Assembly (NCBI GenBank): GCA_028150825.1
Contig: JAOGIM010000001.1
Coordinates: 124,001 to 188,000 of the forward strand
Direction: 5' to 3'
DNA: 64,000 nucleotides
DNA from: Paracoccaceae bacterium
GTDB taxonomy: Bacteria > Pseudomonadota > Alphaproteobacteria > Rhodobacterales > Rhodobacteraceae
The position numbers were made by a program, and so were the translations under genes. Shown here piece by piece: positions 1 to 64,000 of this stretch (position 1 is the stretch's first letter; every line of letters starts with the position of its first letter). A model generated the notes under the pieces. That model had not been told where the DNA came from, searched no databases, and was given only the letters and a program-made list of their open reading frames with translations.

Positions 1-1475
1 CCGCCCCCAGATTGATTTCTGGTGGAACAAATTGTTACGCGCCTAATGGACATCTTTGGAATGTTCTGGTGACAGCTCATGGCATCTTGATGATGTTCTT
101 TGTCGTCATCCCAGCTTTGTTTGGTGGCTTTGGTAACTATTTTATGCCTTTGCAGATCGGTGCGCCGGACATGGCTTTCCCACGGATGAACAATCTGTCG
201 TTCTGGCTTTATATTGCGGGTACGACTTTGGCGATTTGTTCGGTGCTGGCACCTGGTGGAAATGGTCAAGCTGGATCTGGAGTTGGTTGGGTTCTGTACC
301 CACCTCTCTCGGTAAACGAGGCCGGAATGTCGATGGACTTAGCGATCTTTGCCGTTCATGTATCGGGGGCTTCTTCAATTTTGGGTGCAATCAATATGAT
401 TACGACCTTTTTGAACATGCGCGCACCTGGCATGACGTTGTTCAAAGTACCACTGTTTGCATGGTCAATCTTTATCACAGCATGGCTAATTTTGCTCTCA
501 CTACCGGTTCTAGCAGGCGCAATTACAATGCTTCTTACAGACCGTAATTTTGGGACAACTTTCTTCGATCCCTCTGGTGGCGGCGATCCGATTTTGTATC
601 AGCACATTCTATGGTTTTTTGGCCACCCCGAAGTGTACATCATCATACTTCCTGGCTTTGGACTGATCAGTCACGTGATCGCAACATTTGCACGTAAGCC
701 TGTGTTTGGGTATCTTCCGATGGTCTGGGCGCTGATTGCCATTGGTGTTTTGGGCTTTGTGGTTTGGGCGCACCACATGTACACGGTTGGAATGTCATTG
801 ACACAACAATCCTACTTCATGCTTGCGACAATGGTTATTGCGGTTCCGACAGGCATTAAAGTGTTTAGCTGGATTGCGACACTCTGGGGGGGGTCTATCG
901 ATTTTAAAACACCGATGTTATGGGCATTTGGCTTTCTGTTCTTGTTCACCCTTGGTGGCGTTACAGGCATTGTTCTTGCGCAAGCACCACTGGACAGAGC
1001 TTATCATGACACTTACTATGTAGTTGCGCATTTTCATTATGTGATGTCCCTCGGAGCGGTCTTTACTATTTTTGCTGGCATATATTACTATTTTGGCAAA
1101 ATGACGGGCCGAGCCTATCCTGAGTGGGCTGGAAAACTTCATTTTTGGATGATGTTCATAGGAGCAAACCTAACCTTTTTTCCTCAACACTTCCTTGGGC
1201 GTCAGGGAATGCCACGGCGTTATATCGACTATCCAGAAGCGTTCGCATACTGGAATATGTGGTCAAGTATTGGCGCATTCTTGTCCTTTGCTTCGTTCAT
1301 TTTGTTCTTTGGTATTATTGCTTATTCGCTGTTGCGCGGAGCAAAAATCACCGAGAACAATTACTGGAACGAATACGCCGATACATTGGAATGGACACTC
1401 CCGTCTCCTCCACCAGAGCATACGTTTGAGATCCTTCCAAAACAGGAAGATTGGGATAAATCAAACGCACACTAA
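1..1475 (+). CDS. ctaD: Cytochrome c oxidase subunit I (5'-truncated by window edge)
   Basis: Frame is open to the window edge; haem-copper oxidase motifs [44 protein letters not shown]. Confidence 0.97.
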
Positions 1476-1495
1476 CCATTTGTTCTTGTAAACCC

Positions 1496-1525
1496 AAAAG
1501 CCCCGTATTTATGCGGGGTTTTTTT
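1496..1525 (+). terminator. Rho-independent terminator after ctaD
   Basis: aaaagccccg-tatttatg-cggggttttttt hairpin followed by T-run. Confidence 0.8.
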
Positions 1526-1594
1526 CCTCAGCACCATTTCACTATTATAAATTGCGTGATCTCATATCCTTTGAAAGCAGTATAGAGAGTAAAG

Positions 1595-2092
1595 ATGCCC
1601 TACCATTGGAAAACTAATTTTCAAGATGGACAGGACACCCGCATCTTAGAGATATGGCCGCACAATTCTCTACCCAAACAGGGCTTTGCAAGCTTTATAA
1701 TCACGACATTCGTTCTAATCTTGCTACCGCTTGTGGCGTTATCCGGAACTCTTGTTTTTTGGGGATTGCTGCCATTCTTGATGCTTGCTGTATGGGCTAT
1801 TTGGACTGCTCTTCAACATAGCTATAAGCGAAACAAGATATATGAATGTCTTAGCTTTAGACAGCAGACCTTAGATTTGAAGCGAACGAATCCAAAAGGC
1901 GACACCCAAAATTGGTCATGCGAGGGATATTGGAGCCGCGCCAGTATCTATATTAAAGAGGGTCCAGTGCCATTTTATGTGACCTTAAATGGAAATGGCA
2001 GAGAAGTTGAAATAGGCGCTTTTCTAAGTGAAGACGAGCGAAAATCTCTATATGAAGAACTGCGAAGTGAGCTCTCATATTATAAAAGCTAG
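1595..2092 (+). CDS. DUF2244 family membrane protein
   Basis: 165 aa ORF with two TM segments and DUF2244-like architecture (LEIWPHNSLPKQGF...; GREVEIGAFLSEDER). Confidence 0.75.
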   Translation: MPYHWKTNFQDGQDTRILEIWPHNSLPKQGFASFIITTFVLILLPLVALSGTLVFWGLLPFLMLAVWAIWTALQHSYKRNKIYECLSFRQQTLDLKRTNPKGDTQNWSCEGYWSRASIYIKEGPVPFYVTLNGNGREVEIGAFLSEDERKSLYEELRSELSYYKS

Positions 2093-2131
2093 AATTAGAA
2101 ACTTTACCACAACGTAGGACGGGACAGTTTC

Positions 2132-2943
2132 TTGGGACAGGCTCCTGACATAAATAAAACCCAGCGTTTTCACAATCTCATTTTGGCCCAACTGCGACTA
2201 ATAAACTTTGATAGAGTGGCAAAACTGAAGCCTTCCGAAAGGCTTGCATTGAAGATGTGCGGGAGCCCTAGAACCCTCCAATTAAAAGCTTCTCAAGTGA
2301 TATTTCTCTTGCCACTGGTACGCAAATCAAAAGTCAGTAACTGGGTATTGGTTGAGAGTAAACTAGCGAAAACGTCATCTAGCTGTATTGCCCAGACAAA
2401 TGGAAACTGGAAAGCCATAATCTGTGGCCAAGACAGATCAGGTATGCCAGATGATCCTAGAGTGCATTTTCTTCAGTTTACGAATGAAATGAAGGGCAAT
2501 GATAGACGGGCCAAGCTTGGAGAGCTCGCGCAATATTTTCTAGCGGTTTCTCGTCCCTCAGGATTTGTGATGACCTTTGACGCCGATGATCTGGCTCATC
2601 ACGACCTTGTTGAAGCGTTCTTATCCTTCCAGCATGAAATTGGATATTTAATCGACCATGGTCTTATCCATGATATTGATGCCCAAACCTATGGACCGTC
2701 AGGACATCTAACCCGTACAAAACCACTGCGTAAACTATTTTGGAAACTATTTGAGAGTTGTTCTGCTTTTTGTTATGACCCAAATGATTTTACCCGCTTG
2801 CGGGACTTTATAAAAGCCGCCATCAACATGAGCATAGCATGTTCCCATATCGAGCCAAACTCGCTTCACGCCCGTTGGCGCCGCTGACCAATAATATGTT
2901 AATCTACGAATTCAACCACAGTCAGAACTCAGGCCTAAGGTGA
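2132..2943 (+). pseudogene. GT2-like glycosyltransferase, frameshifted near the 3' end
   Basis: ORF 2132-2887 carries WKAIICGQDRSGMPDDPRVHF and GFVMTFDADDL. From about 2820 the coherent C-terminus continues in another frame (HQHEHSMFPYRAKLASRPLAPLTNNMLIYEFNHSQNSGLR*) to 2943. Confidence 0.6.
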
Positions 2944-3029
2944 GAAAGGGGATCTTTTAAATCGCATTTTGTTCAAAAATACAAAATAACTGATGCAAAA
3001 ACCCCTGAACAGATCAAGCAACGCTTTAA

Positions 3030-3491
3030 TTAGGCGGATAGTTTATCTTTTACTAAAGGACCAACTGATCCGAAATCCATTTGTCCGGTATATTGAGATT
3101 TCAAAATCCCCATAACACGTCCCATATCGCGGATGGATTCCGCACCCACTTCGCTAATTGCACTTTCAACGGCGGCGCTGACCTCTTTACCACTTAACTG
3201 TCTGGGAAGAAATTCCTCTACAACAGCGATTTCGCTGAGTTCGCGTTCTGATAAATCTAGCCTACTGGCCTCTTCATACGTGCGCGCACTCTCTTGACGC
3301 TGGCGCACCATTTTTCCGAGAATTGACAGAACTTCGGTGTCATCCACACCATCATGATTGCCCTCAGCTCGCACTGCAATATCACGATCCTTAATTGCAG
3401 CGTTTATGAGCCTGATCGTAGAAAGCCGTGCTGTGGCTTTGTCCTTCATCGCCTGTTTCATTTCAGCCGTAATCCGAGCGCGAAGTTCCAT
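3030..3491 (-). CDS. GatB/YqeY domain-containing protein
   Basis: MELRARITAEMKQAMKDKATARLSTIRLINAAIKDRDIAVR...; divergent from carA. Confidence 0.92.
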   Translation of the reverse strand: MELRARITAEMKQAMKDKATARLSTIRLINAAIKDRDIAVRAEGNHDGVDDTEVLSILGKMVRQRQESARTYEEASRLDLSERELSEIAVVEEFLPRQLSGKEVSAAVESAISEVGAESIRDMGRVMGILKSQYTGQMDFGSVGPLVKDKLSA

Positions 3492-3663
3492 TCTATGTCC
3501 AATCACATATCTGCAGTATCAAGGTCTCACACTTACCGAAAGCCACCTGCAAGGGCAAGAGCATATAACTTTGCTTGCACCTCCAAACTTGCCATGGTTG
3601 CTCTTGACCCCCGAGCACCTGCACATTACTCTCCAGCCAATTGAAAGGCGGAAAAATATATCT

Positions 3664-4815
3664 ATGGATGATCAGCCAGAGGCCAACTTAACAGCCTGTC
3701 TTGTGCTTGATGACGGAACCATGTTTTTTGGCAAAGGTTTCGGAGCAGAAGGTGAAGCAGCTGCGGAAATATGCTTCAACACTTCCATGACCGGATATCA
3801 AGAAATCATGACCGACCCCTCTTATGCTGGTCAGATAGTGACGTTTACTTTCCCACATATTGGAAATGTCGGAACTACGTCCGAAGATGATGAGGCGGGC
3901 ACTATATTTGCCGAGGGTATGGTGGTGAAATGGGATCCAACTGAATCGTCAAATTGGCGCTCTCAAACCCAGCTCTCGGATTGGTTGCGCGCCCAAGGGA
4001 AAATTGCAATTGGTGGAATTGATACACGCAGATTGACGCGTGCCATTCGTCAACATGGTGCACCACATGCATTACTAGCTCATGCGGCGGATGGCATTTT
4101 CGATACAGATGCATTGCTTACCAAAGCACGCGCGTTCAAGGGGCTTGAAGGTCTGGATCTAGCAAAAGAGGTCACTTGCAAACAGTCATACCATTGGGAT
4201 GAACTGCGTTGGGATTGGTCAAAGGGATATACCGCTAGAACGGTTAAACAACACAAAGTTATTGCCATCGATTACGGCGCCAAGCGCAATATCTTGCGCT
4301 CACTTGCCTCTGTTGGATGCGATATTGTTGTCTTACCAGCCACCGCAACTGCAGAAGAAGTGTTAGCGCATAAACCAGATGGGGTTTTTCTTTCAAACGG
4401 GCCCGGTGATCCTGCTGCAACTGGCAAATATGCAGTTCCCATGATCGGTGAAATCCTGAAAGCAGAATTACCTGTATTTGGTATCTGTTTGGGCCATCAA
4501 ATGCTGGCTCTAGCTTTAGGTGCAACAACCGTTAAGATGAACCACGGCCATCATGGTGCCAATCATCCAGTCAAAGACCAAGAAACTGGTAAAGTTGAAA
4601 TAACATCCATGAACCACGGCTTTGCCGTCGATGCGCAAAGCCTTCCCGATGGAGTGATAGAAACGCACATTTCTTTATTTGACGGGTCTAACTGCGGTAT
4701 CCGCCTCAAAGACCACCCTGTCTATTCCGTCCAATATCATCCAGAAGCCAGTCCAGGACCGCAAGACAGCCACTATCTTTTTGAGAAATTTGCAAACCTT
4801 ATGTCTGCCCGATAA
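3664..4815 (+). CDS. carA: Carbamoyl-phosphate synthase small subunit
   Basis: GATase motif FGICLGHQMLALALG, VQYHPEASPGP; start refined to ATG 3664 (the ORF track is over-extended 5'). Confidence 0.96.
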   Translation: MDDQPEANLTACLVLDDGTMFFGKGFGAEGEAAAEICFNTSMTGYQEIMTDPSYAGQIVTFTFPHIGNVGTTSEDDEAGTIFAEGMVVKWDPTESSNWRSQTQLSDWLRAQGKIAIGGIDTRRLTRAIRQHGAPHALLAHAADGIFDTDALLTKARAFKGLEGLDLAKEVTCKQSYHWDELRWDWSKGYTARTVKQHKVIAIDYGAKRNILRSLASVGCDIVVLPATATAEEVLAHKPDGVFLSNGPGDPAATGKYAVPMIGEILKAELPVFGICLGHQMLALALGATTVKMNHGHHGANHPVKDQETGKVEITSMNHGFAVDAQSLPDGVIETHISLFDGSNCGIRLKDHPVYSVQYHPEASPGPQDSHYLFEKFANLMSAR

Positions 4816-4920
4816 AGTCCAGTGTCGCATTTTCAGAAAATTTTACTTTATGAGGCAAAAGTTACCTCTGGTTGGCAAAGAGGTGACAAAAAAAGACACA
4901 TGGCAGGGCTTCGACAAAAA

Positions 4921-5064
4921 TTACTGAATCGTCATAAGAGGGCTACTTTTCAAAAACTGCTTGGCTAGGCCGCTTTCGCACAAGCTATCAGCCAGTTTGA
5001 AATAACCCACATCAATGGCTTCAAGGATCAGTGCATGAGCATCGCGTTCGTTAGACTTTGTCAT
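4921..5064 (-). CDS. Small conserved-looking protein, 47 aa (MTKSNERDAHALILEAIDVGYFKLADSLCESGLAKQFLKSSPLMTIQ)
   Basis: Unbroken ATG-to-TAA ORF with protein-like composition in an otherwise empty carA/HAD gap; absent from the supplied ORF track, probably because of a length cut-off. Confidence 0.5.
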   Translation of the reverse strand: MTKSNERDAHALILEAIDVGYFKLADSLCESGLAKQFLKSSPLMTIQ

Positions 5065-5158
5065 GGTCTTTTTATTTTCCGATTGTTAAGGATTGGTATC
5101 CACTGAAAAGACGATAAATCAACCCTAATTGGGAAAATCAAAAGAAAGTTGACCGACA

Positions 5159-5818
5159 ATGGCCAAAACCACATTCGATCACGTGACGCAGTGGGTTTTT
5201 GATCTGGACCATACACTTTACCCACCCAAAAACCGTCTGTTTGACCAGATTGAAATAAAAATGACTAACTATGTCATGCAAACCTTAGGGCTGAGCCGCA
5301 AACGTTCAAATCAGCTGCGCAATGACTATTGGTATACCTATGGAACAACCTTGTCGGGCTTAATGAAAGAGCATTCAATAGACCCTGACCCATTTTTATA
5401 CAACGTTCATCAAATTGATTTTTCAGTGCTGGAACCGGCATCCAGCCTTGGCAAGGCAATCGCCAAACTAAACGGTCGCAAAATTGTTTATACGAACGGC
5501 ACTGCAGCCTATGCCCAAGATGTCCTCAACGCACTGGGGATACGACCTGTTTTTGATGCCCTTTATGGTATTGAAGATGCCAATTATCTCCCAAAGCCCG
5601 AACCATGTGCTTTTGAGAACATATTTAAGAAGGATGGTATCAACCCACAACATGCTGCAATGTTTGAAGATGATCCAAGAAACTTGGTCGTACCAAAATC
5701 ATTTGGCATGCGGACTGTCCTTGTCGCTCAAAGCGACGTTCAAAAACCTGATCATGTTGATTTTGTGACGACTGATCTGACAAATTTTCTGCGTCAGATT
5801 GTCAAAGCATGCCCATAA
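5159..5818 (+). CDS. HAD-family pyrimidine 5'-nucleotidase
   Basis: WVFDLDHTLYP motif I, YTNGT motif II, KPEP...MFEDDPRNL motifs III/IV. Confidence 0.9.
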   Translation: MAKTTFDHVTQWVFDLDHTLYPPKNRLFDQIEIKMTNYVMQTLGLSRKRSNQLRNDYWYTYGTTLSGLMKEHSIDPDPFLYNVHQIDFSVLEPASSLGKAIAKLNGRKIVYTNGTAAYAQDVLNALGIRPVFDALYGIEDANYLPKPEPCAFENIFKKDGINPQHAAMFEDDPRNLVVPKSFGMRTVLVAQSDVQKPDHVDFVTTDLTNFLRQIVKACP

Positions 5819-5867
5819 CCTTTGACAGATGAGGCTGGCTGACTATTTTGCATCCAGAGGAGTTTTT

Positions 5868-7073
5868 ATGAATTTTAAGGCAACAGATGTCTTCGTGTCA
5901 GGTGGTGGCATCGCAGGTATGGCCGCAGCGATAGCTTTTGAACGGGCAGGTTTTTCCGTAATTTGCGCAGATCCTGTAGCCCCAGTGATCACACGGCAGG
6001 ATAACGGAGCTGATCTGCGCACCACAGCTTTTCTTCAGCCTTCACAAACATTTCTGCAATCTATCGGTATTTGGGATCATTTGGCCAAGCACGCAGTGCC
6101 ACTTGAGGTGATGCGTATCGTGGATGCAGGCGGAGCAATCACGCCACCTGCGATCCGTGTCATGAAAGAATTTCAGGCAAGCGATATTTCCAATCAGCCT
6201 TTTGGTTGGAATGTGCCAAATTGGCTGTCGCGCAAAGAGCTCTTAAAATCTTTAAACGATGCCAAAGACGCAACATTCCTGCCGGGGGTTAACACGGTCA
6301 AAGTATTTACTCGAGAGAGCGAAGCCCGCGTCACACTCAGCGATGGCCAAAAAATCCGTGCTCGCCTCATTATAGCAGCGGATGGTAGCTCCTCATACGT
6401 GCGCAAAAATGCGCAAATTGGCGTCACGACTAAACGTTTTGGCCAAAAAGCTCTAGCCTTTGTAGTAACACACCCAATCCCTCACGAGAATGTATCGACA
6501 GAGATCCATCGACGTGGAGGGCCCTTTACTCTAGTACCCCTGCCAGACCACCAAGGCACTCCATCCTCGGCAATTGTATGGATGGAAACATCCAAACACG
6601 CGGCGCGACTGATAGAAATGGACAGAAACAGTTTTGAGACAGAAATGAACGCGCGATCATGCGGTATTCTGGGTCCTCTGACACTGGAAACAAAGCGCAC
6701 CGTTTGGCCTATTATCAGTCAGCTTGCCGACCGGTTTAGCGCCCAGCGCATTGCGCTTGTCGGTGAGGCGGCACATGCGATCCCACCTATCGGAGCACAA
6801 GGCCTTAACATGAGCCTGGAGGACATCAAAACTCTTGTAGACCTTGCAATAAAAGCAGACGACATCGGCTCAAAATCAGTTTTAGATGCCTATCATAAAG
6901 CTCGGATAACCGATGTCAGGTTCCGGGTTGGAGGTATTAGTCTGCTAAATCAGACATCAATCGGCCCAAGCCAAATCTTACGTGACATACGCGCTAGCGG
7001 AATCGGAGCTTTGCACGGTCTGGCCCCACTACGTAAAACGTTGATGAAGATGGGATTAGGCGTCAGGTCCTAA
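5868..7073 (+). CDS. UbiH/UbiF/VisC/COQ6-family FAD-dependent hydroxylase
   Basis: VFVSGGGIAGMAAAIAFERAG nucleotide-binding motif; ALVGEAAHAIPPIGAQGLNMSLEDI; start refined to ATG 5868 after AGAGGAG. Confidence 0.92.
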   Translation: MNFKATDVFVSGGGIAGMAAAIAFERAGFSVICADPVAPVITRQDNGADLRTTAFLQPSQTFLQSIGIWDHLAKHAVPLEVMRIVDAGGAITPPAIRVMKEFQASDISNQPFGWNVPNWLSRKELLKSLNDAKDATFLPGVNTVKVFTRESEARVTLSDGQKIRARLIIAADGSSSYVRKNAQIGVTTKRFGQKALAFVVTHPIPHENVSTEIHRRGGPFTLVPLPDHQGTPSSAIVWMETSKHAARLIEMDRNSFETEMNARSCGILGPLTLETKRTVWPIISQLADRFSAQRIALVGEAAHAIPPIGAQGLNMSLEDIKTLVDLAIKADDIGSKSVLDAYHKARITDVRFRVGGISLLNQTSIGPSQILRDIRASGIGALHGLAPLRKTLMKMGLGVRS

Positions 7074-7100
7074 GAATAGTGTCCCTGTCGCCAAATAAAT

Positions 7101-8228
7101 TTACAAAACTTGATCTAAGACACGTTCAAGGCGCTGAATAGTGCCTTGAACATCATAAAGTTTGTCCAGTCCAAACAAACCTAGGCGAAATGTCATAAAG
7201 TTTTCAGGCTCGTCACATGCCAACGGAACGCCCGCAGCAATTTGCATCCCCTTGGCCGAGAATTTTGAACCGTTCTGAACCGCGGGATCCGACGTGTAGG
7301 ACACCACCACACCTGGTGCCCCAAAACCATCTGCCGCTACTGATACAATGCCTTTGGCTTTAAGCAAAGCGCGGACTTGGTTGCCCAATTCCCACTGGGC
7401 ATCACAGAGTTTTGAAAAACCATATTCGCGTGTCTCAAGCATGGTGTCGCGAAACGCACGCAGCGCATCAGTGGGCATGGTAGCATGATATGCATGACCG
7501 CCATTTTCATAGATTTCCATAATGGAATGCCATTTTTTCAAATCGATGGCAAAGCTGTCTGAGGAAGTATACTCCAGACGCTTAACAGCGCGCTCAGACA
7601 TCATGACCAGCCCAGCCGAAGGTGAAGCTGACCAGCCTTTCTGAGGGGCCGAAATAAGAACATCAACGCCACTCTCGCGCATATCGACCCAAGCGCACCC
7701 GGACGCAATACAATCAAGCACCATAAGCGCGCCCACTTCATGCGCTGCCAATGACAAAGCTTTTAGGTAATCAGGTGGTAAAATCACACCTGCGGAGGTT
7801 TCTACATGCGGCGCAAATACGATGTCAGGACGCGCTTCGTGAATTTTGGCAACCACATCTTCAATAGGAGCAGGACGAAAAGGAGACTGAGAGCCATTGC
7901 CAATCTGACGCGCTTTGATCACTTCTACATCACAAGAATCTGAAGTCGCTTCAAAGATTTGGGACCAGCGATAAGAGAACCAACCATTTCGTACGACAAG
8001 GATTTTAGCTTTTTGCCCAAATTGGCGTGCAACGGCTTCCATTCCGTATGTGCCGCCTCCAGGGATCAGGGCCACCGAATCCGCCGCATACACCTCTTTT
8101 AGCATCAAAGAGATGTCGTTCATAACCTGTTGAAAAGATTTTGACATGTGATTGAGCGATCTGTCTGTGAAGACAACAGAAAACTCTTCAAGGCCGTCTG
8201 GATCAATATTGTCTAGAAGCGCTGGCAT
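7101..8228 (-). CDS. Class V aminotransferase (alanine-glyoxylate/serine-pyruvate type)
   Basis: ALIPGGGTYGMEAVARQFG, VETSAGVILPPDYLK, APQKGWSASPSAGLVMMS (PLP lysine). Confidence 0.9.
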   Translation of the reverse strand: MPALLDNIDPDGLEEFSVVFTDRSLNHMSKSFQQVMNDISLMLKEVYAADSVALIPGGGTYGMEAVARQFGQKAKILVVRNGWFSYRWSQIFEATSDSCDVEVIKARQIGNGSQSPFRPAPIEDVVAKIHEARPDIVFAPHVETSAGVILPPDYLKALSLAAHEVGALMVLDCIASGCAWVDMRESGVDVLISAPQKGWSASPSAGLVMMSERAVKRLEYTSSDSFAIDLKKWHSIMEIYENGGHAYHATMPTDALRAFRDTMLETREYGFSKLCDAQWELGNQVRALLKAKGIVSVAADGFGAPGVVVSYTSDPAVQNGSKFSAKGMQIAAGVPLACDEPENFMTFRLGLFGLDKLYDVQGTIQRLERVLDQVL

Positions 8229-8335
8229 TTTTTAACTCCAATTATTTAGTTACAAACTAAGCCCCTGCCTGCCCAAAGGCAAAGGTAATTTCGCCGCAGG
8301 GCCTTTCACCATTTTATTCGCACAATCTTTAGGTC

Positions 8336-8791
8336 TCAAATTGGGCCGGGTCTGCGCTCTTCGCTTAACAAGACATTCGCCTCAACATCACCTGCTCCTG
8401 GCAATGTCATAACACGTCGACGCAGAATGCGTTCAAAATCAGCAATATCGCGGGCCACTATGCGCAGGCGATAGTCATAGATCCCTAACACATGCTCGAC
8501 GGTCTGCACCTCAGGAATGGCCGAGACCGCGCGTTCAAAATCCTCAAGCTGAACACCTTTTTTTCCCGACAATTTGATTCCCAGAAAAACTGTCACTCCA
8601 AAACCTAGCTTTTCACGATCAAGGATAAGCCGATGACCCTTAATGACACCATGTTCCTCCAGCCGACGAATACGGCGCCAGATCGCAGGCTGTGACATAC
8701 CAAGCTGCTTTGCCAATGCCCTGGCAGATTGTTCAGCATCGTTCGACAGAAAACCAAGCAGAGCAAAATCTATTTCATCATAGACACTCAT
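8336..8791 (-). CDS. Lrp/AsnC family transcriptional regulator
   Basis: N-terminal HTH (ALAKQLGMSQPAIWRRIRRLEEHGVIKGH) and RAM-like C-terminal domain. Confidence 0.93.
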   Translation of the reverse strand: MSVYDEIDFALLGFLSNDAEQSARALAKQLGMSQPAIWRRIRRLEEHGVIKGHRLILDREKLGFGVTVFLGIKLSGKKGVQLEDFERAVSAIPEVQTVEHVLGIYDYRLRIVARDIADFERILRRRVMTLPGAGDVEANVLLSEERRPGPI

Positions 8792-9255
8792 ACCGGTAGA
8801 ACTTCATCGAATTTGATCCGCGCTATATGCATCAATGGTTCGATGTCGGCGATATGGGGAAGAGTTAGAATGAGTTCGCGATAAATCTTTTGATAATCAG
8901 ACATGTCCTTGGCAATCACCGAAAGCCGAACATCAACGCGGCCCAGAAAAGTCTGGATTTCGATCACTTGTGGCACAAACCGTGCAGCACCCAAAAAATC
9001 GTCAAAGGCACGAGATTGGGTTTTATCCAAGGTGATCCGCAAAGACACTTCTAAACTGTAGCCCAGTTTAGACCAATCGATCACAATCTCTTTGCCTAAA
9101 ACCAGGCCGTCATCACGCAACCGCGTCAGCCGACGCGAGACCACTGCCGGAGTACTGCCAGCTATGTCAGACAGGTCAGCAACCGACATCGTAGGATCCG
9201 ACTGCAAGCGTCGCAGCAAACGTCTATCAAGGTCGTCTAACAATATTTTTACCAT
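8788..9255 (-). CDS. Lrp/AsnC family transcriptional regulator
   Basis: DDLDRRLLRRLQSDPTMSVADLSDIAGSTPAVVSRRLTRLRDDGLV; overlaps the next gene by 4 nt. Confidence 0.93.
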   Translation of the reverse strand: MVKILLDDLDRRLLRRLQSDPTMSVADLSDIAGSTPAVVSRRLTRLRDDGLVLGKEIVIDWSKLGYSLEVSLRITLDKTQSRAFDDFLGAARFVPQVIEIQTFLGRVDVRLSVIAKDMSDYQKIYRELILTLPHIADIEPLMHIARIKFDEVLPV

Positions 9256-9308
9256 ATAATAAATTTTTGCGAATAAATTATACTACCTTTTACAAAATTT
9301 AAATTTAA

Positions 9309-10394
<1,086 letters not shown>

Positions 10395-10404
10395 TCTAGA
10401 ATTC

Positions 10405-10436
10405 TTCCGGGCCTAATTGATGGGCCCGGAAAATTG
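10405..10436 (+). terminator. Terminator hairpin after ilvC
   Basis: ttccgggcc-taattgat-gggcccggaa perfect stem, but only a weak T-rich tail. Confidence 0.6.
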
Positions 10437-10502
10437 TTAGTACTGCAGTGCTTATCCTGCTTTGTAACTAAGGTCTATTACGCAGAATAACAAATATACG
10501 GA

Positions 10503-11417
10503 GTGCAAAAAGCCTCTAAAATTGCCAGTCTGAATTGGTTGCCCGTAATCCTACTGGGTTTAATATGGGTCAGCTCATTTATGGTGGTTGAACTGGCGCT
10601 GAACCAGCTAATACCCCTCTTGTTAGTAGCATGTAGGATGAATTTCGGCGGGACCATGAGCCTTATAATCTGGGGTTCTTTAGGGTGGAAGCTATATCAA
10701 ATTACCCGACGCCTTATGCTACCCTTGTTAGCAATCGGAATGCTGAATGCTGAATGCTGAATGCTAAATTACCGTATCAATTGATAAGCTGAGGCAACTT
10801 CACGTCACATCTGAGTTCGCAGGTGTCGCAATGGCGACAGTTGGCCCTATCATGTTGCCATTGGCACATATATTTATACCTGGTGAGAAAATGCCATTGC
10901 ATCGTTTTGTTGGATTTACAATTGACTTTGCTGGCGTTTTGATTCTGGGTGTCCACTAGGTTTTTGTATGAACCGGGTCTAATCTGGAATAGCTTGGGCA
11001 TTTGACCTGTTTCATTGCCACATCTTGTTATGCGTGCAGTGCGACTATTACCCGCCGCATACCACCTATTGACCAAGTCGGACTAGTCAATGTGCCATTG
11101 ATTATAGCGGCGTTCTAAAATGACGGTTGCGCCAAATTATAGCACTCCTACGACCTTTGAAGGATCGTAATACACTTGTCAAGGTTACCACTTTGGGCTT
11201 TATACCTATGACATGCGCTGCATTTCATCATCCGCGGTGTAGGCCCAATATTTTTAAGTTTGGCAAATTAGCAAGTACCTCTCTGGTTGTTATTTTGGGA
11301 ATTTTTATTTTGAAAGAACAATTTTATTTCGTCCCAGTGATCGCTATCGCTTCGATCCTTTTTGGCTTCAGCCTTATCCAGTACAGCGCCTCAAAAAGCT
11401 TTTTTTGTTCGTACTGA
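10503..11417 (+). pseudogene. EamA/DMT-family permease remnant
   Basis: Collinear fragments in different frames: LPVILLGLIWVSSFMVVELAL; TSEFAGVAMATVGPIMLPLAHIFIPGEKMPLHRFVGFTIDFAGVLILG; TRRIPPIDQVGLVNVPLIIAA; LASTSLVVILGIFILKEQFYFVPVIAIASILFG. Confidence 0.85.
10740..10767 (+). repeat. Heptanucleotide tandem repeat ATGCTGA x3 plus ATGCTAA
   Basis: atgctga atgctga atgctga atgctaa; introduces an in-frame TGA. Confidence 0.9.
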
Positions 11418-11551
11418 CCAAGGCGCATTAAAGCCAGAGGTATTTTCCAGTTCACTCGTCAATAAATACCTGCAATAGTTTCAGAACGCACTCATGATCG
11501 AGCTTTAAAAATAAAGAGAGCGGCACACGATTTCAAGTATGAGGATTTTAA

Positions 11552-12643
11552 ATGACGACTGCAGAAGACAGGCTAAACCTACTTCGCCAGATCATGGCGC
11601 AGGAAAATGTAACCCTCGTTACCCTTGGACCGGGTGCACACATGCAATGGCTTCTTGGCTTTCACCCCCATGCGGACGAACGCCCTTGCCTTCTATGCAT
11701 CAGCCACAATGGATCTGCTTTTTTAATGCCCGCGCTTAATGCCGAAGGAATACGAGAAAGTACCGACCTAACATTTTATGAATGGGACGATGCAGCGGGT
11801 CCGAACAGCGCGCTACAACACCTTTTGACAGATCTTAAAGTAGGCGGAAAGGCGAACCTTGCCCTAGATGAAACAATGCGGGCTGATTTTGCCGCTCTTA
11901 TTCAAAAGGCTTTGCCGCAGGCCAGAAGACAGTTTTTGACGTCAACTGTAGGAGCTTTGCGCATGCGCAAGGATGATGACGAATACAAACGCCTTAAGCG
12001 CAATGCAAAGATTGCAGATAATGCGATGCAGGCAGCATGGCAGGTGCTCAAGGCTGGCATGCGTGAAAATGACGTTGCAGCAGTTATTCAAAAATCCTTT
12101 GCAGATCAAGGTGCGGAAGCCAAATTCCATATTATTGGAGCTTCAAAAAATGGTGCCTATCCACATCATCAGACTGGCGACACGATCCTGAAAGAAGGTG
12201 ATGCACTCGTGATGGATATCGGTGGCACAAGTGAAGGCTATTTCAGCGATATCACGCGCATGGTCGTCTTGAGTGAGCCACCAGAGGGTTATAATCTCAT
12301 TCACCAGACTGTTGATCGCGCTGTCAAGGCCGCGTTACAAGCGGCTAGACCCGGCGTACGCGCCTGCAATGTCGACGCGGCTGCACGTGGTGTCATTACA
12401 GATGCGGGATACGGCGAATATTTTGTGCATCGCACAGGCCATGGCCTTGGCAGCGAAGTTCACGAACAACCCTATCTCACCTCAACATCTGAAACAGTAC
12501 TAGAGGAAGGTATGGTATTTTCAATTGAACCGGGTATTTATTTACCAGGTCGCTTTGGCGTCAGACTAGAAGAAATCGTTATTCTGCGCTCAGACGGCCC
12601 AGAAATACTTTCGGAGTTACCGCGAACTTTGAACATCCTTTAA
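11552..12643 (+). CDS. M24-family Xaa-Pro peptidase
   Basis: VMDIGGTSEGYFSDITRM, HRTGHGLGSEVHEQPYL, VFSIEPGIYLPGRFGVRLEE metallopeptidase motifs. Confidence 0.93.
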   Translation: MTTAEDRLNLLRQIMAQENVTLVTLGPGAHMQWLLGFHPHADERPCLLCISHNGSAFLMPALNAEGIRESTDLTFYEWDDAAGPNSALQHLLTDLKVGGKANLALDETMRADFAALIQKALPQARRQFLTSTVGALRMRKDDDEYKRLKRNAKIADNAMQAAWQVLKAGMRENDVAAVIQKSFADQGAEAKFHIIGASKNGAYPHHQTGDTILKEGDALVMDIGGTSEGYFSDITRMVVLSEPPEGYNLIHQTVDRAVKAALQAARPGVRACNVDAAARGVITDAGYGEYFVHRTGHGLGSEVHEQPYLTSTSETVLEEGMVFSIEPGIYLPGRFGVRLEEIVILRSDGPEILSELPRTLNIL

Positions 12644-12774
12644 AAACACAATGCACAACTTCGATGACCTAAAATTTACCTAATTTTTGGTTAATTTTTG
12701 ATGTTACCGATGCACTGTATTCTAAGCCAACATTTAGCCATCTTCATATAGTCCACGATTTATAGGTCCTGAGC

Positions 12775-14124
12775 CTAAATCGCGCATGCCTCAGTCACCG
12801 ACCGAACAACATCATCGACCACTTGGTGCAGGAGAGTATCACTTTCGCATTCGGCCATGACTCGTATAAGGGGTTCAGTACCTGATTTTCGAATAAGCAA
12901 ACGGCCCTTTCCGTGTAAGCTGCCTTCAGCATGGCTAATGGCCTGTTTCACACTGTGCATTTCCAGTGGATCTCGGCCTAACATGTAACGAACATTTTTT
13001 AAAAGCTGGGGAACGGGTTGAAAAACACCCAAAAGCTGGCTTGCCGGTTGACCAGTACGGATAATTTCTGCCAAAAATTGTAACCCTGCCATCAACCCAT
13101 CGCCAGTCGTGGAATAATCGCTCATCACAATATGTCCGGACTGTTCTCCACCAAGATTAAATCCACCTTCGCGCATTCTCTCAACGACGTATCGATCACC
13201 AACTTTCGTACGCTCAAGGGAAATTCCTTGAGCGTTCAAATATCGTTCAAGCCCCAGGTTAGACATCACAGTTGTTACTAGAGCCTGCCCATTCAGCCTG
13301 TCCTCGCCAGCCCATCTTTGCGCCAATAGCGCCATAAGCTGGTCACCGTCGGCAACCTTGCCATACTCATCAATGATGATCAGACGATCCGCATCACCGT
13401 CTAGACACAATCCGACGTCTGCATTGTGCACAATCACTGTTTCAGCTGCAATCTGGGGATATATCGAACCGCATTTAGCATTAATATTGCGTCCGTTAGG
13501 GCTGACCCCAATTGGGATAACCTCAGCACCAAGCTCCCATAAAACTTCAGGAGCTGCCCGATAAGCAGCCCCATTGGCACAGTCAATCACAACCTTTATT
13601 CCGTCCAGACGCATGCCAGCGGGGAAAGTTGATTTTGCCCGCTCTACATAGCGAAATAATCCATCATCAATTCTTTGCGCCCGCCCAATTTTATCCGAGG
13701 GTGCCAGTTTAAATCCAATTTCCAGAAGCTCTTGGATCTCACTCTCAACCTGATCGGATAATTTAAATCCATCGGGACCAAAAAGTTTAATGCCATTATC
13801 ACGAAACTGATTGTGGCTTGCAGATACCATAATACCCAGATCCGCCCGCATTGAAGGTGTCAGTAACCCCACCGCCGGCGTTGGGACAGGTCCAAGAAGC
13901 AATACATCCATCCCAGCAGAAGTTAACCCTGCAGTAAGAGCATTTTCAAACATGTAGCCAGATTGACGGGTATCTTTTCCGATCACAACGCGTTTGGCAT
14001 GGGCGGATTTCGTACCAAAGTAATTACCAACCGCCGCGCCTAGTCGCAACGCTATTTCCGCAGTCATGGGGTACGCATTCGCTTCGCCTCGAACACCATC
14101 TGTTCCAAATATGCTATGTCCCAT
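12775..14124 (-). CDS. glmM: Phosphoglucosamine mutase
   Basis: [61 protein letters not shown] overlaps the folP stop codon. Confidence 0.97.
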
Positions 14125-15134
14125 TACTTTATCCCAAACATAATCGTTTGCCACATGTCAAAAGCCTGTCGCGTTTCTCTCACATCGTGAACCCTAAATA
14201 TTTGCACTCCCTGCGAAACTCCAGTTAAAGCCGCAGAAACAGACCCAATAACCCTGCCTTCTGCTACATTTTCTTGGGTGATTTTACCAATAAATCCTTT
14301 ACGTGATACCCCAAGAAGTAAAGGCACACCCAGACTGTGAAAAAGCGAAATTTTATTCAGCAAAGCAAGATTGTGCGCCATTGTCTTGCCAAAACCAATG
14401 CCAGGGTCAGCAATGATGCAATTGCGAGCAATCCCTTGCCTGTTCAGACGATTGATCTGATCATCGAGAAAGTCATAAACATCCAAGACAACATCGTCAT
14501 ACAGAGGATTATCTTGCATCGTTTCCGGAAGTCCCTGCGAATGCATAACACAGACAGGCAAATTTTCTTTGGCACAAAAGGGTGCAAGATCGGGGTCAAA
14601 TGTAAGGCCGGAGACATCGTTGACAAGCGCAGCACCACTTTCAACAGCGGCTCGGGCAACAGCGGCTTTGCGAGTATCTATAGAGACTGCGACTTTTGTT
14701 TTAGCACAAATGTTGCGAATGACTGAGGCAGTCCTTTTAATTTCAAGAGCGGCAGATATTTTTTTGGCGCCCGGTCGAGTTGATTCACCACCAACATCGA
14801 TAATGTCTGCACCATTTTGCAACATATTTTCTGCCTGAAACACTGCACTTGCAGGATCGTCAAAACTTCCACCATCAGAAAAACTATCGGGTGTTACATT
14901 TAAGACGCCCATAATACAGCAGTTTGTTAATTCCATTCCAGCCAATTTGGGCCTTGGATCGACAAGCCGATTCAGCCACTTTTGCGGTAATTCTTTCGCC
15001 GGGATCATCTCGGAGGGCTTACCTCGCGCAAGCCGCTCAACTGAGTTAAACCACAGCCGGCCCTGCCCAAGAAAGAACGCGTCTTTCGGTTTATCCACAT
15101 TAGATATCAGAATTGGTCTGAAGTAATCCTTCAT
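14124..15134 (-). CDS. folP: Dihydropteroate synthase
   Basis: [44 protein letters not shown]. Confidence 0.96.
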
Positions 15135-15172
15135 AAGTTGCTCTTGCCGCAAAAGCCAACAGTTTGCAACAA

Positions 15173-16093
15173 TTACAAAGCATCTCGTTCAAGTGAAAGC
15201 GCTCGGATGGTAAAATTTTGCTCTTCAGTCATAAAGTCGCCCAAAACTTGAAGCTCTTTCGCTTGTAACCTTTGTGCCAACCAAGATGCCAAGGCAACAG
15301 TGTCAGCGACCGGAAATGATGGGGCCTGTGTTGCGTCAAGAACCATTTTAGAGGGCGCCCAAACGCTTATTTTATCATTTTTCATCGCCCAATCGAGCTC
15401 TGTTTTAGTTTCAATAACCATACAACGATTATCCCGTGACGCGAGCATCCAAGCATTTTGCTCAATTGCCAACAACTCGATTCGGCGGTCTACTAATGCG
15501 TGCGCGGTCAAAGTGGGTACTTTCTCTGGCAAACCAACACAAAGCACACTTGGGCTAATATGAGCACTAAGATCATCTAACCAGCGAACAAGATTTTTCG
15601 AATTGATCGCAGCATTGCTAAGATAAATAATGCCTGGTTGCGGCGTATCTATTGCTTCAATCGTACTATCTTTTGCGAGATCATCTTTACTGCGAACAAT
15701 CTCAACTCCCAAAGCACCCGGCCCACGATCGAGCTTTTCGATACGAACAAAAGTTCGTATGGCCTGAGGCTCTTGCAAAATTCGCTCTGCCACGCGCGCT
15801 GCCAATGTTTCCAAAAGATTAAATCGTTCTACCGTCAACTCAAAGGCAATCGCTTCTGTGACCTTGTCATAGGACAATATCCGATCTACGTCATCGCCTA
15901 CTAAATGCGCAGGACGAACTTCAACAACGATATTAAAACAGACCCTCTGAGTGGTTCCTCGCTCTTGCTGAAATGCTCCAATTTCGACTTCTACTGTATG
16001 ATCACGCAGTGAAATTCGATCATAGGCCGTCAGTGAGCTCGCCTCTGCGCGCTCTACGGGATGTTCAAACGCCAACCGAATTTCATTTGTCAT
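15173..16093 (-). CDS. folB: Dihydroneopterin aldolase with about 170-aa C-terminal extension
   Basis: ISLRDHTVEVEIGAFQQERGTTQRVCFNIVVEV...SYDKVTEAI...LLETLAARVAERIL; C-terminal region outside the DHNA domain. Confidence 0.88.
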   Translation of the reverse strand: MTNEIRLAFEHPVERAEASSLTAYDRISLRDHTVEVEIGAFQQERGTTQRVCFNIVVEVRPAHLVGDDVDRILSYDKVTEAIAFELTVERFNLLETLAARVAERILQEPQAIRTFVRIEKLDRGPGALGVEIVRSKDDLAKDSTIEAIDTPQPGIIYLSNAAINSKNLVRWLDDLSAHISPSVLCVGLPEKVPTLTAHALVDRRIELLAIEQNAWMLASRDNRCMVIETKTELDWAMKNDKISVWAPSKMVLDATQAPSFPVADTVALASWLAQRLQAKELQVLGDFMTEEQNFTIRALSLERDAL

Positions 16094-16205
16094 TGCTGAC
16101 AGCCCTTAATTGCAAAGCATGATCTAAGCTACAGGTTTTTCTCCTAATCTCACAATCCATGCACGTCATTTTGGGCTTCAACTGCGGCATTTCACGTCAA
16201 TCCTC

Positions 16206-16889
16206 TCAATTCTGAGAGTCCAAATTCACATCTGTATAAAAATAATGCTGGCCAATAGATGCCGTTTTGTGAAACTTTTTTGACCAACGTGGAGACACGT
16301 TTTGACTATGGTAAAAGGTTGCGCCAGTCGTCAATTTCCTAGGAGCACCGCGCAACATAATTTTTGCTATTTTACCTGAAATTTCAAAGGCTTGTTTTTC
16401 ATCCACGATTTCAAATCGACCATCACACATATAGCTAAACTGACACTTGTGTCGCTTGGAACTGCCTTGATTGACAACTCCGCAAACAGAATTTGGGAAA
16501 TCCTTACTATCCATACGGTTTAAGATAACTTCCGCTACTGCGAACTGTCCCTTAATGCTTTCACCGCGTGCCTCAAAATAGAGCGCTTGCGCTAAACAAT
16601 ACCATTGCTTCCCTCCTTTTTGCATCGGCAAAAGGTTCAAATGGCTTTCCGAATAAATTCTATTGTGATCCAAGTTTGTTGCGCTGATTAGCCATTTTAA
16701 TCGCAATTTTGGCATATCGGCGCGATACTTCTGATCCAAATTAAAAATATCATTAATCACAGCCTTGTTGGCATCAGACATAGCAATATTTGGCAGTAAG
16801 ACACTTAAAATTGTCAATTTGATTAAATTCAATAAAATACGGAATGACATAACGTCTATTTTCGTCTCGCTAGGCTTCTCAAAGGCCAT
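16206..16889 (-). CDS. SleB-like cell wall hydrolase
   Basis: [47 protein letters not shown]...CQFSYMCDG. Confidence 0.88.
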
Positions 16890-16925
16890 TAGATCAGCCT
16901 TGTCACTACAAATATTTGAGCCTGC

Positions 16926-19481
16926 TTATGACGTTCGACTAGAGATTGCAAGCTGGGCAGCGGCTAGGCGGGCAACTGGCACACGAAATGGCGAACAAGA
17001 CACATAATCAAAGCCGTATGTTCGACAAAAGGCAATAGCTTCAGGACTTCCACCATGCTCGCCACAAATTGAAACAACGATCTCAGGATTAGCCTTTCTT
17101 GCGCGTTCGACGCCCAGCATCAAAAGTTCACCAACGCCATCCGTATCCAGCGTATGAAACGGATCTTCTGGAAAGACCTCTTGCTGAACATAGGCGGCCA
17201 TAAATCGACCCGCATCATCACGCGATAGACCGTACGTCATTTGGGTCAGGTCGTTTGTTCCAAAGCTTAGGAATGACGAGTTCGAGGCTATTTCATTTGC
17301 GCGCAGCGCTGCCCTAGGCGTTTCAACCATCACACCAAGCTTGAAATCAAAATCTACGCCCTTCTTAGTCCGCACATCTGCTGCAACAGCTTCGATGCGA
17401 GATTTCACAAGTTCCACTTCACGCTTTGCGCTAACCAAAGGGATCATAATTTCTGGGATAATTAGTTCCCTGTCATGGCTAGCTTCTATTGTCGCCTCAA
17501 AAATCGCACGCACTTGCATTTCATAGATTTCAGGGACAGTAATTCCAAGACGAACTCCTCGAAGGCCGAGCATGGGATTATATTCTTTCATGCTCTCTAC
17601 GCGCCGCGTGACATCTGATAGAGGAAGGTCCAGCGCCTCAGCGAGGTCGCGCAAACCTGCCCGATCAGATGGCAAAAATTCATGCAATGGTGGATCAAAC
17701 AAACGGATACAGACCGGCATAGCCTCCATAATACGGAATAGCTCCATAAAATCAGCTTTCTGCATTGGCAAAAGACGATCCAGAACCGCCTCGCGTTCAG
17801 TGCGAGTATTAGCAAATATCATTTCCTGCATGACCGTCATGCGATCTGCTTGAAAAAACATATGTTCCGTCCGGCAAAGTCCTATGCCGCGAGCACTAAA
17901 ATTACGCGCCGTTTGGGCATCAGCAGCCGTATCTGCGTTGGCTCTTATTTCGATGTCACATGCCTCCTCTGCCCATTGCATCAAAGTTCGAAAAGGCTCC
18001 TCTAGAGACGCTTCTACCATCTTGCTCTGGCCAGCCAAGATCTGACCGTTGGTTCCATCGACCGTGATCATTTCACCTTCTTCAAAAATGCGCCCATCTC
18101 CTGAAAGAAGCTGTTTCTTTTGAATATGAAACCGAATTGAACTTGCACCAACAATACAAGGTACACCCATTCCCCGACCAATCACGGCCGCATGGCTGGT
18201 CATTCCACCACGTTCAGTCAAGACGGCGTTCGCGGCGTACATTCCGCGAATATCTTCAGGGCTAGTTTCACGTCTTACAAGGATACAGGGTTCTTCACGC
18301 GACTTGCATGCAAGAGCCGCCTCCGCTGTAAAAACGATCTGGCCCGAGGCGGCACCCGGACTTGCGGCAATACCACTACCAATCACATCTCGGTTTGCAT
18401 CTGGAGCTATTTGGCGATGCAGCAATTCCCCCAAAGCGTGCGGTTCGATACGCATCAAAGCCTCTTCTTTGGGGATAATACCCCAATCTGCCAATGAGAC
18501 TGCAATCCGAACGGCTGCAGGTGCGAGACGCGCAATTTTAATCCCGTCTAGAATATACAAATTTCCATCTTCTATCGTGAATTCGATTTGCATCTCTTCA
18601 CGCAAGCGATGGCGCATTAATTCAGCTTGTGCTTTTAAGGTCTCAAATATCTTGGGTGCGACTTCTTCCAAGGAATTACCGCGCGGATCCCGCGTCAGGT
18701 ATAGGGCGCCTTGTTCTTGGGCCAAGGCATCGCGCCACTGGCTTTGACGTCGGTATCTTCCAGTTATCTGTGGCATGCCTGTATCGCTATTGACCAATTG
18801 TAACACGCCCGAGCCACATTCTCCCTTGCCGATTCCATAGACCATTTTTTGGACGACCAACCCTAGCCCCGCATCGGTAGGCGCACCCTTAGCCTGGCGC
18901 AAAAGACGCGCGGTAGTACCTTCCCAGGCACGTGCCATAGAGCGTAAAACCTCAGCCAATTGTATAGATTTGTCCTGAGGAAAAGGTTCTTCCGTTTCAT
19001 TCTCATAGGCGCGTAAAGCCGCGATAACAGCCTCTTCGTCCTGACCATTGATGTGATCAAACATTTCAGGATCAAGGCGCGCAACATGCACTGAATAACC
19101 CTGCACAAAGCGCAAATAAATTTTAGCCGCAGCTTGTGACCCCAGCATTGCGGACAACTGCCCAAACCGCTCATCATTCATGCCGATATTCAAAACTGCC
19201 CCTGGACCACCCCAATCCGAACTTTCCGAAGAAGGTCGAACGCAAAGTAAATCATCTGTTTCAAAATTATCTAGGATTTTAACAATGCTAGGCACTTCGT
19301 TGGCAGCGATTTTGTGGACCATATCAAACGACAGCGCAACTGTACATGGAACGGGCAGATCAAGACGAACCAACCGCTGTAAACACTTTGCCCGTCCCCC
19401 ATGTGTGGGGGCCGTTATGGGCGCAGTTTGCGTTACTAAAGCAATGTTGGAACAGTTTTGCTGCATTGCGGCACCTTTCAT
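16926..19481 (-). CDS. ppdK: Pyruvate, phosphate dikinase-type enzyme (851 aa)
   Basis: TERGGMTSHAAVIGRGMGVPCIVG phospho-His motif; GIGLCRTEHMFF; LSFGTNDLTQMTYGLSRDD. Confidence 0.92.
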   Translation of the reverse strand: MKGAAMQQNCSNIALVTQTAPITAPTHGGRAKCLQRLVRLDLPVPCTVALSFDMVHKIAANEVPSIVKILDNFETDDLLCVRPSSESSDWGGPGAVLNIGMNDERFGQLSAMLGSQAAAKIYLRFVQGYSVHVARLDPEMFDHINGQDEEAVIAALRAYENETEEPFPQDKSIQLAEVLRSMARAWEGTTARLLRQAKGAPTDAGLGLVVQKMVYGIGKGECGSGVLQLVNSDTGMPQITGRYRRQSQWRDALAQEQGALYLTRDPRGNSLEEVAPKIFETLKAQAELMRHRLREEMQIEFTIEDGNLYILDGIKIARLAPAAVRIAVSLADWGIIPKEEALMRIEPHALGELLHRQIAPDANRDVIGSGIAASPGAASGQIVFTAEAALACKSREEPCILVRRETSPEDIRGMYAANAVLTERGGMTSHAAVIGRGMGVPCIVGASSIRFHIQKKQLLSGDGRIFEEGEMITVDGTNGQILAGQSKMVEASLEEPFRTLMQWAEEACDIEIRANADTAADAQTARNFSARGIGLCRTEHMFFQADRMTVMQEMIFANTRTEREAVLDRLLPMQKADFMELFRIMEAMPVCIRLFDPPLHEFLPSDRAGLRDLAEALDLPLSDVTRRVESMKEYNPMLGLRGVRLGITVPEIYEMQVRAIFEATIEASHDRELIIPEIMIPLVSAKREVELVKSRIEAVAADVRTKKGVDFDFKLGVMVETPRAALRANEIASNSSFLSFGTNDLTQMTYGLSRDDAGRFMAAYVQQEVFPEDPFHTLDTDGVGELLMLGVERARKANPEIVVSICGEHGGSPEAIAFCRTYGFDYVSCSPFRVPVARLAAAQLAISSRTS

Positions 19482-19557
19482 TCTTCACTGCAGCTTATAG
19501 CGAACATAGTTTTGATCAAGAAAAAGCTTGACCACTCTGGCATTGGCCTGAGTAGGC

Positions 19558-21618
19558 TCACCCTTCGATCCGCGATAGATCCGCAACTGCAAGACACACA
19601 GAGCGCATTTTGCTCAAAAGATTGAGCCGGTTACGCCTGATCACCTGCTTATCGGTGTTAACCTGAACACCTTCAAAGAAGCCGTCAACTGGTGCTCTTA
19701 AAGACGCCAGACTTTTCATTGCTAGCGTAAAATCCTGAGCCTGAATAGCCTTTTTGATGACTGGTTCGTTTGTCTCCAGAGCTTTGAAAAGGGCGCGTTC
19801 TTCGTCGGTTTCTGCAAACTTGATATCTGCCCCATACGAATATTCTACACCATCGTTTTGTTCAGCCTGCATCACGATATTATTAGCACGTTTAAACCCT
19901 TGAAGCAGGTTTTCCCCGTCGACGGTCTCTAAGAATGCCGCAAGCGCACGAGCAAGCCGGGACACCATCATGAGGTCATCACTGCCCTCCATGGCAATTG
20001 CCGCATCGATGATATCGTGGCGAATATCTTGATCCCGAAGAAAAACCTTTAAACGATCATGAAAAAATCCAAGAAGGTTTTCTTTATCAGTATTAGGATA
20101 AGCTTTAGAAAACGCTGTAAGTAAAGGCAGAGCTAACTCATTTTCAAGCACTAATCTAATTACCCCAAGGGCGGCACGTCGCAATGCAAATGGATCCTTG
20201 CTTCCTGTGGGCTTCTCGTCAATCGTCCAGAAGGCGGTCAACTTGTCAATTTTATCAGCCAAAGCAACAGCGATTGAAACGGGCGCATCAGGAACTGCAT
20301 CCGATGGGCCCATCGGCGCATAATGTAGTTCACAAGCCTGAGCAATTTCGTCCGCCAAACCAGAAGCCTTACAGTAATAACTCCCCATTAACCCTTGTAG
20401 ATCAGGGAATTCATACACCATTTCAGAGGCAAGATCAGCTTTGACAACCAAGGCAGCCTCTTTGGCAAGAGCAGGATCTGCATTTGTAAAAGGCGCAAGG
20501 TCTTGGCTGAGACTGGCTAGTCTGGCAATCCGGTCAGCCTCACTGCCCAGTTTGTTATGAAAGGTCACATCTGCAAGCGTTGCCACCCAAGTTGCCATTC
20601 CATCAGCTTTGGCAACGCGCAAGTCATTTTCCCAGAAAAATTTGGCATCCGACAATCTTGCGGATAAAACCTTCTGGTTTCCTCTCAGGATTGTTTCGCC
20701 CTGATCTGCAGTTTCGCGATTGGCAACCGTAATAAAACGTTCAATGCGGCCTGTTTTGAGGTGGCGCAACGAAAAGAACTTTTGATGCTCTTTCATCGAC
20801 GTGCGCAAAACTTCGGGTGGAAGGTTAAGAAACACAGGTTCAATTGATCCCATGAGGACAACTGGCCATTCAACAAGGCCAGACACCTCAGCCAAGAGTG
20901 ACGGATCGCTGACCAACTCATGACCACATGCAAAAGCTTGATTTTCAGCCTCTTGCAAAATCATTTTTGACCGCTCTGCCGGGTCCAAAATAACATAGTT
21001 GCGTTTTAATTTTGCTTCATAATCCTCAAAGCCTGTGACCGAAAAAGGTTTGGGTGCCATAAACCTATGACCAGAAGTTTGATCAGAAGCCTTTAAGCCA
21101 TCAATCTCAAGGGGCACCACTTGAGCACCCACCTCGTTACTCAGCAAGCAGATAATCGCATGCAAAGGGCGCACCCAACGCAGGCTTCCAGCGCCCCAGC
21201 GCATAGACTTTGGCCAAGGGAATGTCCGCACTATTTTTTCAAGTAGCTCACCAATAATTGTAGTGGTGGAGCGCCCAGGCGTCTGGACGATTGCTAAATA
21301 GAATGGGCCTTTTTTACCATCGCGAACTTCCAAGGCTGCACGATCAAGACCCGTGCTGCGCAAGAAACCTTTCAACGCTTTCTCAGGCGCATCGACTCGC
21401 GGGCCTTTGCGCTCTTCGCGCACTGTTGGACTTTCGTCGGGCAAGCCTCGTACCGTCAGCACAAGCCGCCTTGGGGTCGAGAATGCAGCGGCTCCAGAAT
21501 AGGTCAGCCCAGCGTCAACCAATCCGTTGATCATCAGCTTTTTGAGATCCTCAGCAGCTTTGAGCTGCAAACGCGCGGGAATTTCTTCCGAGAATAATTC
21601 TATTAATAAGTCTGACAT
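19558..21618 (-). CDS. glyS: Glycine-tRNA ligase beta subunit
   Basis: MSDLLIELFSEEIPARLQLKAAEDL; DPFALRRAALGVIRLVLE; start refined. Confidence 0.96.
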   Translation of the reverse strand: MSDLLIELFSEEIPARLQLKAAEDLKKLMINGLVDAGLTYSGAAAFSTPRRLVLTVRGLPDESPTVREERKGPRVDAPEKALKGFLRSTGLDRAALEVRDGKKGPFYLAIVQTPGRSTTTIIGELLEKIVRTFPWPKSMRWGAGSLRWVRPLHAIICLLSNEVGAQVVPLEIDGLKASDQTSGHRFMAPKPFSVTGFEDYEAKLKRNYVILDPAERSKMILQEAENQAFACGHELVSDPSLLAEVSGLVEWPVVLMGSIEPVFLNLPPEVLRTSMKEHQKFFSLRHLKTGRIERFITVANRETADQGETILRGNQKVLSARLSDAKFFWENDLRVAKADGMATWVATLADVTFHNKLGSEADRIARLASLSQDLAPFTNADPALAKEAALVVKADLASEMVYEFPDLQGLMGSYYCKASGLADEIAQACELHYAPMGPSDAVPDAPVSIAVALADKIDKLTAFWTIDEKPTGSKDPFALRRAALGVIRLVLENELALPLLTAFSKAYPNTDKENLLGFFHDRLKVFLRDQDIRHDIIDAAIAMEGSDDLMMVSRLARALAAFLETVDGENLLQGFKRANNIVMQAEQNDGVEYSYGADIKFAETDEERALFKALETNEPVIKKAIQAQDFTLAMKSLASLRAPVDGFFEGVQVNTDKQVIRRNRLNLLSKMRSVCLAVADLSRIEG

Positions 21619-21619
21619 A

Positions 21620-22147
21620 TCATAGACTTTCTGGTGGTAGAGAGCATCCAGGAAACAAGGGTTTACCATCAAATGCACGCTTGCCACAATTGTTAATTCT
21701 ATTCCACGAGTAGCCCAATCCATTGGGCAGGATTGTAACAACGCGATCAATACCATATACGATATTCTCTATGGCTAGAAACGAAACGGCCTCTCCTGCC
21801 TCAATCTTTGATCCAAGCTCTTTTGCTTTAAAACATTTAAACCAAGACGGGGCGTTCAAAGGCACGGCATCATCTATTGTTTTGTAAACACTCCCTAGCT
21901 CGACCGGCGATTTGGAGCTCTGGAAACAGGCCCGATAGCGAATTGGAGAGCTTTTAGAGTCAATCGCTTGAAAGTTTGTATAGGCAATCGGTTCCGCGAT
22001 ACTGTTCAATTTTTTAGTCAAAACCACATCGGAAGATCCATTTGGTACAACCGCATCATAAAAGGCATAGACCTGAAGATAATACATACCACCGCCAGCC
22101 AATACCCCACACACGACAATAAAGCTGGCTAGAAATTTACCCATCAT
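21620..22147 (-). CDS. DUF6446-like protein between glyQ and glyS
   Basis: N-terminal TM helix, RYRACFQSS...WFKCFKA; gene position between glyQ and glyS. Confidence 0.65.
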
Positions 22148-23067
22148 TGAAGCTTTCCTCCAGCTTCCGTAAGGACAAAGGCATCAGCACATTTTTTGGC
22201 CAACGCGCGAACCCTACCGATGTAGGCCTGCCGCTCCGTAACCGAGATTACGCCACGCGCATCCAGGAGGTTAAACAAATGGCTGGCCTTGATACATTGA
22301 TCGTATGCCGGGTGTGACATAATGATCTTTTTCCCAGTCTTGGGATCGATTTGCTCTTGGTCAAGGATGCTATTACACTCTATTTCCGCATCTTCAAAAT
22401 GGCGTAACAACATTTCTGTATTGGCCACATCAAAATTCCAGCGCGCATATTCCTGCTCAGTCTGCAGAAAAATATCTCCATAAGTCAGCGGGATCAGAGT
22501 TTGAGGATTATTAAACGGCATATCCATGACGTGATCAATGCTCAAGACATACATCGCCAATCGCTCAAGCCCATAAGTCAGCTCGCCCGATACAGGGTGG
22601 CAGTCATGTCCACCGACCTGTTGAAAATAAGTAAATTGAGATACTTCCATCCCGTCACACCAAACTTCCCAGCCTAAACCCGCTGCGCCGAGCGTTGGGC
22701 TTTCCCAATCGTCTTCGACAAACCGTATGTCATGCAGTTCCATGTCGATACCAATCGCTTCGAGCGAACGTAGATAAAGCTCCTGCAAATCTGGCGGACT
22801 TGGCTTGATGAGCACCTGATATTGATAGTAGTGCTGTAACCTGTTCGGATTTTCACCGTACCGCCCGTCCGTTGGCCTGCGCGAAGGCTGAACATAGGCA
22901 GCCGCCCACGGTCTCGATCCCAGTGAGCGCAAGGTCGTTGCAGGATGAAACGTTCCGGCACCTACTTCCATGTCATAGGGTTGCAAAACAGCGCAGCCCT
23001 TTGAAGACCAATACGCTTGAAGCCGCAATATTATGTCTTGAAAAGATTTAGAAACGTCTACTGTCAT
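22144..23067 (-). CDS. glyQ: Glycine-tRNA ligase alpha subunit
   Basis: [42 protein letters not shown]...; start refined to MTVDVSKSF. Confidence 0.97.
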
Positions 23068-23293
23068 TTTTCTGCCTGCCACATGGAAAAGCCTGTGCCT
23101 CTCATTAGGCAAACAACGACCAAGGGTCAATCAATCCAGAGCAATGATTATAGCATTCGCGTCATATCCCAAAAGAAATCACACATATCACTGGCAAACT
23201 TCTTTGACGCACTATAAATAGCTTAACGAGGCGCGATGATTTTCATTGAATCCGGTGAGAGATTCTTCGAAACCCGAAAATTGGAGTTATAGT

Positions 23294-25051
23294 ATGTTTA
23301 AAAAATTATGGCTTTTTTGGTTTTGGATTATTTGTATACCATCACTGGCCGTTTCACAGTCACTTAACGTTTGGTTACAGATCGAAGCGCATCCAAGCGT
23401 GATCGAAGCAGAACAACAAGCGCAGTTTTATGGGGCAGCAATTGCGGATGTCAGTGCTTTTGCAATCAGTGGAGGATGGTATGCTGTAACCATTGGACCG
23501 CTGGATGAAAAAGATGCCGAAAGCCAACTTTTAAAATTACGTGCTGCAGGTGCAATACCGCTAGATAGTTTTATCTCGAGAGGCACAAATTTTGAGCAAA
23601 AGATCTGGCCAGTCGGATTTGAGACCAATGAAAGCGATATTACAACCCCGTCTGAAGAGACCACTGCTCCAACAAAACCAAGTGCGGTCACAGCTAAAAA
23701 CTCACTTATAAGGCTATCCTCAGGGGCTGATGAGACGATTGAGGAAGCCAGAGCCATCGAGGCAACGCTAACAAAAGATGAAAAAAAGCAGCTGCAAGTG
23801 GCATTAAAATGGGCCGGATATTATACCTCCTCCATCGATGGGGCCTTTGGGCCTGGAACACGGGCCGCAATGGGCGCTTGGCAGAAAGCTGAGAGCGTAG
23901 CCCCAACCAAAATTATGACTTCAAAGCAGCGAGACTTTTTACTGGCACAGTATAATGAAATACTGCGTTCGCTACGGCTGGAAACCATCTCGGATCTTGA
24001 AGCTGGTATCGCACTGAAAATCCCAATGAATATTGTAAAATTCCAGAAATATTCCCCCCCTTTAGTATATTTTGGATCCTTTACTGGTACGCAACACAGT
24101 GTCTATATGATTTCTCAGGAAGGCAGTACGGCGGATCTAAAGGCACTCTACGAGGCCCTTCAATCCCTGGACACAATTCCACAGACGGGCGAACGCAACC
24201 TTAAGGGTGATAGTTTTGAAATCAACGGACAAAACAACCAACTTTTTTCTTATGCAACTGCCTCTTTGAAAGGTGGCCAGATAAAAGGTTTTGTTCTCGT
24301 GTGGCCAGCAGATGATGCGGCGCAACATGAACGTCTTTTGACAGAAATGAAAAAAAGTTTTGAAACCTTCCGCGGCACGCTTGATCCGGATATGGGTGAT
24401 GGCCGCATCCAAACGTCAGATTTACTATTTGGGCTAGAAATCAGAAAGCCAGCATTTTCGCGGTCAGGTGTTTTTGTCACAGCAAAAGGCCATATTGTTA
24501 CGGATGCTCAAGGACTTGATATGTGTGATAGGATTACCATCGAAAACCACTTTGATGCTCAAATTATAGCGATAGATCCGAGCAGAACTCTAGCGATCAT
24601 CGCAACTAAACAAGCTGTTTCACCACCTGAAGTCGCGGAAATCTCGCTTTATAAACCGACTATAGGTGATAAAATAATTGCAGCCGGCTATTCTTACGAA
24701 GGAATCCTTGCGGCACCAAGTGTCCTTGTGGGTGAAGTCGATGATCTTAAGGCGCTTAATGGGAATACTGATTTCATGCGGCTCAATATTGCGATGATGA
24801 CGGGGGATGTCGGTGGACCAGTGTTGAATAAGTTCGGTACTCTCAGTGGAATTATGACGGCTGATCGCACCGCAGGCAGAAGCTTACCGAAAAAAGTACA
24901 CCACGCAATCAAAGCCAAAACCGTAGTGTCGCTCATGAACGAAGTTGGCCAATTTGTAACTTATAAGAAATTACAGCAATCGGTGAAAAAAATACTGATC
25001 GAACGTGACGCCCGAAATATAACAGGTTTAGTAAGCTGCTGGAAAGACTAA
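23294..25051 (+). CDS. Secreted protein with peptidoglycan-binding-like region and trypsin-like (pseudo)protease domain
   Basis: Signal peptide MFKKLWLFWFWIICIPSLAVSQS; LKWAGYYTSSIDGAFGPGTRAAMGAWQ; protease-like fold region ending GDVGGPVLNKFGTLSGI. Confidence 0.75.
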   Translation: MFKKLWLFWFWIICIPSLAVSQSLNVWLQIEAHPSVIEAEQQAQFYGAAIADVSAFAISGGWYAVTIGPLDEKDAESQLLKLRAAGAIPLDSFISRGTNFEQKIWPVGFETNESDITTPSEETTAPTKPSAVTAKNSLIRLSSGADETIEEARAIEATLTKDEKKQLQVALKWAGYYTSSIDGAFGPGTRAAMGAWQKAESVAPTKIMTSKQRDFLLAQYNEILRSLRLETISDLEAGIALKIPMNIVKFQKYSPPLVYFGSFTGTQHSVYMISQEGSTADLKALYEALQSLDTIPQTGERNLKGDSFEINGQNNQLFSYATASLKGGQIKGFVLVWPADDAAQHERLLTEMKKSFETFRGTLDPDMGDGRIQTSDLLFGLEIRKPAFSRSGVFVTAKGHIVTDAQGLDMCDRITIENHFDAQIIAIDPSRTLAIIATKQAVSPPEVAEISLYKPTIGDKIIAAGYSYEGILAAPSVLVGEVDDLKALNGNTDFMRLNIAMMTGDVGGPVLNKFGTLSGIMTADRTAGRSLPKKVHHAIKAKTVVSLMNEVGQFVTYKKLQQSVKKILIERDARNITGLVSCWKD

Positions 25052-25073
25052 GGCTCTAACAGTTAGAGGACAT

Positions 25074-26629
25074 TTAAATAAGAGTTCGAGCCTTGGCTGA
25101 AAATGCTTCGATTAGACCATTTTGTAAGCTGCTACGTGTTTCAGGATGACGCTCCAATGCGCCGTAAGTTTTTGCCAATGCGTAAAAGTCAGAATTCAAT
25201 GCCTGAACCACATTCGGTGCAATTTGCGCTGCAATCATGCTGTACTCAATAGCTTTTAATTTCTGGTTGTCCCACAGCAAAATTGGCAAGTTAAGTCCTA
25301 ATTCCACAGTGACCCCAAGCTCAGACAGCGAATATTAGAAGCCATAATCACCAGTAATAGCAAGTATTGGCAAGCCAAGCCTTGGCACATTTCCCCCGAT
25401 CGCGGCCGGCAAAGCATAGCCCAGCGTTCCAAAGCCAAGAGGATGATGCCAATGTCCCGGACGCGGCATATCCCAAATTTCTTTCGCCAGATAAGCAAAT
25501 TGGGTCATATCAAAGTATATCGTTGCCTCTTTAGGCATGACGTCCTGCAGAGCTAGAAAAATCTTAGCAACTCCAAGAAACTCAGCTTCAGCCTGTGACC
25601 ACCAAAGTTTGCGATCATTGGCAATGGCGTCGTATGCCCATAAACAGGGTTGGGCCTGGTCGGGTAACCGTTTGACTAATTTGGGGACGAAATCTTCTGC
25701 ACGCACCAAAATTCGCAAATCTGCACGATGATGGTCACTCAGCGCTTCCGGATCGACATCGACTCGCACCATTGGTGCTTTATGGCCCAGTTCGCACCAC
25801 CAAATATCAACTTCGCCTAACTCGGAGCCAATAACAACCACCAGATCAGCCTTAGCAATTGTTCAAGGTGACCCTGGCCGCGCCAAAGCAGAGCCCATAT
25901 ATTTCGCACGATTTCCCTCAATTAACCCACGCCCACAAAAAGTAGTGAAAAACGCAGCACCACTCCGTCGAACCAATTCTGTAATATCTGTTTTGATTGC
26001 ACCGCCACCCAAGATAAAAAGTGACTGACGCGCGTCGCACAACATTTCTGCCGCGCGCTCAATCCCCTTAGGATCGTTAAGAGCGTGTCAAACATTTGGA
26101 CGTGGGGTCGGGGAACTCGGGGACATGTGCCTCAAGTTGAAAAATGGAAACCTGAATATGTTTGGGGCGTGCCCGATTTGCTGCAAATTCTTCAAAGGCT
26201 TGATGCAAAAGCCCATAGGCGGCCTGCGCACTATTAGCTGTCAATGACCATTCACATACCTCATCAGCAGCACCCTCTTGATCCAGCATCTGATGTAGTT
26301 GCCCTCGATGCGCTGCGACCTCGTCTAAACAGGATGAGATGACAAGCATTGGCACTCTGTCTGAATATGCCTGCCCCATTGGTGTCATGATATTACAAAG
26401 ATAAGGCACAGTGATCACATAAGCTACGCCCAGCTAGCACTCGCTCTGGCATAGCCGTCCACCATAAAGCCGGCACCTTGTTCACGGCGCGCCAGAACAT
26501 GAGTCAGGCCAGCCTTTTCAATACCGCGATAAAGCTCTTGATTGTAGACACCGGGAATACCAAAATAACTCTGATATAAGGGCTTTTTAAAAAATGCGAA
26601 ATTTGCGCCCCAAGTGTACGGCTTGTCAT
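25074..26629 (-). pseudogene. Thiamine-diphosphate-dependent decarboxylase (acetolactate synthase superfamily), degraded
   Basis: Four or five collinear ORF fragments in several frames: MTSRTLGAQISHFLKKPLYQSYFGIPGVYNQELYRGIEKAGLTHVLARREQGAGFMVDGYARAS; LCNIMTPMGQAYSDRVPMLVISS; LFILGGGAIKTDITELVRRSGAAFFTTFCGRG; GFGTLGYALPAAIGGNVPRLGLPILAITGDYGF. Confidence 0.9.
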
Positions 26630-26630
26630 A

Positions 26631-28079
26631 TCAAGTTCTCCAAAATTGGATTGTTAAAATAGCATATACAGCCAATAGTTCGAGCCGACCGATTAACATA
26701 GCTGCTGATAAAATCCATTTTGCCAAGTCACTTAAACCGGCATAATTCCCCGATGGCCCAATTTGATCACCAAGGCCGGGACCAATATTGCCAAGCGCAG
26801 AGGCCGACGCCGAGATAGAGGTGATCAGATCAAGCCCTGTCATTGCTAGCAAGATCGCAACAATGCACAAGGTCACCATGAAGAAGATAAAAAATGACAT
26901 CACCGAGCTGAGAACATCATTATCAATGGCACGTCCGTCATATCTAGGAATAAAAATGCCATTAGGGGATCGGATCTTTTTGAGCTGAGCGCTCACAGAG
27001 GCATAAACAAGCTGGTAGCGAAATATCTTCACCGAACAGGCTGTTGACCCGGCGCAACCACCAATGAGGCCGATAAAAAAGAACATCGTGATCAAAAATC
27101 CACCCCATTGGCCATAATCTGCACTAGAATACCCCGTTCCCGAGATAATCGACGTAATATTGAATAGAGCTTTGCGAAAGGCTGTTTCACCATCAAAGCC
27201 AAGGGATGCATAAACAACCAGCGTCGTCACCAAAGCCAAAATTAAAACAACCGTTACAAATGTTTTAACTTGCACATCTTTGAAAAGGGCCAACTGGTTT
27301 CCATTCACCAACTGAACATATCTGACGAACGGCAATGACGCTAGTATCATAAAGATAACGCAGACATATTCTGCACCGGCATCAAACGCACCAAAGGAGG
27401 CATCATAATTTGAAAATCCACCGGTAGCCACAGTGGTCATAGCATGAACCGTCGCATCAAAAGCAGATAGACCTACAGAAAAGTAGGCCAATATACAAAC
27501 CATCGTAACAGCTAAATAAATAACAGAAATTTGGATAGCAATTGTCGTAGCTTTTGGTAGGATCTTGCCAAGGGTATCGAACGCTTCAGCTTTGAAAATC
27601 TGCATTCCGCCCACACGAAGCTCAGGGAGAAAAACCATTGCCACAACAATGATGCCAATGCCGCCAAACCACTGTAAAATGCCACGCCAAAGCAGAAGTC
27701 CTTTGGGCATTATGTCAAGCTCTGTAAATACAGTCGCACCTGTCGTGGTCAAACCAGACATAGCCTCAAAAAATGCATCTACATAACGCGCTTCTGTTGA
27801 ACCGAACATAAAAGGCAACGCCCCAAATAGCGGTAGCGCCAACCAGACACCCGTTGTTAGGAGGAATGTTTGCTGAATGGTCAGTCCCTCTTTGGCGTCG
27901 TTAGAACAGGCCAAGGCGAGTAAAACGCCAAATATGCCTGTGACGAGGGAGCTTTGAACAAACACACGCCATTCGCCTCGACCTTCGGCAAGGTCAACAA
28001 GAAACGGCACAATCATTGCGACGCCCAAAAGCGTCAGCAAAATACCGATCACATATCCCACGGGCCTAAAGTCTACCAT
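26631..28079 (-). CDS. trkH: Trk-type potassium uptake protein TrkH
   Basis: FEAMSGLTTTGATVFTELDIMPKGLLLWRGILQWFGGIGIIVVAM; MTTVATGGFSNYD; IGGCAGSTACSVKIFRYQ selectivity loops. Confidence 0.95.
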   Translation of the reverse strand: MVDFRPVGYVIGILLTLLGVAMIVPFLVDLAEGRGEWRVFVQSSLVTGIFGVLLALACSNDAKEGLTIQQTFLLTTGVWLALPLFGALPFMFGSTEARYVDAFFEAMSGLTTTGATVFTELDIMPKGLLLWRGILQWFGGIGIIVVAMVFLPELRVGGMQIFKAEAFDTLGKILPKATTIAIQISVIYLAVTMVCILAYFSVGLSAFDATVHAMTTVATGGFSNYDASFGAFDAGAEYVCVIFMILASLPFVRYVQLVNGNQLALFKDVQVKTFVTVVLILALVTTLVVYASLGFDGETAFRKALFNITSIISGTGYSSADYGQWGGFLITMFFFIGLIGGCAGSTACSVKIFRYQLVYASVSAQLKKIRSPNGIFIPRYDGRAIDNDVLSSVMSFFIFFMVTLCIVAILLAMTGLDLITSISASASALGNIGPGLGDQIGPSGNYAGLSDLAKWILSAAMLIGRLELLAVYAILTIQFWRT

Positions 28080-28130
28080 CCGTCAAAGGCTTCACTATTC
28101 AATCTGTTTCTGTCAAGAGCAGAAGCTATT

Positions 28131-29249
28131 TTATCCAGAATGAATCAGGGTCGAAAATAGCTTGGGGTCGATCGAATTAAGCGCGAATGTAGGACCTTCA
28201 GTAAGCACAGACACAGCATCATGGCTGTGCAGGCTCTCCTGATGACTGGCCATGACGCGAAAATCACCAATCCTTTCATCTTTCGTCAAAACTTGGCAAA
28301 AAAGACGCGCAGCATCTTCAACAAATATAGGATTTGCAGCGTTTAGCTCGGCAAAGGCCTGCTCGTCTTCGCGCTTGACCATAACTTGCGTTTCGGTGGG
28401 AATTGCCGAGCGACAAAGTTCGACAAGATCCTCAAACCACAAAACGTCATGATTATTTAAAACAACAGATATCCGTGCAACCGACCTTTGCGAATGTGGT
28501 GTTGCCAATCGGTTGCGCGACTGGCGTGCATGCTCGCTTAGTTCAAGAGAACAAGGGCATGTTGAGCTATAGACATAATCCAAATGCAATATCTTTGTTC
28601 TAACCCCATCGGTGTCGACCACCTCTAAAGCCAGATCATAATACTGATATCCCGTCAGGCCAGAACGTAAACTCGATACTTTTATGGGAAAGGAAATCCG
28701 CATCTGAATGCGCGCATCAAAACTGTCCAAGTCGCGTTTGTAATCATCCAAGGCGGCCAAGATAACTTCAAAGCTGAATTGCTTTTCCGCATGCTGGTAA
28801 AAACTGCGCATTATGCGGGACATGTTGATGCCCTTCTTGTCTGCCTCAAGACTGACTGTGCCTGTAACCGAAGTTTGCAGAGTTTGGTTTGCGCAGTCGC
28901 GCATCTTGTAAGTTAAAGGCAATCTAAAATTTGATATACCAACATGTTGAATTTGACGGTTTTCGCCACGGATGAGAGAGCTGGGACCATTCTGGAGGTC
29001 AGGCATAGTTTGGAGATAATCTTCAGCTGGCGAGAATTCATTCTGATATGTATTCTCAAGCTTGGGATAGTGGGCAGAAAGAAGACGGGTTATAATATCT
29101 GTGTCCACACTATTAAGATCCTCTGGCCCTGCATTAGCCACCCAATCACGCAAAACACGCATCGCATCTTTAACTTCGTTGTCGTCGGGAAGCGTTTTTA
29201 CTTCACGGGTATGAATATTCATTCCGGACCCTTTCACATTATTAGCCAA
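28131..29249 (-). CDS. folE2: GTP cyclohydrolase IB (FolE2)
   Basis: TSVTGTVSLEADKKGINMSRI; YSSTCPCSLELSEHARQSRNRLATPHSQRS. Confidence 0.95.
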   Translation of the reverse strand: MANNVKGSGMNIHTREVKTLPDDNEVKDAMRVLRDWVANAGPEDLNSVDTDIITRLLSAHYPKLENTYQNEFSPAEDYLQTMPDLQNGPSSLIRGENRQIQHVGISNFRLPLTYKMRDCANQTLQTSVTGTVSLEADKKGINMSRIMRSFYQHAEKQFSFEVILAALDDYKRDLDSFDARIQMRISFPIKVSSLRSGLTGYQYYDLALEVVDTDGVRTKILHLDYVYSSTCPCSLELSEHARQSRNRLATPHSQRSVARISVVLNNHDVLWFEDLVELCRSAIPTETQVMVKREDEQAFAELNAANPIFVEDAARLFCQVLTKDERIGDFRVMASHQESLHSHDAVSVLTEGPTFALNSIDPKLFSTLIHSG

Positions 29250-29351
29250 CAGTCTTCTTCATTCATCGTGCTGGATTTTGCTAGATACTACGATAGTCAA
29301 ATTCATTTGGATCAATTAAAGTCAAATTTTTAGATGAATTACAGATCTAAA

Positions 29352-30526
29352 TCATTCTAAAGCCTGTACAATATTTGCTATTAAATCTCCAGAATCCTCT
29401 TGACCTACGCTAAAACGGATAAGACTGGTCGTTATTGAAAGCAAGCCCTTTTACCGTTCGCTTAGTCGTTGATGCGTGGTTGAAGCTGGATGCGTGTAGA
29501 TTGATTTTGAATCTCCTAAGTTATTGGCGATAATCCCAACTTATATTGCATTCAAAAATTTAAATTCAGCTTCCCGACCACCTATTAGGTCAAGCGCAAT
29601 AACTGTAACCGCACCAGAGAGTTGTTCGTTAACAGTTTTATTTTGCGGGTGTGACACATGTCCAGGATAGATCATTCGTTCAAGCGCACTATTGCCGTTC
29701 AAGCCTTTTGAGATTTGTACAGCAGTTTCCGCTTAGGCCCGAACCCTTAATTCAATCGTTTCCAACCCTTTCAACATTATCCAGGCGTTAAATACGCTCA
29801 TTGCTCAACCTTTGTGCTTTTAAAATATTTCAAGTGTTTTGGTGATGAATTTCTTTGTTCCTAGCACAACACCACCGAGCAACTGCCCTTGACCATCAAT
29901 GTGCTTCGTGGCTGAATAAATAACGACACCTACGCCAAGTTCAATGGCATTTGAAAACAGGGGTCATAAAGACATTATCAACGATCATAATGGTGCCCAC
30001 ATCAAAGGCTAGGTGCGCGACCGATGCAGTATCTATTACTTTCAGCGTAGGATTAGAAACTGTCTCAAAAAATACAAAACGTGTATCTGGCCTAAGAGCT
30101 TTTTCCCACTGGTCCAAATCAAGACCATCTACAAAACTAACCTCTACGTCAAACTTAGTGAGAACCTCTTCTAGCACATAAAGGCAAGATCAAAAGAGTG
30201 TACGTGATGCAACCACATGATCACCAGCCCTTAAAATCGAACAAAGCGCCCAATGCATCGCCGCCATGCCTGATGCTGTTGCAAAAGCAGCCTCCGCCCC
30301 ATTTAGAAGAGCAATTCGATCTTCACACATCACAGCTTTGGGGTTTCCGTATCAAGAATAAATAAATTCGTCATTGTCAGTTTTTAGAAATCTTTCTTCT
30401 ACTGCTTCAGCGGAGTCATATTCGAAGCCTTGTGTCATAAATAAAGCCTCGCTCACTTCGCTATATTGGCTGCAGCGCAAACCACCATGAACCATTTTTG
30501 GCACGCTTTTTTAAATTTTTTTTCAT
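29352..30526 (-). pseudogene. metZ: O-succinylhomoserine sulfhydrylase
   Basis: MVHGGLRCSQYSEVSEALFMTQGFEYDSAEAVEERFL..YS*YGNPKAVMCEDRIALLNGAEAAFATASGMAAM; FVDGLDLDQWEKALRPDTRFVFFETVSNPTLKVIDTASVAHLA; ends TSLIRFSVGQEDSGDLIANIVQALE*; multiple stops and frameshifts. Confidence 0.9.
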
Positions 30527-30593
30527 CGCAAATCTTTTGTCTTTTCAGGCACAAAAAAGTCCTAAACTCCGCCAAGCGAAAAGGGCTTTGCTA

Positions 30594-30652
30594 CTGACCT
30601 TTTAGCAGTATCTTTAAGCGTGATCTGCAATCTGGCAACAAATCTCCAGAAG
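30594..30652 (-). ncRNA. SAM-II-like riboswitch (possibly decaying) upstream of the metZ pseudogene
   Basis: Minus strand reads CTGGAGATTTGTTGCCAGATTGCAGATCACGCTTAAAGATACTGCTAAAAGGTC, resembling the SAM-II core (GAUUU..CC..UUGC..CACG..UAAA..GCUAAA AGG). Confidence 0.65.
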
Positions 30653-30806
30653 TATCAGAAACGCTAAATACGGAAAATGGTCAAGACAAAGAGAGGTCAG
30701 GCGCGTCTCATTCTCTGGCTTGCATCCCTGCCTTAACATAAAACAAAATGTGCTGACAGGGATCTTGATGGCTTTACGCAAACCCAACACCAGATCACAC
30801 CAAATC

Positions 30807-31406
30807 CTAAAGGTCGTTTAGCTGTCCATATTTTTTTATAACTGGATACTGTAGCATCATAAACAGCATAACCGCACCAGTCAGGCCGAACGTTTTGAAA
30901 TAAACCCACGCTTCACTGCTTTGGGTACGCCAGATAATCTCATTCAGAACTGCAAGAGCAAAAAAGAATATGGCAAGTCTGCTGCCAATGATCTGCCAAC
31001 CTGCATCTTCCATAGGCAACCTGTCGCCAAGTAACGATTGAATATAATTTTTCCCACGAAGAAGCCCAAAAGAGATAGTTGCACCAAACAGAACATAAAT
31101 GATCGTAGGCTTCATTTTGAAAAAGCGCTCATCGTTCAAAAAAACAGTCAAAGCCCCAAAAACAACGACAAGAGTAAGCGTCAGAACCTGCACTTTGGAC
31201 AAATGACCATTGAGCCACCAGCCAATAGCGGTGGACAAAATCATCAGCGGTACAAAAATTGCGGTTGCTTGAATGAGGCCTGAATATTCATGCCCGTAAA
31301 AGACAACTGTTTCGCCCTTGCGCCAAATAAAAACCAGAAAAAATACTAGGACTGGACCAATCTCCAGCGCGGACGAGATAAAGGAAGAATTGTTGTTTTC
31401 AGTCAT
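30807..31406 (-). CDS. yciB: YciB/IspZ-like septation protein A
   Basis: LEIGPVLVFFLVFIWRKGE...; KMKPTIIYVLFGATISFGLLRGKNYIQSLLG; start refined to MTENNN. Confidence 0.88.
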   Translation of the reverse strand: MTENNNSSFISSALEIGPVLVFFLVFIWRKGETVVFYGHEYSGLIQATAIFVPLMILSTAIGWWLNGHLSKVQVLTLTLVVVFGALTVFLNDERFFKMKPTIIYVLFGATISFGLLRGKNYIQSLLGDRLPMEDAGWQIIGSRLAIFFFALAVLNEIIWRTQSSEAWVYFKTFGLTGAVMLFMMLQYPVIKKYGQLNDL

Positions 31407-31417
31407 GAAGGTTCCCG

Positions 31418-32310
31418 CTAATTCCCAAATTCCACAAATACTACTCCAACTGCTAACATGATCATCATAACGTTGCCATAAGGTCCAACCGGCTCTTTCA
31501 AAAAAAACCACCCAATAAGAGCGGCAAATGTAATTGATGACTCACGCAATATCGCGGCTTCACCAACTTTGTCCAGTCGTGTTGCTAGCATTATTGAGGC
31601 AAAACTGAAAATAGCAATAATTCCGCTAATCATACCACGCGGCATCAATGGGCCGCCAGCCGGGCAATCGTATATTCTAACCCACCTGATAAAGATAAAA
31701 GATGGAAGAGCAATACCATCGATAACAAAGAACCAGACAATAAGAATAAATGGATTAACCGCCTGACGAATTTCATGCATCGTATGCAGTTTAGAGAGCG
31801 ACGAATGCACCCGTTGCAACGGCCAACACCAGTGCCATGCTCAAAGTGTTTATAGCATTTATAATATTTAGCATATTATAAGCGGCCAGACTAAAAATAT
31901 CACCCAAAATGATAGCGATCCCAGTCCATTGCATCGCATTAAATGTTTCTTCAAAAACAAATACGCAGCAATTATTGCAAAAATAGGGGCTGTTCCTCGC
32001 TTTCCCGGGTAAACAACGGTGTAATTTCCACGCGTGTAGGATATGGCGTGAAGAGTTTTTGAATCAGGTAACTGATAAAAACACCGACCATAATGGGCCA
32101 AAGAGACGACTCAGGCCACGGTAAAACAAAAAGCGCCACTGGTAATACCATCATAAAATATCAGAAATCGATAACACCTCGCGAAAGCCAAGAATCATGT
32201 TGTCCCTTTTGCAAAGCAGCAAAAACTGCATAGAGAAACGCTGTTAGAATTGCCAGATCCGAAGTATAAATAGGTGCATTTGGCGTTCCCCCTATACTTA
32301 AAATTCACTC
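31418..32310 (-). pseudogene. EamA/DMT-family permease remnant
   Basis: PIYTSDLAILTAFLYAVFAALQKGQHDSWLSRGVIDF; MMVLPVALFVLPWPESSLWPIMVGVFISYLIQKLFTPYPTRVEITPL; ISGIIAIFSFASIMLATRLDKVGEAAILRESSITFAALIGWFFLKEPVG, in different frames. Confidence 0.82.
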
Positions 32311-32382
32311 AGTCATTTGCTGTTCCGCTTTCAAATATCACTGGGGGATTGCCTATAGAACCTTAACTTATAAAAAGGTAAA

Positions 32383-33657
32383 TTATGGTACCCCTTGACC
32401 TGTCAAAGCCTTAGCATATTCTTCCGGGTCAAAAGGTGACAGGTCATCGATTTGCTCGCCTATACCGATTGCATGTATCGGTAGGCCAAATTTATCCGCC
32501 AGGGCGACAAGAACACCACCTTTTGCAGTGCCATCCAGTTTGGTCATCACAAGACCACTGACGTCTGCCAGCCGCCTGAATGTATCGACTTGGTTTAATG
32601 CATTTTGTCCCGTCGTCGCATCAAGCACCAGCAAAGTATTATGTGGCGCGTCTGGATCCTGTTTCTTTATAACGCGCACGATCTTAGAGAGTTCTTCCAT
32701 CAGATCAGTTCTATTTTGCAGTCGTCCAGCCGTATCAATCAAAAGCAAATCTGCCTTATCAGCCCGTGCTTTCTCTATCGCGTCAAAGGCAAGACTCGCT
32801 GGGTCAGACCCCTTTGCTGCAGTCAATACAGGCACACCGGCGCGGTCTCCCCAAATCTGTAACTGCTCTACGGCGGCTGCCCGAAAAGTATCACCAGCAG
32901 CAATTATAACGGACTTTCCAGCTACTTTGAACTGGCTTGCCAATTTACCAATCGTTGTGGTTTTTCCCGATCCGTTTACCCCAACAACCAAAACAACTTG
33001 TGGCGTTTGAGAATAAAGCGGCAGTGGCTTGGCAACAGGCTCCATGATCCGCGTGATTTCTTGGGACAGAAGGGATTTAATCTCACCCGACGAAAGTTTT
33101 TTACCCAATCGGCCTTCAGCGATATTAGCGGTAACTCGCATTGCTGCATCGACCCCCATGTCAGACGAGATCAGCAGGTCTTCTAGCTGTTCGAGCATAG
33201 GATCATCCAAAACCCTACGCACCGCCGTTGTCTCGGCTTTACGCCCCATCAAACGACCAATAAATCCTTTAGATGGTGCACTTTTCTCGACTGCTGCCTC
33301 TAATACTGGGGCAGGATCAATTTTTTTGAAATCTACGGTTTCCAACGAGGCCTGATTTTTCTCGTCAACTGTCGTCAAAGGTTGGAAATCAGTCTTGGGC
33401 GGATCAACTTTGGACGCTCCAGACTCTACCTGGATGGCGACCGGTTCGATCACAACCGCTTTAGACGTTTTCTTCATTGTTTCTAGTACAACCTCCGACT
33501 TCGCCGGTTTGGGGGCCATTTTTTGGGGTGTAGCTTGGTCTGGTAGATCTTGCTCATCAGACGGTTCTCCACCATCTTTGACGATCGCGTCCAGACCCTC
33601 TTCTAATTTAGAAGACGATTTGAAGAGTCTCTCCTTAAGTTTTTTGAAAAAGGCCAT
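32383..33657 (-). CDS. ftsY: Signal recognition particle-docking protein FtsY
   Basis: VVLVVGVNGSGKTTTIGKLASQFK; LLIDTAGRLQNRTDLMEEL; GLVMTKLDGTAKGG; start refined to MAFFKK. Confidence 0.96.
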   Translation of the reverse strand: MAFFKKLKERLFKSSSKLEEGLDAIVKDGGEPSDEQDLPDQATPQKMAPKPAKSEVVLETMKKTSKAVVIEPVAIQVESGASKVDPPKTDFQPLTTVDEKNQASLETVDFKKIDPAPVLEAAVEKSAPSKGFIGRLMGRKAETTAVRRVLDDPMLEQLEDLLISSDMGVDAAMRVTANIAEGRLGKKLSSGEIKSLLSQEITRIMEPVAKPLPLYSQTPQVVLVVGVNGSGKTTTIGKLASQFKVAGKSVIIAAGDTFRAAAVEQLQIWGDRAGVPVLTAAKGSDPASLAFDAIEKARADKADLLLIDTAGRLQNRTDLMEELSKIVRVIKKQDPDAPHNTLLVLDATTGQNALNQVDTFRRLADVSGLVMTKLDGTAKGGVLVALADKFGLPIHAIGIGEQIDDLSPFDPEEYAKALTGQGVP

Positions 33658-33894
33658 CGATGCTACCACTTTCTTAGGTTTGTCTTATTGACCTAATCTG
33701 CTTTAGTTCCGAGGAAAAGAGCACTCTCTAGCATTTAGGTTTAAAATCAACAATCTCACATCATATTTGCAAAACACAAAGGTTTGTGCTGATCAAAAAT
33801 GCAATTGAAGATTTTGATCAGTAGCCTGCACATTACAGCGACCAGATTGTAAAAACATCGCAAACGACACTTAAGCATTTTGCCATGCCATCTA

Positions 33895-35580
33895 TTATAT
33901 TTCTTCGGCAAAGTGTTTTATTGTCATACGAATGGGGTTTGGAGCGGCTTGTCCTAATCCGCAGATCGATGCGTCAACCATTGCCGAGCTTACGTCTTCA
34001 AGCAGGTCTTTATCCCAATGCTCTTGTTGCATCAGTTTAACCGCTTTTTCACAGCCCACTCGACATGGTGTGCATTGACCACAGCTTTCATCTTCAAAAA
34101 AGCGCAGCATATTTAGGGCTGCGTCGCGTGCGCGGTCCTGATCTGATAAAACAACAACTGCAGCAGACCCAATAAACGATCCATGCGGTTGAAGCGTATC
34201 AAAATCAAGCGGGATATCGTTCATATGAGCCGGCAATAGTCCAGAAGACGGCCCCCCGGGTTGGTAAGCTTTAAAGACATGGCCCTTCAACATGCCTCCA
34301 CTTGCCTCAATAATATCCATAATTGTGGATCCCGCAGGAAGCAAAAATACCCCTGGGTTTTTTACCCGACCAGAGACTGAATAGCTGCGCAACCCTTTGC
34401 GCCCATTCTTTTGGACAGAGGATAATATCTCAGATCCCTCACGGCATATTTTTGCAACCCAATAAAGTGTCTCAACATTGTGCACCAGAGTCGGCCGATT
34501 AAAAATCCCCACTTGAGCCACAAAGGGTGGACGGTGACGCGGCATGCCCCGTTTGCCCTCGATGCTTTCAATCATCGCACTTTCTTCACCGCAGATATAA
34601 GCTCCAGCCCCACGCCTTAGATCTATAAAACCCGGGGCAACGATCCCCGCATCCTCAAGGGTTTTGATTTCCTCTGCCAGAATATGGAGCACGGCAGGAT
34701 ATTCGTCACGCATGTAAATAAAAGCTTTTTCCGCCTCAACCGCCCAAGCAGCGATCAACATCCCCTCTAGGAAAATATGCGGAGTGCGCTCTAGATAATA
34801 GCGGTCTTTAAAGGTGCCAGGTTCGCCTTCATCGCCATTAACAGCCAAATAGCGCGGCCCCTCGTTCATCCGGACAAAGCCCCATTTCTTCCCCGATGGA
34901 AAGCCAGCACCGCCCAAACCGCGCAGACCGGAGGCAAGAACGTCCTCTTGAACATCTTCCCAATTACCGCCTGAGCGCAAATTTTCTAAAGTATGATAGC
35001 CACCACTCGCACGGTAGCTCTCGTAAGTCTCGTAATCTGGAATCTCGGCATTCGTATCAGACGCCTCAACAGCAGCCTTCACTGTGTCAAAATTGGCGGT
35101 ATCAATGTGTTTATGGCCAAGCTCCAAAACTGGGGCTGTGTCACACCGCCCCATGCAAGGCGCACGCAACACACGAACCTCAGATTTATCTAATCCATCC
35201 TCAAGTGCTTTTTTAAGCTCCTGGGCACCTGCCAGTTCGCAGCTCAGACTGTCACAGACACGGATCGTCATAGCCGGCGGCGGTGTTTGACCTTCTTTAA
35301 CCACATCAAAATGGGCATAAAAAGTCGCCACTTCGTAAATTTCCGCCATAGAAAGACGCATCTCTTCGGCCAAAGCTCGCAAATGGGCTGCCGATAAATG
35401 CCCGTATTTATCCTGAATCAAATGCAAAAATTCAATCAAAAGATCGCGGTCACGCGGAAGATCAAGCAAAAGTGATCTAACCTCGTCAAGTGCGCTATCT
35501 TCATACTGGCGACCCTTAGGCGTTTTTCGCCCACGACCCTTACCAGACTTCCATACGCCTTTCCGATCGTCTAATGGCAT
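33895..35580 (-). CDS. Fused NuoE/NuoF-type NAD(H) diaphorase (formate dehydrogenase gamma-beta like)
   Basis: N-terminal NuoE-like 2Fe-2S region (CDSLSCELAGAQEL...APCMGRCDTAPVLE); NuoF-like GLRGLGGAGFPSGKKW, NGDEGEPGTFKDR, GAGAYICGEESAMIES, ESCGQCTPCRVGCEK. Confidence 0.92.
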   Translation of the reverse strand: MPLDDRKGVWKSGKGRGRKTPKGRQYEDSALDEVRSLLLDLPRDRDLLIEFLHLIQDKYGHLSAAHLRALAEEMRLSMAEIYEVATFYAHFDVVKEGQTPPPAMTIRVCDSLSCELAGAQELKKALEDGLDKSEVRVLRAPCMGRCDTAPVLELGHKHIDTANFDTVKAAVEASDTNAEIPDYETYESYRASGGYHTLENLRSGGNWEDVQEDVLASGLRGLGGAGFPSGKKWGFVRMNEGPRYLAVNGDEGEPGTFKDRYYLERTPHIFLEGMLIAAWAVEAEKAFIYMRDEYPAVLHILAEEIKTLEDAGIVAPGFIDLRRGAGAYICGEESAMIESIEGKRGMPRHRPPFVAQVGIFNRPTLVHNVETLYWVAKICREGSEILSSVQKNGRKGLRSYSVSGRVKNPGVFLLPAGSTIMDIIEASGGMLKGHVFKAYQPGGPSSGLLPAHMNDIPLDFDTLQPHGSFIGSAAVVVLSDQDRARDAALNMLRFFEDESCGQCTPCRVGCEKAVKLMQQEHWDKDLLEDVSSAMVDASICGLGQAAPNPIRMTIKHFAEEI

Positions 35581-35757
35581 ACTAGCTGCTCCGTTATCAT
35601 TTTTTCACATCCTATCGGAATGTTGAGTCGATGCGTGAGGATAAAAGCGACATACAATGCTTCAGATGCGTTTTGTGATATAAAATAACTCGCAGAAAAG
35701 ACTGTTAAAGGAAACAATATTTTACAAAAGCGCTCAAGATTGTGTTATGGGATACAT

Positions 35758-36153
35758 ATGAAATTAATTCTTAGCATATTGTTAAATTTATACTTTTCAG
35801 CTTCCTTGGCGGAGACATCCATGTCGGCAGAAGAATTTGAAAACTATACCAATGGTCAAACTCTCTATTATAGCCAAAACGGATCAGTTTATGGCGCTGA
35901 ATCCTATTTTGAAGGTGCGCGCGTGCGCTGGTCCTTTCTGGACGGCAATTGCCTTTTTGGGACATGGCGAGAGCAAGAGGATATGATCTGCTTTGAATAC
36001 GGGCCGGACGTAGACATACAATGCTGGCAGTTTTTCAAAGACGGAGGTCGATTAATTGCAAAATTTGCCGGCTATGAACTTAGTTCGCCACTCTACGAGG
36101 CACGCCGTGCGCCCAGCCCTCTTGAATGTCCTGGTCCTGAGGTCGGTGTTTAA
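35758..36153 (+). CDS. Small secreted hypothetical protein
   Basis: Signal peptide MKLILSILLNLYFSASLA; Tyr/Trp/Cys-rich mature domain (GARVRWSFLDGNCLFGTWREQEDMICFEYGPDVDIQCWQFF). Confidence 0.7.
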   Translation: MKLILSILLNLYFSASLAETSMSAEEFENYTNGQTLYYSQNGSVYGAESYFEGARVRWSFLDGNCLFGTWREQEDMICFEYGPDVDIQCWQFFKDGGRLIAKFAGYELSSPLYEARRAPSPLECPGPEVGV

Positions 36154-37697
36154 AACAAAGATCCTTGATCCAACTCAGGAGGTGGTAGTTTTTTGGTAGC
36201 TTTTTGTTTGCCCGAAATTGACCATCGCCCATCGGAAAATTCAATTTCCAGGGCCTCAGCGTTCTTGGCCTCTTTCGTTGTTGTAATCACTGCGTCTCCA
36301 GAGCGAACAACCACATAGCCGCGGTTTAGAGTTGCCTTATAGCCCAGTGTTTCACGCAACCTTTCTAAACCAGTCAATCTGTCTTTCAGCCCTCCCACAT
36401 ACTGGTTAACCACATTAGACAAGTTTTTTGCAGCTTGGTGATACGCGTCTCTGTTGTCGTTTATTTTTCGATCAACCAAACGTGACACAAGGCGGGAAGA
36501 TATACGCTCCACTTCCGTCTTTCGCATATTGACTGACCGATCTAACGCAAGTTTTAAACGCGGCTCAATAAGGCAAAATTGGCTTGCGGCGCTGTCTACT
36601 TTTGACCGCGCAAAAGAGGCGCGAAGTGTGCCCGAAACATCGTAGAGATGCATTTTTTGTTTTTGGACAAACGCAGTCAGTGCAGCTGGAAAACGCTCAG
36701 ACATGTGATCTAGCTTTTGACGTTCGTAATGGAAAAGCACATCTGGTTTAGGCAAAGCGCGCCCCAAATCGCGCAACCTTTGCGATCTTGTCGTGAGATG
36801 ATTGTTCAACGTACGGCTCATACGCGCACTTTGAGCCTCAACCCAAACCAAAAGTTCATGCCGAACTGGAACGGCCAACTCAGCAGCAGCGGTCGGTGTT
36901 GGTGCGCGCTGGTCAGAGACGAAATCAATCAAAGTAGTATCCGTTTCGTGACCAACGGCCGAAATTAAAGGAATATTTGACTTTGCCGTCGCTCTGGCAA
37001 CAATCTCCTCGTTAAATCCCCAAAGATCTTCAAGCGAACCACCACCGCGCGCAACAATCAATAAATCTGGTCTGGGGACCGCTCCGCCCGGGGTCAACGT
37101 ATTAAAACCGGCAATCGCCTTTGCAACGTCTGTGGCACATTTATCCCCCTGTACCGCAACAGGCCAGATTAAGACTTTGCGCGGAAAACGATCGCGCAAA
37201 CGGTGCAGGATATCGCGAATAACCGCCCCAGAAGGAGATGTGACAACTCCGATGATCTCCGGGAGATAAGGAATGGCCTTTTTACGCGTCTCATCAAAAA
37301 GACCTTCCGCTGCCAGCATTGCTTTGCGCTTTTCAAGCATCACCATCAAGGCGCCAACCCCGGCAGGTTTTATATCCTCAATTACCAATTGATATTTTGA
37401 TTGCCCACCAAATGTCGTGATACGACCCGTGGCAACAACTTCAAACCCCTCTTCCGGTCGGATTGGTAATCGGGAGGCAACACCTTTCCAAATCACAGCA
37501 GAGATCACCGATTTATCGTCTTTGAGATCTAAGTAAATATGCCCCGAGCGAGGAAAAGACACTCTACCAATTTCACCTTTGATCCGAACGTGCGAAAATT
37601 CACCCTCTATCACTCGCTTAATTGCACCAGAAATTTCAGAAACGCTGAATTCTGGACCATTTAAACCAATTTCTGGGGCATCTATTAGATCATTCAT
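36150..37697 (-). CDS. xseA: Exodeoxyribonuclease VII large subunit
   Basis: FSVSEISGAIKRVIEGEFSHVRIKGEIGRVSFPRSGHIYLDLKDD; VTSPSGAVIRDILHRLRDRFP; ARGGGSLEDLWGFNEE. Confidence 0.96.
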   Translation of the reverse strand: MNDLIDAPEIGLNGPEFSVSEISGAIKRVIEGEFSHVRIKGEIGRVSFPRSGHIYLDLKDDKSVISAVIWKGVASRLPIRPEEGFEVVATGRITTFGGQSKYQLVIEDIKPAGVGALMVMLEKRKAMLAAEGLFDETRKKAIPYLPEIIGVVTSPSGAVIRDILHRLRDRFPRKVLIWPVAVQGDKCATDVAKAIAGFNTLTPGGAVPRPDLLIVARGGGSLEDLWGFNEEIVARATAKSNIPLISAVGHETDTTLIDFVSDQRAPTPTAAAELAVPVRHELLVWVEAQSARMSRTLNNHLTTRSQRLRDLGRALPKPDVLFHYERQKLDHMSERFPAALTAFVQKQKMHLYDVSGTLRASFARSKVDSAASQFCLIEPRLKLALDRSVNMRKTEVERISSRLVSRLVDRKINDNRDAYHQAAKNLSNVVNQYVGGLKDRLTGLERLRETLGYKATLNRGYVVVRSGDAVITTTKEAKNAEALEIEFSDGRWSISGKQKATKKLPPPELDQGSLF

Positions 37698-37767
37698 ATG
37701 CTCTCACTTGTAACACGTTCGTAACAAGTTTAGAACGCGACGCAATAAAGTCCAAGAGGTGCAGAAC

Positions 37768-39030
37768 ATGAAGATACTAATTTTAGGTGGTGGTGGGCGC
37801 GAACATGCGCTGGCTTGGGCTATAAAACAGAATCCCAAATGCGATGAACTGCTTTGCGCACCAGGAAATGCAGGTATCGCCAAGATCGCCGAGTGCCACG
37901 AATTGGACATTGAAAACCCGAGTACTGTCTTAGATTTCGTACAAACCCATAAAGTAGACTTTGTCATAGTAGGACCAGAAGCGCCGTTGGTCGCGGGCGT
38001 TGCACAATCTTTGCGGGAGGCAGGTGTTACAACCTTTGGACCAGATAAAGCTGCCGCCCAGCTTGAGGCCAGCAAGAACTTTACCAAAGAAGTGTGTGCT
38101 CAGGCAAATGCACCAACCGCCTCTTACGCATATTTTACCGATCTCAGCTCTGCTAAAACTTATATCCTAAACCAAGGCGTACCTATCGTTATAAAGGCCG
38201 ATGGCCTGGCTGCTGGAAAAGGGGTTGTGGTGGCAATGGATTTGGAGACTGCTTTAGGTGCAGTTGAAACAATGTTCGGCGGAGAATTTGGAGCTGCTGG
38301 TGCCGAGGTTGTTATTGAAGAATTTATGGAGGGAGAAGAAGCATCACTTTTTGTACTATGCGATGGTATGACGGCTGTTACAATTGGAACAGCACAAGAT
38401 CACAAGCGCGCCTTTAACGGGGATGCCGGCCCAAACACTGGTGGGATGGGAGCCTATTCACCAGCCCCTATTCTCGATGCTAACACATTGGAAAAAGCGA
38501 TGCATGAAATCGTCAAACCAACGCTAAAAGTGCTTGTCAGTCGCGGTACGCCCTATCAGGGCGTACTCTATGTTGGCCTCATGATCAAAGAAGGGCAACC
38601 AAGGCTTGTGGAATATAATGTCCGTTTCGGTGATCCAGAATGCCAAGTGCTGATGATGCGCCTTGGCGCACAAGCTTTTGATTTGATCGAGGCTACAGTA
38701 AAGGGCGAATTGGAGGCTGCGCATGTCAATTGGGCCGACGACCATGCATTAACAGTTGTGCTGGCAGCGCAGGGTTATCCGGGCAGCTATGAAAAGGGGT
38801 CCATTATAAAAGGTCTTGAAAAGGTCGCACAAGATTCCAAAAATATGTGCTTTCATGCTGGAACCACAAGGAACGGCGATGACATAACCGCTACCGGTGG
38901 CCGCGTACTTAACTTCACTGCAAGGGGAGAAAGCCTAGGCGAGGCTCGCCAACAAGCCTATGACATGGCAAACCAAGTAGAATGGCAAGGTGGGTTTTAT
39001 CGGACGGATATCGGATGGCACGCTCTGTGA
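37768..39030 (+). CDS. purD: Phosphoribosylamine-glycine ligase
   Basis: MKILILGGGGREHALAWAI; GAYSPAPILD; VRFGDPECQVLMMRL. Confidence 0.97.
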   Translation: MKILILGGGGREHALAWAIKQNPKCDELLCAPGNAGIAKIAECHELDIENPSTVLDFVQTHKVDFVIVGPEAPLVAGVAQSLREAGVTTFGPDKAAAQLEASKNFTKEVCAQANAPTASYAYFTDLSSAKTYILNQGVPIVIKADGLAAGKGVVVAMDLETALGAVETMFGGEFGAAGAEVVIEEFMEGEEASLFVLCDGMTAVTIGTAQDHKRAFNGDAGPNTGGMGAYSPAPILDANTLEKAMHEIVKPTLKVLVSRGTPYQGVLYVGLMIKEGQPRLVEYNVRFGDPECQVLMMRLGAQAFDLIEATVKGELEAAHVNWADDHALTVVLAAQGYPGSYEKGSIIKGLEKVAQDSKNMCFHAGTTRNGDDITATGGRVLNFTARGESLGEARQQAYDMANQVEWQGGFYRTDIGWHAL

Positions 39031-39184
39031 GGAAGCCTAAAAATACCACTGAAGGTTGGAAGTATGTAACTGCCCTTTAGTAATCTTTAATGTCACTGCT
39101 TAACAAATATAGACATAACTCCCACTTAAACCAATGTCAGTTCGCCAAAACGCAAGCTTCATGCGAGGAATCTAGGATGGATAA

Positions 39185-39720
39185 TTTTTTGAAGGCAATT
39201 TACCTACAGCTGGCGTATAAAGGAGTGTAATAATGGCGGCTAGAGCAACAAAAGTAGCGAGTAAGACTGAAAATTGAGGCAAAAGTGGAGTATAAATATT
39301 CAGAAATTGCGGTGCAAACGCGGTGAAGAAAACAATAGATTTCAATTTAGAACGGTGACAGCCGCAGCATGATAAACAACCTTAAAGTACCTTTCGCAGC
39401 AACGTCTTTGAGATCATAAACTGAAGCTTTTGAGGTACCACGCCATAGCTTTACACCGAGGTAAACAAGATAGATTGTACCAATCAATTTTTAAACTATG
39501 AACAGTCTGGCACATACGATGACTACGGCCCCTAACCCAGCTCATTAAACCGACCTCGCGATAAGGTCGTCCTGTGCCACACCAGACACAGTCGCCAGCT
39601 CCACATGTTCACCGTGACTGACCGCATAGCTAAACACAAGTAAGACAGTTGGGCCTGAGAGCAAGAGTAACGCAATAGGATCTATTACAAATGTTAGCTA
39701 AATCTGAAAATCCAATAAAA
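39185..39720 (-). pseudogene. LysE-family translocator remnant
   Basis: Minus strand, several frames: ALLLLSGPTVLLVFSYAVSHGEHVELATVSGVAQDDLIARSV; GLGAVVIVCARLFIV*KLIGTIYLVYLGVKLWRGTSKASVYDLKDVAAKGT; KSIVFFTAFAPQFLNIYTPLLPQFSVLLATFVALAAIITLLYTPAVGKL. Confidence 0.85.
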
Positions 39721-40039
39721 CCTAGTTTGACGTTCAAAAACTTTGAAAGACATGAAGTGAATCAAAGGAAAAAAGTATCGATTATCATGTCGACATTACA
39801 ATATTTGCGCGTACGTTTTCAATCTAAGCTGGTTGCACCATAGTCTTAATAGTATGTGGTGACCACAAACCTGTTTTGATCAGGATCCAGAGAGTAGATT
39901 GACCATGAAAATTCACAATCAATAATGTTTTCCTCTTTCACTTTCTGGTCAGACCTATTTTTTAAATTTAAGGCTGCTATTAATTTGCAACAATTCAGAA
40001 AATTATCACAAGATATTTGAAAAGAAATTGTTTACACTG

Positions 40040-40320
40040 TGAAACATCTTTGAGTTTGCGCACAAAAAATAAGAGCTCTGTACAACTATCTCCAGCTTCT
40101 ATTATGAGGGGCACATTGGACCGCCAGCCCTAGCACCAAACGCTATATGCTCTTTCAATCTCAATACACGTCCATACCATTTGGCGGCGTTTTCACGGTC
40201 TGAAACTTCCAAGTGAACACGGTCGATTCGGCCCACGCGTATAGGGACACCAAATTTGGGTTCCATATGTTTTACTTTAGTCATGAACGCATTTGGCTCA
40301 ACACTTAGAAGTATTAGCAA
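40040..40320 (-). pseudogene. VOC/glyoxalase-family remnant
   Basis: RIDRVHLEVSDRENAAKWYGRVLRLKEHIAFGARAGGP, then PLIIEAGDSCTELLFF in a shifted frame. Confidence 0.6.
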
Positions 40321-40348
40321 CTTACTCTGTAATCTTTAAAGTCCTAGA

Positions 40349-40690
<342 letters not shown>

Positions 40691-40824
40691 TTAAATCGTT
40701 TGTACTTCCTAATAGAGCCAACCAGATTCTGCCAGTTCATTCTACAATATGAAAAACATCTATTGCTGTAAAATAATTTTGTACTATCTTTGTTCTTGTC
40801 GAAACATATCGCGAGCCTAATGCT

Positions 40825-41184
40825 ATGCCCCACAATTGGCCAAGTTCGCCAAACTCATGCCCAGCTGATAAGCTATGCAACCCGCCAGAAGGGGCCCGCT
40901 TGACTGTTGCCGGGCTTGTTATCCTGAGACAACGCCCCGGAACGGCAAAAGGTGTTATTTTCATAACTTTGGAAGATGAGACAGGAGTCGTGAATGTGAT
41001 TGTGCGGCGCAGTCTTTACGAGCGGTATCGTCGCGCTGTGATCTCGGGACGGCTGTTACGTATAACGGGCCGTTTACAGCGGGGTTCTGCAGTAACACAT
41101 ATTATTGCAGAGCAAATAGAAGATATATCACATATGCTTGATACCTTACTCAATACGCCCATAGCCCCATTTACCACGCCCTGA
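40825..41184 (+). pseudogene. dnaE2: Error-prone DNA polymerase DnaE2, C-terminal OB-fold remnant
   Basis: GARLTVAGLVILRQRPGTAKGVIFITLEDETGVVNVIVRRSLYERYRRAVISGRLLRITGRLQRGSAVTHIIAEQIEDISHML; no catalytic polymerase region nearby. Confidence 0.8.
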
Positions 41185-41319
41185 CTTAGCTTTACACTGT
41201 GCATTGCGGATAAGAGGGTGTGATATGACCTTTAATAATCAATATTTCTGGACAGCGAAGTGTTTTGCGCGCTTTTGGGAATTAGTATTCCCCAGGTTTA
41301 GTATCAATGGATGGAATGG

Positions 41320-41640
41320 CCTTATGCAGATGCTGCCAGAAAATCATTGAGCCCGCTGTTTATGATTCAGTTAAAGAAAAAGAACTAACAAGATCAAACA
41401 GCGTTGGTTACTTTGGCAATGTCTTGTTACCAGCGGTCAATCAAACAAAGCCCAGTCAAAAGATGATAACCTAAGCAAACGAAATTTGGTTCAGTGCAGT
41501 TTGCAAAGACCTACTGAATTCAGAGTTTATTGTCGTTCTGCAGAAAGCGTTAGCAAACCGAGGCTATTTTGACAGTAGGCTTACTGGATTAATGGATATC
41601 AAGAACAAGCATTGCAAAGTCTTTAGTCAAAGCGCGGCTC
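41320..41640 (+). pseudogene. Peptidoglycan-binding-domain protein remnant
   Basis: KIIEPAVYDSVKEKELTRSNSVGYFGNVLLPAVNQTKPSQKMIT*ANEIWFSAVCKDLLNSEFIVVLQKALANRGYFDSRLTGLMDIK, with in-frame stop. Confidence 0.55.
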
Positions 41641-41821
41641 GTCTCCGTTGGCAACCAGTCTGCAAATAGCAATTTAAATGGAACTTGAGACTGAAAATCG
41701 TTCTTAATTTTTATGTGCCGTAACGCCTGTCAATATTGCGGTGCGCAATCCAGCGATACCTCATCCCGATAGTAAGAAAGGCGACCGCTCTGACTTTGTC
41801 GAAGCGGTCAGAATTACAGGT

Positions 41822-43288
41822 CTACTCTAACTCTAGGACCACAAATCTGGGTTGGCCATCACGCCGTACCAACAATAGAATTGAGCCGCGCCCACCTTCT
41901 TTTGTAGCCTCAACCTGCGCTTTGAAATCTTCCAAATTGGCAATGTTTGTCTGCCCTGCATCTGTTATAATATCACCAGGACGTACACCTTTTTCAAAAG
42001 CATCGGATGATTCATCCACTTCTAAAACATAAAGCCCTACTGCGGACTCTGGGAGAGATTTCTCGTCCCTTAAAGCGTCATCTATTTTCACAAGTGAGAG
42101 GCCTAAAATGCCCTCGGGTTCAACTGGCTTACTGTTAACCTGATTTGTGTTCACGGGACGCTGTCCTAACAGCACATCAAATGTCTGTCGCTTTCCATTC
42201 CGTAAAACAACTACTTTGACCGTTTCACCGACTGCCGCACGACCGACCATACGGACTAATTCGCCAGCATTTTCAACAGCCTCACCGTTAAACAAAACAA
42301 TAATATCTCTTGTTTCTAGGCCTGCATTTAACGCAGGGCCACTACCAAACACTTCTGATATGATGGCGCCTGACGAATCTTCTAGATCAAGAGTCTTTGC
42401 AATTTCTTCTGTCACCGGGCCGATAGACACACCCAGCCAACCGCGCCTTACTTCACCAAATTGACGCAATTGCTCAACTATGGGCGCGACAACGTTTGCC
42501 GACATAGAAAATCCAATCCCAATAGAGCCTCCATTAGGCGATAGAATTGCAGTATTTACACCGATCACCTGCCCATTCATATTAAACAAAGGCCCACCCG
42601 AATTACCTCGGTTGATCGCGGCATCCGTCTGAATATAGTCATCATAATTTCCAGAAAGCTCTCGATTGCGGGCAGAAATAATTCCAGCAGAGACTGAAAA
42701 CCCCTGTCCCAAAGGATTTCCGATTGCCATAACCCAATCGCCAACACGCGCAGTATCACTATTTGCGAATTTGACAAAATCCAGAGGCTTATCAACATCC
42801 AGTTTCAATAGAGCGATATCAATATTTTTGTCCACACCTATAACAGTCGCAGCATGCTCTGCACCATTTGGAAATTCGACCATGATCTCATCGGCACCCT
42901 CAATCACATGATTGTTGGTGACCACAAATCCATCTTCAGATACGACAAAGCCAGAGCCCAGCGCAGAGGTATTTCGTGGACCTCTTCTATCAGGGTTTTG
43001 ATCGTTGAAGTCCCTGAACAAGTCTTCAAACGGGCTCCCTTCTGGAACAACCCCTTTCGGAGCCAAGCTCTTTGCAACTTTTGTCGTTGTAGTGATATTG
43101 ACCACGGCCGGGCTCATCCGTTCGACTAAATCTGCAAAACTATCAGGCGCTGAGCGCACCACAGTTGCTAAACTCTGAAATATCAGAACAGCGAGCGCCA
43201 ATAATGCCAGTTGCAGTATCTTTTGAGCAGCCATATGACTATTTGGTGCATTAGATGACGCTATTTTTGGCAAACGCTGTTCGTACAT
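41822..43288 (-). CDS. DegP/HtrA-type (Do family) periplasmic serine endopeptidase
   Basis: Catalytic triad contexts VTNNHVIEGADE, NIDIALLKLD, AAINRGNSGGPLFN; two PDZ-like regions. Confidence 0.96.
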   Translation of the reverse strand: MYEQRLPKIASSNAPNSHMAAQKILQLALLALAVLIFQSLATVVRSAPDSFADLVERMSPAVVNITTTTKVAKSLAPKGVVPEGSPFEDLFRDFNDQNPDRRGPRNTSALGSGFVVSEDGFVVTNNHVIEGADEIMVEFPNGAEHAATVIGVDKNIDIALLKLDVDKPLDFVKFANSDTARVGDWVMAIGNPLGQGFSVSAGIISARNRELSGNYDDYIQTDAAINRGNSGGPLFNMNGQVIGVNTAILSPNGGSIGIGFSMSANVVAPIVEQLRQFGEVRRGWLGVSIGPVTEEIAKTLDLEDSSGAIISEVFGSGPALNAGLETRDIIVLFNGEAVENAGELVRMVGRAAVGETVKVVVLRNGKRQTFDVLLGQRPVNTNQVNSKPVEPEGILGLSLVKIDDALRDEKSLPESAVGLYVLEVDESSDAFEKGVRPGDIITDAGQTNIANLEDFKAQVEATKEGGRGSILLLVRRDGQPRFVVLELE

Positions 43289-43431
43289 ATTAAAAACGCT
43301 CCTGTATTTCTTGTTTTAAGTCTTCTTTGACTGATGTTTTCTTGAAATGTAGTTTTCGAAAAGCTAACTGACGAAAAGCGACATGATTTTTTATCCGTGG
43401 TGAGATTTTGTTAGTAGATCTTTGTTAGTAG

Positions 43432-43448
43432 ATCAATGTTACATTGAT
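43432..43448. repeat. Perfect 17-bp inverted repeat ATCAATGT-T-ACATTGAT
   Basis: 8-bp arms with 1-nt centre in the upstream region of the degP-like gene. Confidence 0.6.
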
Positions 43449-43526
43449 GTTAAATAATCTCGTTCGCCTGAAAATCCACATTTAATAATAAAACACCTGT
43501 CCAAAAAAGCTATGTATCAAGGTAAG

Positions 43527-43721
43527 CTAGAAAAATCGTTCCACCAGATGCAACATAACAGCACCTAAAAGTGCTGACGACACGCCAAAAATACGCCGCG
43601 ACTTAATGGGTATCTCGCTCATCTGGCGTAGCATATTTTCAACGAAAAGAGGGGCCAGTGCATAGACTAGCCCCTCGATAACCAATACAAGACCTACGCC
43701 CCATATCAGAGCAGAAATCAT
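43527..43721 (-). CDS. DUF2065 family small membrane protein
   Basis: MISALIWGVGLVLVIEGLVYALAPLFVENMLRQMSEIPIKSRRIFGVSSALLGAVMLHLVERFF; adjacent to hflC. Confidence 0.88.
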   Translation of the reverse strand: MISALIWGVGLVLVIEGLVYALAPLFVENMLRQMSEIPIKSRRIFGVSSALLGAVMLHLVERFF

Positions 43722-44599
43722 TTGAGGCCTTTATCGGATTTGAGGTAATTAAAGAATTCGGAGTCAGGCGACATAACCATAGTAGAGTTTTGCCCGCGCA
43801 ACGATTTGCGATAAGCGCCCAGTGAACGATAGAACTCGAAGAATTCTGGGTCCGCACCATAAGCCTCGGCAAAAATAGAGTTTCTTTCCGCATCAGCTAG
43901 ACCCCGAATGATTTCCGATTCACGGTTCGCTTCAGAAACAATCTCAACCTGTGTCCGATCAGCAGACGCTCTTACCCTCTGTGCAGCTTCGTTACCACGA
44001 GCAATCTCATCTGCCGCTTCACGTTCACGTTCGGCTCTCATTCTAGCGAATGTCGCGTCAAGGTTCTGCCGGGGTAAATCTGTCCGTTTAAGACGCACGT
44101 CGATCACTTCTATTCCCATCTCTTGTGCATCTACAATAGCCCCATTACGAATGCGGAGCATCAAAGCCGCACGATCAGAACTGAGAATATCGTTTGATGC
44201 AACAGAGCCGAGAATTTCCCGTGTTTGAGAGCTCAAAATACGATCCAGTCTTGCACCAGCAACACTGATCGATTGATCACCCGACGAGCCCGTAATTTGG
44301 CGAAATTTATTTATATCAACAATCCGATAGCGCGCGAAGGCATCAACGACCAAACGCCTATCATCCAGTGGCGTTACTTCAAGAGGATCGATATCACGAC
44401 TTAGGATACGATCATCATACCGTACAACCGATTGAATAAGCGGTAACTTGAATGCAAGACCTGGATCCTCTTGGGTGGAAACAACACGACCAAATTGCAG
44501 GACAAGGACTTTTTCACGCTCGTCTACGATGTAAACCGAAGAATAGAGTCCGATAAGGATAAGAACGGCGCCGACGATAGCTAAATTTAAAATGCGCAT
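43718..44599 (-). CDS. hflC: Protease modulator HflC
   Basis: SPFH-domain protein, VYIVDEREKVLVLQFGRVV; downstream of hflK. Confidence 0.95.
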   Translation of the reverse strand: MRILNLAIVGAVLILIGLYSSVYIVDEREKVLVLQFGRVVSTQEDPGLAFKLPLIQSVVRYDDRILSRDIDPLEVTPLDDRRLVVDAFARYRIVDINKFRQITGSSGDQSISVAGARLDRILSSQTREILGSVASNDILSSDRAALMLRIRNGAIVDAQEMGIEVIDVRLKRTDLPRQNLDATFARMRAEREREAADEIARGNEAAQRVRASADRTQVEIVSEANRESEIIRGLADAERNSIFAEAYGADPEFFEFYRSLGAYRKSLRGQNSTMVMSPDSEFFNYLKSDKGLK

Positions 44600-45729
44600 T
44601 ACTTGGACTCCTTCGTCAACTGGTTCAACGGCAGGTAAGGGACTACACCCGAACCACCAACATTCGCATCGATGATAACTTTATCAAGCCCACCCAAAAC
44701 TTCTTCCATTGTCTCAAGGTATAATCGTTTGCGCGTAACTTCTGGCGCTTTTGAATACTCTTCTAAAACGGCACTGAAACGGCTCGCTTCACCAGTCGCT
44801 TCGTTTACCACTCGTGCACGGTACCCTTCCGCCTCTTCTAGAACCTGAGCCGACTCACCGCGCGCTTGCGCCAGAACTCGATTGGCATAGGCGTCTGATT
44901 GTTTCAATAGACGGTCGCCTTCCTGTTCTGCGGCTTGTACGGCTCTGAAGGCGTCAATAACCTGTTCTGGTGGGTCTGCTTTTTCAAAATTGACCCTAAC
45001 AATGTTTACACCACTATCATAACTATCCAAAGTATCTTGGATGAGTTCTTCAAGTTTTGCCTTAATTGCACCGCGGTCCCTGTTCAGTATTGGTGCTAGA
45101 TCGGACTGCGCTATAATTTCGCGCATGGCAGACTCCGAGACAACCCGAATTGTTTTTCGAGGATCACGCAAGTTAAAAAGATAAAGTCTAGGATCTGTGA
45201 TGTTCCAAACAACTTGGAAATCTATATCGATGATATTCTCATCACGCGTCAGCATTAGGCCAGCATCCCCGAGAACTTGACCTATGCCGATATCCTCAGT
45301 CTGTTCACGGTCTACAGGAAGTACTTCCGCCGTTACAATAGGCCAAGGCGCAAAGTTTAAACCTTCCTCGCCAGTCTGGTAATATTTACCCAAAAAAAGC
45401 TCAACTGATTTTTCAAAATTCTGCACCTGATAAAAACTTGCAAACAGCCAGTAGGCCACCGCTAGGAAGCCTGCAGCAAAGAATGCACCCCGCCCTAGAC
45501 CAGGTCCAGACCCGTCTCCTTGATCTCCACCACCACGGTTTTGGCTACCTCCGCGCCCACCCATGAGCACTTGGAGTTGTTCTTTGCCTTTTCGCAGCAT
45601 TTCATCGATTTCCGGTGGCACTTGCGAACCCGAATTAATAGGCTTTTTGGGCCCCTTACCAGATGAGCCACGGTCATCGCCGCCCTGCCCGCCGCCGCCG
45701 CCCCATGGACCGCCGTTATTCCCAGTCAT
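44599..45729 (-). CDS. hflK: FtsH protease activity modulator HflK
   Basis: Gly-rich N-terminus, SPFH domain, YYQTGEEGLNFAPWPIVTAEVLPVDREQ. Confidence 0.95.
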   Translation of the reverse strand: MTGNNGGPWGGGGGQGGDDRGSSGKGPKKPINSGSQVPPEIDEMLRKGKEQLQVLMGGRGGSQNRGGGDQGDGSGPGLGRGAFFAAGFLAVAYWLFASFYQVQNFEKSVELFLGKYYQTGEEGLNFAPWPIVTAEVLPVDREQTEDIGIGQVLGDAGLMLTRDENIIDIDFQVVWNITDPRLYLFNLRDPRKTIRVVSESAMREIIAQSDLAPILNRDRGAIKAKLEELIQDTLDSYDSGVNIVRVNFEKADPPEQVIDAFRAVQAAEQEGDRLLKQSDAYANRVLAQARGESAQVLEEAEGYRARVVNEATGEASRFSAVLEEYSKAPEVTRKRLYLETMEEVLGGLDKVIIDANVGGSGVVPYLPLNQLTKESK

Positions 45730-45803
45730 AAATATAAGTTCCCTTTGTAGGTCAATATTTTAGCTAACGTTGTATGGGTGAAGTGGGCACCCATTTTGAT
45801 AAG

Positions 45804-47162
45804 TCAAGTTTTTCGTGTCGGCTCTCGCATCGTAACAAGCTCTTCTGCGATCGTCGGGTGCACTGCCATAGTTCGATCAAAATCTTCTTTTGTCGCTCCC
45901 ATTTTAATTGCTATACCCAAAAGCTGTATCATTTCACCAGCGTGCGGCACAACTATATGGCACCCTAGTACCTTGCGGGAATTGGCGCAAACTACAAGCT
46001 TCAATAACGATTTGTCGTCGCTTCCTGCAAAAAATTGGCGCATTGCTTGAAAATTTGCAACGTAGACTTCAATTGGACCTTGCAAGCGCGCCTTTTCTTC
46101 TGAAAGTCCGATGGCCCCCATTTCTGGCTGCGTGAAGATTGCTGTCGGAATCAAAGTGTGATCAACCGCTGTGGGCTCGCCGCGAAAAACTGTTGCAATG
46201 AACGCCATGGCTTCGTGGATCGCCACTGGAGTTAAATTAACACGGTCTGTCACATCCCCTAACGCATAAATTGAAGGTACCGTCGCCTGCGAATATTCAT
46301 CCACAACAATTTCGCCTTTGGCGCCCAGGCTTACGCCTACAGATGGATCAATAAGGTTTTTGGTATTGGCCGAGCGACCTGTTGCATACATCACAGCATC
46401 AAAAACTTGCGTTTTACCTTTCGTATCAGTTACTAAAAGACCCTTGGGCGTCTTTTCTATTTTTTCAAGGTTCAAACCACAGCGCAAATCAATGCCCCTT
46501 TTTACCATATCGCCAGCAACAAGATCGCGTGCCTCATTATCAAATCCTCGCAAAATCTGGTCGCCACGATAATACTGCGTTGTTTTGACCCCAAGACCGT
46601 TCATGATTCCAGCAAATTCCGAGGCTATGTAGCCACCACCCACGATCAAGATAGACACTGGCAGAAGTTTAAAGTTGAACATCTCATTTGAAGTGATGGC
46701 ATGTTCAATACCGATTATCTTGGGCAAAGTTGGCGTTCCACCAACAGCAATGAGAATAGTCTCAGCAGTGATGCACTGACCAGTGCTAAGCTCGACTGTG
46801 TGTGCTTCTAAGATCTTTGCTCTGGCATCAAAAGTATGCACTCCAGCCCGTTCCAAGAGGCCACGGTAAACAGCTTCAAGCCGGTCCAATTCTTGGGTCA
46901 GTTTTTGATGAAAGACAGTCCAATCGAATTTTGCCTCGGCGAACGTCCATCCGTAGCCTTCCGCCTCGGGCAGAAAATGCGCAACATCACTAGCATAAAC
47001 CATAAGTTTCTTTGGCACACAGCCCCGAATAACGCAGGTGCCGCCATAGCGATCTTCTTCGGCCAAGCCAACTCTGACCCCAGTTTCAGAGGCTGCTACA
47101 CGCGCTGCGCGCACGCCTCCAGAACCGCCTCCAATAACAAATAGATCATAATCAAAGAGCAT
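45804..47162 (-). CDS. gor: Glutathione-disulfide reductase
   Basis: FVIGGGSGGVRAARVAA, GGTCVIRGCVPKKLMVYA, ATGRSANTKNL, FTQPEMGAIGLSE. Confidence 0.95.
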   Translation of the reverse strand: MLFDYDLFVIGGGSGGVRAARVAASETGVRVGLAEEDRYGGTCVIRGCVPKKLMVYASDVAHFLPEAEGYGWTFAEAKFDWTVFHQKLTQELDRLEAVYRGLLERAGVHTFDARAKILEAHTVELSTGQCITAETILIAVGGTPTLPKIIGIEHAITSNEMFNFKLLPVSILIVGGGYIASEFAGIMNGLGVKTTQYYRGDQILRGFDNEARDLVAGDMVKRGIDLRCGLNLEKIEKTPKGLLVTDTKGKTQVFDAVMYATGRSANTKNLIDPSVGVSLGAKGEIVVDEYSQATVPSIYALGDVTDRVNLTPVAIHEAMAFIATVFRGEPTAVDHTLIPTAIFTQPEMGAIGLSEEKARLQGPIEVYVANFQAMRQFFAGSDDKSLLKLVVCANSRKVLGCHIVVPHAGEMIQLLGIAIKMGATKEDFDRTMAVHPTIAEELVTMREPTRKT

Positions 47163-47164
47163 GT

Positions 47165-47947
47165 TTATTGTCCAATAACAGAGAAAATATTCTTGTCATC
47201 CTGGATTGTTGCAGTCACAGTTTTGCCATCGAGCAAAGTTCGGACCTCACCCTTGCCATTTTCATATCCAATAACAACAGTTTCACAGATATCAACGAAA
47301 AGCCCATTCTCAACAACACCAGGAATACGGTTTAAATCTACTGCCAAATCGCGCGGATTCGCAATCCTAACCAGACGCGTGTCAAGGATATGGTTACCCT
47401 CGTCTGTGATAAACACAAGCCCATTTTTTTCTCTCAGTTGGATATTAAGCGCCTTAAAACCGTAATCTTTCAGTTTCGCCTCAATCAGAGTTTGCGTCGA
47501 TTGCAAACCAAAAGGGATGACTTCGATCGGCAAAGCGAAATTACCAAGCGTTGCTACATCTTTTTCCTTGTCGGCGATGACGATCATTTTATGGCTGGCT
47601 TTAGCAACGATCTTCTCTCGCAAAAGGGCACCACCACCGCCTTTAATCAGATTGAAATCACGATCAAATTCATCAGCGCCATCAATGGTAACATCAAGCC
47701 ATCCCGCTTCGTCCAGCGTAATGATCCTAATACCGAGATCAATTGCTAATTCAGCTGTGCGCGAAGATGTTGGAACAGCCACAATATCGAGGCCACCCTC
47801 GGTCACCATTGCGCCAAGTTGTTTGACCAGCCATGCGGCTGTACTGCCAGTACCCAACCCGACTTTCATTCCACTTTTAACGTAATCAGTTGCAAGCTTA
47901 GCTGCCGTAAACTTGGCCCTTTCAGGCCCTGAGAGCGTGTGTGCCAT
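47165..47947 (-). CDS. rpiA: Ribose-5-phosphate isomerase A
   Basis: GMKVGLGTGSTAAWLVKQLG, TIDGADEFDRDFNLIKGGGGALLREKIVA; start refined to MAHTLSG. Confidence 0.96.
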   Translation of the reverse strand: MAHTLSGPERAKFTAAKLATDYVKSGMKVGLGTGSTAAWLVKQLGAMVTEGGLDIVAVPTSSRTAELAIDLGIRIITLDEAGWLDVTIDGADEFDRDFNLIKGGGGALLREKIVAKASHKMIVIADKEKDVATLGNFALPIEVIPFGLQSTQTLIEAKLKDYGFKALNIQLREKNGLVFITDEGNHILDTRLVRIANPRDLAVDLNRIPGVVENGLFVDICETVVIGYENGKGEVRTLLDGKTVTATIQDDKNIFSVIGQ

Positions 47948-48131
47948 TACAATCTCCAATTATTTTTGCGCTTATACGATGCAATTTCGACATGCGCGAG
48001 AGGGTCAGGGCAAGATTTTGGCTGAATTTCAAATTAAATTCGATGAATTTAAGTGTTTGGAATGACCCTTTGTGATTTGACTTGTCGTTTTTGCAAATCT
48101 TTATAGATGGCAGGACTAATTAAGGCACGCT

Positions 48132-48821
48132 GTGAACTTTACAGTGCACTATGCGCCCGATAATACCTTAATGATTGTTCAGCTGGCGTTGCTTGAGTTT
48201 GAGAGGCTATTTTCAACAAAGCTTGTCGACCAGCCAAACCAGCGACAAGGCTCAGATACTGATGTAATTATGAACCCAAACGGACTGATAACCGTGATTG
48301 AAACCCCAGATAGTAACAATTATTAGACAGCCTCGATTTTGCTCTGGTTGGTAGTTTGACAAGGAGCTCCTTCGCCCAGCGTGAAAGATAAAGAAAGCTT
48401 CTTTGCTAGAAAATGTTTATTTTTTTTAAACACTCTCCATCTATCTCGAAGAATATCATGTTGCCCAAAAAAATACAGTGCCCGCGAGATGCCAGTGACA
48501 CACAGGTTTGCGCCAAAGCAAAAAATACTTTTATCTTTTATCGATATGCTCGAGGGTAGCTTATCACTACGACCACCTTTTGTGATATTTACACTAAATA
48601 TTTTAAATTTATATTTTACCGTCTGCTTGCGTTGGCTGGCACTTTATCTTAAGGCCAAATTTAAGACGGTCGGTCTAGGCCGTTGGATTAGGCTTCAAGA
48701 TCTTTGCCCACTCTTTTACACTAGGCCAAGCGTAGCGCAAGCGGCTCTTGCAGAAAGACTAGGACAAACTGTGTTGAGTAATCCCTCTCGTACTGTTCCT
48801 CCAGAAGGGATGGCCACCTGA
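48132..48821 (+). pseudogene. Glutathione S-transferase, frameshifted
   Basis: N-terminal thioredoxin-like half MNFTVHYAPDNTLMIVQLALLEFERLFSTKLVDQP..MNPNGLITVIETPDS in ORF 48132-48326; C-terminal half CLFFLNTLH...CLRWLALY...PSVAQAALAERLGQTVLSNPSRTVPPEGMAT in ORF 48381-48821. Confidence 0.8.
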
Positions 48822-50194
48822 TGTTTTTATCAGTTTTTGAGATGTTCAAAATTGGGATTGGGCCATCGTCTTCGCACACTATGGGACCAATGGTTGCAGC
48901 GGCGCGTTTCCTACACTTGATGCGCGCTTCTCCATTCTCCTTTTTCGGCGTGAAGAGCAGCCTACATGGATCGCTGGCTTTTACGGGTATAGGGCATGCG
49001 ACGGATAGAGCAACTATTCTTGGCCTGGCAGGTTTCCTACCAGAAACATATGATCACGCAAGAGCGCAACTTACACTTGAAGCGATCAGAGAGAGCCATG
49101 TGATCACTCCCCCCAATTTACCAGCTTTAAAATTTAATCCCAAAGACGACCTACGTTTTGATTTTGGCCCAAATTTACCAGGGCACGCTAACGGTATGAT
49201 CCTGATGGCGACAGATGCCCAAGGCGATGTCGTCCTGCAGGAAACCTACTATTCGGTTGGAGGTGGCTTTGTTCTGGATGAACGCGAACTGTACCAGGAC
49301 GATGTTTCTGAAAGAATTGCAGATGTTCCATACCCCTTTAAAACTGCCCAAGAAATGCTGCATATGGCGGAAACATCAGGCAAATCCATTGCCCAAATGA
49401 AAAGATCTAATGAAATATCGCACAGTGGCCACGACCGAGTCACAAGTGGCATCGCCCTCATTTGGAAAGTTATGTCGGATTGTATCGAGCGCGGCTTGGT
49501 TCAGGACGGAACTTTGCCAGGCGGTCTGAACGTAAAGCGGCGCGCAAAGGGAATACACGATGCTTTAATGTCCGAGCGCGGCAAAAATCTGGTTGCGCCT
49601 CATACAATAAATGATTGGATGTGTGTTTACGCTATGGCAGTAAATGAAGAAAACGCAGCCGGCGGTCAGGTCGTAACAGCCCCGACAAACGGAGCAGCGG
49701 GCGTTGTTCCTGCAGTGTTGCGCTATTATCTTGACCACGTGCCAGGCGCTTCGCCCAAACGTATTGAGGAGTTTTTGTTGACAGCCTCTGCGATCGGTGG
49801 ACTGGTCAAGTTCAACGCATCAATCAGCGGTGCCGAGGCGGGCTGTCAGGCAGAAGTAGGCGGCGCGAGCGCAATGGCCGCCGCAGGTCTTTGCTCGGTC
49901 TTGGGCGGTTCGCCCAAACAAATCGAAAATGCAGCTGAGATTGCATTGGAACATCATTTGGGAATGACCTGTGATCCCGTAAAAGGTCTCGTGCAAGTGC
50001 CGTGCATTGAGCGCAATGGCCTAGGGGCGATTAAAGCGGTCTCTGCCGCGAGCCTCGCGCTCAGGGGCGACGGAACGCACCTTGTGCCGCTTGACGCGTG
50101 TATAGAGACACTGCGACAGACTGGCATTGATATGAGCGAGCGCTACAAAGAGACATCTTTGGGTGGATTGGCCGTGAATGTTCCCAACTGTTAG
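48821..50194 (+). CDS. sdaA: L-serine ammonia-lyase
   Basis: FKIGIGPSSSHTMGPMVAAARFL; GQVVTAPTNGAAGVVPAVLRYY; CDPVKGLVQVPCIERN. Confidence 0.97.
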   Translation: MFLSVFEMFKIGIGPSSSHTMGPMVAAARFLHLMRASPFSFFGVKSSLHGSLAFTGIGHATDRATILGLAGFLPETYDHARAQLTLEAIRESHVITPPNLPALKFNPKDDLRFDFGPNLPGHANGMILMATDAQGDVVLQETYYSVGGGFVLDERELYQDDVSERIADVPYPFKTAQEMLHMAETSGKSIAQMKRSNEISHSGHDRVTSGIALIWKVMSDCIERGLVQDGTLPGGLNVKRRAKGIHDALMSERGKNLVAPHTINDWMCVYAMAVNEENAAGGQVVTAPTNGAAGVVPAVLRYYLDHVPGASPKRIEEFLLTASAIGGLVKFNASISGAEAGCQAEVGGASAMAAAGLCSVLGGSPKQIENAAEIALEHHLGMTCDPVKGLVQVPCIERNGLGAIKAVSAASLALRGDGTHLVPLDACIETLRQTGIDMSERYKETSLGGLAVNVPNC

Positions 50195-50339
50195 CAACGC
50201 CTTTACCATTTCGTAATGTCATTGAAAAATATATGTTTTATCTTTGATTTATCGCTCTGCAATTGTATCGAGATAGCGGGTTTACACCAGACAACATCTT
50301 ATACAACAAGTAGCAAACTTGGATGGCCCAAACTTTAGC

Positions 50340-51180
50340 AATAACAGACACGTCCTAAGAACGCGTTATCAACGGGGCTGTCTTAATGATGTGCTTTTGC
50401 ATAGTTGCGCCGTTTTGGATGTTTTCGCCAAACTTGCATCCTCACAGATCCTAATCGTGCAGATCACAACATTCAGATTTCTCGTGCAAACATTTCTGAT
50501 GCTACCAATATTTCGGCTCACGAAATATAAACTGAGGTTTTTGTGATCACTGATCCAAGGCTCTTGTGACGAAAGGTATTTCAAAGAATATTGATCCTAT
50601 TCCTATGCAGCTGGATACTGTTGTTTTGGGTCTATTATTTGTCTCACGGGTATGATTTTTAGCCACTATTTGGCGCAGAGAATCTCATATTTATTAAACC
50701 AGAGACTATTTATTGTGTATGGCTCTTTGGCGCAGGGTTATTCGCCACGATTTGGCATCTGATGGTGATGCCCGCGCTACGATATGCCCCTTCAGCGACG
50801 CTGACACCTGTGCGTTATCTGGACATCGCTAAGTCTGGACTAATTAGTTATTGGGTTTTTTACATGTTCAAAACGGGTTAGCTTTGTGAGGGGTGATGAT
50901 GATACTGAGCAGTTTTATATTTTCATTCGTAAGCAAATGTTAAATAAATCAACAAGATTTTAAGCTGCGCTATCCGTGTATCACTTCCGTGATTTAATTA
51001 TGGCAAATAACAAACCACTTCCGGGAATATAGTTGATACTTTTTTTATGCATCCTCGCCCCAACCAGCAAGATTCTTGGCTCTAAAATACCGCTTACAAT
51101 GTTGATATTTGCTCGTTTTGAAGTCCAAAAATTGATTTTGATACCCTTGGTTTCTCTGGGGCAACGTTAATGAAAGATGG
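50340..51180 (+). pseudogene. EamA/DMT-family permease remnant
   Basis: LLHSCAVLDVFAKLASSQILIVQITTFRFLVQTFLMLPIF, then PETIYCVWLFGAGLFATIWHLMVMPALRYAPSATLTPVRYLDIAKSGLISYWVFYMFKTG* in other frames. Confidence 0.75.
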
Positions 51181-51322
51181 GCAAAAGGACGCAAGCGTTT
51201 ACAGCAATCAAAATCTTTTATTGGTTGCAGCCGGCATCAGATAGCTCATAATTGAGGATAAACCAAGCGGCATAGACAATCTATGGGTCGTAACCATAAT
51301 GGCAGCGGGCTGTATATTCTAC

Positions 51323-52003
51323 TCAAAGAACGGTCCATCGCTCGGCATGCTGCAGCGACGCAAAAATTAGGTTTGCATGAGACACCGGCAGAATAGCAAG
51401 CATTTTTGGTCCAGAGGGCTTCAAACAGACAGGGCCAGCGGATACGTTGGATGTCCCAATTTGAGCGTCTGGGGCAAATTCCAATCCATTCGTACTCCAT
51501 TGCAATCCATGTGATTGGATCATGACTTCTCCCATGGGAAATAGGGATATGCGTGTATTTTTAGGAAGATCGATAGAAAAATCCGGCGGAACAACAAATA
51601 CTGCATCCAATTCCCCAAGTAATAGGCACTTTATGTGCGCATAGCGGACAAGGTTTGTTTGAGTCGCCATCTGGTGGTCAAGTCGCGCCCCCAGAAACCC
51701 AACACCAACAACCATTGGTGCAGAAATCCGCTGGAGACATTTTTCAAAATCAGTACTATCTTGCTCTTCAACAGCATGGAAGCGGTCTTTAGAAATACGG
51801 CCAATCAGATTTTTTGATATTGAGTCCATATCTCCAATCACTGCGACCGGATCACTACCATGCGCCAAAAGAGAGTCAGCACCTCCATCAGCAGCGACGC
51901 TGACAGGTGCTAGATTAAGCGCCATATCCAAGGTTTTCCATGTAAAAGGCGCCCCTCCAACTAGCGTAATTGGTTCTGAGTTGGAAACGATAGGCTTAAT
52001 AAT
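51323..52003 (-). CDS. thiN: Thiamine diphosphokinase; probable non-canonical ATT start
   Basis: Frame reads IIKPIVSNSEPITLVGGAPFTWKTLDMALNLAPVSVAADGGADSLLAHGSDPVAVIGDMDSIS...EEQDSTDFEKCL...GARLDHQMA; AAGGGAA six nt upstream of ATT 52003; first in-frame ATG is internal (51931). Confidence 0.8.
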   Translation of the reverse strand: MIKPIVSNSEPITLVGGAPFTWKTLDMALNLAPVSVAADGGADSLLAHGSDPVAVIGDMDSISKNLIGRISKDRFHAVEEQDSTDFEKCLQRISAPMVVGVGFLGARLDHQMATQTNLVRYAHIKCLLLGELDAVFVVPPDFSIDLPKNTRISLFPMGEVMIQSHGLQWSTNGLEFAPDAQIGTSNVSAGPVCLKPSGPKMLAILPVSHANLIFASLQHAERWTVL

Positions 52004-52652
52004 GGCAAATTCCCTTCATTTATGGTAGGTTAGATTATATCATAAACTAATACTTTTATTAGCAAAATTTCGATCCTATTCAAACGCTACCAGAACCAAA
52101 GTTTATTTAAAATCGGTTTCTAAGGCGCAGGGAAATATGAAAAATTCAACTAAAGTTCTAAATGTCTGATAAGGAAACTTCTCTTACACTCGTAAAGAGT
52201 CAATAGATGGGTAAAGTATCAAAATTCATTTGGATTATTGCTTTTAATAAATTTACTTTGAGAAAATAAAGGCTCTATCCAAACTATAATTCAGATATTA
52301 CCGCTGATAACCAAAGTCTAGAACCTGAATCAGACCCCATTGATCTGGCCGAATTTTAATTCTTTGCTGAGCATATGTTCACAGTTGGAGACAACACCTT
52401 CAAAAAGAGACTAGAAGCGGACGCAAGGTTTTCGCAAACTGCCAAAGCAACAAAAATTCGTGTCCACAGTTTATGGGCAAGGTGAGCTGTGAAGACCCCC
52501 AGAACCTTTTGCGCAAACGCTGGTTTTAGACATTCGACCACTTGCTAAAAGTAGTTAAAGTTAAGCGTTTAGAGGCAGGCGTTTTTGAAATTCTAAAAGA
52601 AAAAGGATGCAACATTAAGGACTAAAATCTTGGTTAAAGGGTACGGTTAAGG

Positions 52653-52871
52653 CTATTTTCCATCTGGATCAGCCTGACCAATTCCTTTAAAAATATACTT
52701 AAAAGGTATTGCCCAAACCACCCCAAGGCACAAATAAATAAACAATTCCAAGAAGATAGATGGCCGATCGAACTGAGCAATCAAACTTATGCTAGCAACA
52801 GCATATACTGGTAAGCCGACAAGTAATATCAAGAGCGACAGTCGTCTTCGCGCTTTGTAACTTAGGGTCAT
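52653..52871 (-). CDS. DUF2842 family small membrane protein
   Basis: MTLSYKARRRLSLLILLVGLPVYAVASISLIAQFDRPSIFLELFIYLCLGVVWAIPFKYIFKGIGQADPD; next to purA. Confidence 0.85.
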   Translation of the reverse strand: MTLSYKARRRLSLLILLVGLPVYAVASISLIAQFDRPSIFLELFIYLCLGVVWAIPFKYIFKGIGQADPDGK

Positions 52872-52904
52872 TCAACTGTCTCCGCCACTTAATTTCTAAA
52901 AACT

Positions 52905-54197
52905 TTAATCTGCGAAAGGGTCTGTTACTAGAATTGTGTCGTCTCTCTCGGGTGAAGTAGAAACTAGGGCAACAGAACAATCAATCAATTCCTCAATCCG
53001 GCGTACATATTTAATAGCGTTAGCAGGTAGCTCAGCCCAACTTCTTGCGCCTTCAGTACTTTCGGACCATCCACTCATCTCTTCATAGATTGGCCTGCAG
53101 CGCACTTGCTGATCTGCCGCGAACGGCAAATAGCTGAGTTCTTCTCCATCGAGTTGATATCCAACACAGATTTTCAAAGTCTCAAATCCATCCAGCACAT
53201 CGAGTTTAGTCAAAGCAATCCCATTCATTCCCGACGTTGCGCAGGTCTGGCGTACGAGTGCCGCATCAAACCAGCCACACCTTCTTTTACGCCCAGTTAC
53301 TACCCCAAATTCATGTCCACGCTCTCCCAGTCTCTGACCATCTGGATCATCAAGCTCAGTTGGGAAAGGCCCCTCGCCGACACGCGTTGTATAAGCTTTG
53401 ACAATCCCCAAAACAAAATCGATTGCGCCTGGACCAAGACCAGAACCAGTTGCTGCTTGGCCTGCGATCACATTAGATGATGTTACAAAGGGGTAAGTGC
53501 CAAAATCAATATCCAGCAAGCTACCTTGGGCTCCTTCAAATAGAATACGACTTCCAGATTTGCGTTTTTCAGACAAGACTTTCCAAACAGGCGCTGCAAA
53601 TTGGAGTACAAAAGGCGCAATCTCACCCAGTTTTGCAATCAAAGCTTCGCGGTCAACAGGCTCAAGGCCAAGACCACGGCGTAAGGTATCATGATGCAAA
53701 AGTAGGCGGTCAACCCGAGCCGCAAGTGTTTCAGGGTCGGCAAGATCAGAGACCCGAATCGCCCGGCGGCCGACTTTGTCTTCATAGGCTGGCCCAATTC
53801 CTCTTCCCGTCGTTCCAATTTTTGCAATGCTTTTGAGCGCCTCGCGGGCGTGGTCAGCTTCAGCATGAACGGGCAAAATCAAAGGTGTATTTTCCGCAAC
53901 CATCAAATTATCCGGAGAAATCTCAACACCTTGTCCACGCAGCTTGGCAATCTCTTCTTTTAGGTGCCACGGATCCAAAACCACGCCATTGCCAATCACA
54001 GAAAGCTTATTACCCCGAACAATACCAGAAGGCAGCAGCGATAATTTATAAACTTTTTTATCTATGACAAGAGTGTGCCCAGCATTATGTCCGCCCTGAA
54101 AGCGCACGATCACTTCTGCCCGCTCACTCAGCCAGTCAACCAGCTTGCCTTTTCCTTCGTCACCCCATTGGGCGCCTACAACGACAACATTTGCCAT
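52905..54197 (-). CDS. purA: Adenylosuccinate synthetase
   Basis: [45 protein letters not shown]; start refined. Confidence 0.98.
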
Positions 54198-54289
54198 GAC
54201 CGACCTTTCAAAACAGCACCAAACCAGGGCCGGTATAGCGATGTAGAATACGAGAGGGAAGTTTGAAATTAAGAATATAGCCAAAATTT

Positions 54290-54607
54290 CTATTTTAGCG
54301 ATACGGGTGCTCCGTGAGGAGTAATTAAATAAGCAGTTTTCCAGGCTTCTTTAATCAAAAACAAATCTTTTTGGCCAGTTATATTGAGCTCAGTCAAAAA
54401 TCCCTCTAGCGCATCAAGCCAAGCTATAAAATAATCTTCACCACCATTTAGTTCATGATCGACGCCATGTCTTAGTAGCGAAGCGCCAAATTTTTCTGAC
54501 CAATCTGCCCATGAAAAATGTCCAGAGTCATTAAGATGGACAGTCAATGCGAACAATTGGCCATGCCAGACCTCTTCAAAAACCGGTTCCGTGTACAGCG
54601 CATTCAT
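54290..54607 (-). CDS. Nitrile hydratase accessory protein
   Basis: [44 protein letters not shown]...[13 protein letters not shown]; 4-nt overlap with beta subunit gene. Confidence 0.85.
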
Positions 54608-55281
54608 AACGGTTCAAGATAGCTTTGCCAAAGGTCCAGCATCACCAGATCACAAGGATTTTCAGGATGTTCCCAAAGCGTGCTGGCCTTAAATGCTACG
54701 GTGTAAAGGGGTTCCGGAGCTTCTCCAGCGCCATGAGCATGAGCATCAGGAAAAATATGGCTGCCATGAGAACCAACAATCGTACCTACCTTTTGCGAGG
54801 CATAGTTTGGCAGTCGCGTATGACCACCGGACAAGGATCTATTTTCTGCAAGCCTAGTCTTTACTGGATCACCAGTCATATAAAGCTGGGTGATAGAGGT
54901 ATACCTGAGTGTCGGCCCGCCTTTCGAGAGGCCGCTCGCCACTTTCTCAGCTCTAAGGACCCGCTCACAAAGGCTGTCCGAACCGCGCTCTCCCTGAAGA
55001 CTTTGCAATTCTTCAACGCTTACAAGGCCTTTTGCAACAAGCATATCAGCAAGAGCTGATATCCATTTTTCGTAATACGAAAATTTCGAATAGTCCGCTG
55101 GACTTAGATTTTCCCTAGAATGACGGGATTCATCAAGATTCCATTGACCTAAAAAACCGGACGCGACGGTCACTGCTAGAGCGCGCGCGTGCCATTTTTT
55201 TTTAAAAACAGCTTCGTGCCCGAAATCAGGCATAACCGGTCCGTCGCCAAAGCGTCCTCCCATGTCATGAATGCGGCTCAT
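54604..55281 (-). CDS. Nitrile hydratase subunit beta
   Basis: MSRIHDMGGRFGDGPVMPDFGHEAVFKKKWHARALAVTVASGF...RLPNYASQKVGTIVGSHGSHIFPDAHAHG. Confidence 0.93.
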   Translation of the reverse strand: MSRIHDMGGRFGDGPVMPDFGHEAVFKKKWHARALAVTVASGFLGQWNLDESRHSRENLSPADYSKFSYYEKWISALADMLVAKGLVSVEELQSLQGERGSDSLCERVLRAEKVASGLSKGGPTLRYTSITQLYMTGDPVKTRLAENRSLSGGHTRLPNYASQKVGTIVGSHGSHIFPDAHAHGAGEAPEPLYTVAFKASTLWEHPENPCDLVMLDLWQSYLEPL

Positions 55282-55898
55282 TGCGCGTCCTTTGGAAATC
55301 CAGTTCCAATCATGCTGTCACGCGTGACCAGTTCAGCTAGCTGTAGTTCGCTCCAACCTTCAGTACCCTCGGGCCTCTGGGGTATAACAAGGTACCTTAG
55401 TTCTGCCGTCGAGTCCCAAACTCTGACAGATGTATCGTTTAGTAGCGCAACTCCAAACTCAGCTAAAACTTTGCGCGGTTCTCGCACTGCACGTGCGCGA
55501 TAAGCATCAGACTTATACCAAGTTGGAGGAATGCCCAAAAGCGGCCAAGGGTAACAGCTACACAAAGTACATACGACTATATTATGTATTTTATCAGTAT
55601 TCTGCAACGCCACAATATGCTCACCCTGGCGACCATAAAAGCCCAGATCAGCTACTGTTTTGGTGGTGTCAGAAAATAAGCTATTACAAAAGGCTGAGTC
55701 TGACCACGCACGTGCGACAACCATTGCACCATTTTGGGGACCAATTTTATTTTGATAAGTATCTATAATCGCATCAAGAGCGTTCAAATCAATCAAGCCT
55801 TTGCGCATTAAAAGCGTTTCAAGCGCATTAACTCGCAAAGCAGGATCGGAGGGTAAAACGCTGTGGGCGTGTGTATGATCATTACTGTCATGAGGCAT
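55278..55898 (-). CDS. Nitrile hydratase subunit alpha, Co-type metal site
   Basis: VVCTLCSCYPWPLLGIPPTWYKSDAYRARAVREPRKVLAEFG; VIPQRPEGTEGWSELQLAELVTRDSMIG. Confidence 0.95.
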   Translation of the reverse strand: MPHDSNDHTHAHSVLPSDPALRVNALETLLMRKGLIDLNALDAIIDTYQNKIGPQNGAMVVARAWSDSAFCNSLFSDTTKTVADLGFYGRQGEHIVALQNTDKIHNIVVCTLCSCYPWPLLGIPPTWYKSDAYRARAVREPRKVLAEFGVALLNDTSVRVWDSTAELRYLVIPQRPEGTEGWSELQLAELVTRDSMIGTGFPKDAQ

Positions 55899-56005
55899 AA
55901 CTTCAAATTGCTATGCTTCATGGCAACAGTCAAGATGCTTTGCCCCTTGCTCATAAGCTCAAACTCTTTTATCTAGCATGTCAAGTACGGTATTTGCGGG
56001 GTCTA

Positions 56006-56374
56006 ATGGAAAACGTTGTTCTAACAATCCACCTATTATTGGCGTTATCGCTAATCGGAGTCGTTCTTTTGCAACGATCTGAAGGAGGCGGATTAGGTCT
56101 TGGTGGTGGCGGCGGCGGCGATGGCGTTATGTCTGGCAGAAGTACGGCTTCAGCCTTGTCAAAGGTCACCTGGATTCTTGCAATAGGCTTTATCATTACA
56201 TCTTTGAGCCTCACTATAATTGCAGCCAACAACACGGCAGTTTCATCGGTTGTTGACCGTTTAACGACAACAGATCCAACGAAAGAGGGTATGAAACCGT
56301 TAATTCCAGACGTTGACCTGATCCTACCACCAACAGAAGAAGACGCAGCACCCCTTGTTCCAAGTGCTGACTAA
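56006..56374 (+). CDS. secG: Preprotein translocase subunit SecG
   Basis: MENVVLTIHLLLALSLIGVVLLQRSEGGGLGLGGGGGGDGVMSGRSTASALSKVTWILAIGF; start refined. Confidence 0.94.
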   Translation: MENVVLTIHLLLALSLIGVVLLQRSEGGGLGLGGGGGGDGVMSGRSTASALSKVTWILAIGFIITSLSLTIIAANNTAVSSVVDRLTTTDPTKEGMKPLIPDVDLILPPTEEDAAPLVPSAD

Positions 56375-56526
56375 GCCACGACGGATTGATCATAAATAAA
56401 AGAGTGCAGCACTACCTTGAGGTTGTGTTGCATAAGTCTTACGAATCCTTTACTGATTTAATCCCGTGAAGTTGTGAAATTTTTGTTTCCGATTATCCGC
56501 CAACCCGGGCTCTTAAAGTCCGATTC

Positions 56527-58188
56527 ATGGGAGCAATTCTTAACTTGGCCAAATTTGTTTTTATTACTGGCGGTGTCGTTTCTTCACTTGGCAAAGGTCT
56601 CGCCTCGGCGGCTTTAGGAGCGTTACTGCAAGCGAGGGGCTACTCTGTAAGGCTTCGGAAACTAGACCCCTACTTGAATGTTGATCCAGGGACGATGAGT
56701 CCATTTGAACATGGCGAAGTCTTCGTCACTGACGATGGTGCTGAAACTGATCTCGATCTTGGCCATTATGAGCGCTTTACAGGTGTTGCTGCCCGTAAAA
56801 CTGACTCAGTCTCATCGGGAAGAATTTATTCCACGGTTCTCGAAAAAGAACGCCGCGGAGATTATCTAGGCAAAACGATCCAAGTTATCCCACATGTCAC
56901 AAACGAGATAAAAAACTTTATCGCAATCGGTGAAGATGAAGTCGACTTTATGCTATGCGAAATTGGAGGCACCGTTGGCGACATCGAAGGCCTTCCTTTC
57001 TTTGAAGCAATCCGCCAGTTTTCACAGGATAAACCAAGAGGACAGTGTATTTTCGTTCATCTAACCCTGCTACCCTTTATTAGAGCTAGTGGCGAACTCA
57101 AGACTAAGCCAACACAGCACAGCGTTAAAGAATTACGATCTATTGGCTTAGCACCAGATATTCTAGTGTGCCGCTCAGAGGGTGCTATTCCAGAAAAAGA
57201 ACGCGAGAAACTAGCGCTATTCTGCAACGTTCGCGCCGATAGTGTTATCGCTGCACAGGATTTAAAATCAATTTACGAAGCACCATTAGCTTATCACAAA
57301 GAAGGTCTTGATCAAGCAGTTCTGGATGCGTTCGGAATTGCACCAGCTCCAAAACCTGATTTGCGTCAGTGGGAAGATGTCGCCGATCGAGTTTATAATC
57401 CTGAGGGCTATGTAAAAGTGGCGATCGTGGGAAAATATACGCAGCTCGAAGACGCTTATAAATCTATCGCAGAAGCCCTCACACATGGTGGCATGGCAAA
57501 TCGGGTTCGCGTAAACGTAGAATGGGTCGACGCAGAAATTTTTGACCGCGAAGATGCAGCCCCATATCTACAAGGCTTTCACGCCATTCTTGTGCCTGGA
57601 GGTTTCGGCGAGCGCGGCACTGAAGGTAAAATCAAAGCTGCCACATTTGCTCGCGAACGTAAGATCCCCTATCTTGGTATTTGTTTGGGAATGCAAATGG
57701 CTGTGATTGAAGCGGCAAGAAATGTGATTGGTGTTAAAGATGCAGGTTCAGAAGAGTTTGACCATGAAGCGGGCCAGCGCCGCTTTGAGCCTGTGGTCTA
57801 TCATCTGAAAGAATGGGTTCAGGGCAATTACAAAGTGTCGCGCAAAGTTGGAGATAACAAAGGTGGCACCATGCGGCTTGGCGCATATGACGCCCAGCTG
57901 ATAGAAGGCTCAAGAGTTGCCAAGGTCTATGGGACAAGTTCGATCGACGAGCGTCATCGTCACCGCTATGAAGTCGACATCAAATACCGCGATAAATTGG
58001 AAAAAGCGGGTCTTCGCTTTTCCGGTATGTCGCCCGATGGTCGTTTGCCTGAGATCGTGGAATGGTCGGATCATCCTTGGTTTATTGGGGTGCAATTTCA
58101 TCCTGAGTTGAAATCAAAACCTTTTGACCCGCATCCCTTGTTCAAAGATTTCATCCGAGCTGCTAAAGACAATTCAAGACTGGTCTGA
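56527..58188 (+). CDS. pyrG: CTP synthase (start may be TTG 56545 rather than ATG 56527)
   Basis: [79 protein letters not shown]. Confidence 0.98.
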
Positions 58189-58297
58189 GACTTTGGACAA
58201 AAAGGTACTTTTGAGCAAAGACCAAGGTTGGGTTAGGGCACTACATCTACAGCCTGCTAACATTGCCTTTTGTAACTTTTAAACTTAGCTCATAAGT

Positions 58298-59077
58298 ATG
58301 CTATCCTATCAACATATATATCACGCTGCTAATTTGGCCGATGTTCATAAACACGCGGTCCTTGCAGTTCTGTTGGACTATTTAACACACAAACCGAAAG
58401 CCGTCACCTATGTGGAGACTCACGCCGGACGATCACTCTATAATCTTAGCGATGCGGCTGCACGAAAAACTGGCGAAGCCAAAGAGGGACTTTTGGCTAT
58501 TGAAGAAAAGTCGTGGTTTGCGCCAGACCATCCTTACAGGCGCGCCCTAGAACAGACGCGCCAAATAAATGGACCAGATGCATATCCGGGCTCGCCCGCG
58601 CTAGCAGGAGGCCTTTTACGCTCCACCGATAGTCTACATTTGGCCGAACTGCACCCTCAGGAAAGTGCTGCATTGAAAAAAGAAATGCGGCATCGGGCCA
58701 ATATATACATGCAGGATGGATTTGAAATGGCCAAATCAATCTGCCCTCCAACCCCACGCCGCGGTGTTATGTTGATTGATCCAAGTTATGAACTGAAAAC
58801 CGATTATCAAACAATCCCAGGGTTTATGAAACATATCAAACGCGTCTGGAACGTTGGCATTCAGGTCTTGTGGTATCCAATCCTCCAAAAACAGTTGCAC
58901 TTGGAAATGCTAAGCCACCTTGAGGCGACATTCTCCATGAGTGTACGGCACGAGGTGTCATTTTTACCTGCAAAAAAAAATCATGGTATGACCGGATCAG
59001 GACTTTTTATAATAAATCCACCGTTCGGTTTGCAGGAAGAGCTTTCACGCCTATCCTCACTTTATGGCCAGCTGTAA
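58298..59077 (+). CDS. rlmJ: 23S rRNA (adenine(2030)-N(6))-methyltransferase RlmJ
   Basis: MLSYQHIYHAANLADVHKHAVLAVLLDYL; YPGSPALAGGLLR; MLIDPSYELKTDY. Confidence 0.93.
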   Translation: MLSYQHIYHAANLADVHKHAVLAVLLDYLTHKPKAVTYVETHAGRSLYNLSDAAARKTGEAKEGLLAIEEKSWFAPDHPYRRALEQTRQINGPDAYPGSPALAGGLLRSTDSLHLAELHPQESAALKKEMRHRANIYMQDGFEMAKSICPPTPRRGVMLIDPSYELKTDYQTIPGFMKHIKRVWNVGIQVLWYPILQKQLHLEMLSHLEATFSMSVRHEVSFLPAKKNHGMTGSGLFIINPPFGLQEELSRLSSLYGQL

Positions 59078-59094
59078 AGTCACGGAGACTATAG

Positions 59095-59330
59095 GATGAC
59101 AAAAGCCTATTGGATAGCGCATCTGGACGTAGGCAGTTCGATCGCCTATGAGAATTATATAGCAGCCAATGCAGAGACATTCGCCAAGTTCAACGGTCGT
59201 TTTATTATTCGAGGCGCCGAAAACCAATTAAGGAGGGCATCTCAAAAAGCCGTACACCTTTAATAGAATTTTTGTATTATCAAATGGCACTGGCATTTTA
59301 TGAGAGTCCTTAATACAAAAAAATTTGTTT
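59095..59330 (+). pseudogene. DUF1330 family protein, frameshifted/truncated
   Basis: MTKAYWIAHLDVGSSIAYENYIAANAETFAKFNGRFIIRGAE, then IEFLYYQMALAFYESP*Y in a shifted frame. Confidence 0.75.
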
Positions 59331-59388
59331 TGCTAAAAGACATATCATGTAAAGATCTAATCATTGTCAAAGGGAATAACAGTTAATC

Positions 59389-59826
59389 ATGTTTGCTAAT
59401 CTTTTAAAAACACTTCTCGGACCTGAACCCAAAGACCTCACTCCGAGCGATGCACGACTTGCGATTGCCGCACTTCTGGTTCGGGTGGCGCGGTCGGATA
59501 ATGATTATGCGGCAGCAGAAATCGAAAAAATTGATCGTATGCTTGCAACTCGATATGAACTGAACGCTGCACAAAGCGTCGACCTTAGAAAGCAGGGTGA
59601 GGAGCTCGAAAAAGAGGCTCCTGACACGGTTCGCTTTACCCGCGCAATTAAGGATTCTGTTCCGTATGTAGATCGAGTGAGCGTCATAGAGGCACTTTGG
59701 CAAATTGCCCTCGCCGACGGAGAGCGCGACATCGAGGAAGATGCACTATTGCGTCTTGTGGCAAATCTTCTGGGGATTTCAGATGTTGAAAGCGCATCAG
59801 TACGCAAACGCATAGCAGCATCTTGA
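59389..59826 (+). CDS. TerB-family (tellurite-resistance TerB-like) protein
   Basis: LAIAALLVRVARSDNDYAAAEIEKIDRMLATRYEL...VIEALWQIALADGERDIEEDALLRLVANLLGIS. Confidence 0.9.
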   Translation: MFANLLKTLLGPEPKDLTPSDARLAIAALLVRVARSDNDYAAAEIEKIDRMLATRYELNAAQSVDLRKQGEELEKEAPDTVRFTRAIKDSVPYVDRVSVIEALWQIALADGERDIEEDALLRLVANLLGISDVESASVRKRIAAS

Positions 59827-59936
59827 TCGCAGCTCTTTCCATGTATGACACGCCCGAAGTGTCAGACGCCTCTGGTGGTCTTTAGGAAGAGCTCCAAAAT
59901 TTATTTCTATAGGCCAAAAACTCTTGCGCTGAATAG

Positions 59937-60552
59937 GAATGTATGATCGCTCTGACAAGTTCCCAACCTCTTTCTTGCACAGACCTGTGGCCTGCCATTT
60001 CGCCAAATATTGCGCAACAAGGTTAGTTATGATGCGTCACCAGACTATGCATAAAAGAGTTGTAGGCCAGGGTATTAAAAAAGCATATTTGTTTTTGGAA
60101 AAGAACAAAGTCTTAGCAGCGCTGTGCGCGGTATATTTGCATTAAACGAGACTTTTTTCCAATCAGGCTAGGCTGGCCCGATGATTACCCTGAAAAAACA
60201 GGCACCTAGTTCAAAAAGTATTTTAAAAACAGGCAGCCATTTAAACTCAGCCAAGGCTGTATCCCAAGGAAATACTAATTTTGCAGCTCTGGATGCATAT
60301 ACCTAGAGTATCATCCGACAGTATGATAATTTTGCAAAACTACTTATTGTGATTAGTCAAACGGATCCTTTTCCATGTGTGACGTATATTTGTTCATGAA
60401 AACATGACCCAGATTTTGTGTTTGATGCCTGTATTTGCGGGCACAAACACCTGCGAACAGAAATAAGACACAAGCTGGGGTAAAATAGCTTTATTCGTTT
60501 GGCCAAAAGCAACTATATGAACGTACCAAATCCTATCACAGACCCGAATTAA
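59937..60552 (+). pseudogene. Phosphate/phosphonate-type ABC transporter substrate-binding (PhnD-like) remnant
   Basis: GMYDRSDKFP..., LKTGSHLNSAKAVSQGNTNFAALDAYT*SIIRQYDNFAKLLIVISQTDPFPCVTYI, KHDPDFVFDA..., FIRLAKSNYMNVPNPITDPN, with stops between segments. Confidence 0.7.
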
Positions 60553-60709
60553 GCTGATCAAATATTCTTGAATCGTTTAAAATGAAATCTCCATACCTGT
60601 TTTAATTGTACAAATGCCTGTACCAATTTTAAAAAGAGACAGTCACCAAGTCTTCTATGGACAAAAGAAACCAAGGCTGAAATGATCCGACCACATTTTT
60701 GAGGTTTAG

Positions 60710-62026
60710 ATGGAGCTGCAGGGATTTTCTACGTTTCGGATTGCGGTTTGTGATCTTAACGGGCTTATGCGCGGCAAACGCCTAACTGCGCTCGACCACC
60801 CAAAACTCGCAACTGATCAAATTAGAATGCCACTGTCCGCTTTGAACGTGGACCTTTGGGGATGCGATATTGATGAAAGTCCACTAGTTTTTAAAACTGG
60901 TGACGCCGACGGTTTTCTTCGACCCACAGAACGCGGTCTGCTGCCAATGCCGTGGCTTACCCAAAAAAGTGCTCTTGTTCCTATGTGGATGTTTAGCGAG
61001 AACGGAACCCCATTTTCAGGTGACCCTCGGCATGCTTTAGCCCAAGTATTGGATCGCTTTGCTAAGCGCGGTTGGCAAGTCATCGCGGCAACTGAGCTTG
61101 AGTTTTACCTAGTGGATGATAGCGGATCCTCTCTTTTGCCAGTAATAAACCCGACAAATAAGCGCAGATTGAACGCTTCGGACACTTTGTCTTTGCAACA
61201 ATTGGACGATTTTGACGCGTTTTTCTCAGATCTATACCAATCTTGCGATACATTAGGGATCGCGGCGCAAACGGCAACCTCAGAATGTGGGGTAGGCCAA
61301 TTTGAAATGAGTATTTCACATTGCGACGCCATGCGAATGGCCGATGACACATGGCTTTTTAAAACTCTTGTAAAAGGTTTGGCACGTAAGCATGGCATGG
61401 CTGCAACGTTTATGGCAAAACCGTTTATGCACGATGCTGGCAATGGACTACATATTCATTTTTCGGTTCTTGACGAAGATGGGCGCAATATTTTCGATGA
61501 CGACAGCGAGAGCGGATCTGAGCTTTTGCGGTATGCAGTTGCCGGGTGTCTGAGCTCTATGCAAGCGTCGACACTTGCTTTTGCGCCTTATGAAAATAGC
61601 TATCTGCGCCTTATCCCTGGTGCGCATGCCCCAACCAACGTCTGTTGGGCCTATGAAAACCGGACTGTTGCAATCCGCATTCCTGCTGGCAACCCAAAAG
61701 CACGGCGTATTGAACACCGGGTTGCAGGTGGTGACATCAATCCATATCTGATGATAAGCCTCGTACTGGGCGCCGCTATGGTCGGGATAGAAGACGAAAT
61801 GATTCCTCCAGAACCAATCAATGGTAATGCGTATGATCAAACGTTTGATCAACTCGCACTTGACCTAGCGAGCGCGATTTACAGTTTTGAAACGGATCCA
61901 GTTATTGCACGCATTTTGCCAGGTCCATTGATTGAAAATTTTAGCCTTACAAAGCGGCAGGAAGCAACAGCTTTTGGGTCGATATCTGCCGAAAAACACT
62001 GGGAAACATCCCTTGAGAAGGTCTGA
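60710..62026 (+). CDS. Glutamine synthetase family protein (PuuA/GlnT-like)
   Basis: ATELEFYLVD; FMAKPFMHDAGNGLHIHFSVLDEDG; NRTVAIRIPAGNPKARRIEHRVAGGDINPYLMISLVLGAAMVGIE. Confidence 0.92.
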   Translation: MELQGFSTFRIAVCDLNGLMRGKRLTALDHPKLATDQIRMPLSALNVDLWGCDIDESPLVFKTGDADGFLRPTERGLLPMPWLTQKSALVPMWMFSENGTPFSGDPRHALAQVLDRFAKRGWQVIAATELEFYLVDDSGSSLLPVINPTNKRRLNASDTLSLQQLDDFDAFFSDLYQSCDTLGIAAQTATSECGVGQFEMSISHCDAMRMADDTWLFKTLVKGLARKHGMAATFMAKPFMHDAGNGLHIHFSVLDEDGRNIFDDDSESGSELLRYAVAGCLSSMQASTLAFAPYENSYLRLIPGAHAPTNVCWAYENRTVAIRIPAGNPKARRIEHRVAGGDINPYLMISLVLGAAMVGIEDEMIPPEPINGNAYDQTFDQLALDLASAIYSFETDPVIARILPGPLIENFSLTKRQEATAFGSISAEKHWETSLEKV

Positions 62027-62076
62027 AAGCATACAGAATAAGAAAATTAGCCGTATTATATGAAAGACATATATCA

Positions 62077-62763
62077 ATGAGAATAGGCATATTACAGGCA
62101 GGACATGGCCCAGATATTTTAATTCAACAGACTGGCGATTACGGTGTATTGTTTGAAAATTTTTTAGGTGGGTATGGCTTTGATTTTGGTATCTACAGCG
62201 TCGTCGATATGGAATTTCCAGCTTCGACGCAAGATGCAGATGGTTGGCTAATCACCGGTTCAAAGCACGGTTGCTATGACAACCTACCTTTTATTAATCC
62301 TCTGGAAAATTTAATTCGAGATATATGGGCTCAATCTCTCCCATTGGCCGGGGTCTGTTTTGGTCACCAGATCATTGCACAGGCGCTTGGTGGGAAAGTT
62401 GAAAAATTCAAAGACGGCTGGTCAGTTGGACTTACTGAATATGATTTTGAAGGGGAAAAAGTGTCATTGAACGCTTGGCACCAGGATCAAGTCATGAGTC
62501 TGCCCGATGAAGCCACTGTTACAGGGTCAAGTGATTTTTGCAAAAACGCTTTTTTGATATATGGGGATAAAGTGTTTACTCTTCAAGCTCATCCTGAATT
62601 TGACAATGTGTTTGTAAAAGGTCTGATTGAGCATCGCGGCCTTGGGGTTGTACCACCCAAGCTTTTGGACCAGGCGCGGAAGAACCTTGTACAAGACAAT
62701 GCCAATTCTGTTATCAGAAGAAAAATCGCAACGCTTTTCCAATCTTCTAAGGTAGACTCATGA
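62077..62763 (+). CDS. Class I glutamine amidotransferase-like protein
   Basis: PLAGVCFGHQIIAQALGG (Cys nucleophile), LQAHPEF (His-x-Glu). Confidence 0.9.
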   Translation: MRIGILQAGHGPDILIQQTGDYGVLFENFLGGYGFDFGIYSVVDMEFPASTQDADGWLITGSKHGCYDNLPFINPLENLIRDIWAQSLPLAGVCFGHQIIAQALGGKVEKFKDGWSVGLTEYDFEGEKVSLNAWHQDQVMSLPDEATVTGSSDFCKNAFLIYGDKVFTLQAHPEFDNVFVKGLIEHRGLGVVPPKLLDQARKNLVQDNANSVIRRKIATLFQSSKVDS

Positions 62764-64000
62764 CACAGTGGCCTAACCTCTACAAAAAGCTTCCAAAAGC
62801 GGCAACAGACTATCTTGAGGGAAAAAAACTGGACGAAGTTGAATGCGTGTTGGCTGATCTCCCCGGCATCGCGCGCGGAAAAGCAGTACCAGCAGCCAAA
62901 TTTGCCAAGCAAAATTCGTTTTATCTCCCCGAATCAATTTTCTTTCAGACCATTACAGGTGATTGGAGTGCCTCGGATTACGAGCGCGACTTTATAGAGC
63001 GCGATATGACACTCGTGCCTGATTATTCCACAGCCACAGCAGCTCCATGGACGGGGGATTGGACTTTACAGGTCATTCATGATGCTTATGACCGCAAAGG
63101 CGAACCCATTCCGTATGCGCCGAGGAACGTCCTCAAACGCGTTGTTCAGCTGTATAGAGATATGGGGTTAGAGCCAGTTGTTGCTCCAGAAATGGAATTT
63201 TTTCTCGTTGCCCGCAACGTTGACCCAGCACAGTCAATTCAACCAATGATGGGCCGGACAGGCCGGCCGGCAGCGGCGCGGCAAGCCTATTCAATGACAG
63301 CTGTTGATGAATTCGGGCCTGTGATAGATGATATCTATGATTTTGCCGAAGCACAGGGTTTTGAGATCGATGGGATCACACAAGAGGGTGGTGCCGGCCA
63401 ACTCGAAATCAACTTACTGCATGGGGATCCCGTGAAACTGGCTGATGAAGTTTTTTACTTTAAACGTCTGATAAGAGAGGCCGCTCTAAGGCACGATTGC
63501 TTCGCCACATTTATGGCCAAACCGATTGAAAACGAACCGGGTAGTGCCATGCATATCCACCACTCTTTGATAGATATTGAGACAGATAAAAATGCGTTTT
63601 CAGGGCCTCAAGGGGGCGAGACAGACCTCTTTTTCAATTTTATCGCTGGCATGCAGAACCATTTGCCGGCAGCGATAGCATTATTGGCTCCATATGTGAA
63701 TTCCTATCGCCGCTACGTCAAAGACCTTGCGGCGCCAATAAATCTTGAATGGGCTCGCGACAACCGGACCGCCGGTATTCGGATACCAATTTCCGATCCA
63801 GAGGCAAAGAGGGTTGAGAACAGGCTGGCTGGAATGGATTGTAATCCATATCTTGGGATAGCAGCCTCGCTTGCCTGTGGTTACATGGGTATAAAAAGTG
63901 AAATTCGTCCAGCCAAACAACATCGAGGTGATGCATATGAAGGCGAGAAGTCTATTCCACGGGTTATGGGAGAAGCCTTAGGTCATTTTGAGCAAGCCAA
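62760..64000 (+). CDS. Second glutamine synthetase family protein (3'-truncated by window edge)
   Basis: Unbroken frame MTQWPNLYKKLPKAATDYLEGKKLDEVECVLADLPGIARGKAVP...PEMEFFLVAR...TFMAKPIENEPGSAMHIHHSL...WARDNRTAGIRIPISDPEAKRVENRLAGMDCNPYLGIAASLACGYMGI; absent from ORF track because no stop in window; ATGA overlap with GATase gene. Confidence 0.93.
   Translation, partial: MTQWPNLYKKLPKAATDYLEGKKLDEVECVLADLPGIARGKAVPAAKFAKQNSFYLPESIFFQTITGDWSASDYERDFIERDMTLVPDYSTATAAPWTGDWTLQVIHDAYDRKGEPIPYAPRNVLKRVVQLYRDMGLEPVVAPEMEFFLVARNVDPAQSIQPMMGRTGRPAAARQAYSMTAVDEFGPVIDDIYDFAEAQGFEIDGITQEGGAGQLEINLLHGDPVKLADEVFYFKRLIREAALRHDCFATFMAKPIENEPGSAMHIHHSLIDIETDKNAFSGPQGGETDLFFNFIAGMQNHLPAAIALLAPYVNSYRRYVKDLAAPINLEWARDNRTAGIRIPISDPEAKRVENRLAGMDCNPYLGIAASLACGYMGIKSEIRPAKQHRGDAYEGEKSIPRVMGEALGHFEQA

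Follow-up and report, generated by a model that had tools for sequence, protein, structure and literature searches.

Ahead of a dead metZ gene in the window (by which we mean the whole stretch of 64,000 nucleotides that was analysed) stands a genuine descendant of the SAM-II riboswitches which no longer passes as a working member of its class. We give a probability of about 0.9 to the reading that a SAM-II riboswitch which once acted on the transcription of metZ is decaying here, the leader having been released from selection after methionine biosynthesis had been lost. Descriptions of riboswitch death are seldom seen, and a search of the open-access literature, limited in scope and phrases, found no paper on a vestigial riboswitch; remnants of this sort are hidden by the curated cut-offs of Rfam. 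Because the SAM-II class is already well known, novelty is modest, and the interest lies in a parallel decay series: at one conserved locus, six genomes of a genus carry live, weakened, eroded and undetectable copies, with the SAM/SAH riboswitch of metK as an internal control. With such a series, the order in which the parts fail becomes accessible to study, and likewise whether it is the regulation or the gene that goes first. The locus in the window consists of the following features.

30581-30659, minus strand: decayed SAM-II aptamer, whole model match (RF00521 30.0 bits; R1 40.8 bits; 31 of 34 conserved columns unchanged)
29352-30526, minus strand: metZ pseudogene (O-succinylhomoserine sulfhydrylase), from TIGR01325, tblastn and alignment
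28131-29249, minus strand: folE2, intact downstream neighbour (NF010200, 288 bits, over cut-off), in the same order in G001, G002, G004, G005 and G006
30807-31511, minus strand: ispZ / septation protein A, upstream neighbour (PF04279, 173 bits), in the same order in relatives

How can a degraded aptamer be told from a chance resemblance? An Rfam search of the window at the gathering threshold gave no match. With permissive filters, RF00521 (SAM-II, SAM_alpha) aligns over the whole model to 30582-30656 on the minus strand with 30.0 bits (E 5e-5 in 401 bp), which is below its gathering cut-off of 36 bits and thus short of the score of a working member. Across the 2.3 Mb genome the same model puts this site at the top (E 7e-5), with a runner-up of 16.3 bits. 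R1, a covariance model made from 29 intact SAM-II elements of relatives with G006 included and the window element left out, gives it 40.8 bits, the runner-up having 10.5 bits in the 64 kb and 17.3 bits in the genome. A fortuitous resemblance would be in keeping with the score under the Rfam cut-off, but the score lies nearly 14 bits over the next site in the genome, strand and spacing to metZ are correct, and the element is orthologous to the syntenic one of G006, which is over threshold with 51.9 bits. Score, position and conserved gene order taken together reduce the probability of chance to a practically negligible one. The string quoted in the first-pass annotation corresponds to the minus strand from 30649 to 30596, and its claims of a SAM-II match on this strand, some 70 nt upstream of the metZ remnant, hold in both models and in position: the aptamer lies 67 nt upstream of the remnant of the metZ start codon (30526-30524). 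The cmsearch with the Rfam model which it had proposed came out divided, with a score under the curated cut-off and yet far over the genome background. Two other matches on the leader, RF01719 (17.8 bits) and RF02931 (13.3 bits), were set aside as chance matches, their cut-offs being 50 and 55.6.

SAM-II over the cut-off is found in 236 of 298 genomes of the family, those listed mostly having about 60 bits. The family is taken to be Rhodobacteraceae-like from the organisms recovered with the neighbouring folE2, among them Roseovarius, Sulfitobacter and Nioella. In an earlier comparison of 15 Rhodobacterales, 14 had SAM_alpha, whose core target was metY (PMC4239095). As the first reading required, the element does occur in the leaders of relatives whose metZ is intact, with 51.9 bits in G006 and about 60 bits in most of the family. 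Like the SAM-II elements (RF00521) before metZ (metY) in Rhodobacterales and Rhizobiales, the window element stands before metZ, shares the GAUUU/UUGC/GCUAAA pocket and the P2 strands, and likewise has a promoter 6-12 nt upstream of P1 and a terminator ahead of the start codon. Unlike the family, it is under the cut-off, has a P1 mismatch, a one-base insertion and a competing hairpin, is weakened in its terminator and -10 box, and precedes a dead target gene. Parts of the aptamer are given below.

30646-30650, minus strand: P1 5′ strand UCUGG, with C at 30649 in place of a G invariant in 29 relatives
30619-30623, minus strand: P1 3′ strand UCACG, where C30620 opposite C30649 is a mismatch and U30623 makes a G-U pair
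30618, minus strand: one-base insertion (C) between P1 and the UUAAA stretch, from the cmsearch alignment and a hand alignment
30631-30650, minus strand: competing hairpin UCUGG/CCAGA made by the G-to-C change at 30649, predicted by RNAfold with no pseudoknot or ligand
30627-30644, minus strand: 5′ half of the SAM pocket, unchanged, GAUUU (30644-30640) and UUGC (30630-30627)
30601-30606, minus strand: 3′ half of the SAM pocket, unchanged, GCUAAA

All 13 nucleotides of the SAM-II pocket (U10-U12, U20, U21, G22, C23, G42, C43, U44, A45-A47; PMC3764141) are unchanged in the window element. Conserved columns, defined as those conserved in at least 90% of the 29 relatives, number 34, and the only changes among them are G11C (30649) and C37U (30623), both in P1, and G34A (30626). 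The P2b pairs C-G, G-C, U-A and U-A are retained. P1 now reads G-U, G-C, U-A, C-C and U-G, so that four of its five pairs are possible and the stem, already suspected of being weak at first reading, contains one C-C mismatch and one new G-U; the RF00521 alignment flags all six of its six P1 pairs as broken because it misplaces the 1-nt insertion. With C at 30649, moreover, UCUGG has become able to pair with CCAGA of loop L1. In RNAfold calculations, which ignore the pseudoknot and the ligand and are indicative only, the competing hairpin has a pair probability of 0.95 and P1 one of about 0 in the window element, compared with about 0.6 for P1 in G006, though P1 is also about 0 in G002, where metZ is live. 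Energies of P1 only, indicative under the same neglect of pseudoknot and ligand, are -3.3 kcal/mol in G006, +4.3 in G002 and +5.6 in the window element. Judged by its mismatch and its pair probability of about 0, P1 is thus not predicted to form the helix with which a working SAM-II closes its pseudoknot. The z-scores from RNAfold are uninformative for the aptamer, as expected for a pseudoknot. Together with the weak terminator described below, the mismatch in P1, the inserted base and the competing hairpin are predicted to abolish or badly weaken SAM-dependent control, and SAM binding would have been lost as well, although it may persist in vitro because the 13 pocket bases and 31 of the 34 columns are retained.

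Outside the aptamer, the leader retains a remnant promoter and a weakened terminator.

30656-30684, minus strand: remnant promoter, -35 TTGACC (30684-30679), 17-nt spacer, -10 TTTCTG (30661-30656), from sequence reading against relatives
30553-30589, minus strand: intrinsic terminator, weakened, its basal stem with one mismatch and the U run retained, MFE -8.5 kcal/mol

A consensus promoter and terminator scan on the minus strand yielded nothing useful, and the terminator of the window went undetected in it. Because other hexamers ranked first in the automatic promoter scan for the window genome (G000) and for G002, the promoter register of both was set by comparison with relatives. Among 30 family leaders, TTGAC, the 17-nt spacer and a -10 starting with TA just before P1 are each found in 26; G006 has TTGACC-N17-TATGCC and G002 has TTGACC-N17-TAGCTG. 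By this comparison the window has retained its -35, and its -10, drifted to TTTCTG, looks weakened. A terminator between the aptamer and the start codon is found in leaders of many relatives, and its MFE, compared with the -8.5 kcal/mol of the window, is -17.4 in G006, -16.6 in G005 and -7.6 in G002, so that a weak terminator alone is not diagnostic because G002 has one as well. Base pairing is also possible, in the genus, between AAAAGG, the 3′ strand of P2, and CCUUUU, the 5′ arm of the terminator, and this pairing would be the antiterminator.

For the metZ SAM-II of S. meliloti, a mechanism of SAM-induced termination has been predicted (PMC9373788), and this element is alike in gene, in aptamer class and in having a terminator between aptamer and gene. 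By this analogy, transcription in the ancestor would have started at the first bases of P1, and when SAM was plentiful and occupied the pocket, the pseudoknot of P2 would have formed and a hairpin further downstream would have halted transcription before metZ. The lineage then would have lost methionine biosynthesis (metA, metZ and the split methionine synthase), because of which metZ died and its leader was no longer selected; the loss of selection would be the cause of the decay. At present the pocket bases are still there, and the damaged P1, the extra base, the competing hairpin and the weak terminator probably undermine control by SAM. Transcripts of the intact S. meliloti element, in contrast, change with the level of SAM (PMC9373788), while control in the window is predicted to be lost. 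Erosion of non-coding DNA along with a gene is likewise found in intergenic regions of reduced genomes, for example the spacers of Buchnera (PMC3164680); the window element differs from such spacers in being a structured RNA whose pocket bases are known, and for this reason its lesions can be read functionally.

TIGR01325 matches the metZ remnant as two halves, 217 bits each, with stops inside, and tblastn gives about 77% protein identity to the intact MetZ of G002. Homology is therefore recognisable while the reading frame is destroyed, by a +1 frameshift shortly behind the start codon, the loss of 2 bp near 29957, and premature stop codons at seven places (30354, 30192, 29822, 29807, 29735, 29543 and 29453), which an altered genetic code does not explain because they fall at unrelated residues. 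Unique changes by codon position are 36/26/48 in this metZ and 14/6/40 in the intact one of G002, from which relaxed constraint is deduced; as a crude estimate, these ratios would place the death of the gene about half way along its terminal branch. Since the assembly is of a metagenome type, with 110 contigs and 62.7% completeness, metZ might be thought alive and its lesions mere assembly errors. However, a single gene contains seven premature stops and two frameshifts and shows elevated change at its first and second codon positions, folE2 and ftsY nearby are intact, and two other assemblies of the genus carry different lesions in metZ, so this explanation is very improbable.

The order ftsY-EamA-ispZ-leader-metZ-folE2 is common to the window, G001, G005 and G006, and to G002 and G004 as far as their contigs reach; the metZ locus is absent from the assembly of G003, which is 55% complete. 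The state of the switch and of the gene in the six genomes is as follows.

G006: SAM-II 51.9 bits (Rfam), 66.9 bits (R1), P1 intact; metZ intact
G002: SAM-II 31.3 bits (Rfam), 43.8 bits (R1), weakened; metZ intact
G000 (window): SAM-II 30.0 bits (Rfam), 40.8 bits (R1); metZ dead
G001, L157:3970-4043: SAM-II without Rfam score, 19.2 bits (R1), eroded; metZ dead
G005, L052:1339-1416: SAM-II without Rfam score, 16.0 bits (R1), eroded; metZ dead
G004: no detectable SAM-II; metZ intact

It is to be noted that the scores of the G001 and G005 remnants lie within the genome-wide noise of R1 (up to about 20 bits), and these two were accepted by exact synteny and alignment only; each stands exactly before a metZ pseudogene. 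The metZ remnant of G001 was missed by TIGR01325 at E<=1e-20 and found by tblastn at the syntenic site, and a deletion of metZ in this genome was accordingly rejected. A low score alone is no proof of lost function either, because G002 with its live metZ has 43.8 bits against 40.8 for the window. The four C-to-U changes of G002 at conserved columns are all still paired as G-U wobbles, which suggests that its aptamer structure was still under selection. In each of G001 and G005, changes affect 9 of the 34 conserved columns and the pocket bases G22, C23 and C43 are gone; G001 retains four of five P1 pairs. Since the lesions differ by lineage, different parts of the aptamer failed in different lineages. 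In G004, a good sigma-70-like promoter, TTGACA-N17-TAGCTA, read by eye, is retained in the leader of metZ (C519, L047), and this metZ has possibly escaped riboswitch control.

The metZ pseudogenes of G000 and G005 have no inactivating change in common, G002, whose metZ is intact, falls with these two in one well-supported clade, and G001 is far more distant by FolE2 (76% identity compared with 85-87%). These facts imply that metZ died independently at least three times in the genus. Decay of this kind, which the first reading had called rarely documented, is thus not unique, G001 and G005 being two further independent cases. Which, then, went first? The riboswitch could have weakened first, by AT-biased drift or by a relaxed need for feedback, with metZ dying later, so that the decay did not come from the death of the gene. 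The intact metZ of G002 behind four C-to-U changes at conserved columns, the change C37U found in G000 and G002 only, and the intact metZ of G004 without detectable SAM-II all speak for this, and the last of them means that a switch can go before its gene. Nevertheless, the changes of G002 keep G-U pairing as if the structure were selected, while the G000-specific G11C breaks a pair; furthermore, by a rough estimate neutral drift since the death of metZ in G000 is expected to give about 2 changes at conserved columns, and two unique changes plus the insertion are seen, so no decay before gene death is required. We consider this order unlikely, though it deserves real weight. The first reading, of a riboswitch decaying after its target gene died, is supported, metZ being a true pseudogene and the element being degraded compared with an intact one; weakening of the switch may have begun before that death, as the state of G002 and the shared C37U would indicate. 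A wider proposition, that SAM-II control of metZ was repeatedly lost in one marine genus in differing orders (switch first, gene first or both) and that the intact pocket of G000 was locked by a single P1 mutation through the competing hairpin, is tentative, and we hold it somewhat less probable than its negation. If it is true, the order and tempo of riboswitch death could become measurable.

The fate of the pathway can be followed in the same genomes. The MetX family (TIGR01392) is found in none of the genomes examined, and the MetA family (TIGR01001) is present in G002, G003, G004, G006, G007 and G009 and not found in G000, G001 and G005. MetH-family homocysteine and cobalamin modules, the counterparts of MtgE/MtgC, the split methionine synthase known from roseobacters (PMC12478193), occur in G003, G004, G006 and G007, and the cobalamin module in G002; neither of them is found in G000, G001 and G005, which have at most a pterin-domain match that may be FolP. 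Gene absences in the 62.7% complete G000 are weak when taken alone, and the case rests on G005 and G001, in which loss of the pathway, hence auxotrophy, is likely because their genomes are 96% and 84% complete; for G000 the same is suggested, and this marine lineage is thereby marked as a probable methionine auxotroph. G000 retains an intact protein of the O-acetylhomoserine sulfhydrylase type (TIGR01326, 573 bits), through which a methionine bypass is conceivable, and no homoserine acyltransferase was found in this genome. A fragment of a second O-acetylhomoserine sulfhydrylase lies at the edge of contig C7 (L045), near an integrase-like ORF as judged by eye, and C71 (L043) may carry the rest of this second gene.

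The SAM/SAH riboswitch (RF01727), known before metK in Rhodobacterales, shares its ligand pathway and its genome with the window element, and is present in seven of seven genus members.

G000, C56:64047-64098 (L164): SAM/SAH riboswitch before intact metK, over cut-off

Unlike the metZ leader, it still exceeds the cut-off in G000 (43.6 bits), presumably because metK is still needed, and also in G001 (43.4 bits); in both it directly precedes an intact metK-like frame, recognised by eye from the sequence. Therefore, it is specifically the metZ leader that has decayed, and a general artefact of these assemblies does not account for it.

Might the leader still be in use, either as a SAM-responsive leader of folE2 or by giving rise to a short riboswitch RNA such as RZ of S. 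meliloti? Wherever folE2 is found in the genus, it is on the same strand as the dead metZ and about 100 bp downstream of it, the -35 box and the SAM pocket are retained, and the metZ riboswitch of S. meliloti does yield an sRNA (PMC9373788). Against such reuse, P1 and the terminator are broken or weakened, the pocket is damaged in G001 and G005 while folE2 is intact, and selection for a switch is not visible; we regard it as improbable, and keep to the decaying remnant.

Some neighbouring genes are also in poor condition. Between ftsY and ispZ, the EamA-family transporter (31418-32154, minus strand) is apparently split into several short frames, of which Pfam EamA matches the C-terminal piece only. 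Two adjoining short frames at 25863-26418 on the minus strand match PF02776 and PF00205, the N-terminal and central domains of a thiamine-pyrophosphate enzyme, and are probably another pseudogene. In the window, 73% of the sequence is taken up by ORFs of 150 aa or longer, compared with 88% of the 13 kb taken from G006, and this low coverage together with the broken genes suggests that the lineage is undergoing gene loss.
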